From: Ignavibacteriales bacterium | GTDB lineage: Bacteria > Bacteroidota > Ignavibacteria > Ignavibacteriales > SURF-24 | Length of the DNA stretch: 64,000 bases | Direction of reading: 5' to 3' | NCBI GenBank assembly: GCA_026390815.1 | Contig: JAPLFH010000012.1 | Location: 1 to 64,000 of the forward strand | Shown: piece after piece, positions 1 through 64,000 of the stretch | Layout of the letters: each line of letters starts with the position of its first letter | Numbering within the stretch: position 1 is the stretch's first letter | Made by a program: the position numbers and the translations under genes | The notes under the pieces: model-generated | Databases searched by the model: none | Told to the model about the DNA's origin: nothing | Seen by the model: only the letters and a program-made list of their open reading frames with translations

Positions 1-7
1 TAGGCAG

Positions 8-125
8 GTGTGTACGATGTTGTGCAATTAATTATTTACTAAACATCGGTAACATCCCCATGGGGATGTTCGTGCACGATCTCTTGCTTTAATAGTATCA
101 CTAAAAAGTGTGCACGATGTGGTGC
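8..125. repeat. Short repeats and a perfect palindrome at the window edge
   Basis: An 18-bp motif at 8-25 recurs at 108-125 with 16 of 18 bases equal. A shorter relative sharing GTGCACGAT lies at 72-80. Between the copies, 51-70 is a perfect 20-bp palindrome, aacatccccatggggatgtt. No ORF is convincing here. The stretch ends just before the open frame of the sensor kinase, so it may be the edge of an inserted repeat or a regulator-binding region. Its full extent is unknown because the window starts inside it. Confidence 0.5.
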
Positions 126-197
126 TATTTGTGAATTAATAAATACATTATACTTCCGCAGCAAAAAAAATATATTGAAGAAAAGAATACGCTTGAA

Positions 198-1190
198 TTG
201 AAGAGTGCAAAACTAATGGCTTTATTCCCTGAATTAGATCCTGATCCAATCATTAGCATAGATAAAAATGGTTCTATTATATCTACAAATAAAGCAGGAA
301 AAACCATAATTAAGGAGACGAATACCAACAACAATTGTAAAACAGTGGAGTATCTTTTTCCGAAGATTAATTATGAACTTAATGAACTGATTGAAAAAAA
401 TGAATCGATCGTTTTTCAAAAACATATAAATAAAACACATTATAATGTTTTATTGCGTGGTATTTCTGAAATTAACGTTGCACACGCCTATTTCCATGAT
501 ATTACTACGTTGAAGGATTATGAAAACGAATTGCAGGAATCAAAACAAAAATTATTGGAGCTGTCAAATCATATTCAGCAATTAGTTGAACAGGAAAGGA
601 ACCTGGTAGCCTCAGAGCTTCATGACAACATTAGTCAGAAGTTGCTTTTATTAAAAATTAATTTAGATAAAATAGTTCAGAACTATTCCATAAATGAAAA
701 TTCTAAAGACATAGTAAATACAAATGAAATATTGGAATCAACTATAAGTGAAATTAAAGAGATTATCTATAATCTTAAACCAAAATTTTTAGAAGAAATG
801 GGGCTTGGTACCGCATTAACTTCTCTTTGCAGTAAAATAGAATCTGATTGTGGAATAAAAGGTAGTATTGATATTAATAATTTTGAAATCAGATTAGATA
901 AAAAATTGGAATTAATGCTATACAGGATAACGCAGGAAGCATTGAATAATATTGTAAAGCACTCCAGGGCAAAGGAATTTAATATTCAATTGTTATACAA
1001 CTCTAAAAAAAACCTAAAACTAATTATTTCAGACGACGGTGTTGGATTTAATTCTGCACTCCAAAACACTTACAAGGGATTTGGATTATTAAATATTAAG
1101 CAAAGAGTAGAAAGTGAAAATGGCAAATTTAAAATTGATTCTACTATTGACAGCGGAACAATTCTATTCATAGAAATTCCTATTAAATAA
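198..1190 (+). CDS. PAS-domain sensor histidine kinase, HisKA_3 (NarX/NreB-type), probably 5'-truncated
   Basis: This is a cytoplasmic sensor kinase of the NarX/DegS/NreB class, predicted to phosphorylate the response regulator that starts 2 nt downstream. Residues about 5-105 form a PAS-like domain (PDPIISIDKNG) and about 105-135 a coiled coil. The HisKA_3 phosphoacceptor is His142 in SELHDNISQKL. The C-terminal HATPase domain has an N box (EALNNIVKHS) and G boxes (DDGVGF, GFGLLNI). No membrane segment is present. The start is uncertain: TTG at 198 or ATG at 216, neither with a strong Shine-Dalgarno. The same frame stays open and protein-like back to 135 without a standard start and meets a stop at 132-134, which suggests the 5' part of a longer multi-PAS kinase was lost. 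The signal sensed is unknown. Confidence 0.85.
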   Translation: MKSAKLMALFPELDPDPIISIDKNGSIISTNKAGKTIIKETNTNNNCKTVEYLFPKINYELNELIEKNESIVFQKHINKTHYNVLLRGISEINVAHAYFHDITTLKDYENELQESKQKLLELSNHIQQLVEQERNLVASELHDNISQKLLLLKINLDKIVQNYSINENSKDIVNTNEILESTISEIKEIIYNLKPKFLEEMGLGTALTSLCSKIESDCGIKGSIDINNFEIRLDKKLELMLYRITQEALNNIVKHSRAKEFNIQLLYNSKKNLKLIISDDGVGFNSALQNTYKGFGLLNIKQRVESENGKFKIDSTIDSGTILFIEIPIK

Positions 1191-1192
1191 AA

Positions 1193-1870
1193 ATGAGTAT
1201 AACTACTAATTATATACGATTAATTATTGCAGAAGATCATATCCTGGTTAGGGCTGGATTGATTAACCTGCTTACAGAACTTAAAGATGTTTTTGTTTTA
1301 GGCGAAGCGGATAATGGTGAAGAGTTAATAGACAAATATTTTATACTGAATCCTGATATAGTATTAACCGATATTGCCATGCCAAAATTAAACGGATTTG
1401 AAGCTGCTAAAGAGATTTTAAAAAAAGATCCCGATGCTAAGATATTGTTCTTATCAATGTTTGATAGTGAAGAATATATCTACAAAGCGAATAGTATTGG
1501 CGCCAAAGGATTAATTGGTAAAAATATTATGAAAGGTGAGTTAGCTTTTGCAATTAGAAGAGTGGCTGACGGATTTAAATATTTCGGTAATAATTGGTCA
1601 TCAATGGAACTTTCCGAGTTAATGGATAAATACAATTCCAATAAAGACAATAATAATTCTGTAAGTACAGCATCATTAACAGATAGAGAAATAAAAATAT
1701 TAAAATTTATTGCAGATGGTTTAACAAGTGCAGAAATTTCTGAATGCTTAAATATTACAAAAAAAACAGTGGATCATGATCGTGCAAAAATAATGTCAAA
1801 ATTAAATATTGCATCTTTACCATCTTTAGTTAAATTTGCTATTCAATATACTACAGCTAATGATCTATAG
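1193..1870 (+). CDS. NarL/FixJ-family response regulator with LuxR-type HTH
   Basis: DNA-binding response regulator, the expected partner of the upstream kinase. The receiver domain has the acidic pair Glu14/Asp15, phosphoacceptor Asp60 in IVLTDIAMP, a conserved Ser/Thr strand (LFLSMF) and a Lys in LIGKN. A linker of about 20 Asn/Lys/Ser-rich residues leads to a C-terminal LuxR/GerE helix-turn-helix (LTDREIKILKFIADGLTSAE, then KKTVDHDRAKIMSKL). At 225 aa it is normal for the family. The 2-nt gap to the kinase implies co-transcription and translational coupling. Its targets are unknown; the two unrecognised genes immediately downstream are candidates. Confidence 0.93.
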   Translation: MSITTNYIRLIIAEDHILVRAGLINLLTELKDVFVLGEADNGEELIDKYFILNPDIVLTDIAMPKLNGFEAAKEILKKDPDAKILFLSMFDSEEYIYKANSIGAKGLIGKNIMKGELAFAIRRVADGFKYFGNNWSSMELSELMDKYNSNKDNNNSVSTASLTDREIKILKFIADGLTSAEISECLNITKKTVDHDRAKIMSKLNIASLPSLVKFAIQYTTANDL

Positions 1871-1878
1871 GAAAATGC

Positions 1879-2253
1879 ATGGCAAGTTATGGTCAAATTT
1901 ATTCAACAAGTGAAGCTGATACTATTTATGGAACGGCAATATTAAGTGTTTCAATAACTAAAATAGAACTAACTCAATTTATCAACGCTACTACTGATTT
2001 ATTGATGTTTAATATTATTGATGGTGATCTATTTATTTTAGGTAATGGAAGAAAAACTCTGTATCCTGCCGGACAGGTTATAGGCAATGATATTGTATTT
2101 AGAGTTTTTAGTGTTTCTAAAATAAACGAATTGCTTAATCAAGGAAAAAGCGAAACTGTATTTATTGAAAAAAGGAATAATGACATAATTAGTTTAACAA
2201 ATGGATCAGTTACTCTTGAGTTCGGAGTTGGCTGCCCACCATATTGTGAATAA
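1879..2253 (+). CDS. Unrecognised 124-aa protein with C-terminal Cys-Pro-Pro-Tyr-Cys tail
   Basis: I do not recognise this family. It starts 8 nt after the response regulator, so it is probably part of the same transcript. The chain has no signal peptide or membrane segment and alternates short beta-prone stretches (TIYGTAILSVSITKIELTQF, MFNIIDGDLFILGNG, DIVFRVFSVS), suggesting a small beta-rich fold. It ends with GVGCPPYCE, whose two cysteines are the only ones in the protein. That tail could bind metal, form a disulfide or be modified, but nothing in the sequence decides. Base composition matches its neighbours. Linkage to the two-component pair is positional only. Confidence 0.7.
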   Translation: MASYGQIYSTSEADTIYGTAILSVSITKIELTQFINATTDLLMFNIIDGDLFILGNGRKTLYPAGQVIGNDIVFRVFSVSKINELLNQGKSETVFIEKRNNDIISLTNGSVTLEFGVGCPPYCE

Positions 2254-2265
2254 ATTATAAATATT

Positions 2266-2844
2266 ATGCTATTTACAGTAATAATAATAAATATAAACAT
2301 ATTAGTTTGGACATTGCCTCCATTCAGGCAGTACAAAAGCAAGTATTTCTATTATTTTTATATTCTTGCTATCTCAGATCCACTTACTCTATTTATGGGG
2401 CACAATTTTCATTGGTTACCGGCAAAGACCTTTATAATTATTTCAATATTATCTTTGCTGTCAGTAATAATCGAAAAAGGGACGGTAAAAAATTATTTAT
2501 TAATATTTTTTTCATTGTTAATAATTACTTTTTTGTCAATCAAGTTACCTATAAATTATCTCTGGTTTATAATGTCTCTGATTCATTTAGCAATATTTAT
2601 TGTGTTTGCAAAGCGGACAATGGTATTTTTTCAAGAAAATCATTCAATATTGTTTTTTCATCTCGCATTATTGCTGTATGAAGCAAGTTTAATAGCAAAA
2701 TTTCTATTTATAATGATAGATATAAAAACAGGATTGCTATTTTTCTATTTAACTACTGCATTTGAAATTCTGCTTGCAATTTACTTTATGTTCGATAGAG
2801 AAGATAAGCAACAATTAGTAGTAAAAGTTAAAAGTTTGGAATAG
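2266..2844 (+). CDS. Unrecognised multi-span membrane protein (192 aa)
   Basis: Integral inner-membrane protein with about six or seven hydrophobic segments: residues 1-16, 26-44, 54-68, 73-91, 95-115, 125-148 and 155-173. It has a short charged C-terminal tail (FDREDKQQLVVKVKSLE). I see no catalytic or transport motif. It starts 12 nt after the 124-aa protein and ends the rightward kinase-regulator set. The next gene, nagA, converges from the other side. The arrangement suggests a membrane partner or output of the two-component system, but this is inference from position. A sensor, exporter or stress membrane protein are all possible. Confidence 0.75.
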   Translation: MLFTVIIININILVWTLPPFRQYKSKYFYYFYILAISDPLTLFMGHNFHWLPAKTFIIISILSLLSVIIEKGTVKNYLLIFFSLLIITFLSIKLPINYLWFIMSLIHLAIFIVFAKRTMVFFQENHSILFFHLALLLYEASLIAKFLFIMIDIKTGLLFFYLTTAFEILLAIYFMFDREDKQQLVVKVKSLE

Positions 2845-2902
2845 ATAAATAGATATGAATAACTCTTAGAAACAAAACTTATCTTTCTACAGATTTTAAA
2901 GA

Positions 2903-4075
2903 TTATTTATCGTTTTGATTTCTTTGGTAACGAATTTTCCCCATAATAATTGTCATTTCAACCTGAAAATTCTCATCGAGGACAACTAAATCTGCATCTT
3001 TACCAGCAGCTAATATTCCTTTTTTATCTTCAATGCTAAGAACTTTAGCACCATTCAAAGAAGCCATTCTGATTGCTTCAGTAATTTTTGCTCCTGCAGT
3101 TCTAATCATATTTCTAACTGCCATCGGTAGTGTTAAGGTACTTCCTGCTAATGTTCCGTTTTCCAGGAATGCTTTACCGCCTTCCATAATAACTTTTTGG
3201 TCAGCAAATTCATATTCTCCTTCGTGCATTCCACCAGCGCGGATAGAGTCAGTAATTAAAATTATTCCACTTGATTTTTTAAATTTAAGAAGCAGTTCCA
3301 TTATAGCTGGATGTACATGTAAAGTATCTGCAATCAATTCTATTTTTAGTTCGTCTCGCAGCAGTGCTCCAACTATTACCCCAGGTTTTCGATGGTGGAA
3401 GGGATTCATTGCATTGAACATATGAGTTACGTGGGCAGCTCCGTTATCAATTGCTAATTCAATATCGGAGTAATCAGCCATAGAATGACCAATTGAGAGA
3501 ACCACACCTTCGTTTGCCGCTTCTCTCATTACATCAATAGAACCCGGAAGTTCTGGTGCAATAGTCATCATTTTAACTAATCCACGCGATGCCTCCCACA
3601 TTTCAGTCCATCCTTCAACCGTTGGTTTCCACAGATAATCTTCGTTCATTGCTCCTTTCAATCCAGGATTTAAAAAAGGACCTTCCAAGTGGATTCCTTT
3701 TATATTTGAATCAGGAGTATTAAGGATATATTTTGCAAGTCTTCTAATATCATTTAATAATAGGTCGTGGGGCTTAGCAAAAAGTGCTGCAAGCATAGTA
3801 GTAGAACCGTGTTCAATAAAATATTCACTAACTTTTTCTATTCCTTCATTAGTTCCATCAGCAAAACCAAAACCGCCACCACCGTGCACTAACAGATCAA
3901 CAAATCCTGGGGAGATTATTTTTCCACTTACATCAATAATTTCACAATCTTCAGGAATATTTACATCGGCGCTTTTACCAAGTTCATATATTCTAAAATT
4001 ATCAATTATGATTGTACCGTTTTCTAAAACTCTAAAGGGAGTGATAATCTTTCCACCAACTAAAGCTAGCTTCAT
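2903..4075 (-). CDS. nagA: N-acetylglucosamine-6-phosphate deacetylase
   Basis: Cytoplasmic amidohydrolase that converts N-acetylglucosamine-6-phosphate to glucosamine-6-phosphate and acetate, in amino-sugar and cell-wall recycling. The family signatures appear in order: PGFVDLLVHGGGG, the metal-site Glu in IHLEGPFLNPG, His in LSIGHSMAD, His in THMFNAMNPFHHRKPG and the catalytic Asp in ILITDSIRAGG. At 390 aa it has the usual length. It lies 18 nt after rpe on the same strand, so it is probably the last gene of a PASTA-rpe-nagA transcript. Its pathway partner nagB is about 4.7 kb away on the opposite strand rather than adjacent. Confidence 0.95.
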   Translation of the reverse strand: MKLALVGGKIITPFRVLENGTIIIDNFRIYELGKSADVNIPEDCEIIDVSGKIISPGFVDLLVHGGGGFGFADGTNEGIEKVSEYFIEHGSTTMLAALFAKPHDLLLNDIRRLAKYILNTPDSNIKGIHLEGPFLNPGLKGAMNEDYLWKPTVEGWTEMWEASRGLVKMMTIAPELPGSIDVMREAANEGVVLSIGHSMADYSDIELAIDNGAAHVTHMFNAMNPFHHRKPGVIVGALLRDELKIELIADTLHVHPAIMELLLKFKKSSGIILITDSIRAGGMHEGEYEFADQKVIMEGGKAFLENGTLAGSTLTLPMAVRNMIRTAGAKITEAIRMASLNGAKVLSIEDKKGILAAGKDADLVVLDENFQVEMTIIMGKIRYQRNQNDK

Positions 4076-4093
4076 TTTAATACCATCAAAATT

Positions 4094-4759
4094 TTATACA
4101 ATTATTCTATTCACAATATTTTTTAATTCCGCAGTTGCGGCAGAAATATTTTCGTTCTTAAATATATACGAACCTACTACAAAAACATCGCACCCAGCTT
4201 CAGAAATACTTTGAATGTTATCGCTTGTAATTCCACCATCAACTTCAATAATAAAACTCAATCCTAATCTGGCTCTTAAATCGAATAGTTCTTTAATTTT
4301 TTTTAAGGATGCTTCTATAAAACTTTGTCCACCAAATCCTGGATTAACAGACATTATTAAAACCAAGTCGGCAATTTCAAGTACTTCTTTTAACACCTTT
4401 ACCGGAGTAGATGGATTAATTGATACACCAGCTTTTAATCCTAATTCTTTAATCCGGTTTAATGTTCTGTTAAGATGAACAACCACTTCCTGGTGAACAG
4501 TAATAATTTTAGCTCCGCTTACGGCAAAGGATTCTAAATAATTATCTGGATTTTCTATCATCAGATGCACATCAAGCGGAAGCCTTGAAATGCTATTTGC
4601 CGCCTTTACAATCAATGGTCCAAATGTTAAGTTAGGAACAAAATGTCCATCCATTATATCGCAATGAAGCCAATCAGCCCCACCAATTTCAACGTACCTT
4701 ACTTGCTGGGATAAATTAGAAAAGTCTGCATTCAAAATAGATGGAGCAATAATCTTCAT
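4094..4759 (-). CDS. rpe: Ribulose-phosphate 3-epimerase
   Basis: Cytoplasmic TIM-barrel enzyme interconverting ribulose-5-phosphate and xylulose-5-phosphate in the pentose phosphate pathway. It starts with the family signature IIAPSILNADFSNL. It also carries HCDIMDGHFVPNLTFGP (metal ligands His and Asp), HLMIENPD, MSVNPGFGGQSF (phosphate loop) and IEVDGGI with the catalytic Asp. Its 221 aa is typical. The ATG at 4759 overlaps the TGA of the upstream PASTA gene (ATGA), a sign of translational coupling. Confidence 0.97.
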   Translation of the reverse strand: MKIIAPSILNADFSNLSQQVRYVEIGGADWLHCDIMDGHFVPNLTFGPLIVKAANSISRLPLDVHLMIENPDNYLESFAVSGAKIITVHQEVVVHLNRTLNRIKELGLKAGVSINPSTPVKVLKEVLEIADLVLIMSVNPGFGGQSFIEASLKKIKELFDLRARLGLSFIIEVDGGITSDNIQSISEAGCDVFVVGSYIFKNENISAATAELKNIVNRIIV

Positions 4760-5517
4760 TTCTTTCCTTCTACTTCTTCAGGCGTTTCAACATCTTTAGT
4801 TACAAACAAATCGATGCTTGTGCCTTCTTTAACAAAAGTATCTTTACTTGGATATTGGTCTATTACAGTATTTGGTAATAATGAAAATGAAGGTTGATAA
4901 TTAATTCTTCCCAAGCTTAGCTTATTATCTAAAATAGTTTTTTCTGATTGCGCTAAAGATTTCCCTAATAGGTCTGGAACAGAAATTAGACCTTCGACTT
5001 TACCACCGCTTAATGTAAGATTAACTTTAGTTCCTTTTTTAACTTCTCTTCCAGTGTAATATTGTTGTTCTATTACAGTTAATTTGGGTAAGTCCGATTC
5101 TACCATTGAAGTATCACCAAGTGTAAGATCCATTCTTTCCAAAGTTAATTTTGCATCGCGTAACATCTTACCAGTTAGAGAAGGTACTTTAACAAAGGGT
5201 ACCCCGCTGCTTATAAAAAGAAAAATCCTTCTACCTTCTTTAACCTTAGCTCCGGCTAAAGGTTTTTGAAAAATAACTGTTCCCTTAGGATACTTTTCAT
5301 CATATCTTTCGCCAGCTCTCACAAAATCCAAATCATCGTCTGATAATTTATTTTTTGCTACTTCTTCTGATAATCCAATTACTTTGGGAACGACTACTTC
5401 CCTGCCAGAAACATACCAAGGCATTAATAAATAATTAAAAAGCAGAATAAACAAAAATAACCCGCCAAAGGTATAAGCTGTTTTTTTAAGATTTTCTTTA
5501 TTCAAAAATTTTTTCAT
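4756..5517 (-). CDS. Membrane-anchored PASTA-repeat protein without a kinase domain
   Basis: A single N-terminal membrane helix at about residues 12-32 (FGGLFLFILLFNYLLMPWYV) is followed by a periplasmic part with three PASTA repeats: about 38-105 (VVVPKVIGLSEEVAKNKL), 106-170 (VKVPSLTGKMLRDAKLTLER) and 176-245 (ISVPDLLGKSLAQSEKTILD). PASTA domains bind muropeptides or support protein contacts in PknB-type kinases and PBPs. No kinase or transpeptidase domain is present, so this is a stand-alone envelope protein. ATG at 5517 is chosen over the preceding in-frame TTG. It overlaps rpe by 4 nt, and similar PASTA-rpe pairs are familiar from related genomes. The role is inferred. Confidence 0.85.
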   Translation of the reverse strand: MKKFLNKENLKKTAYTFGGLFLFILLFNYLLMPWYVSGREVVVPKVIGLSEEVAKNKLSDDDLDFVRAGERYDEKYPKGTVIFQKPLAGAKVKEGRRIFLFISSGVPFVKVPSLTGKMLRDAKLTLERMDLTLGDTSMVESDLPKLTVIEQQYYTGREVKKGTKVNLTLSGGKVEGLISVPDLLGKSLAQSEKTILDNKLSLGRINYQPSFSLLPNTVIDQYPSKDTFVKEGTSIDLFVTKDVETPEEVEGKK

Positions 5518-5574
5518 CAATCAAAAAATATCAAATGCTTAATTATTTACCAAATAAATCCTGTGGCAACAGAT

Positions 5575-6888
5575 TTATTGTTCATTTTTATTTATCCGGT
5601 TATAAATTACCATTAAAATAAGAGCAAGTAACCCAACACCAAAAAGAATTAGAAAAATCATTGCAGGATTATTTGCTTCTGTTGCAAATTTATGATAGAG
5701 CCAGCCGCCAATTGTTCCACCAAATCCCCAGGCAATTGCTATTGGTAAAAAAGCATATCCCTGGAATAAAGCATCCTGCCCTTTTGGAGCAAGACTGGCA
5801 ATATACTCATAAAATCGTGGAGCCTGAGTTTGTTCCCCAATAGAAAAAATAAACATAGCAAACATTATTAATGGAATTCCAAGTGAGACATTATTCCACC
5901 ATAAAATATTTACAAATACACCTTGCGATAGTGGAATGGTAAAAAATAAAAATAACCAACAGAGCGCTGCAAGTACAAATCCAATTAAAATGGCATTCCT
6001 AACAGAAATATTCTTAGTTAATCTATTGATAGGAATTTGAAAACATATGATTGTCCAGGCGCCCATAGAGATTATTAATTCTACAGGAGCATTTGGAGAA
6101 ATATAATCTGCGATGTAAAATGGAATTACAATAAAGAATTGCCAGAAAAGTACCCAATACAATGCAAAGATTAATAAGAAAATAATGAACCTGAAATTTG
6201 TAAGCACAATAAAAAGCTTTTTAATAACTGTAATCAAATCATCTTTCTTTTCTGTTAGCTTTGCAGGCGGTTCTTTATAGAAAACTAAAGTACTAATAAA
6301 CATAAGCGCACAACTTATTGAAGAAACAAGGTAAACAAATTGAATTCCAAAAGTATCCCTGACTAATAATGCTAAAAGAGGACCAATTGCAGCACCAATA
6401 TTAACCAACCAATAATAAACTGCATAACCAAGTGATTTTGTTTCGCTTCTGGAAGTTAAGGCAACGGTTCCAAGAACGCTTGGTTTAATAAAGGAACCGC
6501 CAAAGGCAGTTAGTATCATTATTACAAATAAAGTCCAGTACAAACTAAAGTTCGAATAGAAACCTGAAAATAAAGTCATACCGGTTGAACCAATTAAAAA
6601 ATAGCCGATAGCTAAAACTAAAAATGCAAATGAAAATGCTTTTCGGAATCCAAACTTATCAGCAAGTGCACCGGCAAATATAGGAAGCAAGTATATCAAT
6701 CCACCAAATAAGGATAATAATTGCCCAGCTTCAATTTCACTAAACTTAAGATGATCTCTTAAATACAATCCAAGAATTGTAGCTTGTCCGTAATATGCCA
6801 ATCTTTCAAATAACTCCATTATATTGGCAACCCAAAACGAAGGATGGAAGCCATCTTTAAGATTTATAAATTTTTCTCTTAGTACCAA
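5575..6888 (-). CDS. Major facilitator transporter, POT/PTR-like
   Basis: Inner-membrane transporter with about 12 hydrophobic segments. The N-terminal signature FWVANIMELFERLAYYGQAT, followed by a long SLFGGLIYLLPIFAGALAD stretch, matches the proton-dependent oligopeptide transporter group of MFS carriers. A di- or tripeptide substrate is plausible but unproven. The frame opens at 6960 with TTG but no ribosome site. I prefer TTG at 6888, preceded by GGAG with 5-nt spacing and leaving 437 aa that begin just before the conserved core. It is divergent from rqcH, with about 190 nt between them. Confidence 0.8.
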   Translation of the reverse strand: MVLREKFINLKDGFHPSFWVANIMELFERLAYYGQATILGLYLRDHLKFSEIEAGQLLSLFGGLIYLLPIFAGALADKFGFRKAFSFAFLVLAIGYFLIGSTGMTLFSGFYSNFSLYWTLFVIMILTAFGGSFIKPSVLGTVALTSRSETKSLGYAVYYWLVNIGAAIGPLLALLVRDTFGIQFVYLVSSISCALMFISTLVFYKEPPAKLTEKKDDLITVIKKLFIVLTNFRFIIFLLIFALYWVLFWQFFIVIPFYIADYISPNAPVELIISMGAWTIICFQIPINRLTKNISVRNAILIGFVLAALCWLFLFFTIPLSQGVFVNILWWNNVSLGIPLIMFAMFIFSIGEQTQAPRFYEYIASLAPKGQDALFQGYAFLPIAIAWGFGGTIGGWLYHKFATEANNPAMIFLILFGVGLLALILMVIYNRINKNEQ

Positions 6889-7082
6889 AACAACTCCATT
6901 ATGCTTTTGATTTAGGATTGAATTTATTGATGAGAAATATTCCTTTCTTACTAATACCAACTATGAATAAAGTAGGATTACAATTCTTCTTAAAGAATTT
7001 GTTGTATCAAAAATATTAAATGATTGTTTTAATAACAATTCTTTATTTAATTTTGATTCAAGAATTGGATATAAATTTCTAA

Positions 7083-8720
7083 ATGTATAAGAATTATTTT
7101 TTTCTGAATCGATTAGTAATTGAACTGAATGATCTTCTAAAGGATTTTACACTGTTTGAATGTTTCTCGCAAGAAAAAGAAACATTAGTTCTACGATTCA
7201 ATAACATTCTGGAAGAAAAATCGTTGCTTATATCGGTTAACCAAAATCAACCCTGTGTTCTTCAAAAAAATGAATTTCACAAAGCAAGGAAGAACTTCAT
7301 CAACTTTTTTGTAGAGTATTTACCTTCCAAAATAAATAGAATAGAAATTGCAACAGATGACAGGATAATTAAAATTTCATTATCAGCAGGTGAATTGTAT
7401 TATTTTATTCGTGGAAAAGATACGAATATATTACTTGTTTCCTCAGATGGATTGATTCACACTTTTAAAAAAACAAATTCAGTTTTTCAAAAAAATATCT
7501 TCAATGAATTTCAAATTAAAAAATACACATCTGAATTCAACTTGCCAGATTTAAGTTCAATAGACAAACAAGCAAACTTTCAAAAGGATATTCTCAAACA
7601 ATTCCCGTTTATTTCAAAAGAAATTATTAATGAAACAAAGTTGAGATCAGATAAAGCAAATTCTAACTTTTTCATTAATCTCAATGAGATTATTAAAGAA
7701 ATTAGAAAGGAAAGGATTGTTGTTCTTTCTGATGAAAACCTTGGGCGGTTTATTCTTGCACCTGAATCATTCCAAATCTTTAGCGGTTCAGACAGAAAAT
7801 ATTTCGATTCAGTATTGGAAGCTGTCCAATATTTTATTTCCTCAAAACACAAAAAAAACAATATTGTTGATCTACAGAAACTCATTTCCAAACATCTAAA
7901 TTTACAACTTCAAAAAACTTCGGATAAGTTGAATGAAATAAAATTTAGACTGGAACAACCATCAAATGAAAGGCACTATCGAAATCAAGCAAACCTATTG
8001 CTAACAAATATCACTTCTTTGAAAAAAGGAATGCTTGAAATTTCGCTTGATGATTTATATTTTAACCAGGGACTTATTAGGATAAAGTTAAACGAATCGC
8101 TTTCTCCAAAAGAAAACATTAATTTTTATTTCGAGAAGGCAAAAAATGAAAATGAAAATCGGAAACATATTAGTGAACTTTTTCTTGAACTCGAAAGGAA
8201 ATTAATAAGATTAAACACATGGAAAGAAATATTTATTTCATCTACTAAAATTGAAGATTATAAAAAAATAATGAGCGATTTAAAAATAAATACTAACCAA
8301 AAACCCTTTAATAAAGAATCTCAATCTCGATTCAAGCATTATTTAATAGATGGAAAATATCATCTATTTGTAGGAAAGGACAGCAAAACTAACGACGAGT
8401 TAACGACAAAATTTGCAAAGCAAAATGATTATTGGTTTCATGCTCGTTCAGTTTCTGGTTCGCATGTTGTATTAAAAGTTGAAAATACAAAAGAAGGTAT
8501 CCCAAAAAATATTTTAAAAAAAGCTGCTTCTATTGCAGCATATCATAGTAAGGCAAAATCAAGTAAGCTTGTATCCGTTTCATATACATTTAAAAAATTT
8601 GTAATTAAACGTAAAGGAATGGAGCCGGGCTCAGTAAATTTACTAAAGGAGGATGTACTGTTAGTTCCTCCAGAAATTCCAAGCAACTGTGAATTCCTAA
8701 GTGATGAATTAAATATTTAA
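7083..8720 (+). CDS. rqcH: NFACT-family ribosome quality control factor RqcH (Rqc2 homologue)
   Basis: Cytoplasmic factor that binds obstructed 50S subunits and drives alanine tailing of stalled nascent chains in bacterial ribosome quality control. It has the NFACT-N domain at about 1-200, with the conserved Asp93-Arg94 pair in TDDRII required for tRNA binding in studied homologues. A long helical coiled-coil middle spans about 260-400. The C-terminal NFACT-R domain carries YWFHARSVSGSHVVLK and LVSVSYTFKKFVIKRKG. At 545 aa it is typical. Older annotations call this family fibronectin-binding protein FbpA. It stands alone, 71 nt before nagB. Confidence 0.92.
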   Translation: MYKNYFFLNRLVIELNDLLKDFTLFECFSQEKETLVLRFNNILEEKSLLISVNQNQPCVLQKNEFHKARKNFINFFVEYLPSKINRIEIATDDRIIKISLSAGELYYFIRGKDTNILLVSSDGLIHTFKKTNSVFQKNIFNEFQIKKYTSEFNLPDLSSIDKQANFQKDILKQFPFISKEIINETKLRSDKANSNFFINLNEIIKEIRKERIVVLSDENLGRFILAPESFQIFSGSDRKYFDSVLEAVQYFISSKHKKNNIVDLQKLISKHLNLQLQKTSDKLNEIKFRLEQPSNERHYRNQANLLLTNITSLKKGMLEISLDDLYFNQGLIRIKLNESLSPKENINFYFEKAKNENENRKHISELFLELERKLIRLNTWKEIFISSTKIEDYKKIMSDLKINTNQKPFNKESQSRFKHYLIDGKYHLFVGKDSKTNDELTTKFAKQNDYWFHARSVSGSHVVLKVENTKEGIPKNILKKAASIAAYHSKAKSSKLVSVSYTFKKFVIKRKGMEPGSVNLLKEDVLLVPPEIPSNCEFLSDELNI

Positions 8721-8791
8721 AATTCCGCTTTACCTTTTAGTATTACTGTAGTATTTTTCACATCGAAACACTTAAACATAGGAGAACTTTT

Positions 8792-9601
8792 ATGCGCTTA
8801 ATTATTCAATCGAATTATGACCTGGTTTCTAAATGGGCAGCTAATTATGTTGCCAAATCAATTAAGGATTTCAATCCTACTGAAAAAAAACCATTTGTAT
8901 TAGGTTTACCCACCGGTTCTTCACCACTTGGGATGTACAAAGAATTAATTGCACTGAATAAGAAAAAATATGTGTCATTCAAAAATGTTGTTACATTTAA
9001 CATGGATGAGTACGTTGAATTACCTAAAGAGCATCCGGAAAGTTATTATTCATTTATGTGGAATAACTTTTTTAAGCATATAGATGTTCAAAAGAAAAAC
9101 GTGAATATTCTTAATGGCAATGCAAAAAACCTGAACAAAGAATGTGAAGATTATGAAAAGAAAATTTTAAAATACGGCGGAATTAAATTATTTGTTGGAG
9201 GTATCGGTCCTGATGGTCACATCGCTTTTAACGAACCAGGTTCTTCACTCGGTTCCAGAACTCGATTAAAAACTTTAACAATGGATACAATGATCGCAAA
9301 TTCGAGATTTTTTGAAAACGATATAAATAAAGTACCAAAGATGGCTTTGACTGTTGGAGTTAAAACTGTTCTTGATTCTGAGCAGGTTTTAATAATAATA
9401 AATGGTCATAACAAATCCAGAGCTTTAGCAAAAGTGGTTGAAGAAGGAGTTAACCATATGTGGACAGTTAGTGCTTTACAACTTCACCCACATGGAATCA
9501 TAGTATGTGATGATGCAGCAACAGTTGAATTGAAAGTCGGAACTGTTAATTATTTCAAAGATATTGAAGCAGTACATTTGGATCCAGCTTCACAATTATA
9601 A
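8792..9601 (+). CDS. nagB: Glucosamine-6-phosphate deaminase
   Basis: Converts glucosamine-6-phosphate to fructose-6-phosphate and ammonia, the step after NagA. Motifs: [16 protein letters not shown] (phosphate loop), FNMDEYVEL with the catalytic Asp, and [25 protein letters not shown] with the ring-opening His and the allosteric/active-site loop. Its 269 aa matches the E. coli-type enzyme. Shine-Dalgarno AGGAGA lies about 6 nt before the ATG. A strong hairpin just after the gene separates it from the convergent apt. Confidence 0.96.
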
Positions 9602-9609
9602 TTCCTAAG

Positions 9610-9648
9610 TAGCACAGATAAATCGTATTATATAATTTATCTGTGCTA
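9610..9648. terminator. Bidirectional intrinsic terminator between nagB and apt
   Basis: A perfect 14-bp inverted repeat, 9610-9623 with 9635-9648, encloses an 11-nt loop. T-rich sequence follows on the plus strand (attcttcttt), and A-rich or mixed sequence lies on the other side. It sits between convergent genes and overlaps the apt stop codon, so it probably ends both transcripts. Confidence 0.8.
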
Positions 9649-10179
9649 TTCTTCTTTATTATAAGTTACCAATGAACGGACATCATATTTTTTTAGTTTT
9701 TCTCTTCCATTTAGAAATGTTAGTTCAATTATAAAAGAAACCTGAACTATTTCACCGCCGAGTTTTTCAACCAATCTGCAAGCTGCTTCCATAGTTCCAC
9801 CTGTTGCTAATAAATCATCATGCATTAAAACTTTATCTCCTTTCTCAATTCCATCTAAGTGAATTTCAATCGCATCTTCTCCATATTCCAACGAATAAGT
9901 TTCTTTCATTTTTTCTGCAGGTAATTTTCCAGGTTTTCGAATCGGAACAAAACCAGCATTAAGTTTATAAGCTAATAAAGCTCCTAAAATAAATCCTCTT
10001 GATTCAATCCCCACAACTTTATTTACTTTTTTTAGTTTTACTTCCTCAAATAATTTATCACTCACAAGCGTCAGTCCGTTTTTATCTTTCAACAGTGTTG
10101 TAATATCTTTGAACAATATTCCTGGTTTAGGAAAATCTGGTACACTGCGAATATAATCTGCCAATTGTTTTGAATTCAT
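9646..10179 (-). CDS. apt: Adenine phosphoribosyltransferase
   Basis: Purine salvage enzyme making AMP from adenine and PRPP. The type I PRTase PRPP loop VLMHDDLLATGGTMEAA is clear, as are the N-terminal IRSVPDFPKPGILFKDITTL signature and VVGIESRGFILG. Its 177 aa is standard. It follows the polX-like gene by 24 nt on the same strand, so it may be the end of that transcript. Its stop codon lies inside the shared terminator hairpin. Confidence 0.96.
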   Translation of the reverse strand: MNSKQLADYIRSVPDFPKPGILFKDITTLLKDKNGLTLVSDKLFEEVKLKKVNKVVGIESRGFILGALLAYKLNAGFVPIRKPGKLPAEKMKETYSLEYGEDAIEIHLDGIEKGDKVLMHDDLLATGGTMEAACRLVEKLGGEIVQVSFIIELTFLNGREKLKKYDVRSLVTYNKEE

Positions 10180-10203
10180 ATTTTACCTTAAAATTATATG
10201 AAA

Positions 10204-11922
10204 TTAAAATTGAATATTTCTTTTAACTTTTCTCTGAATAAATGAAATGAATTTATTTTGTTCATAACAATTAATTACTTCATCGTTACAAATACCACCT
10301 TTTCTTGCTACCATAATCCCATATTTAATAAGATCTATATCTTCGATGGAATGAGCATCTGGATTTATTGAAAACAAACAATCCTTTTCTCTTGCATAAA
10401 AAATATTTCTCCAATCTAAATCTAATCTCTGTGGATGAGCATTTATTTCAATTGCAACTTTATTAGCAGCACAAGCATCGATAACTTTTGTAATGTTTAG
10501 TTTATAGCCGTCTCTTTTAAGCAATAAGCGACCAGTTGGGTGACCTAAAACATCTGTGTACGGATTCTCAATAGCTTTAATAATACGGTTGGTCATATCA
10601 ACTTCATTCATTTGAAACTGTGAGTGTATAGAGGCAACTATGAAATCGAAATTGTGCAAAAAGTCCAAGGAATAATCTAAATCCCCATTTCCAAGAATAT
10701 CACTTTCAATTCCATGGAAAATCCGAATATTCATTTCTTTGCTCACCTGTTCAATTTCATTTTTTTGTTCGAATATCCGATTTTCATTTAATCCATTAGC
10801 ATAAATAGCTGATTTGCTATGATCACATACAGCTAAATATTTATAACCTTTACTTTTCAATGAGGTTGCCATTTCAGTCAAATTATTCTTGCCATCAGAA
10901 TAATTTGTATGGAAATGGAAAAAACCTCTGAATGCTTCCAAAGACAAATCAGAATTCTTTTTTTTATTTTGAGCAAGTTGAAAAAATTGCTGTTCGCGCA
11001 TTTCTGGGATTATATATGCAATATTATTCTCTTTAAAAATTAGTTCTTCGGAGTCCCGATTTGAATATTTTTTATCAGTAACCAATTCCAAAAATTGATT
11101 TGAACCAGTGGAAAGGAATAACAGAAGATTAAAATCGAAAGAATTTTCAGTGCAAAATAGAATAACGGGAATTGTATCATCAAAAATTATTTTTAGACAA
11201 ATAAACTTATCATAATCTAAATCATTTTGGGGATAATTATCCTTTACTGAAATGAATTCAGAATTACTATAAAGATTTGTAATTAATTTCTGAAATTCAT
11301 TAAGGTCAGAAACCAGAATTACAAATTCCAATTTAGAAATTATTTCTAAATGCCTTCTAATATCTCCGGTTGGTTCTATTTTTAAAACATGTTCAATACC
11401 CGTTAAATTTTTTAAAACCTTGTCAATCTGCACTTCGGTTTCATTTAAAAGGATAAATCCTTTTGCGGAAGTTAATCGTTTAATCTCCTTAATTATAGCT
11501 TCTTGCGTCTTAATACCAAAACCTTTAATGCCAGATATTTTATTTTCTTGGCATGCTATGTTCAGTTCATCAATTTTTGTTATCCCTAATTCATTATAAA
11601 TTAATTTTACTTTCTTGGCTCCTAATCCTCTAATTTTTAACAAATCAAAAATTCCTTCAGGAATTTCCGTTAGCAGATTTTCTAAGTTAGAAGACTTCCC
11701 ATTTTTATAATAATCAGAAATTACAGATAAAATTCCTTTGCCTATTCCTTTTACATTTTTTATTGAATTGTCTTCAACCTTAGTTTCAATTTCACCTTCT
11801 ATTGATCTGATTGCATTTGCCCCATTTCTAAATGCACTTATTTTAAAAGGATTTTCACCTTTGAATTCTAATAGATCAGAAATATTTTCTAATATGCTAA
11901 TGATTTCGTTTTTAAAAGACAT
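10204..11922 (-). CDS. polX: PolX-like protein: HhH and degenerate Pol-beta palm fused to PHP phosphoesterase domain
   Basis: Family X DNA polymerase/PHP fusion, 572 aa from ATG 11922. A longer open frame upstream lacks protein-like character and overlaps the PAP2-like gene. Residues 1-150 hold the 8-kDa and helix-hairpin-helix region (GIGKGI, IRGLGAKKV, GIKGFGIKTQEAI). Residues about 155-320 are the palm, but the usual Gly-Asp-x-Asp catalytic strand after GDIRRHLE reads SKLEFVILV, so both aspartates are replaced (Lys197, Glu199). The PHP domain from 330 on keeps its metal ligands: His335 and His337 (FHFHTNYSDG), Asp366-His367 (VCDHSK), Glu (HGIESDI), HSQ, GHPTGR and DAHS. Expect exonuclease or AP-endonuclease-type activity without polymerisation. 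Confidence 0.88.
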   Translation of the reverse strand: MSFKNEIISILENISDLLEFKGENPFKISAFRNGANAIRSIEGEIETKVEDNSIKNVKGIGKGILSVISDYYKNGKSSNLENLLTEIPEGIFDLLKIRGLGAKKVKLIYNELGITKIDELNIACQENKISGIKGFGIKTQEAIIKEIKRLTSAKGFILLNETEVQIDKVLKNLTGIEHVLKIEPTGDIRRHLEIISKLEFVILVSDLNEFQKLITNLYSNSEFISVKDNYPQNDLDYDKFICLKIIFDDTIPVILFCTENSFDFNLLLFLSTGSNQFLELVTDKKYSNRDSEELIFKENNIAYIIPEMREQQFFQLAQNKKKNSDLSLEAFRGFFHFHTNYSDGKNNLTEMATSLKSKGYKYLAVCDHSKSAIYANGLNENRIFEQKNEIEQVSKEMNIRIFHGIESDILGNGDLDYSLDFLHNFDFIVASIHSQFQMNEVDMTNRIIKAIENPYTDVLGHPTGRLLLKRDGYKLNITKVIDACAANKVAIEINAHPQRLDLDWRNIFYAREKDCLFSINPDAHSIEDIDLIKYGIMVARKGGICNDEVINCYEQNKFISFIQRKVKRNIQF

Positions 11923-11924
11923 TA

Positions 11925-12527
11925 TTAAAACAAAATGGTTATGAAATAAAGTTGAATGTAAGTTAATACAAATCCTAATATACTTCCAGAGGATACTTGT
12001 CCAAAGGTGTGAATTCTCAATTCCATCCTGGACCAAGCAATTATAAAAATCAGTGGGGCTAAAAAGAAGAAATATATATTAAAATAAAAAACCAAGGCAG
12101 CTATCATACTAGCAATTCCAAAAGTATGTGCACTAATTTTCCAATTAATTGTAATTAGGGTAATGATTAACGTGTTGATTACATAGCACAGCCATAAATG
12201 ATTCATCACAGGATTAGAATTTGTTAAAAGAGACGTTGATAATCCAAAAATATTAATTACAATTCCATAGAGTAATGGAATAACCCGCTCATTTTTATTT
12301 TTAGCATCGTTATCTCCAATTTTCCTTTTCATTCTTAAAAAAAGAAACACCAAAATTGGAATGATAAATCCAAAAATAATTGTAGTAATTAAAGAATAAA
12401 TTAAATGATTGGTATTTTTTTCTAAACTGAAAATAAAATAAGTAAAAGTAAAAACTAAAATACTTGGTGGAATAAGTATCAAAGAAATAAGCTGAGCAAG
12501 ATACCTGGTAAAGGATTTGTTAATCAA
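11925..12527 (-). CDS. PAP2-like membrane phosphatase family protein
   Basis: Small integral membrane protein of about six helices (200 aa). It resembles the Bacteroidota-type PAP2 subgroup: ERVIPLLYG in place of motif 1, KISAHTFGI corresponding to motif 2 with its His, and SRMELRIHTFGQVSSGSILG corresponding to motif 3 with Arg and His. The canonical PSGH is not present, so activity on lipid phosphates such as undecaprenyl pyrophosphate or phosphatidylglycerophosphate is uncertain. It ends 2 nt before polX begins, indicating a common transcript, and dus lies 28 nt further upstream. Confidence 0.75.
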   Translation of the reverse strand: MINKSFTRYLAQLISLILIPPSILVFTFTYFIFSLEKNTNHLIYSLITTIIFGFIIPILVFLFLRMKRKIGDNDAKNKNERVIPLLYGIVINIFGLSTSLLTNSNPVMNHLWLCYVINTLIITLITINWKISAHTFGIASMIAALVFYFNIYFFFLAPLIFIIAWSRMELRIHTFGQVSSGSILGFVLTYIQLYFITILF

Positions 12528-12555
12528 TTCTATTTAAAAAAATATTGTTCTTAAT

Positions 12556-13557
12556 TTATTTTAGGTTAGTCTCTGTCATTAATTGATGTATTTTAATTTC
12601 ATTAAGGTAATTTAAAAGTAATTCCTCAACTTCTTTGTACTCCATAAGTTTCATTAGTTCCTGTCTAATAGCGGATACTCTGTGTAGTCCTTTCAAATAA
12701 GAAGAATAGTACTTTCTAAATTCAAATATGGCTTTACGCTCACTTTTAATGACAATAGAATCTTTAAGATGTTTTAGAGCAGTAAATATTCTAATCTCAG
12801 GAGTTAATTCTAACTTAATCTTTCCATCATTTAAAAGCTCTTTAGCCTCGCGGAAAATCCAGGGATTAGCAATAGCTCCCCTAGCTATCATAATTGCATC
12901 TGCATTTGTTATTTCAAAAATATTTCTTACATCTTCAGCAGTATAAACGCCACCATTAAATACTACTGGGATTTTAACAACTTCTTTAATTTTAGGAATC
13001 CATTCCCATTGTGCTTCTCCAGAATGCCCTTGTACTTTTGTCCGGCAATGAATTGTTAAAGCTTTAACTCCTACATCTTCCATCCTTTTTGCAACATCTA
13101 GAATTGCAATGCTATCATTGTCCCAACCTATTCGGGTTTTTACTGTAACTGGTATTTCAACAGCATCAACAATGGATTTCATCATCTGCTGCATATATGG
13201 TGGATCTTTTAATAAACCTGCTCCTGCCCCGCGATTTGCAATTTTCTTAACCCAGCAACCAGCATTTACATCAATCAAATCAGGATTCTGTTCCTCTGCA
13301 ATTTTAGCAGCAGAAACCATTGATGAAATACTTTCACCATAAATCTGAATTCCTACAGGTCTTTCCTTTTCTGTAATTAGAAGTTTTTTTTTTGTCTTTT
13401 CATTGGATCGGATTAAGCCTTCAGCATTCACAAATTCTGTGTAAACAATATCTGCTCCCATTTCCTTACAAATATTTCGGAAAGAGATATCAGTAACATC
13501 TTCCATTGGAGCAAGAAGCAAAGCTTTTTCTATTTGTAATTTTCCTACTTTGAACAT
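12556..13557 (-). CDS. dus: tRNA-dihydrouridine synthase (DusB-like)
   Basis: FMN-dependent enzyme reducing uridines in the tRNA D-loop. Features: LLAPMEDVTDISFRNICKE (FMN site), IQIYGES, DVNAGCWVKKIANRGAGAGL with the catalytic Cys, VTVKTRIGWD, LTIHCRTKVQGHSGEAQWEW, FNGGVYTAEDV and DAIMIARGAIANPWIF (phosphate site). The start is ATG 13557, leaving 333 aa. Codons further upstream run back towards the previous gene's stop and look unrelated. It sits 13 nt downstream of the MFS exporter. Assignment to DusB rather than A or C is by overall resemblance. Confidence 0.9.
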   Translation of the reverse strand: MFKVGKLQIEKALLLAPMEDVTDISFRNICKEMGADIVYTEFVNAEGLIRSNEKTKKKLLITEKERPVGIQIYGESISSMVSAAKIAEEQNPDLIDVNAGCWVKKIANRGAGAGLLKDPPYMQQMMKSIVDAVEIPVTVKTRIGWDNDSIAILDVAKRMEDVGVKALTIHCRTKVQGHSGEAQWEWIPKIKEVVKIPVVFNGGVYTAEDVRNIFEITNADAIMIARGAIANPWIFREAKELLNDGKIKLELTPEIRIFTALKHLKDSIVIKSERKAIFEFRKYYSSYLKGLHRVSAIRQELMKLMEYKEVEELLLNYLNEIKIHQLMTETNLK

Positions 13558-13570
13558 AAATATTCTTTTT

Positions 13571-14776
13571 TCATTTCGCTTTAATATTTCCAGCATTTAA
13601 TCTAGAATATTTTTTAGAATCCAATGCAAAGATGCTAAATAAAAAAGTTAAAAACATAAATGCGCCACCAGTAAGAAATGGAAATTGATAACCTAAATAT
13701 CCGAATGAGAATCCACCCCATAATGGTCCTAATACTCTGGCAAGTGCCGATAACGATTGGTTTATTCCTAGAATTGTTCCTTGCTCTTTTTCAGAGGAAT
13801 ATTTCGAAATCATACTTAAAACAGTTGGTTGAAGAATACCAGTTCCAATTGCTTGAAGTGAAATAATAAAAACTAATCCTAAAAAGTTTACACCATAAGG
13901 AAGCAAACCCAATCCGAACATCATAAAAAATGTGCCGGCAATAATTTGATTCTTTTCAGAAATTTTTTCTGAAATGATTTTTATAAATCCACCTTGAACA
14001 ATAGAACTTACTATTCCCATTACACCAAAAAGATAACCTATTTGTTGATCAGAAATATGGTAATGTTTATAGCCAAGTATTGCAAATGTCCCATAAATAT
14101 TAGCAACTGAAAAAGTAATAATAAAAAATAGCATTATGAGTAATCCAACGTCTGGATGTTTTAAGGTTTGAAGTGTGAATTTCCAATCAAATATTTTTTT
14201 TCTAGAAATATTTTTAAGATTCTTTTCTTTAATTGATTCCTTTAAAAAGAAAAAGGCAAAGATAAAAGCAATAAATGACAAAGATGCGGCACCAATTCCA
14301 GCAACCATGTACCCATACTTAGAAAGTATACCTCCAATAATAGGACCAAATACAAAACCCATCCCAAAGGCAACTCCCATTAATCCCATTCCTTTAGATC
14401 GTTCATGTTTTTCAGTTATGTCTGCAATATAAGCTTGTGCAACCCCAATGTTACTTCCTCCAAATCCACCAAGTATTCTTGAAAGAAAAAGCATTGCAAA
14501 GGAATGTGAAAAAGCAAAAATAATATATGAGATAACTGTAGAACAAAGAGAAATTAAAATTAATGGTCTTCTGCCATATTTATCTGAAAGCTTTCCAAGA
14601 ATTGGATTAAATAAAAACTGAACAAAGGAAAACACCGCCACTATTATCCCAATTCCAAAATCGGAAATACCCAATTGTTTACTGGCAAACGTTGGTAAGA
14701 TTGGAATTAAAATACCAAAACCCATCAGATCAATAAATACAGTAAAAAAGATTATAGTAAGTGAAGTTTTACGCAT
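13571..14776 (-). CDS. MFS transporter, TetA/drug-resistance-type
   Basis: Twelve-helix major facilitator protein (401 aa) with the signature at the loop between helices 2 and 3, NPILGKLSDKYGRRPLILISL, and the antiporter-type helix 5 segment GLMGVAFGMGFVFGPIIGG. These are marks of the proton-antiport exporters related to TetA and MdtG. The substrate cannot be read from sequence. Its ATG overlaps the upstream isocitrate dehydrogenase stop codon by one base (TAATG), implying coupled translation. dus follows closely. Confidence 0.88.
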   Translation of the reverse strand: MRKTSLTIIFFTVFIDLMGFGILIPILPTFASKQLGISDFGIGIIVAVFSFVQFLFNPILGKLSDKYGRRPLILISLCSTVISYIIFAFSHSFAMLFLSRILGGFGGSNIGVAQAYIADITEKHERSKGMGLMGVAFGMGFVFGPIIGGILSKYGYMVAGIGAASLSFIAFIFAFFFLKESIKEKNLKNISRKKIFDWKFTLQTLKHPDVGLLIMLFFIITFSVANIYGTFAILGYKHYHISDQQIGYLFGVMGIVSSIVQGGFIKIISEKISEKNQIIAGTFFMMFGLGLLPYGVNFLGLVFIISLQAIGTGILQPTVLSMISKYSSEKEQGTILGINQSLSALARVLGPLWGGFSFGYLGYQFPFLTGGAFMFLTFLFSIFALDSKKYSRLNAGNIKAK

Positions 14777-15795
14777 TATTGTTTTTCCAATTCTCTTATT
14801 ATTGCATCTGTAATTTTTGTTGTTCCTACAAAGTTAATTGGATTGATATCTTTTGTTACTTGCATTCCATCAGAAATTACCTTAGCAACAGCTTTTTCAA
14901 TTTTACCAGCGGCTTCTTTTTCACCAATATCATTTAACATCATGCATCCAGCTAAAATAATTGCACATGGGTTTGCAATATTTTTTCCTGCAATATCTGG
15001 CGCTGATCCATGTACCGCTTCATATATCGCAATATCAGGACCAATATTTGCTCCTGGGGCTAAACCTAACCCACCAACCAATCCACTGGCAAGGTCAGAA
15101 AGAATATCACCAAAGAGATTTGTAGTTACAATAACATCAAATTGATAGGGATTCATAACCATCTGCATTGCCATATTATCAATTATCTTATCATTAAATT
15201 CAATTTCAGGATATTCCAGAGCAATTTCTTTTGCCACATCAAGAAATAACCCACCAGTAAATTTAAGAATATTAGCTTTATGTACAGCAGTCATTTTTTT
15301 TCTTTTGTGTGCTCGTGCATATTCAAAAGCATAACGAAGAATTCTTTCTGAGCCACGCCTGGTTACTATTCCAATAGTTTCTGCAGCAGTTTTGGAACTG
15401 TCAATATAATGTTCTATGCCAGAATAAAACTCTTCCAGGTTTTCTCTAAAAATGATTAAATCAATATGCTCGTAAAGTGTTTTTATTCCTTTAAATGTTT
15501 TTGCCGGGCGTTGATTAACATATAGATCAAATTCTTTCCTTAGAGCAACATTTAAACTTCTAAATCCTTTGCCTGATGGTGTTGTTAACGGACCTTTTAA
15601 TGCAATCTTATTTTTTGCAATAGAATCTAACACTTGTTGAGGTAATGGATCTTTGTATTTCTCAATAGCTTCAAGTCCGGCAATTTGCACATCCCAATCT
15701 ATTTTAATTCCAGCACGCTCTATAACTTTTGTTACTGCTGAGGTAATATCCGGTCCAATTCCATCTCCTGGAATTAATGTGAATTGATAACTCAA
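14776..15795 (-). CDS. Isocitrate/isopropylmalate dehydrogenase family, likely NAD-dependent isocitrate dehydrogenase
   Basis: Beta-decarboxylating dehydrogenase (339 aa): LIPGDGIGPDITSAV at the N-terminus, then the substrate segment LKGPLTTPSGKGFRSLNVALRK with the isocitrate-contacting Ser, IIFRENLEEFYSGIEH, VHKANILKFTGGLF, DNMAMQMVMNP, the metal site [21 protein letters not shown] and [10 protein letters not shown]. The Gly-x-Gly-Phe-Arg-Ser-Leu-Asn stretch favours NAD-type isocitrate dehydrogenase over LeuB, and a separate leuB lies at about 41 kb. The expected reaction is isocitrate to 2-oxoglutarate in the TCA cycle. It is probably the first gene of the IDH-MFS-dus-PAP2-polX-apt run. Confidence 0.87.
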   Translation of the reverse strand: MSYQFTLIPGDGIGPDITSAVTKVIERAGIKIDWDVQIAGLEAIEKYKDPLPQQVLDSIAKNKIALKGPLTTPSGKGFRSLNVALRKEFDLYVNQRPAKTFKGIKTLYEHIDLIIFRENLEEFYSGIEHYIDSSKTAAETIGIVTRRGSERILRYAFEYARAHKRKKMTAVHKANILKFTGGLFLDVAKEIALEYPEIEFNDKIIDNMAMQMVMNPYQFDVIVTTNLFGDILSDLASGLVGGLGLAPGANIGPDIAIYEAVHGSAPDIAGKNIANPCAIILAGCMMLNDIGEKEAAGKIEKAVAKVISDGMQVTKDINPINFVGTTKITDAIIRELEKQ

Positions 15796-16021
15796 TTTTT
15801 TCCTCTTTATTTTACTTTAACTTAATATAGAACAAAAATAAAAAAATATTAGTGCATTTCCCTAAAACTTTTTCATCTTAAAATGGAAGGTTTAAACAAC
15901 TTAATCAAATATTTTTCTGAAACTTGTTAAAGAACAACTTCTTTAGGAGAAAATGCTTTTAGGGTTGTATTTGCAAATGTGACAGATAAATATGGTGAGT
16001 AAAAAATTATTGCTCATTAGT

Positions 16022-17185
16022 TCACTCTGTGTAAATCCTTTTGGTCTTAATCCATTTTAATTTTCCAGTTAGAAGGGATTTTGTGTCATCATAACTTTGT
16101 TTCATTTTAAATTTATCAACTTCCGATAAAAAACTAAATGAGGAATCAATCGTTCCTTTTTCAGATGGAAGAATTAGGAATTCATTTCCAAGGTTCGTTC
16201 TTCCTTTAAATACCCAAGTCGGCAAATAATCTAATCCATCTAATTTGATTTTATTAGTAGCAATGTTTTTCTTCAACTTTATATTTAGAATTACACCAGC
16301 ATCTCTAAATCTATTTCTTTGGTTGGAATAGAAATTCCCAAGCGAATAAGCAACAAGAACCGAATCTAAATTTGATTTTGTGCTTTTGAAAAATTCTATT
16401 GGTTGGATTACATGTGGATGACTGCAAATAATTAAATCGGCTCCAAAATCTATCGTCTTTTGGATTGTTTCCTTTTGTTTATTATTCGGAAACCTTTCAT
16501 ATTCATTACCAATGTGAAAGTAACATATAACCAAATCCGCTCCCTCAGCTTTTGCTTTTTCTATATCACGTTTAATTAATTCATCTTGAATAAGATTAAT
16601 TGAAAAACTTTTTCCTTTTGGAATAGGGTTTCCATTTGTTCCATAACTGTAAGAAATTAACGCTACTTTGATTCCCTTTATATCAACTAATTTAATTGAG
16701 TCTCTATCCGGTTGTGAATGAAAAGTACCAGTATGAAATATTTTATTTTGCTCTAATAGTTTTAAAGTTCTAACTATTCCCCTTTCCGCCCTGTCTAATG
16801 AATGATTATTTGAAGTAAACAAAAAATCAAATCCGGAATCTTTCAATGCAAGCAAATATTCATCAGGTGAATTGAACAAAGGATAACCAGAAAATATTTC
16901 ATCCCTCCCTGCCAAAACTGTTTCTAAATTTCCAAAAGTAAAATCTGCTTCATACAAATATTTTCTAATATATTTAAATGAAGGATTGAAATTGAAACTA
17001 TCCTTACCAATCTTTGCAAATTCAAATTGAGGAGAATGGCACATTAAATCCCCAACAAATGAAATAGTGATTGCAACTATGCTATCTTGTACAGCAGTGC
17101 TTTTTACGTTGTTGGTTTTTGAGGAATTGAAAGTAAATAGAAATAATAAAAACAGTAAACCAGTTGTAAATTTATTTAAACTCAT
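16022..17185 (-). CDS. CapA-family metallophosphoesterase-like protein, secreted
   Basis: 387-aa protein with an N-terminal hydrophobic signal (FTTGLLFLLFLFTFNSS) and a CapA/PgsA-type calcineurin-like fold: ITISFVGDLMCHSPQF, ADFTFGNLETVLAG, FDFLFTSNNHSLDRAERG, ALISYSYGTNG, GADLVICYFHIGNEY and ADLIICSHPHVIQPIEF. Relatives include poly-gamma-glutamate capsule proteins, but no other capsule gene is nearby and the substrate is unknown. It is monocistronic: a terminator precedes it and the 226-nt region after it (15796-16021) shows no gene. Confidence 0.85.
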   Translation of the reverse strand: MSLNKFTTGLLFLLFLFTFNSSKTNNVKSTAVQDSIVAITISFVGDLMCHSPQFEFAKIGKDSFNFNPSFKYIRKYLYEADFTFGNLETVLAGRDEIFSGYPLFNSPDEYLLALKDSGFDFLFTSNNHSLDRAERGIVRTLKLLEQNKIFHTGTFHSQPDRDSIKLVDIKGIKVALISYSYGTNGNPIPKGKSFSINLIQDELIKRDIEKAKAEGADLVICYFHIGNEYERFPNNKQKETIQKTIDFGADLIICSHPHVIQPIEFFKSTKSNLDSVLVAYSLGNFYSNQRNRFRDAGVILNIKLKKNIATNKIKLDGLDYLPTWVFKGRTNLGNEFLILPSEKGTIDSSFSFLSEVDKFKMKQSYDDTKSLLTGKLKWIKTKRIYTE

Positions 17186-17198
17186 TTATAAAAAATTG

Positions 17199-17246
17199 AA
17201 GCTATCATCAAAAAACATTTTTAGAAATGCCAGATGATGATAGCTT
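17199..17246 (-). terminator. Intrinsic terminator downstream of the Hc1-like gene
   Basis: A perfect 11-bp stem, 17199-17209 with 17236-17246, has a 26-nt loop. Read on the minus strand, the distal arm is followed by CAATTTTTTATAA, giving a U-tract. It lies between the end of the small histone-like gene and the start of the CapA-like gene, so it should uncouple them. Confidence 0.7.
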
Positions 17247-17267
17247 AAGGCATATAATAACTAAAAA

Positions 17268-17465
17268 CTATTGCGGTTTTTCCGCTTTACGAGCTGTTTT
17301 CATATCCTGAACTACATTACGCATTTCCTGAGCTTTTCTTTTAAGATCACTCAATCCTTTACGTAACCTGGTGCCGGCTGCAGCTTGTCCCTTATCAACA
17401 AACTTAATTAAGTCTGGTTCAAGGCTTTGAACGAATTGGATTAGTTCCTGGTATTTTTCTTTCAT
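17268..17465 (-). CDS. Histone H1-like (Hc1-type) small protein
   Basis: 65-aa, largely helical, highly charged protein with the pattern LEPDLIKFVDKGQAAAGTRL followed by RKGLSDLKRKAQEMR. This is the conserved core of short Hc1-like DNA-associated proteins found across Bacteroidota and relatives. Such proteins are presumed nucleoid components. GGAGG lies 5 nt before the ATG, one of the best ribosome sites in the window, and a terminator follows, so high independent expression is likely. The DNA-binding role is by family analogy. Confidence 0.82.
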   Translation of the reverse strand: MKEKYQELIQFVQSLEPDLIKFVDKGQAAAGTRLRKGLSDLKRKAQEMRNVVQDMKTARKAEKPQ

Positions 17466-17499
17466 AAGGTCCTCCGATTTTTAATAAAAGTTAATTAAT

Positions 17500-19500
17500 T
17501 CAAATAGAATTTTCAAGAATAATTTCAGCAATATCTTTTACTTTAACTTCTTCTAATTTATCAAACGATTTAACTCCGTCTGTTAACATAGTCATACAAA
17601 ATGGGCAAGCAGATGCAATAACATCAGGTTTTAGTTCTAAAGCTTCCCGAACTCTTTCCTCGTTAATTCTTGTACCAATTGTTTCTTCAAGAAACATTCT
17701 GCCACCCCCAGCTCCACAACAAAATCCTTTATCTCTGCTTCTTTCCATTTCAATCAATTCTGATCCAGTTACTGAATTTAGTATTTCCCTTGGTTCATCA
17801 TAAATATCATTATATCTTCCTAAATAACAAGAATCGTGAAAAGTTATTTTGGATTTTGTTTCTTCAGATTTCAATTTGATTTTATTTGTTTTTATCATTT
17901 CATCAATTAATTCTGAATGATGTAAAACCTGGTAATTACCACCAAATTGTTTATATTCCTTTTTTAATGAATTAAAACAATGAGGGCACGCGGTAACAAT
18001 CTTTTTAACTCCATATACATTTAATGTTTGAATATTTTCTTGAATCAGCATTTGCGCAAGATATTCATTTCCAAGACGTCTGGCAGTATCACCATTGCAT
18101 TTTTCTTCATTACCCAAAATTCTGAAGTTAATATTAGCTTTTTGCATCAAATATGCAAATGATTTTGTAACTTTTTGATAACGAGCATCAAAGGAGCCGG
18201 CACAACCCACCCAAAAGAGCAGATCGCAATTTGAATCTTCTGCCATTGTTTGAATATTCATTCCTTCAGCCCAATTTGCTCTATCCTGGCTATTAAAAGC
18301 CCAAGGTGTATAGTTAGTTTCCAGATTCTTAAAAACAGCATTCAATTCATTAGGAAAGTTTGATTCTGAAAGAACAAGATTTCTTCGCATTTCCACAATT
18401 GCATCAACGTGTTCTATCATAACCGGGCATTCTTGAACACAAGCATTACAAGTAGTACACGCCCAAAGCTCATCATCAGTAATATAATTATGTAAAAGCT
18501 GTTTGTCTAATACTTCTTTTTTTCCAGAATTGTCTTTAACTAAAAGAGATGCTTTTTCAATTGTGCGATGTCTTATATCTGTAATTATTTTTCGAGGAGA
18601 GAGCGGTTTGCCTGTATTTGCGGCAGGACAAGCTGCAGTACATCTTCCGCATTCAGTACAAGTATAACCGTCTAAAAGCTGTTTCCACGTAAATTGTTCA
18701 ATATCAGATGCACCGAATACTTCAATTGTTTCATCTTCAAGATTTATAGATTTTAGAATATTTTTTTTATCACTTAGATTTGCAAAGAAAACATTTGGTA
18801 TTGAAGTAATTACATGAAAATGTTTTGAATAAGGTAACAAATTCAAGAATCCAAAAATAAAAATTATATGGAGCCACCAGAATATTTTTGCAAATAATTC
18901 TGCCCCTTGAATGTTGTGAGGATAAAAAATCGGTGATAAAGTAAAGGCAACTGGGCGAAGTTCGAAATGTTGAAGTTTAAAATCGTTTTGAGCAATTGCA
19001 GAAATATTTTGTCCATACATTGCAGCAACAACAAATAGAATTAAAAGCAAAATAATCGTAGCATCAATTTTACCTTCCTTTCCAACTTCCAGACGAGGAA
19101 CTTTAATCACATATCTGCGATATAAAGCCCAGAGTACCGCGGCAATAACAAATACACCAAATATATCTTGTACAAAAGTAATTGCGCTATAAACAGGACC
19201 CAAAAAAACAAAGCTAAAGGGAGTATAAAATCCCTGAATTATGCTTTCCATTACTGCAGCAAGAAAAAGTACAAATCCCCAAAAAATGAAAACGTGAATT
19301 GAACCTGCAACCGGATCCCGCATTAGTTTAGTTTGTCCGAAAGCAATTATCAGAACATTTTTAATCCTTTGCGAAATATTATCAAATCTATTTTCAGCTT
19401 TACCAATCAGGAGGTACTTGATTTTAGTTCGCAAACTAAAATAAAAAATACTGAATGTTAGTATAAAAACAAGAATGAAGATAAAATTTTTAATTTCCAT
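17500..19500 (-). CDS. Membrane-bound Fe-S oxidoreductase with two CCG domains (HdrDE/EMO-like)
   Basis: 666-aa protein combining an N-terminal membrane part of about six helices with the NarI/HdrE-like look (residues 1-240) and an HdrD-like part. The latter has two 4Fe-4S motifs, CTECGRCTAACPAANTGKP and CTTCNACVQECPVMIEH, and two cysteine-rich CCG domains (VGCAGSFD with NEEKCNGD and TACPHCFNSL; SCYLGRYND with GFCCGAGGG and SACPFCMTML). Homologues pass electrons between electron-transfer flavoprotein and menaquinone during acyl-CoA oxidation. An acyl-CoA dehydrogenase gene lies about 1.7 kb away on the other strand, which fits, but no etfAB is in the window. Confidence 0.88.
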   Translation of the reverse strand: MEIKNFIFILVFILTFSIFYFSLRTKIKYLLIGKAENRFDNISQRIKNVLIIAFGQTKLMRDPVAGSIHVFIFWGFVLFLAAVMESIIQGFYTPFSFVFLGPVYSAITFVQDIFGVFVIAAVLWALYRRYVIKVPRLEVGKEGKIDATIILLLILFVVAAMYGQNISAIAQNDFKLQHFELRPVAFTLSPIFYPHNIQGAELFAKIFWWLHIIFIFGFLNLLPYSKHFHVITSIPNVFFANLSDKKNILKSINLEDETIEVFGASDIEQFTWKQLLDGYTCTECGRCTAACPAANTGKPLSPRKIITDIRHRTIEKASLLVKDNSGKKEVLDKQLLHNYITDDELWACTTCNACVQECPVMIEHVDAIVEMRRNLVLSESNFPNELNAVFKNLETNYTPWAFNSQDRANWAEGMNIQTMAEDSNCDLLFWVGCAGSFDARYQKVTKSFAYLMQKANINFRILGNEEKCNGDTARRLGNEYLAQMLIQENIQTLNVYGVKKIVTACPHCFNSLKKEYKQFGGNYQVLHHSELIDEMIKTNKIKLKSEETKSKITFHDSCYLGRYNDIYDEPREILNSVTGSELIEMERSRDKGFCCGAGGGRMFLEETIGTRINEERVREALELKPDVIASACPFCMTMLTDGVKSFDKLEEVKVKDIAEIILENSI

Positions 19501-19541
19501 AAAACTGATTACATTTTTCTGTTGGAATATTGTTCTGCTTA

Positions 19542-20120
19542 TTATTTAGGTAATTTTGGATATTTTTTACTAAATGAATGATACATACTAACTGCAGCAG
19601 AAATTTTTATTAGATCCCACACAGAAAAAATAATTGCGCCAGCAAAAAACGCCTGTTTAAAATTTCCACTATAAAAAGTTGTAAGATATGCTGCTCCAAT
19701 AATCAAAACAATTAAACTTGCTAACACCATTGAGGATATTATTGTGAATAGATTTCTTTTTCTTTCAATAATAAATCCAACAATAAATGCTGCTATTGGA
19801 AATGATAAAAGATAACCACCTGTTGGTCCAAATAATATTGGTAAACCAAAAGACATATTAGCAAACACCGGTATTCCAATTATTCCAACAAATAAATAAA
19901 TGATTTGACTTATTGCACCATTTCTTGAACCAAGGAAAGCTCCTGATAAAATTACAAGCATTGTTTGCAGAGTAAAAGGAACTGGCTGAACCGGAACACT
20001 TACCTGTGCAGCAAAAGCCGTAAGAGTTGTAAAAGCTAAAATCCAAAAAAGATCTTTGCTAATAGCATAGCTAAAATATTTCATCAATTTATTTGATTTA
20101 CTAATTTCATTAACTAACAT
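19542..20120 (-). CDS. bioY: Biotin transporter BioY (ECF S-component)
   Basis: Six-helix membrane protein (192 aa) with the BioY signatures SVPVQPVPFTLQTMLVILSG, LGSRNGAISQIIYLFVGIIG and GPTGGYLLSFPIAAFIVG. It binds and imports biotin, alone or with ECF energising subunits, which are not seen nearby. GGAG sits 5 nt before the ATG. It is 41 nt upstream of the Fe-S oxidoreductase on the same strand. No biotin operator or riboswitch is obvious in the 77 nt upstream. Confidence 0.93.
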   Translation of the reverse strand: MLVNEISKSNKLMKYFSYAISKDLFWILAFTTLTAFAAQVSVPVQPVPFTLQTMLVILSGAFLGSRNGAISQIIYLFVGIIGIPVFANMSFGLPILFGPTGGYLLSFPIAAFIVGFIIERKRNLFTIISSMVLASLIVLIIGAAYLTTFYSGNFKQAFFAGAIIFSVWDLIKISAAVSMYHSFSKKYPKLPK

Positions 20121-20197
20121 TGTAACTCCATCTAATTAAAATTATTTTTGAAGAATAAATATGTTTTTTCTAATAAATTATCAAATTTTTTATTGCT

Positions 20198-20965
20198 TCA
20201 TTCAAAAGGATGCTTTATATCAAATGTATGTCCAGCCGAAGGAATTTTATAAAACTCAGTATATTTTTTATCTGACCAGTTATAAATTTCTTCAGCTTCT
20301 TTTAAAGGAACCGCTAAATCTTGTTCACCGTGTGCAATAAATAATGGTCGATTTAACTCCTCAACCGCTTTTCTAATACTTAATGAATTTTTCCCATTTT
20401 CTTCAATATCCTTTAAAAGCGGAAGTTCTATTCGCATCATCTGGCCAGTTCTTTGATTCATAACCTCAAAAAAACCTTTCTTCTTCCATTCTTCTTTTTG
20501 CCGTTCAGAATATCTGTCCAAATATGAAATCGATGCCCAAAGAGCAACTCCTTTAACATCTTTAATATTTCTTGAGGCAATTAAGGAAATTGCACCTCCG
20601 CGGCTATGTCCCAATATTCCAATCTTCGGTTGATTTACTATACCAAAATAGTTGCTTAGATAAGCATTAATAAGTTCAGACAATTCCCTTACTTCTCTTG
20701 AATAAGTATTCTGCGCAAATTTTTTAAGATCAGAAAAAACAAGTGGATTTTCACCAATTCCATTATGCGAAAAATTAAATGTAAGAACAAAAAAGCCTTT
20801 TGAAGCGAAATATTCACCTAAATATGGACCAAATCCCCAATCCTTAAATCCTTGGAAACCGTGAACAAATATTAGACAACGATTAATATTATCCGTAATT
20901 CCATAAGCAGTTAAACTTAAAACTTCTTTTTCAGATGTTATAAAACTATAATCCTGCTTAACCAT
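20198..20965 (-). CDS. Alpha/beta hydrolase
   Basis: 255-aa soluble alpha/beta hydrolase. Oxyanion region IFVHGFQGFKDWG, nucleophile elbow GILGHSRGGAISL (Gly-His-Ser-Arg-Gly), Asp in IAHGEQDLAVPLKEA and the final catalytic His in AGHTFDIKHPFE are all present. Likely a carboxylesterase or acyl-peptidase-like hydrolase; the substrate is unknown. It is transcribed leftwards, divergent from the acyl-CoA dehydrogenase across about 215 nt that include a possible TATTTTTG promoter box at 21151-21158 for that gene. Confidence 0.87.
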   Translation of the reverse strand: MVKQDYSFITSEKEVLSLTAYGITDNINRCLIFVHGFQGFKDWGFGPYLGEYFASKGFFVLTFNFSHNGIGENPLVFSDLKKFAQNTYSREVRELSELINAYLSNYFGIVNQPKIGILGHSRGGAISLIASRNIKDVKGVALWASISYLDRYSERQKEEWKKKGFFEVMNQRTGQMMRIELPLLKDIEENGKNSLSIRKAVEELNRPLFIAHGEQDLAVPLKEAEEIYNWSDKKYTEFYKIPSAGHTFDIKHPFE

Positions 20966-21180
20966 ACGTAAATATGCTTATTAAGATGTGAAAAATCAAG
21001 AAAATTGAACATTCAATATTATCTAATGCAATCTTGCAGATAAAAACTTCACCACAAAGAATGTTATTCCAATCTTATAAAATAATTTTTATCTTAGCAT
21101 TGTAATATTTTTTATTTAGATTTATTGGTACAAAGCGATGAATTATAAATTATTTTTGGTAAAGTGGAAAGTTGTTAAGC

Positions 21181-22326
21181 ATGGATTTTAAATTTCTTGA
21201 TGAACATAAAATGCTTCGCGATACGGTAAAAGAATTTACGAATAACGAGATCCGACCAATCGCTAGAAAAATTGATGAAGATGAGTTTATTCCGAAAGAA
21301 TTAATTAAAAAGTTAGGAAAGTTAGGAATTCTGGGTACTTTATTTCCAGAAGAATATGGAGGTGGTGGTTTTGGAATTGTTGGTTTTTGTCTTGCTGAAG
21401 AAGAGATTACAAGAGCCTGCGGTTCTACAGCTACTTTAATTGGAGCACATCAGTCAATTGGAACGAATACAATTTTCATTGGCGGATCTGAGGAATTAAA
21501 GAAAAAATATTTACCTTCATTAACTTCTGGTGATAAAATTGCTGCCTTCTGTTTAACAGAACCTGAAGCTGGTTCTGATGCCAACAGCCTAAAAACTCAT
21601 GCAAAATTAGTTGGTAGTAATTGGATTCTGAATGGTTCAAAAACCTGGATAACCAACGGCTCTATTGCCGATGTCTTTTCAGTATTTGCAAGAACTGATA
21701 AAGGTATTACCGGTTTCGTTGTGGATTCCAATACACCTGGAATTATTATTGGTCCAAATGAAAAAAAATTAGGAATTAGGGCAAGCGCTACAAATCAAAT
21801 TACTTTTGAAGATGTTGAAGTTCCACCTGAAAATATGATCGGTATTGAAGGCCGGGGATTTTTATATGCAATGCGTACTCTTGAAGCAGGAAGACTTTGC
21901 ATTGGTGCATGCTGCATTGGAGCTTCAAAAGAAATGCTCGAAATGTCTGCCGCTTATGCAAACCATAGGAAACAGTTTGGTGAAGTAATAGCTCATTTTC
22001 AAGGTGTGCAGTTTATGCTGGCAGAAATTGCAACACGAATTTATGCAATGGAAAGTTTGCTTTACAGAGCCGCACAAGGTTATGATGATAAGCGAGATAT
22101 TGCATTAGAAGCTGCTATGGTAAAGCTATTTTGTTCTGAAGCTGTTGCAGAAGTTGCTGATAAGGCTTTACAAATTCATGGTGGAATGGGATTTTCCAGA
22201 GAATTACCTTTAGAAAAATTTTACAGAGACGCGCGAATACTAAAAATTTTTGAAGGCACGAGTGAAATTCAAAAAATGATAATTGGAAGGAAAGTCGCAA
22301 AAAATAATGGAGTCTGGAAGTTATAA
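21181..22326 (+). CDS. Acyl-CoA dehydrogenase
   Basis: FAD flavoenzyme introducing the alpha-beta double bond in acyl-CoA (beta-oxidation or branched-chain/aromatic acid catabolism). Signatures: AFCLTEPEAGSDANSLKTHA, WITNGSIADVFSVFART, QFGEVIAHFQGVQF, QIHGGMGFSRELPLEKFYRD and the terminal catalytic FEGTSEIQ. A TTG at 21172 opens the frame, but the ATG at 21181, with GGAAAG about 9 nt upstream, is preferred (381 aa). It is the first gene of a rightward set whose next member overlaps it by one base. Specificity (butyryl-, isovaleryl- or glutaryl-CoA) cannot be set by eye. Confidence 0.92.
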   Translation: MDFKFLDEHKMLRDTVKEFTNNEIRPIARKIDEDEFIPKELIKKLGKLGILGTLFPEEYGGGGFGIVGFCLAEEEITRACGSTATLIGAHQSIGTNTIFIGGSEELKKKYLPSLTSGDKIAAFCLTEPEAGSDANSLKTHAKLVGSNWILNGSKTWITNGSIADVFSVFARTDKGITGFVVDSNTPGIIIGPNEKKLGIRASATNQITFEDVEVPPENMIGIEGRGFLYAMRTLEAGRLCIGACCIGASKEMLEMSAAYANHRKQFGEVIAHFQGVQFMLAEIATRIYAMESLLYRAAQGYDDKRDIALEAAMVKLFCSEAVAEVADKALQIHGGMGFSRELPLEKFYRDARILKIFEGTSEIQKMIIGRKVAKNNGVWKL

Positions 22327-23078
22327 TGCCAAAACTTTTAGTTATTCCTTCGATTGATATAAAGAACGGAAAAACTGTTCGCGTTGTTCAGGGTATTCCT
22401 GAATTAGATGTTGCTGAATACGGGAACGACCCGGTAGATGCAGCTCTTCTGTGGCGGGCTGAAAACGCAAAGTGTATTCACGTTGTTGATCATGATGCTA
22501 TCTGGGATGAGAAAGGAAGAAATTTTAAACTCATTGAAAAAATTTGTTCATCGGTAGTTATTCCCGTTCAACTTGGTGGCGGCATAAGAAATCTTGATGA
22601 TGCAAAACGAGCTATTGATCTGGGTATTTACCGGATTGTTATTGGAAGTTTATTGCATGAGAACAGGAAGGAATTCGAGAGGATAGTAAAAGAAATTGGT
22701 ATTACTCATGTTGCTGCTGCAATTGATTTTTTTGAAAACGAAGTAATCTATAAAGCAAGATCTATTAAAACCGGTTTAACCCCATTACAGATAGCAAAGG
22801 ATTTTAAAACTTTTGGTATTGAAAGAATAGTTGTAACAGATGTTAAAGCAAATGGTATGATGTTCGGTCCAAATATAGAAATATCTAAGTTGATAGCAGA
22901 AGTAACTAAATGCAAAGTGACTCTTTCCGGCGGTGTTAGAGATAAGGATGACCTGATGGCAATAAGTGAAAATACAGATTCAGGCATCGATTCTGTCATT
23001 GTAGGCCGTGCACTTTATGAAAATAAATTTCCTTGCCAGAGGTTATGGCGCATAGCAGAATCTGGAATTTTTAATTGA
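22326..23078 (+). CDS. HisA/HisF-family TIM-barrel protein (divergent HisA paralogue)
   Basis: 250-aa barrel with HisA landmarks: LVIPSIDIKNGKTVRVVQG at the N-terminus, VPQ-type strand IPVQLGGGIRNLDDA, VVTDVKANGMMFGPNIE and VTLSGGVRDKDDL. The canonical HisA segment VDLDGA is changed to VVDHDAIWDEKGRN, and the gene is not in a histidine operon. Its ATG overlaps the acyl-CoA dehydrogenase stop (TAATG). It could be the organism's ProFAR isomerase displaced from a his cluster, or a repurposed paralogue. Aspartates at the two catalytic strand positions (IPSID, VVTD) remain, so isomerase activity is possible. Confidence 0.75.
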   Translation: MPKLLVIPSIDIKNGKTVRVVQGIPELDVAEYGNDPVDAALLWRAENAKCIHVVDHDAIWDEKGRNFKLIEKICSSVVIPVQLGGGIRNLDDAKRAIDLGIYRIVIGSLLHENRKEFERIVKEIGITHVAAAIDFFENEVIYKARSIKTGLTPLQIAKDFKTFGIERIVVTDVKANGMMFGPNIEISKLIAEVTKCKVTLSGGVRDKDDLMAISENTDSGIDSVIVGRALYENKFPCQRLWRIAESGIFN

Positions 23079-23086
23079 GGTTTGAG

Positions 23087-23626
23087 ATGCAAGAAAACAA
23101 AAACACAATTACTGTCAGTAGCTTTTGGTCCAATCTTTTTAAAACACCTGCCGAAAGAGATGAAATTAAGTTAGTACTTACTTCCATGCCTCCATTCAAA
23201 GAACTTAGCTCGAGGGATCTTGATTTACTCTTACATATTGTACACAACAGAGTTTATGCTGCCAATGAATTCATCTTCAATCAAGGAGATCCTGGAATTG
23301 GATTATATATTATTCAATCAGGTGAGGTACGTATTGAGAAACAAATAGATAAAAATCAAAAGTACACTCTTGCTGTTTTTAACAGAGGTGATTTCTTTGG
23401 AGAAATTGCTTTGCTTGACGATGATGCCCGCTCCGCATCAGCTATTGCAGCGAAGGATTCCAAATTAGCTGTTATATTTAAACCAGACCTTGACGAATTT
23501 GTAGAAAAATATCCAAAGAAAGGAATTAAAATACTCCAAGGCATTTCTCAAATTGTAGCAACACGATTAAGAAACATCAATCAGGATTTTATCACTTTAT
23601 ATTTTCAATCTTTAAATAAACAATGA
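23087..23626 (+). CDS. Cyclic nucleotide-binding domain protein
   Basis: 179-aa protein with one cNMP-binding beta-roll (about residues 40-155): FIFNQGDPGIGLYIIQSGEV and the phosphate-binding cassette FFGEIALLDDDARSASAIAA with its conserved Glu and Arg. No DNA-binding helix-turn-helix follows, so it is not a CRP-type transcription factor but a stand-alone sensor module. The start is ATG 23087 with GAGG upstream; an in-frame TTG at 23075 overlaps the preceding gene. It lies between the HisA-like gene and uspA and is probably co-transcribed with them. Confidence 0.85.
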   Translation: MQENKNTITVSSFWSNLFKTPAERDEIKLVLTSMPPFKELSSRDLDLLLHIVHNRVYAANEFIFNQGDPGIGLYIIQSGEVRIEKQIDKNQKYTLAVFNRGDFFGEIALLDDDARSASAIAAKDSKLAVIFKPDLDEFVEKYPKKGIKILQGISQIVATRLRNINQDFITLYFQSLNKQ

Positions 23627-23636
23627 GGAGGTTTGT

Positions 23637-24104
23637 ATGGAATCTCAATTTAAAAACATTTTAGTTCCAATTGACTTTTCTGATTATTCTAAACGAGCAT
23701 TACAATATGCATTCAATTTAGCTAATCTTTTTGGATCAAAAATTTTTTTAATTTATGTAATAGAACCAGTAATATACCCGGCAGATTTTAGTATGGGGCA
23801 AGTTGCCCTGCCAGCAATAGACATTGAAATGAATTCGAGAGCAAAAGAAGAATTAGAAAATCTTGCTAAAAAGGAAATTTCTGGTTTGGAAGTTACAACA
23901 ATAATAAAGACCGGAAAACCTTTTGTGGAAATAATTGAAACTGCATCCGAAAATGACATCGATTTAATTATTATTGCATCCCACGGGCATACTGGTGTTG
24001 AGCATATTCTTTTCGGCAGTACTGCAGAAAAGGTTGTTAGGAAAGCTCCTTGTCCAGTGTTAACTCTGCGGGAACCAGTGAAAGGTTTTACCTATAAAGC
24101 ATAA
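23637..24104 (+). CDS. Universal stress protein, ATP-binding UspA type
   Basis: 155-aa single-domain Usp. It begins ILVPIDFSDYSKRALQYA and ends with the ATP-binding pattern Gly-2x-Gly-9x-Gly-Ser in SHGHTGVEHILFGSTAEKVV, followed by RKAPCPVLTLRE. GAGGAGG lies about 5 nt before the ATG. Such proteins bind ATP and rise in energy or stress states. The adjacent cNMP-binding protein suggests a small energy-status module, which is inference. Confidence 0.93.
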   Translation: MESQFKNILVPIDFSDYSKRALQYAFNLANLFGSKIFLIYVIEPVIYPADFSMGQVALPAIDIEMNSRAKEELENLAKKEISGLEVTTIIKTGKPFVEIIETASENDIDLIIIASHGHTGVEHILFGSTAEKVVRKAPCPVLTLREPVKGFTYKA

Positions 24105-24144
24105 CTTATTCAAATAAAATAATTTTAGAATTGAAATACCTCTT

Positions 24145-24765
24145 ATGTTTCTTTTTAATAAAAAAATTAAAATACTATTTCTTTATGTAACTCCATTAAT
24201 TATTACAGGATGTTTCTCTTCCAAAAGCGGAGTTGAAAAAACAAGTAATGAAATTATAATATTACCACGGTCAGCCTGGAATGCTTTAGATCCCAAACCG
24301 TTTCCATCTCAAATTCCGGAACGGATCACAATTCATCACGAAGGAGAATATTTATCCCCGGATGCAAATGCTGCAGAAAAAATAAAAAACACTCAAATCT
24401 GGTGCATAGGCAAAGAAAGAAATTGGTCCGATATTCCTTATCATTTTCTTATAGACTTAAAGGGAAATATTTACGAAGGAAGAAATGTCTTTACTGCTGG
24501 TGAGACTAATACAATTTATGATCCTTCCGGGCATTTGCTTCTTACTTGTATGGGAAATTTTGAAGAGCAGGAAATTTCTAATGAACAGCTAAATGCACTA
24601 ATTAATTTAACTGCATTTTGTTGTAAGAAATATCAGATAAATCCAGAAACTATTAAAAGCCACCGGGATTATACTGAAACCTTGTGCCCAGGTAAAAATC
24701 TGTATAAATATTTCCAGAACGGATATATCATTAAAAAAGTTAAAGAGGAACTTGCTAATCTTTAA
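24145..24765 (+). CDS. PGRP/AmpD-type N-acetylmuramoyl-L-alanine amidase, predicted lipoprotein
   Basis: 206 aa with an N-terminal lipoprotein signal (PLIITGCFSS, lipobox Cys about residue 23). An amidase_2/PGRP domain carries the zinc ligands: His in ITIHHEGEY, His in KSHRDYTETLCPG and Cys in the same segment. YHFLIDLKGNIYEGRNVFTAG is the family's central motif. It should cleave muramoyl-alanine bonds in the periplasm, in peptidoglycan turnover. It lies 40 nt after uspA and is the last gene before the nucleoside operon promoter. Confidence 0.88.
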   Translation: MFLFNKKIKILFLYVTPLIITGCFSSKSGVEKTSNEIIILPRSAWNALDPKPFPSQIPERITIHHEGEYLSPDANAAEKIKNTQIWCIGKERNWSDIPYHFLIDLKGNIYEGRNVFTAGETNTIYDPSGHLLLTCMGNFEEQEISNEQLNALINLTAFCCKKYQINPETIKSHRDYTETLCPGKNLYKYFQNGYIIKKVKEELANL

Positions 24766-24802
24766 TTTTATTTTATCATAGGTTTCATAATTAATTCATT
24801 CC

Positions 24803-24833
24803 TTTGATTATTAACTTCATTCATCTATTTTTG
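24803..24833 (+). promoter_or_regulatory. Bacteroidota-type promoter of the nucleoside salvage operon
   Basis: TTTG at 24803-24806 and TATTTTTG at 24826-24833 are separated by 19 nt. This matches the TTTG-N19-TAnnTTTG consensus described for Bacteroides-type primary sigma factors. The cdd start is 20 nt downstream of the -7 box, with AAAGGA before the ATG. Confidence 0.7.
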
Positions 24834-24853
24834 CAAATAAAAAAAGGATATAA

Positions 24854-25252
24854 ATGGATTATCACTTGCTTGCCAAAAAAGCAATTGAAGCAAAAAGAAA
24901 TGCTTTACCTACCTATTCACACTTTCATGTTGGGGCGGCTCTTTTAACTCTTGAAGAAAAAGTTTATTCTGGAGTTAATGTGGAAACTTCTTCTTATGGT
25001 TTGACAATGTGTGCAGAACGTACGGCAATATTCAAAGCTATTTCAGAAGGAGAAAGAAATTTCAAAGCTATTGCAATCGCAAGTGATTTACCAGGTTTTT
25101 GTCCACCCTGTGGAGCATGCAGGCAGGTAATTTGGGATTTATGTGCAGATATTGATGTAATAATGGTGAACCATAAAAATGAATTATTGGTAAAAAAGAT
25201 AAGCGAACTTCTTCCATTTGCCTTTGGTGATGATAAGTTAAATGAATTATGA
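24854..25252 (+). CDS. cdd: Cytidine deaminase
   Basis: Zinc enzyme deaminating cytidine and deoxycytidine to uridine forms. Homotetrameric type, 132 aa: SHFHVGAALLT, the catalytic CAERTAIFKA (Cys ligand, proton-shuttling Glu) and CPPCGACRQV with the remaining Cys ligands. First gene of a coherent cdd-tdk-nupC-punA salvage set with its own promoter. Confidence 0.96.
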   Translation: MDYHLLAKKAIEAKRNALPTYSHFHVGAALLTLEEKVYSGVNVETSSYGLTMCAERTAIFKAISEGERNFKAIAIASDLPGFCPPCGACRQVIWDLCADIDVIMVNHKNELLVKKISELLPFAFGDDKLNEL

Positions 25253-25340
25253 AGTTCCGTAATTCATGAATGATTATAAATAATTAATTCGAAATAAAAT
25301 TGAATATTGATTCTGAAGATATTTCGCTTGGAGAAGCTAT

Positions 25341-25907
25341 ATGGAATTAGCACCGCACTCAACACCAAAAGATACCGGTTGGATTGAAGTAATAGCTGGT
25401 TGTATGTTCAGTGGTAAAACTGAAGAATTGATTAGAAGATTACGACGTGCTCAAATTGCCAAACAAAATGTAAAAGTTTTTAAACCTAAAATTGATGTAA
25501 GATATTCTACAAGTAAAATAGTTTCTCACAGTGAACAATCACTTCCCTCTTTGATTGTAGAATCTCCTCAAGAGATTTTAGAACTTGCAAAAGATGCGCA
25601 AGTAATTGGTATTGATGAAGCACAATTCTTTTCCAGCGAGCTTATTAGTGTATGCAATAAATTAGCTGATGAAGGAAAACGCGTAGTTGTTGCTGGCCTT
25701 GATTTAGATTATCGTGGAATTCCTTTTGAACCAATACCTCAACTTCTTGCCATAGCAGAATACATTACAAAAACATTGGCAATTTGTGTGGAATGCGGTA
25801 ACCCTGCAGACAGAACACAGCGCAAAATAAAATCAGAAGAAAGAGTTGTTGTTGGCGCTGCAGATTCATACGAAGCACGCTGCAGAAAATGTCATTACAT
25901 TCCATAA
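25341..25907 (+). CDS. tdk: Thymidine kinase (type II)
   Basis: Phosphorylates thymidine (and deoxyuridine) using ATP. P-loop [18 protein letters not shown], the DEAQFF Walker-B-like segment, the lasso-domain Cys pairs [13 protein letters not shown] and CRKCHYIP for zinc, and GADSYEARC at the substrate lasso. At 188 aa it is a typical human-TK1-like bacterial enzyme. An extra N-terminal stretch ([13 protein letters not shown]) precedes the core. It is 88 nt after cdd and 16 nt before nupC. Confidence 0.95.
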
Positions 25908-25923
25908 TTAAAAAGAGAATATT

Positions 25924-27273
25924 ATGAACACAGTTTCACTTTTAAGAGGAATACTTGGGCTAATTGTTTTACTTTCAATAGCCTATTTATTTTCCAATAA
26001 TAAAAAGAAAATTAATTGGAGATTGGTAGGTAGCGGTTTATTACTTCAAGTTGTATTTGCCATTTTTGTTTTAAAAGGAAGTGAACTAGCAAGTTTTTTT
26101 TCACCGCTTGGCTGGCCTAAAAAGTTAATTGAAGGTGTCGGTTATGTTTTTGTATTAATTCTTGGCTTTACTACCGAAGGATCCAAATTTGTTTTTGGCT
26201 CGCTGGCAATTAGTCCAGGTAATGCGGGCAGCCTTGGAATGTTCTTTGCGTTTCAGGTTTTACCAACAATTATTTTCTTCGCAAGCTTAATGTCTGTTCT
26301 TTACTATCTAGGAATAATGCAAAAAATTGTTCAAGCAATGGCTTGGGTTATGGCAAAAATTATGGGAACAAGCGGTGCTGAATCACTTTCTAACACAGCA
26401 AATATTTTTGTCGGTCAAACCGAAGCTCCATTAATGATAAAGCCATATATAAAAGGAATGACGAAAAGTGAACTCCTTACAATTATGGTTGGTGGTATGG
26501 CAACTATAGCAGGTGGAGTAATGGCTGCTTATATTCAAATCCTGGGAACAACGTATGCACAGGTAATGAATATATCACTTCAGCAAGCTCAAATATTATT
26601 TGCCACACATTTACTTGGGGCTAGTGTAATGGCGGCACCAGCAGGACTGCTAATTTCAAAAATTCTCTATCCCGAAACTACTGAACCAGAGACGAAAGGA
26701 AAAGTAAAAGTACCTGTTGAAAAAAATGCTTCCAATGTTGTAGAAGCAGCAGCTGTTGGAGCCGGTGATGGCTTAACGCTTGCCTTAAATGTTGGTGCTA
26801 TGTTAATTGCTTTCATTGCTTTGATTGCATTATTAAATTATTTATTGCACGGACTTGGAGAAATTACCGGTTTGAACGCCATTATATTAGCAAAATTCAA
26901 TCAACCTTTAAATCTGCAATTTCTTTTTGGTGTAATACTTCAATACCTGGCTATGGCAATTGGCGTTCCTTTAAACAATGCAATGCAGTTTGGTAGTTTG
27001 ATTGGAACAAAAGTAGTCCTTAATGAATTTGTTGCTTATGTCGATTTAACTAAAATGATAGAATTCAAACAGCTTGATCCTAAAACTATCTTTATGGCAA
27101 CTTATGCATTATGCGGATTTGCAAACTTCAGTTCTATCGCTATACAAATTGGTGGAATAAGTCCTCTTGCACCAAATAGAAGAAGCGATATTGCAAGTCT
27201 TGGTTTAAAAGCTGTGCTCGGTGGTTCTCTTGCTACCTTAATGACAGCCACCTTGGGTGGAATATTATTTTAA
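25924..27273 (+). CDS. nupC: Concentrative nucleoside transporter (NupC family)
   Basis: Cation-coupled nucleoside importer, 449 aa, about 10-11 membrane segments. Family marks: LGIMQKIVQAMAWVMAK, SGAESLSNTANIFVGQTEAP (nucleoside contact region with Gln and Thr), GGMATIAGGVMAAYI, AAPAGLLISKILYPET and CGFANFSSIAIQIGG near the C-terminus. The polar segment between residues about 255 and 275 is a cytoplasmic loop. It sits between tdk and punA, supplying substrate for the cytoplasmic salvage enzymes. Confidence 0.95.
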   Translation: MNTVSLLRGILGLIVLLSIAYLFSNNKKKINWRLVGSGLLLQVVFAIFVLKGSELASFFSPLGWPKKLIEGVGYVFVLILGFTTEGSKFVFGSLAISPGNAGSLGMFFAFQVLPTIIFFASLMSVLYYLGIMQKIVQAMAWVMAKIMGTSGAESLSNTANIFVGQTEAPLMIKPYIKGMTKSELLTIMVGGMATIAGGVMAAYIQILGTTYAQVMNISLQQAQILFATHLLGASVMAAPAGLLISKILYPETTEPETKGKVKVPVEKNASNVVEAAAVGAGDGLTLALNVGAMLIAFIALIALLNYLLHGLGEITGLNAIILAKFNQPLNLQFLFGVILQYLAMAIGVPLNNAMQFGSLIGTKVVLNEFVAYVDLTKMIEFKQLDPKTIFMATYALCGFANFSSIAIQIGGISPLAPNRRSDIASLGLKAVLGGSLATLMTATLGGILF

Positions 27274-27285
27274 TCGGAGGAATTT

Positions 27286-28107
27286 TTGGTTGACTTACAT
27301 TTCAAGTACAAAGAACTGATACAAATTCTTGAAAAAGAATCTCTTTTCATTCCGGATATTTCAATTGTACTTGGAAGTGGTTTAGGGGATTTTGCAGAGA
27401 GTGTTGATACTATAAAAACAATAAGTACTTCCGATTTACCAAATTATCCCAAATCAACAATTCCAGGGCACCAGGGTAAAATTCATTTTGCAAAATATAG
27501 CGGTAAAAATATTCTTTTATTCCAGGGAAGAATTCATTTTTATGAAGGCTATTCATTAAACCAATGTATACTTCCAGTTTTAATAGCTCACCAATTAGGA
27601 TCAAAAAAAATCCTTTTAACAAATGCGGCTGGAGGTATTAATGTAAATTTTAAACCCGGTGATTTGATGTTAAATGATTCATTCAATTCAATTAACATTA
27701 AAAAAGAATTAACCGACCTAATTGGTTTAGGTTCCTTGGATACAAGGAACAGGTTTATTGATTTCCCATCATCTTTGATGAATGAAAAATTTAGAAAAGC
27801 GGCATTAGAAGAAGATATCACTTTGCAAAGCGGAGTTTACTGGTTTACTAAGGGACCGAGTTATGAAACTCCAGCAGAAATAAAAATGATGGCTAAGTTT
27901 GGTGCCGATGCCGTTGGTATGTCCACGGTTCACGAAGCAGTTTATGCAGCTCATTTAGGAATGGATGTTGGCGCAATTTCTTGCATCACTAATTTTGCAG
28001 CAGGAATTTCCCCGGTAAAATTATCTCACAACGATGTAACTGAAACAGCTAACCTGGTTAAAGCAACTTTTGAAAGATTGGTTAAAAGAATAATATCAAT
28101 TGTTTAA
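27286..28107 (+). CDS. punA: Purine nucleoside phosphorylase
   Basis: Trimeric-type PNP (273 aa) splitting guanosine and inosine with phosphate to base and ribose-1-phosphate. VLGSGLGDFAE, IPGHQGKIHF, LFQGRIHFYEGYS, LTNAAGGINVNFKPGDLML and the active-site YWFTKGPSYETPAEIKM with GADAVGMSTVHEA and ITNFAAG. The start is TTG at 27286, five bases after a perfect GGAGG (27276-27280); no ATG fits. It ends the salvage operon. Confidence 0.94.
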   Translation: MVDLHFKYKELIQILEKESLFIPDISIVLGSGLGDFAESVDTIKTISTSDLPNYPKSTIPGHQGKIHFAKYSGKNILLFQGRIHFYEGYSLNQCILPVLIAHQLGSKKILLTNAAGGINVNFKPGDLMLNDSFNSINIKKELTDLIGLGSLDTRNRFIDFPSSLMNEKFRKAALEEDITLQSGVYWFTKGPSYETPAEIKMMAKFGADAVGMSTVHEAVYAAHLGMDVGAISCITNFAAGISPVKLSHNDVTETANLVKATFERLVKRIISIV

Positions 28108-28128
28108 TTGATAAATTGTTGCATTGTT

Positions 28129-28153
28129 AAATAGATTTGAGATTAATCTATTT
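28129..28153. terminator. Possible bidirectional terminator between punA and the nitrilase-family gene
   Basis: A perfect 9-bp inverted repeat, 28129-28137 with 28145-28153, has a 7-nt loop and is followed on the plus strand by TTTGATT. The stem is AT-rich and the U-tract short, but its place between convergent genes supports a terminator role. Confidence 0.4.
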
Positions 28154-28202
28154 TGATTCTTGATCAGCAATTTAAAAGTGTTACATTGAATAAGTTGTAA
28201 AA

Positions 28203-28964
28203 TTAAATAAGTGAAATGTCATTTAAGAATGGAAATTTATTTCTAACCTGATCTACTTTTTCCAATTCAATTTCAGCTATTACAACTTTTTCTTCATTTT
28301 CTAAAGAAACAATCTCTTCACCCATTGGATCAAACACACTACTAAATCCATTATATTGATTCTTTGGATCTGTGCCAACTCTATTTACTCCAATCACATA
28401 GCATTGATTTTCTATCGCCCTGGCTTTTAGCAAAGTTCTCCAATGTTCAATCCTTGGAATTGGCCAGTTAGCTATATTAATAATCAAGTGTACTTTTTCT
28501 TTTCCATAAAATCTATATAACTCCGGGAAACGAAGATCGTAACAAATTGAAAGACCAATTTTACAATCATTGACAATTGTTGTGCGTGGAGCATCTCCTT
28601 TTGCAAATTTTTTATCTTCACCAGAAAAAGAAAACGGATGTATTTTACTATACTTATTTATCAGAACGCCACTTCTGCTAATATGAATTAAAGAATTGAA
28701 TATCTTTTCCTCTTGTATTTCAATAACTCCGGCAATAATATCTGAGTTTAATTTCTGAGAAATGGTTTTGAAGAATTGGAAACTTTCTCCATCGATGGAC
28801 TCAGCAAACAGAGATGATTTCATTGTAAATCCTGTTAATGTCATTTCAGGAAAGATTATCAGATCAACATTTTTTGTTATCTGATTAACCATCAATAATA
28901 ATTTATCTTTGTTTGCTTCTTTATCTTCCCAAACAGGATTGTATTGTACTAAACCAATTTTCAT
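28203..28964 (-). CDS. Carbon-nitrogen hydrolase (nitrilase superfamily)
   Basis: 253-aa cytoplasmic amidase-like protein with the Glu-Lys-Cys triad: Glu in LIIFPEMTLTGFT, Lys in INKYSKIHPFSFSGE and Cys in IGLSICYDLRFPELYR. It resembles omega-amidase/YafV (Nit2-like), which handles 2-oxoglutaramate or oxidised glutathione fragments; exact substrate unproven. ATG 28964 begins the conserved core (MKIGLVQYNPVW); the frame continues upstream over unrelated sequence that reaches into gltD. It follows gltD by 67 nt, so a link to glutamine metabolism is plausible. Confidence 0.88.
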   Translation of the reverse strand: MKIGLVQYNPVWEDKEANKDKLLLMVNQITKNVDLIIFPEMTLTGFTMKSSLFAESIDGESFQFFKTISQKLNSDIIAGVIEIQEEKIFNSLIHISRSGVLINKYSKIHPFSFSGEDKKFAKGDAPRTTIVNDCKIGLSICYDLRFPELYRFYGKEKVHLIINIANWPIPRIEHWRTLLKARAIENQCYVIGVNRVGTDPKNQYNGFSSVFDPMGEEIVSLENEEKVVIAEIELEKVDQVRNKFPFLNDISLI

Positions 28965-29031
28965 AATTGACTTAATTTTTTGATAGAAAGTTAATGAAGT
29001 AAATAAATTTATACAATATAAGATTGCACTA

Positions 29032-30450
29032 TTATAATTTTTGAAGATAGTTGTTAACTGCTTCAGCAACTTTCCTTCCGGAATTGATTGCTCTAACTAC
29101 AAGACTTGCTCCGGTTATTGTATCGCCAGTGGCAAAGAATCCATTAGTTGATGACATATAATTGGAATCAACTTTAATATTTCCTCTGTTATCAATTTCA
29201 ATATTTAGGTCCTTTACAAGAGAACCATGTTCAACATGGATAAATCCCATTGCAAGCAAAACCAAATCAGCATCTAAGATAAAATCAGATCCATCTACTT
29301 CGAGGAATTGTTTGTTCCCTTCTGTCCACTCCAAATCTTTGCAGTTTATCCTTTTTACTTTACCATCTTCACCTTCAAAAGATTTTGCCATAAAATTCCA
29401 TCTTCTTTCACAACCTTCATCGTGCGAGCTTGATGTGTGCAGGATGAGCGGCCAATTTGGCCAGGGATTATAAAGTGTTCTTTCAATTGGTGGCTGCGGA
29501 AGAATCTCTACTTGCGTAATGCTTTTGGCACCCTGACGATTTGAAGTACCAACACAATCAGACCCAGTATCTCCGCCACCAATCACTACCACGTTTTTAT
29601 TTTTAGCAGAAATAATATTTTCTTCGGGAATAATATTGCCTGCATTTATTTTATTTTGCTGCGTTAAAAAATCCATTGCAAAATGAATTCCCTTCATCTC
29701 TCTTCCGGGAATATCCATATCTCTTGGAATTGTTGAACCAGCAGCCAGAACTACTGCATTAAAAGATCTTTGTAAATATTTGGCTGAAATATCTATCCCA
29801 ACATTCACTCCAGTCTCAAATACAACACCTTCGGCTTTCATCTGTTCAAGTCGTCTGTCAATAATCTTTTTTTCTAATTTAAAATCCGGGATTCCATACC
29901 TCAACAGTCCACCAATTCTATCACTTTTTTCAAACACAACTACATCGTGACCGGTTCTTGCTAATTGTTGTGCAGCAGCTAAGCCAGCCGGACCTGATCC
30001 AACAACAGCTATTCTTTTACCTGATTTGTAAGTTGAAATTTCCGGTACAATCCAACCTTCTTCCCAACCACGTTCCACTATTTGCAATTCAATATGTTTA
30101 ATTGTAACGGCTGACTGATTGATCGATAATGTGCATGCGAATTCACAAGGTGCCGGGCAAACTCTTCCGGTAAATTCCGGAAAGTTAATAGTTGAGTGAA
30201 GTAATGTTAATGCTTTCTTCCACTGATTTTTATAAACCATATCATTCCAATCTGGAATTCGATTTCCGCATGGACAACCTTGTGAATGGCAATATGGTAT
30301 TCCACAATCCATGCATCTTGATGCTTGCTCTGCTACTTCATCTTTTTTAAGAAGCTGATCAAACTCTCGGAAGTCAGTTATTCTTTCTGTGATTGAACGC
30401 TTCTTTGGATTTGTTCTAGTGTATTCTAAAAATCCAGTTGGTTTACCCAT
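29032..30450 (-). CDS. gltD: Glutamate synthase (NADPH/NADH) small subunit
   Basis: 472-aa FAD/Fe-S flavoprotein delivering NAD(P)H electrons to GltB. The N-terminal ferredoxin-like motif CMDCGIPYCHSQGCPCGNRI, with more Cys in RVCPAPCEFAC, binds two 4Fe-4S clusters. The FAD Rossmann motif is VAVVGSGPAGLAAAQQLA, the NADPH motif VVVIGGGDTGSDCVG, and the C-terminal FAD contact GFFATGDTITGASLVVRAI. Its start overlaps the end of gltB by 8 bases, so the two subunits are translationally coupled. Confidence 0.97.
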   Translation of the reverse strand: MGKPTGFLEYTRTNPKKRSITERITDFREFDQLLKKDEVAEQASRCMDCGIPYCHSQGCPCGNRIPDWNDMVYKNQWKKALTLLHSTINFPEFTGRVCPAPCEFACTLSINQSAVTIKHIELQIVERGWEEGWIVPEISTYKSGKRIAVVGSGPAGLAAAQQLARTGHDVVVFEKSDRIGGLLRYGIPDFKLEKKIIDRRLEQMKAEGVVFETGVNVGIDISAKYLQRSFNAVVLAAGSTIPRDMDIPGREMKGIHFAMDFLTQQNKINAGNIIPEENIISAKNKNVVVIGGGDTGSDCVGTSNRQGAKSITQVEILPQPPIERTLYNPWPNWPLILHTSSSHDEGCERRWNFMAKSFEGEDGKVKRINCKDLEWTEGNKQFLEVDGSDFILDADLVLLAMGFIHVEHGSLVKDLNIEIDNRGNIKVDSNYMSSTNGFFATGDTITGASLVVRAINSGRKVAEAVNNYLQKL

Positions 30451-33400
30451 TGAACACCTCCTCAGTTACAGCAACTGTATCAACGTCGCGTTGTTCCTGC
30501 AATCGCATTCTCTCAAGTGATTTTCTATAATCAATTGGTATTACTTTTACAAACATTGGCAGGTTCGATTCCCAATTATCCAAAATCATTTTTGCTCTTG
30601 TGCTTTTTGTATAGAAAAAATGTTTCTCAATCATTTCTCTTAATTGAATTTTATCATCCTTATCCCAAACGCTTTCAAGATCGACCATGTCAAGATTACA
30701 CTTGGTATCGAACAGCTGGGTTTGATCATAAACGTAAGCAATACCGCCGCTCATTCCAGCCGCAAAATTTTTTCCTGTTGAACCAATTACAACTACCATC
30801 CCACCAGTCATATATTCGCAGCCATGATCACCTATTCCTTCCACAACTGTTTTAGCCCCGCTGTTACGAACTGCAAATCTTTCACCTGCTTTTCCGTTTA
30901 TATAAATCTCGCCACCAGTTGCACCATAAAGAACAACATTTCCAGCAATAACATTTTCTGCAGCCTGAAATCCAGCATTGGTGGGAGGAACTAAAACAAT
31001 TCTGCCACCGGACATTCCTTTACCAACATAATCGTTTGTATCACCAACAACTTTTATAGAAATTCCCGGAACTAAAAAAGCTCCCAGACTTTGTCCCGCT
31101 GATCCAACAAAATTTAATTTAATGGTACCTTCCAATAATCCCTTTGGTCCATATCTTCTTACAATTTCTCCGCTTAATCTTGCACCAACTGTTCTGTGGA
31201 CATTTCTGATTGGCAAATTAACTTTAACTGGTGTTCTACTTTCTAAAGCAGGTCTCACCATTTTGATAAGTTCGTCATCAAAAACTTCAGATTCTTCCTG
31301 GTTGGCTATGCAGCAGGTTGTAACCATTGTTTCATCCTTAAATGCAGAAAGTAAAGGAAGCAAATCTAATTTATTTGTTTTCCAATTATTTTCTGATGGC
31401 CTGTACTCAAGAATTTCTGTATGACCGCACATTTCCTCGACTGTTTTAAATCCTAACTCAGCCATTTGTTCACGCAAGTCCTGCGCAAGAAACTTGAAAA
31501 AGTTCTCAACATATTCTGGTTTCCCTGTAAAGCGAGAACGAAGAAGTGGATCTTGTGTAGCTACCCCAACAGAGCAGGTGTTCAAGTGACATTTACGGAG
31601 CATAATACATCCAATTGTAATCAGAACCGAAGTTGCAAATCCAAATTCCTCAGCACCAAGTAAAGCAGCCACAGCAATATCTCTCCCGGTTTTTATTTGT
31701 CCATCAACTTGAACAAGAATTTTATCCCGGAGATTATTTGCCATTAAAGTTTGATGAGTTTCAGCCAATCCAATTTCCCAGGGAATTCCTGCATGGCGAA
31801 TTGCGGTTAGAGGAGAAGCACCTGTTCCTCCTTCATAGCCGGAGATTAAAACTAAATCAGCTTTAGCCTTTGCAACGCCTGCTGCAATTGTTCCCACACC
31901 TGTTTCGGAAACAAGTTTAACTGAAACTTTTGCTTTTGGATGAACACATTTCAAATCGTAAATCAGCTGAGCAAGATCTTCAATTGAATAAATATCGTGA
32001 TGTGGTGGTGGAGAAATTAATGTAACACCGGATGTAGTATGGCGGACTTTTGCAATTTCTTCACTAACTTTATGTCCGGGTAACTGCCCACCTTCGCCAG
32101 GTTTTGCTCCTTGTGCAACTTTAATTTGAATTTCATCTGCACTTAATAAATATTCTGCAGTAACTCCAAAACGTCCTGAAGCAATTTGTTTTACTTTAGA
32201 GCGTTTACTATCTCCATTCGGCAAGGGAATATTTCTTTCCATATCTTCGCCGCCTTCACCGGAGTTGCTTCTACTTCCAAGTCTGTTCATTGCGATTGCA
32301 ATTGTTTCATGAGCTTCTTTGCTGATTGAACCAAAAGACATTGCAGAAACCACAAATCTTTTTATGATTGATTCAACAGGTTCCACTTCATCAATTGGAA
32401 CAGGAGTTCTTTTCTTGAATTTTAATAAGCCACGAATAGTTTTGCCTTCAGTATTCGATTCGTTTACAATTTTGATATATTCTTTAAAGACCGAATAATC
32501 ATTTGCTCGTACAGATAACTGAAGTTTTGAAATTGCTTCATAAGTCCAAAAATGATTTTCACCATCGATACGACTTAAATATGAACCACCAACATCAAGC
32601 AGGTTGTTGAATTTGCCATGTTCTGGAAAACCTTGCCGATGTCTGAGTATTGCTTCCTTTTCGATTTCTTTTAGACATAATCCACCAAGCCGAGAAATTG
32701 TACTTGAGAAAAATTTATCAATCACCTCTCGACTAATTCCTATTGCTTCAAAAGTTTGCGCTTCAAAAAAACTATGAACTGTAGAAATTCCCAATCGGCT
32801 CATCGTTTTTAAAAAGCCTTTCTTAACTGCAATGATATAGGAATCGAGTGCTTCTTCCGGTTTCAAATTCTGTTCAAGCATATTTGTTTCAGCAAGATCT
32901 CGGATAGTAGCAAATGCAAGATAAGGACAAATTGCATCGGCACCGAAACCGATTAGCAAAGCAAAATGTATTACTTCTCTAACTTCCCCTGAATCAATTA
33001 TTATACTTGCATGGTTACGCAATCCTTTCTTTGCAAGGTGATGATGCAAACCTGAAGCAGCAAGAAGTGATGGAATAGGAACCTTGTTTATCTTTAAGTT
33101 TCTATCGGAAAGGATTAGGATAGTTGCTCCATCCTGAATTAATTTTTCTGCCTGATCAAAAATTAAATCGAGTGACTTTTGCAAACCGTTCTCTTCATCT
33201 GCTGAGAATAAAATATCAATTGTTTTTGTGCTAATATGCGGGTGATTTGCCGACTTTATTCGCATCAAATCTTCAGTTGTTAAAATTGGATGTGATAGTT
33301 TGAATCCACGAAAATGTTCCGGAGTTTCTTCAAGCAAACTTCCTTCTCCACCAACAAAACTTTCCAATGACATTACAAGTTCTTCGCGGAGTGGATCGAT

Positions 33401-35005
33401 TGCAGGATTTGTTACTTGCGCAAACCTCTGCTTGAAATATGCAAACAAAGATTGAGGACGGTTTGACAATATCGCAAGCGGTGTATCATTTCCCATTGAA
33501 CCAACCGCCTCCTGACTTCTGGAAGCCATCGGATTGATAATCATCTTAAGTTCTTCTTCGGTGTACCCAAATGCATGCTGCTTTTGCAGTAATTCTTCCG
33601 GGTTTTCTTCCGGAATACTTCCGGGTGTAAACAATCCACGCAATTCTATAATATTATCTTTAATCCATCTGCGGTAAGGTTTCTGTCTGGAAATTTTGGC
33701 TTTGATTTCTTTATCAGGTACAACTCTATTTTGAATTAAATCCGCAAGAAGCATTTTGCCAGGTGAAAGTCTGCTTCGTTTAATCATTTTTTCTGCCGGA
33801 AGATCGAGTACACCGGTTTCCGATGCGAGCAAAACTATTCCATCACTTGTTATTGTATAGCGCGAAGGACGTAAACCATTTCTATCCAAAATTCCACCAA
33901 TAAATCGCGCATCCGAAAATGCAATTGCCGCTGGACCATCCCATGGTTCCATTATAGCTGAATGAAATTCATAGAATGCACGCTTATCTTCACTCATCTG
34001 AATTTTAGGTCCGTTTGCTTCGGGCACCATCATCATCATTGCGTGAGGAAGAGAGCGACCTCCAAGAACAATAAGTTCGAGAACATTATCAAAGATAGCG
34101 GAGTCGCTTCCTGATTCATCAATAATCGGTTTTATTTTTTCAAGATCATCGCCAAATAAATTAGATTTTAGAATTGCCTCACGTGCTTTCATACGATGGA
34201 TGTTACCGCTTAGTGTATTAATTTCTCCATTATGTGCGATGTAACGGAACGGTTGTGCAAGATTCCAGGTTGGTAAAGTGTTTGTACTGTACCTTTGATG
34301 AATAATTCCAAATGAACTGGCAAATCTTTTATCGGAAAGATCCGGAAAGAATATTGGAAGCTGATGAGCGGTTAATAATCCTTTGTACACAATTTTAGTG
34401 GAGGACATGCTTGCAACATAAAACTGACTTGTATCTCCGTCCCAACTATTTATTTCTTTTTCCACTAATCGCCTGATTACATACAATTTTCTTTCGAAAG
34501 AATTTATTTCAATTTTACCACGATGAATAAACAATTGATAAACCTGTGGTTTTGTGGTTTTTGCTAAATCGCCAAGAGTACTTTCATCAACTGGTACTTT
34601 ACGCCAGCCTAATACTTCGCATCCTTCTTCTGAAACAAATTTTTCAAAGGTTGAAATACATCTTTCAGTAAGAGATGAATCTGCCGGCATAAAGATCATA
34701 GCAGCAGCATAATCGCCGGTTTTTGGTAAATGAATTCCAATTGACTTACATTCATCTTTAAAAAATGTGTCCGGTGTTTGAATCATAATTCCAGCACCAT
34801 CACCGGTAGTTTTATCACCGCCTAATGCGCCGCGATGTTCAAGATTAACAAGTACAGTAATTGAATCTTCAATTATTTTATGACTTGGAATTCCATCCAA
34901 TTTAACAATAAAGCCAACTCCGCAATTATCATGTTCAAATGATGGATCGTAAAGTCCACGCTTTAAAAGTCTTCCGGCGGAGTTTCTATTCCACATGTTT
35001 TTCAT
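30443..35005 (-). CDS. gltB: Glutamate synthase large subunit
   Basis: About 1520 aa, full length. The N-terminal class II glutaminase domain has nucleophile Cys in HDNCGVGF (Cys31 counting from the upstream ATG), so the leading peptide is expected to be removed. Central and synthase domains follow, with FMN/2-oxoglutarate segments (SGEGGEDMERN, KVSVKLVSETGVGTIAAGVA, GYEGGTGASPLTA) and the 3Fe-4S motif CIMLRKCHLNTCSVG. The C-terminal GXGXG beta-helix domain comes last. It makes two glutamates from glutamine and 2-oxoglutarate. ATG 35005, with AGGA 9 nt upstream, is preferred over ATG 35014, which abuts that AGGA. A TAGTTTTG box just upstream may be its promoter. Confidence 0.96.
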   Translation of the reverse strand: MKNMWNRNSAGRLLKRGLYDPSFEHDNCGVGFIVKLDGIPSHKIIEDSITVLVNLEHRGALGGDKTTGDGAGIMIQTPDTFFKDECKSIGIHLPKTGDYAAAMIFMPADSSLTERCISTFEKFVSEEGCEVLGWRKVPVDESTLGDLAKTTKPQVYQLFIHRGKIEINSFERKLYVIRRLVEKEINSWDGDTSQFYVASMSSTKIVYKGLLTAHQLPIFFPDLSDKRFASSFGIIHQRYSTNTLPTWNLAQPFRYIAHNGEINTLSGNIHRMKAREAILKSNLFGDDLEKIKPIIDESGSDSAIFDNVLELIVLGGRSLPHAMMMMVPEANGPKIQMSEDKRAFYEFHSAIMEPWDGPAAIAFSDARFIGGILDRNGLRPSRYTITSDGIVLLASETGVLDLPAEKMIKRSRLSPGKMLLADLIQNRVVPDKEIKAKISRQKPYRRWIKDNIIELRGLFTPGSIPEENPEELLQKQHAFGYTEEELKMIINPMASRSQEAVGSMGNDTPLAILSNRPQSLFAYFKQRFAQVTNPAIDPLREELVMSLESFVGGEGSLLEETPEHFRGFKLSHPILTTEDLMRIKSANHPHISTKTIDILFSADEENGLQKSLDLIFDQAEKLIQDGATILILSDRNLKINKVPIPSLLAASGLHHHLAKKGLRNHASIIIDSGEVREVIHFALLIGFGADAICPYLAFATIRDLAETNMLEQNLKPEEALDSYIIAVKKGFLKTMSRLGISTVHSFFEAQTFEAIGISREVIDKFFSSTISRLGGLCLKEIEKEAILRHRQGFPEHGKFNNLLDVGGSYLSRIDGENHFWTYEAISKLQLSVRANDYSVFKEYIKIVNESNTEGKTIRGLLKFKKRTPVPIDEVEPVESIIKRFVVSAMSFGSISKEAHETIAIAMNRLGSRSNSGEGGEDMERNIPLPNGDSKRSKVKQIASGRFGVTAEYLLSADEIQIKVAQGAKPGEGGQLPGHKVSEEIAKVRHTTSGVTLISPPPHHDIYSIEDLAQLIYDLKCVHPKAKVSVKLVSETGVGTIAAGVAKAKADLVLISGYEGGTGASPLTAIRHAGIPWEIGLAETHQTLMANNLRDKILVQVDGQIKTGRDIAVAALLGAEEFGFATSVLITIGCIMLRKCHLNTCSVGVATQDPLLRSRFTGKPEYVENFFKFLAQDLREQMAELGFKTVEEMCGHTEILEYRPSENNWKTNKLDLLPLLSAFKDETMVTTCCIANQEESEVFDDELIKMVRPALESRTPVKVNLPIRNVHRTVGARLSGEIVRRYGPKGLLEGTIKLNFVGSAGQSLGAFLVPGISIKVVGDTNDYVGKGMSGGRIVLVPPTNAGFQAAENVIAGNVVLYGATGGEIYINGKAGERFAVRNSGAKTVVEGIGDHGCEYMTGGMVVVIGSTGKNFAAGMSGGIAYVYDQTQLFDTKCNLDMVDLESVWDKDDKIQLREMIEKHFFYTKSTRAKMILDNWESNLPMFVKVIPIDYRKSLERMRLQEQRDVDTVAVTEEVFNG

Positions 35006-35148
35006 CAATATCATTCCTTTGTTTACAAAACTATAAATAGAATGAGGAAATTAAATAACTACAATGCTGCCCATATATTTTCTTAATTCCTGAAGAATTG
35101 CATCCGTTAAGAAAATGGAAAACACAATTAAGAGATTGAAATTAAATT

Positions 35149-36741
35149 CTAAATTACTTTTTGGGATTTGCTTTTCTGAATCTTAAATAGTTTATAATTA
35201 ATACTATCCATCAGTGCCTGCCAGCTTGCTTCAATTATATTTTCAGAAACGCCAACGGTTGACCAGGTTTCATTTCCGTCACTTGATTGAATGAGTACTC
35301 TTACTTTAGAAGCTGTGCCCTGCTTCTCATTTAACACCCGCACTTTATAATCAACTAATTTTATCAATGCAATCTCCGGATAAAATCTTAACAATGCTTT
35401 ACGAAGAGCATTATCCAGTGCATTAACAGGTCCAATACCGTTGGCTGCCGTGTGTTCAATTTCGCCATCCACTTCAATCTTTAATACTGCTTCTGCACTT
35501 TCGTTCTTTCTATTATCAAACGTTACATTCACTTTCGATTCCAGCATTTTGAAAAATGGTGAGAATTCATTCATCTCAGATCGAAGTATGAGTTCGAATG
35601 AAGCTTCAGCACCATCGAACTGGTAGCCATCAAACTCAAGAGTTTTAATATGATTTACCAATTTTTTACTTAGTTCGTTATCTCCATTAAGATTAACCCC
35701 AAGCTCCTTCGCTTTATATTTTATATTGCTCTGTCCGGAAAGATCAGAAATTAAAACGCGCTGTTTATTGCCAATCAACTTGGGATCGACATGTTCATAC
35801 ATTCTACTGTCCTTCAATACAGCGCTCACGTGAATTCCTCCTTTGTGTGCAAAGGCTGAATTACCAACAAATGCTGCTCTTGTATTAGGAACAAGATTCA
35901 TCAATTCAAAAACATAATTTGAGAGTGATGCAAGATGGTCCAGGTTTTCATTTACATTCGTTTGTTTAATCAATTTTAAAATGATGTTTGGAATTATGCT
36001 GGAAAGATTTGCATTACCGCATCTTTCACCTACACCGTTAATTGTTCCCTGAACATGCACGGCTCCCGCTTCGATTGCTGCTAAAGAATTTGCAACCGCA
36101 AGTTCCCCATCATTGTGTGCATGAATGCCAACCGGTTTATTAATATTATTCAATACATCTTTAACAATATCAGTCACCTGGTGGGGTAAAGAACCACCGT
36201 TCGTATCACAAAGAACAATTGATTTTGCACCTGCCTTTTCTGCTGCTTTAATCATCCGTAAAGCAAAAAAGGGATTGTTCTTATATCCATCGAAAAAATG
36301 TTCCGCATCAAAAATTACTTGTCTTCCATTTTCCTTTAAGAATTGTATCGAATAGAATATCAATTCTTCATTTTCCAACTCAGTTAAACCTAAGCTAACT
36401 TCGGAATGAAAATTCCACGTCTTGCCGAAAATTGTAACGATTTCAGTCTCAGCTTTAAGTAAAGCAAGAAGATTTGGATCAGAAGAAATCTTATCCGGGA
36501 ACCTGGCAGTTGAGCCAAAAGCACAAACTTTTGCATGTCTAAGATTCAATTTTTTTGCAAGCTTAAAATATTCTTCATCACGCGGATTGCTCCCGGGCCA
36601 TCCACCTTCAATGATATCTATCCCAAATTCATCCAACCGTTGAGTAATGCTCAATTTATCAGTCACTGATAAATTAATGCCTTCACCTTGCGTTCCATCC
36701 CGCAGGGTTGTGTCAAACAGTTCTATAAAATTTTTCTTCAT
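35149..36741 (-). CDS. cimA: (R)-citramalate synthase
   Basis: 530-aa DRE-TIM condensing enzyme joining pyruvate and acetyl-CoA to citramalate, which the leuCDB enzymes carry to 2-oxobutyrate for isoleucine. It has LFDTTLRDGTQGEGINLS, IEGGWPGSNPRDEEYF, VGIHAHNDGELAVANSLAA, GTINGVGERCGNAN and a C-terminal LeuA-type regulatory dimer domain. The WPGSNPRD stretch and TQGEG distinguish CimA from LeuA; a separate leuA is in the same operon. It is the last gene of the ilv-leu operon. The region after it (35006-35148) shows an AT-rich 10-bp inverted repeat (35077-35086/35107-35116) without a U-tract. Confidence 0.93.
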   Translation of the reverse strand: MKKNFIELFDTTLRDGTQGEGINLSVTDKLSITQRLDEFGIDIIEGGWPGSNPRDEEYFKLAKKLNLRHAKVCAFGSTARFPDKISSDPNLLALLKAETEIVTIFGKTWNFHSEVSLGLTELENEELIFYSIQFLKENGRQVIFDAEHFFDGYKNNPFFALRMIKAAEKAGAKSIVLCDTNGGSLPHQVTDIVKDVLNNINKPVGIHAHNDGELAVANSLAAIEAGAVHVQGTINGVGERCGNANLSSIIPNIILKLIKQTNVNENLDHLASLSNYVFELMNLVPNTRAAFVGNSAFAHKGGIHVSAVLKDSRMYEHVDPKLIGNKQRVLISDLSGQSNIKYKAKELGVNLNGDNELSKKLVNHIKTLEFDGYQFDGAEASFELILRSEMNEFSPFFKMLESKVNVTFDNRKNESAEAVLKIEVDGEIEHTAANGIGPVNALDNALRKALLRFYPEIALIKLVDYKVRVLNEKQGTASKVRVLIQSSDGNETWSTVGVSENIIEASWQALMDSINYKLFKIQKSKSQKVI

Positions 36742-36832
36742 ATTTTCTTCTCAATAATATTTTAAAGTCTTAAAACAATTTGAACATTATAAAAGGAAAC
36801 AAATTTTTCATCCTTGTTTTAACAATCGACTA

Positions 36833-37393
36833 TTATGCTAACATTCCAACTTTTCTTGCATACTTAAAAACTCCACCTGCTTCAACAATCTCAAAAACAT
36901 CTCCAAGCGAATTAAGTTTATGTACTTTACCAGATGAATGATTTGTTAAAGTATTTGTGTCAACATTTAATTCTACTTCATCACCGGTTTTAATTTTATC
37001 ATTTAGCTTTTCTTTACTATCATAAGGAACAAGAAAGCCACCATCCACAGAATTTCTGTAAAATATCCTTGCGTATGATTCAGCTATAACTGCTTTCACT
37101 CCAGCTTTCTGAAGAGCTAAAGGCGCATGCTCTCTTGAAGAACCACAACCAAAGTTGGAACCACCGATTATAATTTCGTATTCTGATTGCTCACAATCGC
37201 CAACTATAAATGGTTTGCCTCCATCCGGTAATCCAGCTTTTTCCAAAGGAACACTTGATAATGCAAAGTGTCCGTACTTTTTAGATTCCTCTGGATCAGT
37301 TGTACTATAAACCAAATATTCAGCAGGAATAATTTGGTCCGTATCGATGTTATCGCCAAGAACGTATGCTTTACCTTTTAATATTTTTTCCAT
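36833..37393 (-). CDS. leuD: 3-isopropylmalate dehydratase small subunit
   Basis: 186-aa swivelling subunit that pairs with LeuC to isomerise isopropylmalate (and citramalate, given cimA). Motifs: GDNIDTDQIIPAEYL, IIGGSNFGCGSSREHAPLAL and FYRNSVDGG. The start is ATG 37393. The codons before it belong to a hairpin repeat that abuts the start and supplies GGGAG/AGG as the ribosome site. Of the short HacB/LeuD2 type, matching the HacA-like LeuC. Confidence 0.95.
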   Translation of the reverse strand: MEKILKGKAYVLGDNIDTDQIIPAEYLVYSTTDPEESKKYGHFALSSVPLEKAGLPDGGKPFIVGDCEQSEYEIIIGGSNFGCGSSREHAPLALQKAGVKAVIAESYARIFYRNSVDGGFLVPYDSKEKLNDKIKTGDEVELNVDTNTLTNHSSGKVHKLNSLGDVFEIVEAGGVFKYARKVGMLA

Positions 37394-37395
37394 CA

Positions 37396-37427
37396 GCCTA
37401 CTCCCTGCCCTCTCCAAAAGGAGAGGG
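37396..37427 (-). repeat. Hairpin repeat abutting the leuD start (copy 1)
   Basis: GCCTACTCCCT at 37396-37406, followed by an 8-bp stem 37408-37415/37420-37427 with an AAAA loop. The same 11-mer and the same kind of hairpin occur at 40388-40421 before leuA. In the mRNA the hairpin comes first, then AGGGAGTAGGC, then the AUG after two bases, so the repeat provides the ribosome-binding region. A second G/C-rich imperfect hairpin lies at about 37470-37503. Confidence 0.7.
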
Positions 37428-37505
37428 TTTTTAATTTAATATTTTGTATTTGTGAAAAATACTTATTACAAAATCCCAAAATCTCCTTTGGGGGGATTTA
37501 GGGGA

Positions 37506-38795
37506 CTAATCTCTTGGATCCGTTATAACTCCTTTTATTGCTGAAGCGGCAACAGTTAATGGAGAAGCTAAATACACTTCTGATTTTTTGCTTCCCATCC
37601 TGCCGGGAAAATTTCTATTGGTAGTTGAAATTACAACATCACCATCCGTAGATCTTCCAATTGTATCTGAAGGACCACCAAGACACGCAGCACAAGAAGA
37701 CTGTGCAATAATGCATCCAGCATTTTGAAAAATATCTTTTAGTGAAATACCGGAAATAGTTTCTTCATCAAGCTGTGCTGCTATTGAAGTACTTGCAGGG
37801 ACAATAAAGGTTGGAACTTTTACAGTATTTCCAAGAAGTATTTTTGCTGCAAATTGAAAATCAGTAAGTTTACCTCCCGTGCAGGATCCGATATAACATT
37901 TAGTAAGTTTTGTTCCACTAACATTTCTAACCGTATCCCGGTTATCCGGACTATGCGGTTTTGCAACCAATGGTTCAAGTTTAGAAACATCATAATTATA
38001 TTTTCCAAAATACTTTGCATCAGAATCGCTAGAGTAAATTTCATAATCAGTTTCAATTTTATCTTTTAAATATTCCTTTGTAATAGAATCTGCAGCAATA
38101 ATTCCGTTCATTCCGCCAGCCTCAATTGCCATATTAGTTAAAGTCATTCTTTCATTCATTGAAAGACCAACTACTGCATCACCGTCAAATTCCATTGCAC
38201 GGTAAGTTGCGCCATCTGTTGTAATATCACCAAGGATTTGAAGTATTAAATCCTTTGCAGTAAGATAGTTTGGCATTTCTCCATTAAATGTAAACTTTAT
38301 CGATGCTGGAATTTTCTCCCAGATTTTACCCGTTCCAAGAATAAATGCAGCGTCAGTATTTCCAACGCCAGTTGCAAACATTCCAAATGCTCCGGAAGTA
38401 CAAGTATGGGAATCGGTTCCAAACAATACTGTACCGGGGACATTATAACCTTCTTCCGCAAGGGCAATATGACATACTCCTTTATATCGTTCTGTTCCAA
38501 CATCATAATAATTTGGAATATCATATTCCTTTGCGAACTGCCGCAGTAAATCTACATTTCTATTTGCCTGGGAGTTTTTAGTAAAAATGTAATGATCCGG
38601 AAAGATTACAAGTTTTTCTTTATCCCAGATTTTTGCATCCACTCCAAATTCTTTTTTCCAAATAGCTATAGTTGGCGGACCGCAGACGTCGTGTGTCATA
38701 AGTACATCAACATTTAGCCAAACGTTTTCTCCTGGAGTTACTTTATTTTTTCCAGCAGATTTTGCTAAAATATTTTCTGTTATTGTCATTCCCAT
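37506..38795 (-). CDS. leuC: 3-isopropylmalate dehydratase large subunit
   Basis: 429-aa aconitase-family protein of the short LeuC/HacA type. It carries MTHDVCGPPTIAIW, FPDHYIFTKNSQANRN, HIALAEEGY, LFGTDSHTCTSGAFG, CYIGSCTGGKLTDF with a cluster Cys, and CAACLGGPSDTIG with the other two 4Fe-4S ligands. It acts with LeuD. It starts 10 nt after leuA ends; GAAG lies 8 nt before the ATG. The 112-nt gap to leuD is filled by hairpin repeats. Confidence 0.96.
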   Translation of the reverse strand: MGMTITENILAKSAGKNKVTPGENVWLNVDVLMTHDVCGPPTIAIWKKEFGVDAKIWDKEKLVIFPDHYIFTKNSQANRNVDLLRQFAKEYDIPNYYDVGTERYKGVCHIALAEEGYNVPGTVLFGTDSHTCTSGAFGMFATGVGNTDAAFILGTGKIWEKIPASIKFTFNGEMPNYLTAKDLILQILGDITTDGATYRAMEFDGDAVVGLSMNERMTLTNMAIEAGGMNGIIAADSITKEYLKDKIETDYEIYSSDSDAKYFGKYNYDVSKLEPLVAKPHSPDNRDTVRNVSGTKLTKCYIGSCTGGKLTDFQFAAKILLGNTVKVPTFIVPASTSIAAQLDEETISGISLKDIFQNAGCIIAQSSCAACLGGPSDTIGRSTDGDVVISTTNRNFPGRMGSKKSEVYLASPLTVAASAIKGVITDPRD

Positions 38796-38805
38796 AATTT
38801 TTTCT

Positions 38806-40386
38806 TCAGATTGATTTGATTGATATTTGATTTTCTGTTAATTCAATATTTGTTTTTTGAAATAGTTGAAACTGGTTTATAGCTTGTAAATATGCTTTTG
38901 CACTTGCTTCAATTATATCTGTAGAAATTCCTCTACCAGTAAATGAATTTTCATCACTGCGAATTCTAATGATTGCTTCTCCCAGTGCCTGCCTTCCCTG
39001 GGTAACCGAGCGGACATTGTAAGATTCTACCATCGGTTTAATGTTCAAGGCTCGTTCAATTGCATTAAAGCAAGCATCAACTGGTCCATCACCTGTAGAT
39101 GATTCCTGGATTGATTCCTCCCCGACTTTTAATCTTATTGTAGCAGTTGGTATCGTATTGGTACCTGCATTTACCTGAAGATAATCAAGTTCATATAATT
39201 CCTGAATTTTGTAAACCTCATCTCCCATCAGCACACGAAGATCATCATCAAAAATTTCTTTTTTCTTATCGGCTAATTCAAGAAATGCTTCATAAACTTT
39301 CTGCAGATCATTTTCACTTAACTGGTAACCCAATTCAATCAATCGAGCTTTCAAACCATGTCGTCCGGAATGCCTGCCAAGAACAATCTTTGTTTTATTA
39401 ACGCCAACATCTCCAGGAGTCATTATTTCATAAGTCTGTTTGTTCTTCAACATTCCATCCTGATGAATCCCAGATTCGTGTGCAAATGCATTTTCCCCAA
39501 CAATAGCTTTGTTCGGTTGAACAACTATACCGGTAAATCCGGAAACCATTCTGCTGGTATTATAAATTTCTTCTGTTTGAATATTGGTATAATAATTCCA
39601 CAAATCTTTTCTAACCTTTAACGCCATTACTATTTCTTCCAACGAGGCATTACCAGCTCTTTCACCAATTCCATTAATTGTACACTCAACCTGCCGGGCA
39701 CCATTTTCAATTGCTGTTAAAGTATTTGCAACTGCTAAACCTAAATCGTTATGACAGTGAATGCTAATAATTGCCTTATCAATATTTTTTACTCTTCGTT
39801 TTAGTTCAGCGATCTTAAGTCCAAATTCTGATGGCATAGTATAACCAGTAGTATCTGGTATATTTACCGTATTGGCGCCGGCATCAATTGCTGTTTCAAT
39901 TACTTCTGCAAGATATCCGATGTCAGTTCTACCAGCATCTTCAGCGGAGAATTCAACATCTTCAGTAAATGTTTTTGCATACTGAACCATATCATAGGAC
40001 ATTTTAAGTACAGTTTTACGTTTCTCTTCAAGCGATCTTCCATATTTAGCATCACTGAATTTTCCAAGAATATGAATATCTGAAGTGCTGGAAAATGTAT
40101 GGATTCTTGGATGCTTTCCATTTTTCAAAGCATCATAAGCAGTTTTGATGTCAATCTCTTTTGCACGTGCTAACCCAGCTACAATAACATCAAGTTCATC
40201 TGCTATACGCATAACTGCTTCAAACTGCGCTGGAGATGAAACAGGAAAACCAGCTTCAATTACATCTACTTTCAACTTAACAAGTTGCCTCGCAATTTCA
40301 ATTTTTTCAAAAACATTTAATGATGCACCGGGTGATTGTTCACCATCTCGTAATGTTGTATCAAAGACAATAATTTTTTCTTTCAT
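38806..40386 (-). CDS. leuA: 2-isopropylmalate synthase
   Basis: 526-aa enzyme condensing 2-oxoisovalerate and acetyl-CoA, the first leucine-specific step. VFDTTLRDGEQSPGASLN, EAGFPVSSPAQFEAV, HCHNDLGLAVANTLTAIENG, CTINGIGERAGNASLEE and GRHSGRHGLKARL, with the C-terminal LeuA allosteric domain (GTNTIPTATIRLKVGEE, STGDGPVDACFNAIERAL) that usually binds leucine. The start codon is directly preceded by the hairpin repeat copy 2. The 135-nt gap to leuB holds that repeat. Confidence 0.96.
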   Translation of the reverse strand: MKEKIIVFDTTLRDGEQSPGASLNVFEKIEIARQLVKLKVDVIEAGFPVSSPAQFEAVMRIADELDVIVAGLARAKEIDIKTAYDALKNGKHPRIHTFSSTSDIHILGKFSDAKYGRSLEEKRKTVLKMSYDMVQYAKTFTEDVEFSAEDAGRTDIGYLAEVIETAIDAGANTVNIPDTTGYTMPSEFGLKIAELKRRVKNIDKAIISIHCHNDLGLAVANTLTAIENGARQVECTINGIGERAGNASLEEIVMALKVRKDLWNYYTNIQTEEIYNTSRMVSGFTGIVVQPNKAIVGENAFAHESGIHQDGMLKNKQTYEIMTPGDVGVNKTKIVLGRHSGRHGLKARLIELGYQLSENDLQKVYEAFLELADKKKEIFDDDLRVLMGDEVYKIQELYELDYLQVNAGTNTIPTATIRLKVGEESIQESSTGDGPVDACFNAIERALNIKPMVESYNVRSVTQGRQALGEAIIRIRSDENSFTGRGISTDIIEASAKAYLQAINQFQLFQKTNIELTENQISIKSI

Positions 40387-40387
40387 A

Positions 40388-40421
40388 GCCTACTCCCTAA
40401 CCCTCTTCCAAAGGAAGAGGG
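40388..40421 (-). repeat. Hairpin repeat abutting the leuA start (copy 2)
   Basis: GCCTACTCCCT at 40388-40398, identical to the leuD copy, followed by a 9-bp perfect stem 40401-40409/40413-40421 with an AAA loop. In mRNA the hairpin precedes AGGGAGTAGGC and the AUG begins after one further base. It looks like a dispersed palindromic element captured as a translation-initiation region. Confidence 0.7.
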
Positions 40422-40521
40422 AACAGATTTTTGAACTTTTAATTCAATCGTTAAAATAAATTCTTCCACCTAAATTCCTTCCTCTATACCACCAGACCGT
40501 CTTAGAGATATTAAAAGGTGT

Positions 40522-41619
40522 TTAAAGTGTAAATACTCCTAATGCTTGCTCGTTATATATTTCGTTAAAACTCTCAACAACATAATCCGTCATTTGAGTG
40601 GTTGAAACCAATTTATCACCTTCAGAAAAAATATCCAAAGTTCGATAACCTTTAGCTAAAGTTATTTCAATTGAGTCTTCAATCAACTCTGCTGCTTTTT
40701 GCATTTCAAAAGAATGATTGAACATCATTGCAACAGAAGAAATTGCGGCTAAAGGATTTGCTTTATTCTGCCCGGCTATATCTGGTGCGCTTCCATGTAC
40801 TGGTTCGTATAATGCATATTTATTTCCCAAGCTGGCTGATGGAAGCATTCCTAAACTTCCGGTTATCATTCCTCCAATATCACTTAAAATATCTCCGAAC
40901 AAATTTGAAGTTAAAATCACATCAAATTGTTTTGGATTACGTACGATTTGCATTGCCGCATTATCCACATACATATCTTTCAATTCAACATCAGGATAAT
41001 CTTTATGCACTTCATGAACAATCGACCGCCAGAATTGAGATACTTCAAGAACGTTTGCTTTATCCACGGATGTAACAAGTTTATTTCTTTTTCTTGCTAA
41101 CTCAAATCCTTTGTGTGCAATCCGTTCAACTTCTTCTTTCGAATATTCCATAGTATTCCAACCATGTTTTTCATCATATCCACGGGGAGAACCAAAATAT
41201 ATTCCACCAGTCAGCTCTCTCAATACAATAAAATCAGTTCCATCCAAAACTTTCGATTTTAATGTTGATGAATTGATTAATGCTTTATAAATTTTTGCAG
41301 GTCTAATGTTGGCAAAAAGTCCAAGCGATTTTCTTAACATCAACAATGCTGCTTCTGGTTTAAGATGATGTGGAAGCGTTTCCCATTTTGTACCTCCAAC
41401 TGCTCCAAGAAAAATTACATCAGAATCATAACACGCTTGCAGAGTGTTTTCAGTTAACGGAGAATTAAATTTTTCATATGAAGAACCGCCAATAAGTTTT
41501 TCTATAAAATTAAATTCAATATTAAATTTTTCCCCTACCAGCTTAATAATTTTTACTGCTGAAGCAGTTACTTCCGGTCCAATTCCATCACCTGGAAGCA
41601 GAGTTATATTAAACTTCAT
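40522..41619 (-). CDS. leuB: 3-isopropylmalate dehydrogenase
   Basis: 365-aa NAD-dependent beta-decarboxylating dehydrogenase for leucine (and the citramalate branch). [30 protein letters not shown] typical of Leu[72 protein letters not shown] and [19 protein letters not shown]. Its start overlaps the ilvC stop by 4 nt (ATGA). Confidence 0.97.
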
Positions 41620-42632
41620 ACACCAACCTCTTCCTTTTTATTTTTTTTGAACAACCAACTCATCATTCCACGCAGTTTAGCGCCAACAACTTCAATTTTA
41701 TGTTCACTATTTTCTTTACGCATTTTATCCATGTTTTTCATACCTGAATTGTATTCATCAAGCCATTCCTTTGCAAATTCTCCGCTTTGAACTTCACTTA
41801 GAATTTTTTTCATTTCTTTTTTAGTTTCAGCAGTTATCAATCTTTTACCGCGAGACATGCCACCATATTCTGCTGTATCACTTACAGAATAATTCATTCT
41901 TGATAAACCACCCTCATAGTAAAGATCAACGATCAGTTTCATTTCGTGCATGCATTCAAAGTATGCAAGTTCAGGAGGATAACCAGCTTCAACAAGTGTT
42001 TCAAACCCAGCTTTAATTAATTCTGCAGAACCACCGCATAAAACTGCCTGCTCACCAAACAGATCAGTTTCAGTTTCATTTTTAAAATTAGTTTCTATAA
42101 CACCCGCTCTTGTTCCGCCAATTCCTTTTGCCCAAGCAAGTGCTAAATCTTTTGTGTTTCCGGAAGGGTCCTGATTAACTGCTATCAAACAAGGAACACC
42201 ACTTCCTTCAAGATATGTTCTTCTTACAAGATGACCCGGACCTTTGGGAGCAATCATCATTACATTAATATTTTGTTGTGGTACAATTTGTTTGTAATGA
42301 ATATTAAATCCGTGAGCGAATGCAAGCGTTGCATCTGGTTTTAAATTAGGAGCAATTTCACTATCATAAACTGCTTTTTGATTTTGGTCCGGAAGTAAAA
42401 CCATAACAACATCAGCCCAGGCAACTGCCTCCGGAATTGTTTTTACCGATACTCCAGCCTTTTCAGCCATTTCCCATCTATTGCTTGCTTTTCTTAAACC
42501 AACACAAACATCCATTCCACTTTCCTTTAGATTGAGTGCGTGCGCATGTCCCTGACTTCCAAATCCAAGTATGGCAATTTTTTTACTTGTTAATACTTCT
42601 AAATTTGCATCTTGATCATAATAAACTTTCAT
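41616..42632 (-). CDS. ilvC: Ketol-acid reductoisomerase (class I)
   Basis: 338-aa NADPH- and Mg-dependent enzyme for the second common step of valine and isoleucine synthesis. [20 protein letters not shown] is the cofactor loop; [10 protein letters not shown] follows. [24 protein letters not shown] with metal-binding Asp and Glu, [17 protein letters not shown] and SDTAEYG are present. Length is that of class I. It overlaps leuB and follows ilvN by 11 nt. Confidence 0.97.
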
Positions 42633-42643
42633 TTTATTCCTCT

Positions 42644-43162
42644 TTATAATTGTGAAAATGATGGTTCTTTTTTAAACTCTTTTACTTGTTCACCGCGTTT
42701 TAGGGCAACCGTTCCGGAACGTGCCATTTCTTTAATACCAAATGGTGATAGAACGTTTACAGCGGCATCAACTTTATCTGGCGGACCGGTTATTTCTAAA
42801 GTCATTGTTTTATTATTCACATCAACAACATTACCTCTAAATATATTGCAGATATCAATAATCTCTGCACGGGTTCCTTTCTGATAATAAACTGCAATCA
42901 AAGCTAATTCTCTTGCTACTGTTCCCGATCCTGTAAAATCAATTACCTTAATTGTATCAATTAAACGATTCAATTGTTTTACAACTTGTTCAATAATTTT
43001 ATCATCTCCGGTAGTTACCAAAGTCATCCTGGATATTTCCGGTGTTTCAGTTTCACCAATTGAAATACTTTGAATGTTAAATCCTTTACCGCTAAACATT
43101 GTTGCTACACGGTTAAACGCACCAAATCTGTTTTCTACTAAAACCGAAATTATATGTTTCAT
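42644..43162 (-). CDS. ilvN: Acetolactate synthase small (regulatory) subunit
   Basis: 172-aa subunit with an N-terminal ACT domain ([23 protein letters not shown], then [19 protein letters not shown]) and a C-terminal ALS_ss domain. It binds valine or related end products and activates IlvB. Family name varies (ilvH or ilvN). It sits 81 nt after ilvB; the gap shows nothing notable. Confidence 0.95.
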
Positions 43163-43243
43163 TGCTTCCTCTGTTTGTTTAGAATTTTAGAGCAGATTAG
43201 TAAAAAACTTTTGGTTTAGTCTTGACCTGCCCTAATTGTGATT

Positions 43244-44962
43244 TTAGATCATTGATTTTGGATTTAACCTTTTTACAATCATATCGGCAATGGAACCACC
43301 AGAGGGAACCATTGGGAAAACCATTTCTTCTCTTACAACTTTAAACTCGATCAAAACGGGGCGATCATTTATAGCAAAAGCCTGATCTAATATGTCTTCT
43401 ACATTTTTAGGAGAATTTGTAGAGAAGGAAGCTAATCCAAATGCTTCTCCAACTTTAACAAAATCAGGATTGCTATTAGAAAGATCTGTAAAACTATATT
43501 TTTCTGCGTGAAATAATTCCTGCCATTGTCTTACCATTCCAAGAAAACCGTTATTCATTATAATAAATTTTATCGGAAGTTTATTTGCAGCAGCAGTTAT
43601 CAATTCCTGAATATTCATCTGGAAACCTCCATCACCGCTGATGGAAATTATTGGTCTATCTTTAACTCCAAATGCTGCACCTATAGAAGCCGGAACAGAA
43701 AATCCCATTGTGCCTAACCCACCGCTTGTTATATGCGAACGCGGATTGTTAAATTTATAAAACTGTGCAGTCCACATTTGATGTTGTCCAACATCTGTTA
43801 TTACAACTGCTTCTCCCTTTGTTTTTTCTGAAAGTTTCTGAAGTACATATTGAATACGCAACCTACCGTCATCTTCTTCAAAATCTAAAGGGCACTCCTC
43901 CCGCCAACCATTAATTTGATTCCACCAGTTTTCTAATTCTGGCGGATCTGTCATCTCCACTGCTAATTCAGCTAAAACATGTTTAACATCTCCAACAATT
44001 GGAAGATCTACAATTATGTTTTTATCTATTGCGGTTGGATCAATATCAACGTGAATTTTATATGCGTGTTTAGCAAATGTTTCAATCTTGCCAGTTACTC
44101 TATCGTCAAACCTTGCCCCCAGAGCCACAAGAACATCACAATTGTTAACGGCTTGATTTGCCCAGTATGTTCCATGCATTCCAAGCATACCAAGCGATAA
44201 ATCATCGTTGCCCGGAAATGCACCTAATCCTTGCAAAGTCATGGTTATTGGTAATTTATTTTCTCTTGCAAAAATTGAGAGTTCCTGAGTTCCATTGGAC
44301 ATAAGAACACCACCACCAACATAAAGTAATGGTCGTTCAGCTTTCCTTATCATCTCTGCTGCTTTTTTTATTTGATTCTGATGACCAAGATAAGTTGGTT
44401 TGTAACCACGCATTTCCACTGTTTCCGGATAATCAAACTCACACTTAGAACTTACAACATCCTTTGGTAGATCAACTAAAACTGGTCCAGGTCTTCCGGT
44501 AGAGGCAATATAGAAAGCCTTTTTTATTGTGCTTGCTAACTCGCGTACATCCCGAACCAGAAAATTATGTTTTGTAATTGGTCGGGTAATGCCAACAATA
44601 TCTGCTTCCTGAAATGCATCATTACCAATTAAGTGCGTTGCAACCTGACCGGTAAAAACAACAATCGGAATCGAATCCATATAAGCATCTGCAATTCCTG
44701 TAACTGTGTTTGTTGCACCCGGACCTGATGTAACCAATACAACACCAACTTTGCCCGTTGCTTTTGCATAGCCTTCCGCCATATGGGTAGCACCTTGTTC
44801 GTGGCGGACAAGAATATGCTTCAGGAAATCAACGTCGTAAAGGTGTTCATAAATTTTAAGTACAGCTCCACCCGGATAACCAAATACATATTCAACTTTT
44901 TCTTGCCTCAGGCACTCGAAAAATATTTCAGCGCCTGTCATCATTGGTTTAGATTTTTTCAT
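43244..44962 (-). CDS. ilvB: Acetolactate synthase large (catalytic) subunit
   Basis: 572-aa ThDP enzyme making acetolactate or acetohydroxybutyrate. The catalytic Glu is in [18 protein letters not shown], followed by [20 protein letters not shown]. The ThDP/Mg motif is [20 protein letters not shown] and ends near KFIIMNN. FAD-domain residues occupy the middle. Its ATG overlaps the ilvD stop (ATGA), so ilvD and ilvB are translationally coupled. Confidence 0.97.
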
Positions 44963-46668
44963 AAAGTTGCCTTTCTTGTTTCTTTTATTTCAGGAATTTT
45001 TAATATCGCTCCGGTATGCGCAGATGAAACCATTGTTGCATAACGAGCTAAGTAACCTCGTTTTATTTTTGGTTCGAAGTTCGGAAGTAAAGCGAGTCTT
45101 TCTTCAATTTCATTATCCGATAATTTCACATTTATCTTTTTATTCGGAATGTCAATTTCTATAATATCTCCGTTGTGTAATGCAGCAATTGGTCCATATT
45201 CAGCGGCTTCCGGGGAAACATGTCCGATGCAAGCGCCACGCGTTCCACCAGAAAATCTTCCATCTGTAATCAAAGCTACCTTATCACCTAAACCCATTCC
45301 CATAATTGCACTTGTGGGAGATAACATTTCCGGCATTCCTGGTCCTCCCTTGGGTCCTTCGTAACGGATTACAACAACATCTCCAGCTTTAACTTCGCTA
45401 TTTAAAATACCGGTTAATGCTTCATCCTGGGATTCATAAATTTTTGCCGGACCAGAGCATTGCATCATACTTGGATCTACCGCACCAGTTTTTACAACTG
45501 AGCCTTCGGGAGCCAGGTTTCCAAACAGAACTGCTAAACCACCTTTTTTTGAATAAGGTTCTTCTACACTTTTAATTACCTTCCTATCTTTAACAACAGC
45601 AGACGAAATATTTTCTCCCAAAGTTTTTCCTGTTACTGTTGGACGCGACAGATCAAGTGCTCCTTCAATTTTAGAGAGTTCATTTAAAATTGCAGAAATT
45701 CCACCAGCGTTATCTACATCTTCCATGTGAACAAGTTTAGTTGCTGGACTTACTTTACAGATATAAGGAATCCGCTCAGCCAGAGTGTTTAATTCGTGCA
45801 AATCAAATCCGATCTCAGCTTCATTTGCAATAGCAAGTGCATGAAGAACAGTATTCGTGCTTCCTCCCATTGCCATATCAAGTGCAAATGCGTTAAGGAA
45901 AGTTTCTCTGGATAGAATATCTCTCGGTTTTAAATCTTTTTCAACAAGATATATAATTTGTTTTGCCGCTTGTTTTGCTAATTCTTTTCTTCTGGGATCA
46001 ATTGCAAGGATAGAACCATTACCGGGGAGTGCTAAACCGAGGGCTTCCATCAAGCAGTTCATGGAGTTGGCGGTAAACATACCAGAACAAGAACCACAGG
46101 ATGGACAACTAAAATCTTCTAACTGTTTTAAACGTTCTTCATTTATTTTTCCTGTTTTAAATTCACCTACTCCTTCAAAGACAGAAATCAAATCAGTTTT
46201 TTCACCGGAAGGTAATCTACCGGCTTTCATTGGTCCACCAGAAATAAAAATAGTTGGAACATTAATTCGTACTGCAGCCATCAACATTCCGGGAACAATT
46301 TTATCACAGTTTGGAATGCAAACCATTCCATCTAAGCGGTGGGCTTCAACTACAGTTTCCACACAATCAGCAATCAATTCCCGGCTTGCTAAAGAATATC
46401 GCATTCCGATATGTCCCATTGCTATTCCATCATCAACACCAATAGTGTTGAATTCAAATGGAACTCCGCCTGCTTCTCTAACAGCATCTTTAATAATTTT
46501 TCCAAACTCCTGAAGATGTACATGTCCTGGAATCAAATCGATATATGAATTACAAACGCCGATGAATGGTTTTTTGAAATCTTCATCGCTTTTAATAACT
46601 CCGGTTGCTTTAAGTAAACTACGGTGTGGGGCTTTGTCATAGCCAGTTTTTATTAAATCAGATCTCAC
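44959..46668 (-). CDS. ilvD: Dihydroxy-acid dehydratase
   Basis: Fe-S dehydratase for the third common step of valine and isoleucine synthesis. Cluster cysteines: [25 protein letters not shown] and [41 protein letters not shown] and [19 protein letters not shown]-type segments ([10 protein letters not shown]) are clear. The open frame extends to 46713, but GTG at 46668, with AGAGG 5 nt upstream and 569 aa of conserved protein, is the likely start. First structural gene of the operon, preceded by a leader peptide and attenuator-like hairpins. Confidence 0.96.
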
Positions 46669-46733
46669 AATTACCTCTGAATGATTTTTAAATCTAATTT
46701 GCTTTTTATGCAAATCCTTCAGAAAATAATCTC

Positions 46734-46798
46734 AGGGTTTGGTCAACCCCTAATCTAATTTTCTATTTGTTTTGTTTTGGTATGTTTAGGGATTGACC
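46734..46798 (-). promoter_or_regulatory. Attenuator-like alternative hairpins upstream of ilvD
   Basis: On the minus strand, six bases after the leader stop, segment 46798-46787 can pair with 46752-46741 (12 positions, one G-U wobble), forming a long antiterminator-type stem with a 34-nt loop. The distal arm also takes part in a competing hairpin, 46750-46745 with 46739-46734 around a 5-nt loop, followed by GAGATTATTTTC. The two structures cannot coexist. A ribosome at the leader stop would cover the first segment. The U-tract is imperfect, so strength of termination is uncertain. Confidence 0.6.
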
Positions 46799-46804
46799 AT
46801 TATT

Positions 46805-46972
46805 TTAGCCTATAATGCTAATAATAGCAATTAGAGCTAGAATAATCGAAATCCCTAGGACGATGACTGAAGGAGTGTATTTTATACTATTGGACACAAC
46901 ACCGCGGTGGCAGCATAATGGTACCGCTTGATAACTTGTGATTATATTTTTTGTGGCGTCGTTCATTTTCAT
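46805..46972 (-). CDS. Putative ilv operon leader peptide, Ile/Leu/Val-rich
   Basis: 55-aa ORF beginning 14 nt after the promoter -7 box. Its last 21 residues contain 9 Ile, 3 Leu and 2 Val, ending GISIILALIAIISIIG just before the stop and the competing hairpins. This is the layout of ilvL/ivbL-type leaders, whose ribosome stalls when charged Ile/Leu/Val tRNAs run short. It is longer than the 32-aa enteric ilvL, and a central PLCCHRG segment is unusual. As its C-terminus is hydrophobic it could alternatively be a tiny membrane protein; position argues for a leader. Confidence 0.65.
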   Translation of the reverse strand: MKMNDATKNIITSYQAVPLCCHRGVVSNSIKYTPSVIVLGISIILALIAIISIIG

Positions 46973-46985
46973 TTTGAATTTGATA

Positions 46986-47016
46986 CAAATATAAAGCACG
47001 AATTGTCTTTTGTCAA
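46986..47016 (-). promoter_or_regulatory. Promoter of the ilv-leu-cimA operon
   Basis: Read on the minus strand: TTGACA (47016-47011), 17-nt spacer, TATATTTG (46993-46986), matching both a classic -35 box and the TAnnTTTG -7 box. It is the only good promoter before the leader ORF and faces away from the equivalent thr promoter about 100 nt to the right. Confidence 0.8.
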
Positions 47017-47115
47017 GTTTCTGTAAAATATTTGTGAATTTTTATTCAGAAAGCTTCCTTCTTATTCTTTAGAGAATGATAATTAAAATCATTTTCTAAG
47101 AGTTTAAAAAAATAT

Positions 47116-47146
47116 TTGACAAATAAGATTTCAAACATTACCTTTG
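47116..47146 (+). promoter_or_regulatory. Promoter of the thr operon
   Basis: TTGACA at 47116-47121, 17-nt spacer, TACCTTTG at 47139-47146 (exact TAnnTTTG). Same architecture and spacing as the divergent ilv promoter. The Thr-rich leader ORF begins 20 nt downstream of the -7 box. Confidence 0.8.
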
Positions 47147-47165
47147 CATTAAGTTATAAATAATT

Positions 47166-47240
47166 ATGAAAATAAAAGCAACACATATTACCGGTTCTAC
47201 AACAATGCATACTACAACACCTACACCCTTTACGGGCTGA
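47166..47240 (+). CDS. thrL: Thr operon leader peptide
   Basis: A 24-codon ORF (ATG 47166, TGA 47238) with nine Thr codons at positions 6, 9, 12, 13, 16, 17, 18, 20 and 23, plus Ile at 3 and 8. It lies between a strong promoter and a rho-independent terminator upstream of thrA, exactly the position of enteric thrL. Thr clustering this dense is not expected by chance. The stop codon overlaps the first arm of an antiterminator. The peptide itself probably has no function beyond sensing charged tRNA-Thr. Confidence 0.85.
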   Translation: MKIKATHITGSTTMHTTTPTPFTG

Positions 47241-47300
47241 AGTTGGCATTGCATACTTTTTTATGTAGAAACCGACTTCAGAGATTAAGTCGGTTTTTTT
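47237..47300 (+). promoter_or_regulatory. Thr operon transcription attenuator (antiterminator and terminator)
   Basis: Terminator: 9-bp perfect stem 47270-47278/47287-47295, 8-nt loop, then a T-tract to 47300. Antiterminator: 47237-47246 pairs with 47272-47281 (10 positions, one G-U), using the terminator's 5' arm. The antiterminator's first arm overlaps the leader stop codon. A ribosome reaching the stop therefore releases the terminator, while one stalled on Thr codons leaves the antiterminator free to form. About 140 nt then separate this from thrA, with no further gene. Confidence 0.85.
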
Positions 47301-47442
47301 GTTTTAAAGAGTATATTATAATAGTTGCTTGATTGTTTAGTTATTATTGAATTTGAAGAATAGAGAATTATAGAAGTCTGGTAGTAGATAAATGGAGAAT
47401 ATTTTAATTTAATAATTAATCAAATTTTAACTGAGAATAAAT

Positions 47443-49899
47443 ATGAAAGTTTTAAAATTTGGCGGTTCATCGGTTGGTAATCCTGAAAGGATTAAAAACG
47501 TAATTGACATTGTTATCCATAGCTACAAAAAAAATAAAAGAGTTGCAGTTATATTCTCTGCATTCCAGGGGATAACTGATTCTCTAATTAAAATGAGTAA
47601 CCTGGCATCAAAAGCGCATGACGATTATTGTTCCTTATTTGTAGATTTGAAACTAAGGCATATGGATGCTGCTAAACAACTAATATCCACTGCCAACCAA
47701 AAAAAAGCAATCGATGTATTGGAAACTGCTTTGGTAGAACTTGAGAATGTACTCTATGGAATATTTTTGGTAAAAGAATTATCACCCAAAACACTGGATT
47801 ATGTTATGAGTTTTGGTGAAAGACTCTCTTCATTTATTATTACCCAAAGTTTAATTGATCGGAAAATTAAAACGGAATTTCTGGATAGCCGTCTTTTAGT
47901 TAAGACTGATGAAACTTTTGGATCTGCGAAAGTAAATTTTGAAGTTACTAATGAATTAATAAGATCATATTTTCAGAAACATAAAAGTCTACAGGTAGTA
48001 ACAGGATTTATTGGATCAACTTCTACCAATGAAACCACTACAATTGGACGCGGTGGTTCAGACTATTCAGCATCAATATTTGGCGCTGCATTATCTGTTG
48101 ATGAAATTGAAATCTGGACTGACGTTGATGGAATTATGACTGCAGATCCTAGAAAAGTAAAAAAAGCTTTTTCTATTCCTAATATTAGTTTTGAAGAAGC
48201 AATGGAAATGTCGCATTTTGGAGCTAAGGTAATTCATCCCCCTACAATGAAACCTGCAATGGAACAAAATATTCCTATCAGGATAAGGAATACTTTTAAT
48301 CCAGGATTTGCAGGAACATTAATAGGTAAGCGGAATGGGGAAAATAAATTTCCTATTAAAGGTATATCCTCAATAGATAACATTTCCCTTCTCCGCATTG
48401 AAGGTAGTGGAATGACCGGTGCTGCTGGATTTGGACAAAGGATACTAAATGCTTTAGCTGTTGGTAAAATTAATGTAATGATGATTACAATGGCATCATC
48501 ACAGTACTCACTTTGCCTAGCCGTTCTGCCAAAATTTGCTTCTACAGCAAAAAAATTAATAGATGATGAGTTAAAATATGAAATACGCGATGGAATGGTT
48601 GAAGAAGTTTTTATTGAAAATAATCTTTCAATAATTGCTGTTGTTGGAGAAAATATGCGCAATGCAACAGGATTATCAGGAAGAGTATTTCAATCTCTTG
48701 GAAAGAATGGAATTAATATTGTATCAATTGCGCAAGGTTCGTCCGAATTAAACATTTCTGTTGTAATACCAAAAGAAGATGAAGCTAAAGCGTTAAATGC
48801 CATCCACGATGCTTTTTTCTTATCAGAATATAAATCTATTAATCTATTTGTGGTTGGAACCGGCTTAATTGGAAGAACTTTATTCAAGCAGATTCAAAAT
48901 CAACTCGACTTTCTTTCAAATGAATTATTTATTGACCTTAAGATAATGGCGATTGCTAACAGTCGAAAAATGTTGTTCGATTCAAGAGGACTTTCAATAA
49001 AAGATTGGGATGAAAGATTGAGCAATTCTACAGAACAAATGAATCTTAATGAATTTGTTTCCAGGATGACAGAACTTAATCTTCCTAATAGCATTTTTGT
49101 TGATTGTACTTCGAGCGAACAATTGTTGACTAAATACTTAGAAATTCTGCAGTCAAGTATTTCAATCGTTACACCAAACAAAAAAGCTAATTCGAGTAAC
49201 TATGAATTTTATCTGAAACTTAAGCAAGCAGCCCATAAACACAATGTTAAATTTCTTTATGAAACAAATGTTGGCGCTGGCTTACCAATAATAAGTACAC
49301 TGCAAGATCTGGTAACAAGCGGAGATAAAATTATAAAAATTGAAGGGATTTTATCGGGAACGCTTAGTTACATTTTTAACTCTTTTAATGGAAGCAAACC
49401 ATTTTCCAAAATTCTTAAAGAAGCGCAGGAGAAAGGATTTACAGAGCCGGATCCGCGTGATGATTTGAACGGACTTGACGTTGCGCGTAAATTATTAATT
49501 TTAGTAAGAGAAGCTGGCTACCAACTTGAATTGAATGATATTCAAATAGAAAATTTGATTCCATTAAACTGCAGAAAAAAATCATCTCTGGAAGAATTTT
49601 ATAAATCGCTTGAAAAAAATGATTCGTGGTTCGAAGATCGCAGAGAAAAAGCTTCTTTGGAAGGAAAATCTTTACGTTATATAGCAAAATATGAAAAAGG
49701 ATCAGCTGTTGTCTCTCTTCAGTCAGTAGATAGCAACCACCCGTTTTTTTCTATTTCTGGCAACGATAATATTGTTGCATTCAAAACAGTTTATTACAAC
49801 GAAAGACCAATTGTAATTGCAGGTCCCGGTGCTGGTGCAGAAGTTACATCCGGCGGAATCTTTGCTGATATAATCCGAATTGGTAATTATTTAATTTAA
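47443..49899 (+). CDS. thrA: Bifunctional aspartokinase / homoserine dehydrogenase
   Basis: 818-aa fusion catalysing the first and third steps from aspartate to homoserine. The aspartokinase domain begins VLKFGGSSVGNPERIKNV and has TTIGRGGSDYSASIFG and WTDVDGIMTADPRKV; ACT-type regulatory repeats lie at about 310-460 (AALFGQRIL-like GAAGFGQRILNALAVGKINV, GENMRNATGLSGRVFQSLGK). The homoserine dehydrogenase domain starts near 463 (LFVVGTGLIGRTLFKQI), with EGILSGTLSYIFNSF, EAQEKGFTEPDPRDDLNGLD and GPGAGAEVTSGGIFAD. First gene of the thr operon, controlled by the upstream attenuator. Confidence 0.96.
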   Translation: MKVLKFGGSSVGNPERIKNVIDIVIHSYKKNKRVAVIFSAFQGITDSLIKMSNLASKAHDDYCSLFVDLKLRHMDAAKQLISTANQKKAIDVLETALVELENVLYGIFLVKELSPKTLDYVMSFGERLSSFIITQSLIDRKIKTEFLDSRLLVKTDETFGSAKVNFEVTNELIRSYFQKHKSLQVVTGFIGSTSTNETTTIGRGGSDYSASIFGAALSVDEIEIWTDVDGIMTADPRKVKKAFSIPNISFEEAMEMSHFGAKVIHPPTMKPAMEQNIPIRIRNTFNPGFAGTLIGKRNGENKFPIKGISSIDNISLLRIEGSGMTGAAGFGQRILNALAVGKINVMMITMASSQYSLCLAVLPKFASTAKKLIDDELKYEIRDGMVEEVFIENNLSIIAVVGENMRNATGLSGRVFQSLGKNGINIVSIAQGSSELNISVVIPKEDEAKALNAIHDAFFLSEYKSINLFVVGTGLIGRTLFKQIQNQLDFLSNELFIDLKIMAIANSRKMLFDSRGLSIKDWDERLSNSTEQMNLNEFVSRMTELNLPNSIFVDCTSSEQLLTKYLEILQSSISIVTPNKKANSSNYEFYLKLKQAAHKHNVKFLYETNVGAGLPIISTLQDLVTSGDKIIKIEGILSGTLSYIFNSFNGSKPFSKILKEAQEKGFTEPDPRDDLNGLDVARKLLILVREAGYQLELNDIQIENLIPLNCRKKSSLEEFYKSLEKNDSWFEDRREKASLEGKSLRYIAKYEKGSAVVSLQSVDSNHPFFSISGNDNIVAFKTVYYNERPIVIAGPGAGAEVTSGGIFADIIRIGNYLI

Positions 49900-49909
49900 A
49901 GGAGAACTA

Positions 49910-50971
49910 ATGGAAGAATTGAAAAATAAAATATCAGTTGCTGTTTTAGGTGCTACCGGAAGCGTTGGACAAAAATTTATTGAACTACTTGCAAATCATC
50001 CATGGTTTATTGTTAAGGAAGTTGCGGCCTCAGAAAGATCTTCCGGTAAAAAATATAAAGAAGCTGTTAACTGGATATTATCATCTCAGCTTCCGGAAGA
50101 TATTGGAAATTTAATTGTTGAAGATTGCCTGCCTAATTTGAAAAGCAAAATTGTTTTTTCTGGATTGGATGCAAGTGTTGCTGGTGACATTGAAACTGAA
50201 TTTGCAAATGCTGGATATTATGTTATTTCTAATTCAAGGAATCACCGGTTTGATGAGGATGTTCCGCTGTTAATTCCGGAAGTAAATCCCGAACATCTTG
50301 AATTGATTAAGCTACAGAAGTGTAAAGGTGCAATAGTAACTAATCCTAATTGTTCCACCATTGGATTGGTATTAGCTCTTAAACCGTTGTATGATGCATT
50401 TGGAATTGAAGCAGTAAATGTTGTAACAATGCAAGCTTTATCTGGCGCAGGTTATCCTGGGGTAGCTTCTTTGGATATAATCGATAATGTTGTTCCGTTC
50501 ATTGGTGGTGAAGAAAAAAAGATGGAAACTGAACCGCTTAAAATCCTTGGGAAATTCGAAGATAACAAAATTCATTTTTCTGATTTTAAAATAAGTGCGC
50601 AATGTAACCGGGTTGCAGTATTGGATGGTCATTTAGAAACTGTCCAGGTAAAATTAAAAAGCAAAACATCTATCGAGGAAATAAAAAAAGTTTGGAAGGA
50701 TTTTACAAGTATAGCCCAGGAATTAAAACTTCCATTCGCTCCAGCTAAACCAATTTACTATTTTGAAGAGGATAAATATCCTCAACCAAAATTGCATCGG
50801 AATTTGGATAAGGGCATGGCTGCAAGCATTGGCAGACTGAGGGAATGTCCTATTTTCGATTATAAATTTGTAGTTCTTTCCCACAACACAATTCGTGGTG
50901 CTGCGGGTGGAGCAATTCTTAACGCAGAATTGATGATAGAAAAAGGATACTTTAAAAATATTAATTATTAA
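49910..50971 (+). CDS. asd: Aspartate-semialdehyde dehydrogenase (archaeal/fungal type)
   Basis: 353-aa NADP enzyme reducing aspartyl phosphate. N-terminal ISVAVLGATGSVGQKFIELL, then AASERSSGKKY, the catalytic Cys in AIVTNPNCSTIGLVLALKPL, QALSGAGYPG and the C-terminal VVLSHNTIRGAAGGAILNAEL. The AASERSSGKKY stretch and length resemble the archaeal/fungal branch rather than the enteric one. GGAG sits 6 nt before the ATG and 10 nt after thrA. Supplies the ThrA homoserine dehydrogenase half. Confidence 0.95.
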   Translation: MEELKNKISVAVLGATGSVGQKFIELLANHPWFIVKEVAASERSSGKKYKEAVNWILSSQLPEDIGNLIVEDCLPNLKSKIVFSGLDASVAGDIETEFANAGYYVISNSRNHRFDEDVPLLIPEVNPEHLELIKLQKCKGAIVTNPNCSTIGLVLALKPLYDAFGIEAVNVVTMQALSGAGYPGVASLDIIDNVVPFIGGEEKKMETEPLKILGKFEDNKIHFSDFKISAQCNRVAVLDGHLETVQVKLKSKTSIEEIKKVWKDFTSIAQELKLPFAPAKPIYYFEEDKYPQPKLHRNLDKGMAASIGRLRECPIFDYKFVVLSHNTIRGAAGGAILNAELMIEKGYFKNINY

Positions 50972-51005
50972 TTTGTAATCACTTATTCAAAAATGTAAAA
51001 GCAAA

Positions 51006-51944
51006 ATGCACAAAGAAATCAGAGTATTTGCTCCTGCCACAGTTTCAAATGTAGCTTGTGGTTTTGATGTGATGGGATTCGCAATCGATCAGCCTGGTGA
51101 TGAAGTTGTTGTTCGATTAAGTAAAAATTCCTGTGTAACAATTTCCAAAATAACAGGTGATGATGGGAAGCTTCCGCTTGATCCAAATAAAAATACTGCC
51201 GGGGCACCTGTTATTGCTTTATTAAAACATCTTGGGATGAATATTGGAATTGAAATTGAAATTCATAAAAAGATGGCATTGGGAAGCGGACTTGGATCGA
51301 GTGCAGCAAGTGCTGTAGCTTCGGCATATGCTCTAAATGAATTGTTGGGAACTGGTCTATCAAATAAAGAACTCCTTCCATTTGCTATTGAAGGTGAAAA
51401 AATTGCAAGCGGAGCTGTGCATGCAGATAATGTTGCACCTTGTCTATTTGGTGGATTTATTTTAATCCGCGGTTATAATCCAATTGATATTGTGGAAATT
51501 CCTGTTCCTTCAAATTTATTTTGTACTGTGATTCATCCGCATCTTGAAATCAACACGAAAGAATCAAGGAAGTTATTACCAAAAGATATCCCATTATCGC
51601 TGGCAAAGACACATTGGGGGAATACTGCTGGTTTGATTGCTGGATTATTAAAGCAGGATTTTGATTTGATAAGCCGATCATTGATAGATGTAATTGTTGA
51701 ACCAGTACGATCCCCATTTATTCCAGGGTATAATGAAGTTAAACTCTCTGCAATGGAAGCCGGTGCACTTGGATGCAATATTTCCGGATCAGGTCCGGCA
51801 ATTTTTGCATTATCAAACTCGCAGGATGTTGCTAACAATATTGGCAAGGTTATGAAAGAACAATTAAATAATATTAAATTGTCAAACACAGTGTTCGTTT
51901 CAAAAATTAATAAACAAGGACCTAAAATAATTGATATGGAATAA
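51006..51944 (+). CDS. thrB: Homoserine kinase
   Basis: 312-aa GHMP-family kinase phosphorylating homoserine with ATP. The ATP loop is KMALGSGLGSSAASAVASAYALNE in the Pro-free variant; N-terminal VFAPATVSNVACGFDVMGFAI, NVAPCLFGGFILI and the C-terminal CNISGSGPAIFALS complete the family pattern. It lies 34 nt after asd and 45 nt before thrC. Confidence 0.95.
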   Translation: MHKEIRVFAPATVSNVACGFDVMGFAIDQPGDEVVVRLSKNSCVTISKITGDDGKLPLDPNKNTAGAPVIALLKHLGMNIGIEIEIHKKMALGSGLGSSAASAVASAYALNELLGTGLSNKELLPFAIEGEKIASGAVHADNVAPCLFGGFILIRGYNPIDIVEIPVPSNLFCTVIHPHLEINTKESRKLLPKDIPLSLAKTHWGNTAGLIAGLLKQDFDLISRSLIDVIVEPVRSPFIPGYNEVKLSAMEAGALGCNISGSGPAIFALSNSQDVANNIGKVMKEQLNNIKLSNTVFVSKINKQGPKIIDME

Positions 51945-51989
51945 TGTATTATTTATTTCTAAGCTATTCCAATATCTCAAATTTAAGTT

Positions 51990-53291
51990 ATGAAGTATTA
52001 CAGCACTAATAATAAAAATAATTTAGTCAGCTTCAAGCAGGCTGTTCAAAAAGGAATTGCTGATGATGGCGGGTTATTCTTACCAACACAAATTCCAGTT
52101 ATGGAGCAAGAATTTTTTAAAAACATTTCTTCTCTTTCTTTTAAAGAAATAGCATTTACAATTGCCAGACAGTTTATTGAAGATGAAATAGCAGAAGATG
52201 ATTTAGAAAGCATTATAAACCAGACTTTCAATTTTCCAAGTCCGATTGTTTCGCTTAATAAAAATCTTTTTGTGCTGGAATTATTTCACGGACCAACTCT
52301 TGCTTTCAAAGATTTTGGCGCAAGATTTATGGCTAATACACTTTCCTATTTTATTAAAAATGAAAGTAAGGAAATTGTAATCCTGGTGGCAACTTCCGGC
52401 GATACTGGTAGCGCTGTTGCAAATGGATTTTACAATGTTGAAGGAATCAAAGTAATACTGCTCTACCCTTCTGGAAAAGTCAGCAAAATTCAAGAGCAGC
52501 AATTAACCACGCTCGGTGGAAACATTACAGCTTTAGAAGTAGAAGGAACATTTGATGACTGCCAGCGGTTAGTGAAGGAAGCTTTTGCTGATAAGGATTT
52601 AAATGACAAACTGAATCTAACTTCTGCAAACTCAATAAATATTGCCAGATTAATTCCGCAATCATTTTATTACTTTAATGCTTACGCACAGGTTAAAGAA
52701 AAAAATAATCCAATTATTTTTTCTGTACCAAGTGGTAACCTTGGAAACTTAACAGGTGGTTTAATTGCTTTTAAAATGGGTTTACCAGTACATAAATTTA
52801 TTGCGGCTTGCAATAGTAATGATGTAGTAACAAATTATATCAAATCCGGACTGTTTATTCCTAAACCATCAGTACAAACTATTTCTAACGCGATGGATGT
52901 TGGAAACCCAAGCAACTTTGCAAGAATCATTTCTCTATTTAAGAATGATTATGAACTGATCAAGAAAATAATTTTCAGCCGCTCATATTCTGATGATGAA
53001 ACCCGTAATTCAATTAAAGAGATTTATGAAAATTATAAATATGTAATTGATCCTCATGGTGCAGTTGGATATTTGGCTTTAAAAGAATATTTGAATGGTG
53101 AAACAAATATTTATAATTCAATAGTATTGGAAACTGCTCATCCAGCAAAATTTAAAGATGAAGTAGAAAGTGTAATTAATAAATCAATTCAATTACCTGA
53201 TAGTTTGAAAGAATGTCTGGTAAAGGAAAAACATTCTGTTATCCTTTCAAATTCATTTGATGAATTTAAATCATTTCTAATCGGCAAATAA
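51990..53291 (+). CDS. thrC: Threonine synthase
   Basis: 433-aa PLP enzyme turning O-phosphohomoserine into threonine. The N-terminal YYSTNNKNNLVSFKQAVQKG and DDGGLFLPTQIP are typical of the long ThrC type. The PLP Lys is in HGPTLAFKDFGARFMA, the phosphate-binding strand is ILVATSGDTGSAVANGF, and FSVPSGNLGNLTGG follows. Last threonine gene; proC follows 28 nt later. Confidence 0.96.
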   Translation: MKYYSTNNKNNLVSFKQAVQKGIADDGGLFLPTQIPVMEQEFFKNISSLSFKEIAFTIARQFIEDEIAEDDLESIINQTFNFPSPIVSLNKNLFVLELFHGPTLAFKDFGARFMANTLSYFIKNESKEIVILVATSGDTGSAVANGFYNVEGIKVILLYPSGKVSKIQEQQLTTLGGNITALEVEGTFDDCQRLVKEAFADKDLNDKLNLTSANSINIARLIPQSFYYFNAYAQVKEKNNPIIFSVPSGNLGNLTGGLIAFKMGLPVHKFIAACNSNDVVTNYIKSGLFIPKPSVQTISNAMDVGNPSNFARIISLFKNDYELIKKIIFSRSYSDDETRNSIKEIYENYKYVIDPHGAVGYLALKEYLNGETNIYNSIVLETAHPAKFKDEVESVINKSIQLPDSLKECLVKEKHSVILSNSFDEFKSFLIGK

Positions 53292-53319
53292 TTTTAAGAA
53301 AATATCATTCGGAGGTATT

Positions 53320-54138
53320 ATGAAAAACAAAGGAAACAAAATTGCAATTCTTGGTGGCGGTAACATTGGTAGTGCAATTGCAAATGGATTAGTCGCTTCT
53401 AAATTATATCCTCCGGAAAGTATCTCCATTACCAGACGAAAAACTGAATTGCTTTCTTCATTTTCTAAAAAAGGATTTAATACTTCTCTGAACAATTTAA
53501 AAGCTGTTAAGAGTTCAGACATTATTATAATTTCTGTTACTCCACAACAATTAAATGGATTGCTTTCAGAAATAAAAAAGGAAATAAATCCCAACAAACA
53601 TATCGTTATCTCAATTGTTTCCGGGGCATCTATTAAGGAAATAAGAGAACAGATTGGAAACAAAGTCCCGATTGTAAGAGCGATGCCTAATACTGCAATT
53701 GCAATTCGGGAATCGATGACGTGCATTTCATCAGATGCCAGCGATGGAGTTTTGGAATTAGCAAAAAAGATATTTGATTCAGTAGGATTAACGCTTGTAA
53801 TAAATGAATCGTTAATGGTACCGGCAACAGCGTTATGCGCTTGTGGGATAGCATTCTTCCTGCGTGCAATTCGTGCTGCTTCACAGGGTGGGATTGAAAT
53901 CGGTTTTCATGCTGAAGACGCTTTACTTATGGCAGCGCAAACGGCTAAAGGCGCCGCTTCCCTTCTAACATCGGGTTTAACACATCCTGAAAGTGAAGTA
54001 GATAAAGTTACAACACCTATGGGCTGCACAATCTCAGGCTTGAATCAGATGGAACATAACGGATTTAGTTCGGCATTAATAAAAGGAATTGTTACATCAG
54101 CAGAAAAAGCAGCTAAATTATATTCACCTAAAAATTAA
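53320..54138 (+). CDS. proC: Pyrroline-5-carboxylate reductase
   Basis: 272-aa NAD(P)H enzyme for the last proline step. Rossmann motif KIAILGGGNIGSAIANGLV, the VRAMPNTAIAIRESMTCI segment and the C-terminal signature AKGAASLLTSGLTHPESEVDKVTTPMG (Pro and Gly near the proline site). GGAGG lies 6 nt before the ATG. Its place at the end of the thr operon would put proline synthesis partly under threonine control, unless it has its own promoter; none is obvious in the 28-nt gap. Confidence 0.95.
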   Translation: MKNKGNKIAILGGGNIGSAIANGLVASKLYPPESISITRRKTELLSSFSKKGFNTSLNNLKAVKSSDIIIISVTPQQLNGLLSEIKKEINPNKHIVISIVSGASIKEIREQIGNKVPIVRAMPNTAIAIRESMTCISSDASDGVLELAKKIFDSVGLTLVINESLMVPATALCACGIAFFLRAIRAASQGGIEIGFHAEDALLMAAQTAKGAASLLTSGLTHPESEVDKVTTPMGCTISGLNQMEHNGFSSALIKGIVTSAEKAAKLYSPKN

Positions 54139-54150
54139 TTCTAAGAGTTT

Positions 54151-55053
54151 TTATATCTCAATTTCTGTTTTAAAAACAATTTTTGCGTTTCCACCGATTT
54201 TTACTTTTTTAGGAAAGTCATTTTCTATTTCAACTTCTACTTCAACAATGCCAGTTCGGTTAATTGCTTCTCCTTGCTTTCCTTTGAATGAAAATGTTTT
54301 TCCGTTAGTGGTTACTAATTTATGTTTAACAAGGTAAGCTCCCAGCGGTCCATTTGCATTTCCGGTAACCGGGTCTTCATTTATTCCTATGGCAGGAGCG
54401 AACATTCTTCCTTTTGTTAAAATACTATCTTCATTCGTATCAAATGTAAATACAAAATATCCATTGCATTTAATTTCTTTACTAATTCCAGTAAGTGCTT
54501 CAATATTTGGTTTTAGCGAATCCAGAGTCGTCTGACTTTTAATACCAATTAACACTTTTGAATGACCGGTTGAAACGATTTGTATCGGACACCTTTCATC
54601 TAAATCATTTTCACTTAAATAAAGTGCTTCACAGATTTTTTTGTTAGTCCCTGACTCGAATGGACTATTAAACTCTATTTTCCCCTGAGTCATAATTATT
54701 TTATAATCACTATTTTCTTTTATTATTTCAACTTGTAAGATACCCGCGCCTACTTTTTGAATTACTGTTCGGGATTCATAATTATTCTCTATTGATCGGA
54801 CATAATGAGCAGCTATGGTTGCATGTCCGCAAATCGGGACTTCAATTGTTGGAGTAAAAAATCTAATCCATACATCGTGGGTATTTTCGGTTGGTTCTAA
54901 AATAAATGCTGTTTCTGAATTGTTAAGTTCCCTTGCAATGTTTTGCATTTGTTCGTCTGTTAATCCATCAGCGTTTGGAACAACACCAGCGGGATTACCC
55001 CGAAATAGTTCGGTTGTAAAAGCATCTACCTGATATATCTGATATTTCTTCAC
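54151..55053 (-). CDS. PhzF-family epimerase/isomerase
   Basis: 300-aa member of the diaminopimelate-epimerase-like PhzF family: YQVDAFTTELFRGNPAGVVP with the conserved active-site Asn/Pro, ELNNSETAFILEP with the catalytic Glu, RFFTPTIEVPICGHATIAAHYV and GINEDPVTGNANGPLGAYLV. No phenazine genes are near; substrate unknown. The start is GTG 55053 preceded by GAGAG. The first about 165 bases have a decayed copy at 55881-56048 on the far side of the toxin-antitoxin pair. Confidence 0.9.
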   Translation of the reverse strand: MKKYQIYQVDAFTTELFRGNPAGVVPNADGLTDEQMQNIARELNNSETAFILEPTENTHDVWIRFFTPTIEVPICGHATIAAHYVRSIENNYESRTVIQKVGAGILQVEIIKENSDYKIIMTQGKIEFNSPFESGTNKKICEALYLSENDLDERCPIQIVSTGHSKVLIGIKSQTTLDSLKPNIEALTGISKEIKCNGYFVFTFDTNEDSILTKGRMFAPAIGINEDPVTGNANGPLGAYLVKHKLVTTNGKTFSFKGKQGEAINRTGIVEVEVEIENDFPKKVKIGGNAKIVFKTEIEI

Positions 55054-55125
55054 ATCAATTCTCTCAATTTATATAACTGCATAATAGTATTGTTTTAAAG
55101 CCGGAGAACAATTAGTGAGTCTTGA

Positions 55126-55470
55126 TTAGATTTGTTCTATTATTTCTTTTACTTGTGGCTTCAACGAAACCATGTCGGTTTTGATTATATCCCAAATAAT
55201 TTTTGTATCAATTCCAAAATATTCGTGGATCAAAATATTCCTAAGACTTATTATTTCCCGCCATTGTATTTCTGAATAGAGTTTTTTGAAATGAGGTGTT
55301 AGATGATTAGCGGCTTCGCCAATAATTTCTAATTGCTTAACGCAAGCATACTGCATCATAGTAGTAGATTGGAAAATATCATAAGTTGTAGTTTGAACAT
55401 ATGATTCAATTTCGAGGATAGCATCATAAATGTGTTGTAAACGTACCTTATCACCTAAACTATTTCTCAT
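55126..55470 (-). CDS. hepT: HepT-like RNase toxin (DUF86)
   Basis: 114-aa helical HEPN protein with the RNase motif R-x4-H-x-Y as Arg77, His82, Tyr84 in SLRNILIHEYFG. It pairs with MntA, whose gene ends 10 nt inside this one. In characterised pairs MntA polyadenylylates (AMPylates) the Tyr next to the HEPN His and so silences HepT. The LIHEY here has the Tyr in place, so control by modification is expected. Confidence 0.93.
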   Translation of the reverse strand: MRNSLGDKVRLQHIYDAILEIESYVQTTTYDIFQSTTMMQYACVKQLEIIGEAANHLTPHFKKLYSEIQWREIISLRNILIHEYFGIDTKIIWDIIKTDMVSLKPQVKEIIEQI

Positions 55471-55747
55471 ATATTAATATTTTTTCTGCATCAATAAATG
55501 GTTTAATATGCTTTGAGATACTGTTACTTGAAAGAAGATCTACTTTTCTATTTAATAAGTCTTCCAATTCTAACTTCATTCTTACAAAACCAAGACCGAT
55601 TGTTTTAGAGTAATCCAATTCAACTAATATATCTATATCACTTTGTTCATCTTCTTCGTTTCGACAGGCAGAGCCAAACAAAAATGCTCTTTTTACAGGT
55701 TTATTTCTAAAACAGTTTGCTATCTTTTCGGAAAATTCATTACTCAT
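55460..55747 (-). CDS. mntA: MntA-like nucleotidyltransferase antitoxin
   Basis: 95-aa minimal nucleotidyltransferase with the exact G-S-x10-D-x-D signature: Gly25, Ser26, Asp37 and Asp39 in FGSACRNEEDEQSDIDILVE. It precedes and overlaps hepT by 11 nt, the standard order. It sits between two direct copies of the phzF 5' end. Confidence 0.93.
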   Translation of the reverse strand: MSNEFSEKIANCFRNKPVKRAFLFGSACRNEEDEQSDIDILVELDYSKTIGLGFVRMKLELEDLLNRKVDLLSSNSISKHIKPFIDAEKILIYEK

Positions 55748-55880
55748 ATTTTTAACTTATTCTATTTTATTTGTTTTTTAAAAAATAAATGAAAACATCC
55801 TAAAAAGCACTATACTATTTTCATCAAAGCTAACAATATTGTTTTAATCTCTTGTAAAAGTATGGATCTTGCCGACCAAG

Positions 55881-56048
55881 TAAATGCTGTTTCTGAATTG
55901 TTAAGTTCTCTTGCAATGTTTTGCATTTGTTCGCCAGTTAATCCATCTGCATTTGGTACAACCTCATCAGGATTTCCTCTAAACTGTTCTTTTGTAAAAG
56001 CATCTACCTGATATATACGATATATTTTAAATATTAATTCTCTCAATT
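55881..56048 (-). pseudogene. Decayed duplicate of the phzF 5' end
   Basis: About 168 bases closely resemble 54903-55068, the 5' end and leader of phzF, in the same orientation. The translation still reads IYQVDAFTKEQFRGNP and GEQMQNIARELNNSETAF. The GTG start has become ATT and a stop follows in the original register. After SETAF the similarity ends abruptly. It is a remnant, not an expressed phzF. An ORF using an upstream ATG reads through it but has no other family support. Confidence 0.8.
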
Positions 56049-56147
56049 CAGCAACCAATATTTATTAAAAAATATATTTAACAGAAGAGCAAAACCAATA
56101 ATTACTAAAATGCTGGATGCCAAATTGACACCAGCTTGATTAGCGAT

Positions 56148-57146
56148 TTAGGAATTGACGCTTGCGCTAATGTTCCCATCAGACACTATAGTTATTACTA
56201 CATTCCCAGTTTTCTGGCCGGTTTCAACATATTTAGTTGCCTCAACTATTTCTTCCAGATGATAACTTCTATCTATTACTGCTCTGTACTTTCCTGCCTC
56301 GATGAGTTCTTTGAAAAAAACTATATCTTCTTTACTGACTTTTGGAATCGGGAACAAAACTTTTTTACCTCCAAAGATTGGAGTTAACAGCGCTAAAAAT
56401 ATATTCTGAGATAAAAATCCAAGATCAGTTGATAAATAAATTCCTCCGGGTTTCAGTAATTTTTTACAACGGAAAAAAGAACTTTTACCCACCGCATCAA
56501 AAACTGCATCATACAATTGTCCAATTTTTGTAAAATCTTCTTTTGTGTAATCTATTACTTCCATTGCACCAAGTGATTTCACCAACTCAAAATTATTTGT
56601 AGTGCATACCGCAGTAATTTCTGCACCAAAATATTTAGCAAGTTGTACCGCTGCCGAGCCAATAGATCCAGAAGCACCATTGATTAGGATTTTTGGTGTA
56701 TTCTTAAAATCAATTTTTTTAATATTTGCCAATGCTAAATATGCACCATCACAGATTGCCGCAGCCTCTTCGTAAGTTATATTCTTTGGCTTCGTAGCTA
56801 TCGATGATTCTTCGGGCAGACAAATGTATTCCGCATGAGCACCAAAATTTGATGTGCTTAATCCAAAAACCTGATCGCCGGGTTTAAATGTTTTTACATC
56901 CTTACCGGTTGCCTCAATCTCTCCAGCAAGCTCAGTCCCTAATATTCTTCTTTTGGGATTAAAAAGTCCATTGACCAACCTGATAATAAGCGGATATTCA
57001 GGTTTGCGAAATCCACAGTCAGTTCGATTTACTGTAATTGCGAATATTTTTATTAGAACTTCGTTGTCTTTGGGAGTTGGTTTTTCTACATCAGCAAGTT
57101 GAAGAACTTCTGGTGATCCATATTTTGTGTATACAATTGCTTTCAT
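56148..57146 (-). CDS. Zinc-independent MDR oxidoreductase, quinone oxidoreductase-like
   Basis: 332-aa medium-chain dehydrogenase/reductase: MKAIVYTKYGSPEVLQL, LGTELAGEIEATGKDVKTF, GDQVFGLS, and the NADPH motif ILINGASGSIGSAAVQLAK. The Cys ligands of structural zinc are missing, so it belongs with NAD(P)H-quinone reductases/enoyl reductases rather than alcohol dehydrogenases. The C-terminus extends about ten residues past the usual NVVITI end. Substrate unknown. Confidence 0.9.
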   Translation of the reverse strand: MKAIVYTKYGSPEVLQLADVEKPTPKDNEVLIKIFAITVNRTDCGFRKPEYPLIIRLVNGLFNPKRRILGTELAGEIEATGKDVKTFKPGDQVFGLSTSNFGAHAEYICLPEESSIATKPKNITYEEAAAICDGAYLALANIKKIDFKNTPKILINGASGSIGSAAVQLAKYFGAEITAVCTTNNFELVKSLGAMEVIDYTKEDFTKIGQLYDAVFDAVGKSSFFRCKKLLKPGGIYLSTDLGFLSQNIFLALLTPIFGGKKVLFPIPKVSKEDIVFFKELIEAGKYRAVIDRSYHLEEIVEATKYVETGQKTGNVVITIVSDGNISASVNS

Positions 57147-57237
57147 AAGTATTCCTTTAAGATTACTTTGATTCGATTATTTCAAATGTAGTTCACGACA
57201 ATTTATTCTATAAGTTTGCAATATCTAATAGAGCTGC

Positions 57238-57324
57238 ACTTAACCAGAAGCCCAGAACTACAATACCAATAACTACGTACATGCCAAATGCGAATACGCT
57301 TTCGGCTTACGGCACTTGTTAGGT
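57238..57324 (-). other. Candidate attC-like recombination site
   Basis: Read on the minus strand: ACCTAAC (fits RYYYAAC) at 57324-57318 and GTTAAGT (fits GTTRRRY) at 57244-57238, complementary at 6 of 7 positions, 87 bp overall. Next to them GCC/GGC segments can pair, and a central 24-nt hairpin (57306-57283) is strong. The stop codon of the upstream gene lies inside the first box, as is usual for integron gene cassettes. The inner L boxes pair weakly and no integrase or second site is in the window, so this is tentative. Confidence 0.35.
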
Positions 57325-58206
57325 GTTGTGATTATATATTATGTTTTTTATTAAGCGCCACTCATCGGTAGTTAATGGAAAATTAGTTCCTTGGCTCTGA
57401 CGAAAAATACTAATGTTTTCTAATCCAACAGTATTTCTTATTTCATTTTTGTAGATAGGAATGTTTACCAAATTTTTTAATACTTTCATCTTTACACGCA
57501 ATTTTTCTTCTCCTTTATCTGAAGAATCAATCCAATATTTATCTTCGTCTTCTGGTTCGCGCATAAATTGAGGATTAGAAATAATCTCAGTTAAAGCATA
57601 AATTCCTCCATCAGAACCAGACAGCCAGATTATTCCTAGATGTCCTTTGGAAATTTCATTTCTATGCTGATTAACTAACCAATGAATTTCTGAACCGATT
57701 TTTTCGTCAGATAATGCATTTAAAATATCATAGCGCCTTGGATTAGCTTGAAATATCCAAACTCTTTCCGTCTCGGGAATTGAACTAATATTTACTGTCT
57801 GGGCGATTGATTCTTTATGTTCTGAATCAAGAAATCGATAATTATATTTTGCAGCAATTGTATTTATGGAATTTATACCAAGTTCTTTACACTCAATCCC
57901 AACTGTTTCTAAAAACTTTTTTCTTTCCACGGGGATTACATTGGCACACAAGATTAATTCAATAATGACCTCAGGTTGTTCATTCTTTAATAAACCATAA
58001 TATTCCATTACTTGTCCAGAAGCATCTCTTGAAAGAATTCCACGCTTAACCTCAACAATTACTTTTCTGCTGAATCTATCTTCAAAAATTATATCCGCAA
58101 AGCATCTACCAAGTTTAATTTGTTGACCAATTAACTTGAAACCACAAGAAGGGAAAAACTCATCTGGATGACTTGCAATTAAATTTTCTATATCTTTTTC
58201 AAGCAT
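57319..58206 (-). CDS. NucS-like PD-(D/E)xK nuclease domain fused to an EVE domain
   Basis: 295 aa. Residues about 1-115 match the DUF91/NucS C-terminal nuclease fold: LEKDIENLIASHPD, Asp38 in CFADIIFED, Glu52 and Lys54 in VIVEVKRG, and the Q-x-x-x-Y helix (GQVMEYYG). Residues about 146-290 look like an EVE domain (RVWIFQANPRRYDILNAL, WLVNQHRNEISKGHLGIIWL, GIYALTEI), a PUA-like reader of modified bases. Such fusions suggest restriction of modified DNA. It may be a mobile cassette, since a candidate attC begins at its stop codon. The 270-nt region upstream (58207-58476) shows no convincing gene. Confidence 0.8.
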   Translation of the reverse strand: MLEKDIENLIASHPDEFFPSCGFKLIGQQIKLGRCFADIIFEDRFSRKVIVEVKRGILSRDASGQVMEYYGLLKNEQPEVIIELILCANVIPVERKKFLETVGIECKELGINSINTIAAKYNYRFLDSEHKESIAQTVNISSIPETERVWIFQANPRRYDILNALSDEKIGSEIHWLVNQHRNEISKGHLGIIWLSGSDGGIYALTEIISNPQFMREPEDEDKYWIDSSDKGEEKLRVKMKVLKNLVNIPIYKNEIRNTVGLENISIFRQSQGTNFPLTTDEWRLIKNIIYNHNT

Positions 58207-58476
58207 AGATTTAAGACACCTGACTATAACTGATACTGTAAAGTTTAATAATTGTAGCTTTTATTTTGTAATTATAATTTTCATCTGAATGGAGATAATA
58301 AAGAATTATTTTGGGTATAGCAGTCTTTCGCAATAACATCGCAAGCTGCGTGTAATTTCGGATTGAATTCCTGTCGGTCACTATTTTACTTCCCCTCAAT
58401 AATTTTGTAGCCAAATTAGGTTAAAACCAATTTACTGTCAACATCATTTATAAAATTAGTAATGTTATTTTAGCCA

Positions 58477-59076
58477 TTAGTCGGCTAATTCCATTTCCAT
58501 TTTTTTCTTGTCGTCATAAGGTAAACATCTTTCCATATTTTTCTCAACATCATCATTTAAATAATTTATAGCGCTTTCCAAATCAAAAATTACCGGCATT
58601 CTATGATGAATTTGAGCAATAAATTTATTCGGTACCGTTGTAATTAATGAAGCATAAATCTTTTCTTCTTTATCCTTGTGGTAAATAGCAGGTACAAAAA
58701 ATATTGGTTGATCTGGTAAAAACATTTTGTACTTAATTTTTTTTCTTCCCTCTGTTTTCCACTCATAAAATCCTGTCATTGGTACAATACATTTATTATT
58801 TGCCAATAATTTATTCCAGTATGTTTTTTCTTTTATTGTTTCAATTCGTGAATTGAATATAAGCGGTGAATCTTCCTTAAACTTAATTCCCCAATGGACT
58901 TTTGTAAGACGGTAAATATCTTCCTTTAAAATAACACTTAGAATTTTTTCCGTTGGTCTTATATCTTCCTGGCTCCGTTTCGATATTTCTTCATCAACTT
59001 CAACTTTTAAATTTAATTCTCTAAACAAATTTTCAACCATTTTTTCTATATTTTTGCTTTCAAATCTACCACACAT
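58477..59076 (-). CDS. SOS response-associated peptidase (SRAP/YedK/HMCES family)
   Basis: 199-aa protein that crosslinks to abasic sites in single-stranded DNA. The catalytic Cys2 (MCGRFE, exposed after Met removal), NSRIETIKEKTYW, the Glu in IVPMTGFYEWK and the His in IAQIHHRMPVIFD are all present. It stands apart from the next gene by about 200 nt, which include a degenerate G/C-rich repeat piece near 59233-59268. No LexA box was recognised. Confidence 0.93.
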   Translation of the reverse strand: MCGRFESKNIEKMVENLFRELNLKVEVDEEISKRSQEDIRPTEKILSVILKEDIYRLTKVHWGIKFKEDSPLIFNSRIETIKEKTYWNKLLANNKCIVPMTGFYEWKTEGRKKIKYKMFLPDQPIFFVPAIYHKDKEEKIYASLITTVPNKFIAQIHHRMPVIFDLESAINYLNDDVEKNMERCLPYDDKKKMEMELAD

Positions 59077-59279
59077 ATCTAAATCCTTTTTTTTTATAGC
59101 TCATTTTAAATTACTCTTTCAGCTTATTAGTCAACCAAACGATCTAACTGTGTTCAGGAAAAATCTTTTTGTTAGTAATTTATTCTGATTAGCATAAGTC
59201 GATATATTTTAAAATTAGGTTGCTGCTAAATTTATGTCCCCCTAATAAATCCCCTTTAGGTTTCGCCTTTGCTAACTTC

Positions 59280-60617
59280 TTATTTCGTTTTATAAGTTTT
59301 CATAATATAATCAGCAATAGCTTCAGCTTCTTTCTGCTTTAAGCTCTGATTTGGCATTGGAGGAAAGTTTGGGTTCATCTTAACGGGATTCATAATAAAA
59401 GAAACAAGTTCACCTTGCTTTCCTTCATATTTAGGTAGTACATCCTTATATGCTGGACCAACTAACTTCCTATCAAATCTATGGCATGCGGAACATCTTC
59501 CTTCAAATATTTCCTGTCCGTTTATTGCCGGTGCAGTTCCGGACTTCTCTTTAATCGCCACCATCATTTTATCATATTCCTGGGATAAAACTAAAATCTG
59601 TTTCTTTGATGAGGTACCGAATGAAGCCTGATCATTTATAACAAACAGCACAGAAACTATAATAACTAAAGAAAAAACGTGAGTAATATATTTCAGATTA
59701 GATTCCTTAATCATCGCATAAAAATAATGTGTTACAAGAAAAAGCAGTAAAAGAATTATTGCGGTAATTGAATATGAGGTACCGGTTAATGCGAAATAAG
59801 GAATTACTAAAATATTTGCAATAATAAATACTGGTAGAACAATTACGGAAATTATTCCAATCGTTAATGCAAACTTATTTACAAAACTTTTATATTCATT
59901 AGAAACAACATCTGTAATGTCTATAATCCTGTTGAAGTAAAATAAAACTGTAATGCTCAAAATGGAAACAGCAAGTGTTAGGAAGGATAAATATTTCGTT
60001 AAAGATGGAACGCTGAACAGAGTACTAAAGAAACCAACATTTGAATGATAGAATATCGTTGTAATGGAAAATTCAATGCAGCCCATCAAAATAAATGTTG
60101 AGACATAAAATAAAATAATCCCCCACAGTGCAGTTTTATTGATGAGATTAAAATTCCTCTTAATAAAACTATTTACTTCGCTGCTGTTACTACTTTCCTT
60201 AACGCCGGTTTCTTTTAACAGGTTATCTAATCTGAAAGAATATTTATAAAGGAAAAGCAAAAAGATACCAGCGATAAAAAGAATTATTGATAAGAACAAA
60301 TAGGTTATTACCGGCGAATCTATTTGGTGGAACAATTGCGTATAAGAAAATCCGATGGACAATAATGGTACAATACCGAGTGTGAACATAAATCCTTTTT
60401 TATATGCAGCAATAGTTATCAAGTCGCGGGAAAATCTTAAATACAGTTCATTATTTTTCTTGTTGCCAAGTTTGTTAAATATGTAAGATAACAATGATGC
60501 CGCGTTTACCAATCCTGCATATGGGATTAGAAGAATAAAAGATGTTATCAGGATGTAAATTAAAAAACTTAAGTTATCCGCTGATTGAACGACAACCAGC
60601 TTTTCAAGAAATTCCAT
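59280..60617 (-). CDS. Multi-span membrane protein with C-terminal cytochrome c domain
   Basis: 445 aa. About ten hydrophobic segments (residues 1-345) are followed by a class I cytochrome c domain: haem motif CSACH in GQEIFEGRCSACHRF, a proline region (VGPAYKD) and the axial Met in FPPMPNQSL, ending ADYIMKTYKTK. The membrane part has the repeated look of respiratory transport proteins, but I cannot name it. It ends the oxidase cluster, 42 nt after ctaB, so it probably passes electrons to the oxidase, whose subunit II has no fused cytochrome c. Confidence 0.8.
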   Translation of the reverse strand: MEFLEKLVVVQSADNLSFLIYILITSFILLIPYAGLVNAASLLSYIFNKLGNKKNNELYLRFSRDLITIAAYKKGFMFTLGIVPLLSIGFSYTQLFHQIDSPVITYLFLSIILFIAGIFLLFLYKYSFRLDNLLKETGVKESSNSSEVNSFIKRNFNLINKTALWGIILFYVSTFILMGCIEFSITTIFYHSNVGFFSTLFSVPSLTKYLSFLTLAVSILSITVLFYFNRIIDITDVVSNEYKSFVNKFALTIGIISVIVLPVFIIANILVIPYFALTGTSYSITAIILLLLFLVTHYFYAMIKESNLKYITHVFSLVIIVSVLFVINDQASFGTSSKKQILVLSQEYDKMMVAIKEKSGTAPAINGQEIFEGRCSACHRFDRKLVGPAYKDVLPKYEGKQGELVSFIMNPVKMNPNFPPMPNQSLKQKEAEAIADYIMKTYKTK

Positions 60618-60658
60618 TTATAAAATCCTCACAATCAATTAACTTATGTTTGTAAATA

Positions 60659-61531
60659 TTAATAGAACAACTTATTTACTGTCAGCACAAGAACTACAAC
60701 CAAAACAAAAGTATTTATCTCCCTGAATGCGAATCTAAAAGTTATTCTTTCAGAATGCTTAACCAGCAGACTTTTTGTTTTCCAGATTAACCACACACCT
60801 GATAAAACCAGGAATATATTAATTACCAGGTTGTTCACAATTCCAAAAAACGGAATGAGCAAGCAACTTGCTGCTAAAGCAACTATCCAGATATATGTTA
60901 TTCTAGAAAGCTGTTCAGTTGTAAACAATTTTGTTAGTGTAGGAAAACCAGCTTTCTCATAATCTTTATCGTACAATAAAAGCAGAAGCCAAAAATGTGG
61001 TATCTGCCAGATAAAAAAGAACAATGCTAAAGCTATAATTTCTGGATTAAACAAATATCCTCCGCCAGAAACAAATCCAATCATTGGAGGAATGGAGCCA
61101 ATTAGCGCGCCCGGTACAACGGCTAATGCTGTAACCTTCTTAAGTGGAGTATAAAAAGCATTATACCAGAGAACAGCTAAAACACCCAGACCAACTGCAG
61201 TTAGATTGGTGAATATATAAAGAACAATAAATCCAGTTGCTAAAGAGCTAACTATAAAAATTATTGCCTGAGATTCCTTCAATTCTCCAGATGGTAATGG
61301 GCGCATTTTTGTTCTATCCATCAAGCCATCAGATCTTTTTTCCTGGTAATGATTAATAGCAGAAGACCCGCAGGCTAAAAGAAATACTCCAATCGAAGAA
61401 AAAAATATTCTCAAATCTATTCTGCTGTTAGCAAGAATAAATCCAGCAGATGTTGAAAATGCAACAAAGAAAGTTATTCTTACTTTTCCCAGCTCAATAA
61501 AAATGTTTATGTACTTTTTTAATCTGTTCAA
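60659..61531 (-). CDS. ctaB: Protohaem IX farnesyltransferase (haem O synthase)
   Basis: 290-aa UbiA-family membrane prenyltransferase with about nine helices. The Asp-rich motif in SAINHYQEKRSDGLMDRTKM and RPLPSGELK is the farnesyl diphosphate site; a second motif is LLYDKDYEKAGFPTL. It makes haem O for the adjacent haem-copper oxidase. ctaA, for haem A, is not in the window. Confidence 0.95.
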   Translation of the reverse strand: MNRLKKYINIFIELGKVRITFFVAFSTSAGFILANSRIDLRIFFSSIGVFLLACGSSAINHYQEKRSDGLMDRTKMRPLPSGELKESQAIIFIVSSLATGFIVLYIFTNLTAVGLGVLAVLWYNAFYTPLKKVTALAVVPGALIGSIPPMIGFVSGGGYLFNPEIIALALFFFIWQIPHFWLLLLLYDKDYEKAGFPTLTKLFTTEQLSRITYIWIVALAASCLLIPFFGIVNNLVINIFLVLSGVWLIWKTKSLLVKHSERITFRFAFREINTFVLVVVLVLTVNKLFY

Positions 61532-61655
61532 AATTTATTTTCTTTCAATAAGTTTTATTTAGTTTCGGCCCTTACAAAGCAGTAAGTTTTCTCAACGAGT
61601 TTTAACACTCAAACTATTTATTTGGATTACTCATAACAACACACACAATGAGCTA

Positions 61656-62015
61656 ACCCCACGATTTATCGTGGGGTAACTATATAACTGAAGAGGGGCT
61701 TTAGCCATGATGTTCTTCCATTTCCACACTCTCATTATTTTTACTACCAGTCAAGCGTTGGATCTTGAATCCAGCAAGCGTGAAGTCAAACTTTCTAATA
61801 AATTCCTCATACTCACTATGAATCTGTTTTTCCTTTGCATTTTTACGTATATGATCAAAAAGTTGTTGCCTAACATCGTTGGAAAGTATGCGAACATGGT
61901 TCTTCGTACACCAAACTGTGTGGATCCAAATTTTAACGTGTGACATAATTCCTTTAATCTTTTGGGCTAAAGCCCGTTTATTTTAGTTTTCCTTTCCCCA
62001 CGATGAAGCGTGGGG
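61656..62015 (-). mobile_element. Internally deleted RAYT/IS200-like element with hairpin ends
   Basis: Left end: perfect 10-bp hairpin 61656-61665/61668-61677. Right end: 7-bp hairpin 61996-62002/62009-62015. Both share the sequence CCCCACGAT. Just inside lie inverted GGGCTTTAGCC (from 61696) and GGGCTAAAGCCC (61964-61975). Between them is a transposase remnant. Subterminal hairpins and a HuH-type transposase relict mark an IS200/IS605 or REP-associated (RAYT) element. It sits in the otherwise gene-dense cox cluster; 61532-61655 and 62016-62136 hold nothing else recognised. Confidence 0.75.
61701..61946 (-). pseudogene. REP-associated tyrosine transposase remnant
   Basis: 81 aa. The N-terminus MSHVKIWIHTVWCTKNHVRI through FDHIRKNAKEK is that of RAYT/IS200-like transposases (normally about 150-180 aa). 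It then jumps to a segment like the family's C-terminus (SEYEEFIRKFDF). The HuH motif and catalytic Tyr are deleted, so it cannot be active. The ribosome site AAAGGAATT before the ATG is intact. It could be mobilised only in trans. Confidence 0.8.
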
Positions 62016-62136
62016 TTTATGCATTACTCTCCCAAATTAAAGCGTAAGATTAATGCATTATCCTCCAAATATGGATTTCGCTTTTTGATCACATAAAATT
62101 TCCATTCAGTTATACAAAAGAAACTTAATACTAACC

Positions 62137-62751
62137 TTATTTAATAACTTCTTTCTCATTCACCCACTTCTTAAACTCTTCCTGCGGAATAACATGAATT
62201 TTATTATACATATATGAATGCTTTAAGCCGCAATATTCCGCACAGGCTATATCGTAAGTTCCAACCTTATCCGGAGTAAAAGCCAAATAATTTTCTCTTC
62301 CCGGTACAACATCTTCCTTAAGCCGGAAAGCAGGAATATAAAAAGCATGATTCACATCAATTGATGTTAGTAACAATTTGATTGTCTTTCCAACTGGAAC
62401 ATATAAGGTATCATATTTCTTTCCGTTAGCATATTTAAAGCTCCACTTCCACATTTGTCCCTGAACGTGAATTACAACCGCATTTTTTGGAATTGTCCTC
62501 ATCGTTCTAAAACTTGTGTAGCCAAAATAAAACATTGCTACTACTAAAATTGTTGGAATTGCAATCCAGGTTATTTCCAACATCGTATTGCCTTCAATAT
62601 TCTCAGCTATAGGATGTCTCTTTCTATTATACTTTATTACAAAGTAAATCATCGTTACTGTAACGCCTACGAGTATAATAATAGAAATGATTACTATGAA
62701 TAGAAAAACATTGTCTACCTGGTTTACGTAATCTGAAATACCAATCTTCAT
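62137..62751 (-). CDS. coxB: Cytochrome c oxidase subunit II
   Basis: 204 aa with two N-terminal helices (about 13-37 and 55-75) and a periplasmic cupredoxin domain. The Cu-A site is CAEYCGLKHSYM (two Cys, Glu carbonyl, His, Met) with the earlier His in VNHAFYIPAFRLKEDVVPG. WKWSFKYANG is the electron-entry aromatic region. No fused cytochrome c follows. Downstream is the RAYT remnant, then ctaB. Confidence 0.95.
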   Translation of the reverse strand: MKIGISDYVNQVDNVFLFIVIISIIILVGVTVTMIYFVIKYNRKRHPIAENIEGNTMLEITWIAIPTILVVAMFYFGYTSFRTMRTIPKNAVVIHVQGQMWKWSFKYANGKKYDTLYVPVGKTIKLLLTSIDVNHAFYIPAFRLKEDVVPGRENYLAFTPDKVGTYDIACAEYCGLKHSYMYNKIHVIPQEEFKKWVNEKEVIK

Positions 62752-62761
62752 ATTATTCCCC

Positions 62762-63052
62762 TCATCTGAACAGATAATCTGAGAATGTTAAAACAATAAT
62801 TGCAACTAAAGTTAATGTGCCAACAATAACAAATACCTTAAAAACAACATCATCATATTTGATATGCATAAAAATGTTTAGAACTAATCCTGCTTTAACT
62901 ATTGCAATTATAATAGCAATCAACAATGTAATATTTCCAAAATGAATTCCAGAAACTGTTACAGTAAGTGCGGTAAGCGCAAGCAGAGTTAGCCAAATAA
63001 AAACATAAGTTCCGTAACCAACTATATGAGTATGAGATTCTTTATTGCTCAT
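62762..63052 (-). CDS. coxD: Cytochrome c oxidase subunit IV family protein
   Basis: 96-aa protein with three membrane helices (about 12-32, 38-60, 68-92) and the subunit IV-type segment LIAIIIAIVKAGLVLNIFMHIKYD cut by the membrane core. Accessory subunit of the bacterial oxidase, placed between subunits III and II with 8-10 nt gaps. Confidence 0.88.
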   Translation of the reverse strand: MSNKESHTHIVGYGTYVFIWLTLLALTALTVTVSGIHFGNITLLIAIIIAIVKAGLVLNIFMHIKYDDVVFKVFVIVGTLTLVAIIVLTFSDYLFR

Positions 63053-63060
63053 ATTTTTTC

Positions 63061-63702
63061 CTATTTGATTAAATAAAACAATGGGAATAAGAATATCCAG
63101 ATGATATCAACAAGATGCCAGTAAAGCGCTGAGTTTTCCAGCTTCGCAAAATCATTGGGTGTAATTTTATCCCTGGCAACAAAAACAAATATAAAAGATA
63201 AAATCACAATCCCAACAAATACGTGTACACCATGCAAACCCGTCATAGTATAGTATAATCCAAAATACAAAACTTCACCAGCAGGTTTGTTTGCTAATTC
63301 CGGTGAACCTGGAAATATTCCATGCTGGAATTTAGCTGACCATTCAAAATATTTATTTACTAAAAACGCCAGCGCAAAAAGTATTGTTGAGCCGATAAGA
63401 ATTAAAGATAAAACCTTCTGTCCTTTCTGCAATGCTGTTATGGACATTGCAACAGTCAAAGAACTAGTTAGCAGAATGAAAGTATTTAAAGTACCGACAG
63501 ATATATTTAATTCCAGCGAAGCGATATGAAATGCTTCTGGATTCAAGTACCTGTACGTTCCATAAATAACAAATAAACCTCCAAATAATAATAGCTCTGT
63601 TAAAAGGAATAACCACATACCAAGTTTGGCACCTTCGGCATCTTTGTGTCCGTGTTCTTCGTGGATGGTTTTGGTTAAAGTAACTTCAGAAATATTATCC
63701 AT
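63061..63702 (-). CDS. coxC: Cytochrome c oxidase subunit III
   Basis: 213 aa, five helices: KLGMWLFLLTELLLFGGLFV, SVGTLNTFILLTSSLTVAMS, a TGLHGVHVFVGIVIL helix and the C-terminal YWHLVDIIWIFLFPLFYLI typical of short subunit III. Its start overlaps the stop of subunit I by one base, indicating coupling. Confidence 0.95.
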   Translation of the reverse strand: MDNISEVTLTKTIHEEHGHKDAEGAKLGMWLFLLTELLLFGGLFVIYGTYRYLNPEAFHIASLELNISVGTLNTFILLTSSLTVAMSITALQKGQKVLSLILIGSTILFALAFLVNKYFEWSAKFQHGIFPGSPELANKPAGEVLYFGLYYTMTGLHGVHVFVGIVILSFIFVFVARDKITPNDFAKLENSALYWHLVDIIWIFLFPLFYLIK

Positions 63703-64000
63703 TACTTTTCCTCCTCCAATAAATGATAATCGTATGGTCCATGAGTTATTGTTGGAATCTTTTCAAAATTTTCTAAAGGAGGTGGCGAGGGAATCGTCCA
63801 TTCTAAAGTCATTCCACCCCAGGGATTCATTTCAGCTTTCTCACCTTTTCTAAGACCATTAAACAAATTATAAAACATCAGTAAGATTCCGGAAACCATA
63901 ATCCAGGAACCTATTGTTGATATTACATGCAATGTTTGAAACTGTGGCAGGTAATCAAAATATCTTCTCGGCATTCCCTCATAACCAAGGATAAAAAATG
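63702..64000 (-). CDS. coxA: Cytochrome c oxidase subunit I (C-terminal part; cut by window end)
   Basis: Only the last 99 residues or so are in the window. FFILGYEGMPRRYFDYLPQF is the well-known helix XI-XII region, followed by one helix (ISTIGSWIMVSGILLMFYNL) and a tail NPWGGMTLEWTIPSPPPLENF typical of aa3-type subunit I. The open frame continues beyond 64000. Haem and Cu-B ligands lie outside the window. Confidence 0.93.
   Translation of the reverse strand, partial: FFILGYEGMPRRYFDYLPQFQTLHVISTIGSWIMVSGILLMFYNLFNGLRKGEKAEMNPWGGMTLEWTIPSPPPLENFEKIPTITHGPYDYHLLEEEK

Follow-up and report, generated by a model that had tools for sequence, protein, structure and literature searches.

A predicted ribosome-coupled attenuator of the threonine operon in Ignavibacteriales, and the apparent reuse of its RNA core with exchanged leader codons

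Attenuators are usually described operon by operon. Among the closest described systems to the locus reported here is the enteric thrABC attenuator (thrL; Rfam Thr_leader), in which a Thr-rich leader precedes thrA and a competing antiterminator is combined with an intrinsic terminator. In 2010 a His leader widened the known range of the mechanism to Firmicutes (PMC2965389). Leader-peptide attenuator candidates before amino-acid operons of Flavobacterium psychrophilum have been proposed from transcriptome and structure (PMC9723704); these candidates probably come from the same phylum as the present locus and use the same kind of mechanism. Actinobacteria have Cys-codon-rich leader peptides before cysteine genes, which lack a conserved terminator hairpin (PMC1262725), and the ilvB-II and ilvB-OMG motifs are RNA motifs that have been re-read as uORF-coupled attenuators (PMC10272879), although they concern other genes and another RNA. 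Finally, the Trp leader of Sinorhizobium is reported to act in trans (PMC7298713). The preliminary description of the present locus implied novelty by stating that such attenuation is best documented in Proteobacteria and Actinobacteria, which was an overstatement in view of the Firmicutes His leader and of the Flavobacterium candidates.

The window that we analysed is a stretch of 64,000 nucleotides from an Ignavibacteriales bacterium. The features of the threonine locus within it are as follows.

47115-47146, + strand: promoter of Bacteroidota type, TTTGACA (47115-47121), a 17-nt spacer and TACCTTTG (47139-47146); from the sequence, and kept in relatives
47166-47240, + strand: leader ORF of 24 codons with 9 Thr codons and 1 internal Met, MKIKATHITGSTTMHTTTPTPFTG and stop; from the sequence, with counterparts in relatives
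47203-47251, + strand: possible 1:2 protector, CAAUGC (47203-47208) with GCAUUG (47246-47251), a pairing that would keep arm 2 occupied; predicted fold
47237-47246, + strand: antiterminator arm 2, CTGAAGTTGG, which holds the leader stop codon TGA (47238-47240); predicted pairing, and covariation with arm 3
47269-47281, + strand: arm 3, AAACCGACTTCAG, common to antiterminator and terminator; predicted folds
47287-47305, + strand: terminator arm 4, AAGTCGGTTT, and U-tract (47293-47299, then GTTTT); sequence and predicted fold
47443-49899, + strand: thrA, bifunctional aspartate kinase / homoserine dehydrogenase I; NCBIfam NF006959, 1045.6 bits against a cut-off of 726
49910-50971, + strand: asd; NCBIfam NF006416, above cut-off
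51006-51944, + strand: thrB; NCBIfam NF002288, above cut-off
51990-53291, + strand: thrC; NCBIfam TIGR00260, above cut-off

The operon has the order thrA-asd-thrB-thrC with short intergenic gaps, and an intrinsic terminator sits between the leader ORF and the first gene, thrA. The position of the promoter suggests a transcription start near 47150, and its type, like the composition of the phylum, agrees with Bacteroidota. The preliminary description had reported a 24-codon ORF with nine Thr codons, a terminator at 47270-47295 followed by a T-tract, and an antiterminator (47237-47246 with 47272-47281) that competes for the same arm and overlaps the leader stop; the ORF is where it was placed and its Thr count is correct, and both helices can be drawn as reported. 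The Thr content of the ORF is the highest among the 978 ORFs of 15-40 codons in the whole window, and the probability of finding at least nine Thr in 23 codons at the mean Thr frequency of these ORFs is 9e-8. No Shine-Dalgarno sequence is evident at this ORF, an absence that is usual in Bacteroidota. Met codons adjoin Thr codons in the leader, a pattern that recurs in relatives.

In the antiterminator, arm 2 pairs with CCGACTTCAG (47272-47281) at 10 of 10 positions, one of them G-U. In the terminator, 47269/47270-47279 pairs with 47287-47296, and the stem is followed by seven U and then GUUUU. Since arm 3 is common to both helices, antiterminator and terminator are mutually exclusive. Their predicted energies are -17.9 kcal/mol for the antiterminator hairpin and -13.7 kcal/mol for the terminator, and none of 200 dinucleotide shuffles matched the fold of the real segments (z from -3.4 to -5.5).

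From this organisation, together with the conservation, covariation and codon exchange described below, we consider it very probable that 47115-47305 is a ribosome-coupled transcription attenuator of thrA-asd-thrB-thrC. We infer translation of the leader ORF, ribosome stalling and the regulatory outcome as follows. Transcription would start just after 47146, and the leader peptide would be translated as the RNA emerges. When threonyl-tRNA is plentiful, the ribosome would reach the stop codon at 47238-47240 and mask arm 2, so that arms 3 and 4 would pair and transcription would terminate after the U-tract, near 47300. When threonyl-tRNA is scarce, the ribosome would stall on Thr codons before it reaches arm 2, leaving arm 2 free for 2:3 pairing; the terminator would then not form and thrA would be transcribed. 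One point against the attenuator is the late Thr codon at 47232-47234, whose closeness to arm 2 means that a ribosome stalled on it would promote termination. A 1:2 protector, allowing termination without translation, can be suggested only tentatively from the predicted duplex, which has a z of -1.0 in the window and a mean z of -1.75 over 29 sequences.

The arrangement fits the logic of enteric thr attenuation, as had been proposed, except that in relatives it is Met, not Ile, that accompanies Thr. It also differs from the enteric system in its Bacteroidota promoter and in having asd in the operon. Membership of the Rfam Thr_leader family was rejected because a covariance-model match is absent: there is none in 47100-47442 up to an E value of 10, nor in the window at the gathering score. 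Rfam scans of the window for ilvB-II, ilvB-OMG and the SAM-I riboswitch (RF00162) likewise gave no match.

The element is conserved. A ThrA search gave matches in 94 of 164 genomes of the same order, and the upstream regions of 90 thrA or aspartokinase genes were read. The full set of promoter, Thr-rich leader, arms 2, 3 and 4 and U-tract is found at 21 thrA loci, comprising the window and 20 relatives, from families f1 and f2. A diverged 22nd thrA locus (L033, family f3) has a Thr-rich leader and an unrelated terminator. The promoter TTTGAC..TAnnTTTG, or a close variant of it, occurs at an unchanged position in nearly all relatives, and their leaders, with 4-9 Thr codons each, stop inside arm 2 or next to it. 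Both folds are predicted at all 22 thrA loci (mean z -2.7 for the antiterminator and -5.4 for the terminator); several relatives have an A-C mismatch in the terminator, or one or two mismatches in the antiterminator.

The preliminary description had suggested looking for conserved Thr codons and for covariation in the stems of relatives, and both are present. In eight ungapped leaders, the codon differs in 78 of 146 aligned Thr/Thr pairs, and the proportion of synonymous differences exceeds that of nonsynonymous ones (pS 0.63, pN 0.35). It follows from this turnover of codons and excess of synonymous differences that it is the amino acid Thr that is kept; the peptide is variable outside its Thr/Met and arm-2 codons. 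In the 2:3 helix, compensatory changes occur at two or three positions, including C-G to U-A at one pair in seven sequences and U-A to G-C at another in two. Over 29 sequences there are 12 double-change cells in this helix, against 3.9 in shuffles, and the pairing of no other register comes close; the hom and cysK forms described below carry no separate covariation score, the aligner having misplaced their arm 2. The 3:4 helix is less variable than the 2:3 helix, its changes including G-C to A-U.

A covariance model trained solely on the 21 thrA leaders was run on the 164 genomes of the order. Strong matches beyond thrA lie before four other genes: metY (O-acetylhomoserine sulfhydrylase), a split homoserine dehydrogenase (hom), thrB and cysK, with gene identities confirmed by NCBIfam. 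The metY genes of G001 and G002 have the Met-rich leaders LKNISLNSAMSMWMCMMIPLGS (with a TTG start) and MTLNSAMWMCMIMMFPQGS; the split hom genes of G068 and G034 have the Thr and Met leaders MNNQVFTYNPMCTTTTMCMLMTTPAMEVNAGL and MNYKVLTYSPMCTMMCMAMTTLIPKVISGL; thrB of G068 has the leader MNKNKSSYRALPTPSVTTPTTPTFMSGG, which is nearly Thr only; and cysK of G029 (L120) has the Cys leader MKTKISTYNSCCQIICMVCLTCILEVNEGL. A class-wide search added the thrA of G406 (L125), from another family of the class, with the leader MNLSALHIVTGTTMMTIPSGDG. In this sample, in which thrB and cysK come from one genome each, hom from two and metY from two of one genus, the leader codons track the gene product: Met before the gene of the Met branch, Thr and Met before that of the common step, Thr before that of the Thr branch, and Cys before cysK. 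Because the model was trained on thrA leaders only, and most of the ORF lies outside it, this exchange of codons is an independent check of the role of the peptide.

An enlarged model (R2) found a convincing copy in 25 of the 164 genomes of the order, namely all five of family f1 and twenty of family f2. The window's own genome contains no second copy, the next match having an E value of 0.1 and no leader. Weak matches in other orders and classes (L118, L126-L128 and L141-L168) look like gene-end terminators or coding sequence, and those elsewhere in the phylum look like plain terminators; both groups were rejected.

We regard it as likely that this lineage has put one attenuator core to use in several places of its aspartate and sulfur amino-acid pathways by exchange of codons (Thr, Thr and Met, Met, or Cys), including a Met-codon attenuator that replaces a SAM riboswitch before metY. 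With one homologous core before genes of several products, and codons that track the gene, specificity can be read from the sequence and is open to testing by codon swaps; such relatives form an unusually clean natural test of how leader-peptide switches work. The cysK leader resembles the Actinobacteria leaders in its Cys codons, but differs from them in carrying the thr-type terminator core.

The probable replacement at metY can be followed in sister genomes. A SAM-I riboswitch (RF00162) lies upstream of metY in the window's genome, in G003, G004, G068 and G025, and in others, whereas none was found before metY of G001 and G002, which have the Met-codon attenuator there. A search of the five family genomes gave a single SAM riboswitch in each of G000, G003 and G004, and G001 and G002 had none anywhere; as the drafts are 97-100% complete, this absence is good evidence, though not absolute. 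The riboswitch is the more widely distributed of the two elements, which suggests that it was replaced by the attenuator. While the riboswitch senses SAM directly, the presence of a Met-codon attenuator at the same gene suggests a change in the sensed signal, to charged tRNA-Met instead of SAM. Elsewhere in the order, six metY loci (L201, L209, L210, L222, L223 and L226) have short Met/Cys-rich ORFs, for example MCMCCMCNIGPR, MCCSMCMMCLSKRERDII and MMAMMCMSDLMREGII, 150-390 nt before metY; several of these ORFs lie close to a SAM-I riboswitch, and they may represent chance, aptamer sequence or a second sensor.

Whether the thrA element responds to Met besides Thr, as a two-amino-acid attenuator of the common Thr/Met branch, is a close question, and we lean slightly towards an answer of yes. 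Met makes up 47 of the 599 codons (7.8%) of 24 thrA leaders against a background of 2.1%, an enrichment of 3.8 times that is inflated, with an optimistic P value, because the leader sequences are related; each leader has at least one internal Met. By the same count, which takes codons after the start and uses long window ORFs as background, Thr stands at 28% against 5.0%. ThrA makes the precursor of both Thr and Met, and the codon-exchanged forms fall in the corresponding pattern, with Thr and Met in the hom leaders, nearly Thr only in the thrB leader and Met only in the metY leaders. Against this, the window's leader has one internal Met to set beside nine Thr, and Met codons may serve RNA pairing. 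The enrichment implies that the switch of the relatives probably senses both end products of ThrA, and the single internal Met of the window's leader that Thr dominates there. These correlations suggest control of the common enzyme ThrA by both of its end products, much as Thr and Ile are both sensed by the E. coli leader.

It is very improbable that the terminated leader RNA or its peptide has an additional role in trans: termination would yield a small RNA of some 150 nt, and the Sinorhizobium Trp leader offers a precedent (PMC7298713), but the peptide varies outside its Thr/Met and arm-2 codons. Least probable of all, to the point of being nearly negligible, is an ordinary intrinsic terminator accompanied by a Thr-rich ORF that arose by chance or low complexity, for although the resemblance of gene-end terminators outside the order to the core means that the terminator sequence alone is not special, no + strand gene ends just upstream, the Thr content is the extreme of its size class and is kept through codon changes, arms 2 and 3 covary, and the promoter, the ORF and the two helices are found again before thrA in 20 relatives.

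The ribosome-coupled attenuator is of a known kind as a mechanism; of the codon-exchanged family and its Met-sensing member we have found no earlier description. The family is absent from Rfam. No report of a Met-codon leader attenuator was found in the literature searched; a comparative survey (Lopatovskaya 2010), outside that search, could contain related cases. For this branch of the Bacteroidota the element offers a compact genetic means of access to threonine control, and its RNA family would be an addition to Rfam.

The wider use of peptide-coupled attenuation that had been suggested is supported by unrelated Thr-rich leaders before thrA in several other Bacteroidota families, and by a conserved Ile/Leu/Val leader before ilvD in the same window. 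In other families of the phylum (L230, L233-L238, L182, L183 and L192), thrA is preceded by Thr- or Thr/Ile-rich leaders whose last residues are TTP or TTG. A small hairpin, often ACCCCTTAGGGGT or otherwise ACGGGGTAACCCGT, spans their stop codon, and no intrinsic terminator is clearly present. L228 and L229 have a terminator and a plausible antiterminator whose sequence is unrelated to the thrA core, and some other families have no Thr-rich ORF before thrA. The thrA leaders of these other Bacteroidota families have 3' ends different from that of the element described here.

Upstream of lysC-like aspartokinase genes in family f3 (L079-L089 and L093), Thr-codon-rich ORFs end in T-x-T-x-T..R or C and a stop, at a distance of 50-75 nt from the start codon of the gene. 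Their stop is accompanied by ACGCGTTAA or ACGTGCACGTG and followed by a pyrimidine-rich stretch, and there is no intrinsic terminator; to judge from these sequences, they are possibly translational or Rho-dependent Thr leaders. A second aspartokinase-like gene lies outside the window (G000:C12:93684-94862, - strand); it shares 28% identity with ThrA, and the matching region contains one in-frame TAG.

The leader before ilvD (44959-46713) is attenuator-like, occupies 46731-47016 on the - strand and has a TTGACA promoter. Its ORF ends in SVIVLGISIILALIAIISIIG and a stop at 46805. Here GGTCAATCCCTA (46787-46798) pairs with AGGGGTTGACC (46741-46751), which can alternatively pair with AAACCCT (46734-46740), and the leader codons CTAGGGATT (46850-46858) are complementary to AATCCCTA. 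With its weak U-tract, the candidate may act on transcription or on translation. The Ile/Leu/Val-rich leader and its pairing recur before ilvD in all 13 relatives examined (families f1, f2 and f3), with apparent compensatory changes in the pairing (GGTCAATCCC/GGGGTTGACC, GGTTAATCCC/GGGGTTAACC and GGTCGATCCC/GGGGTCGACC).
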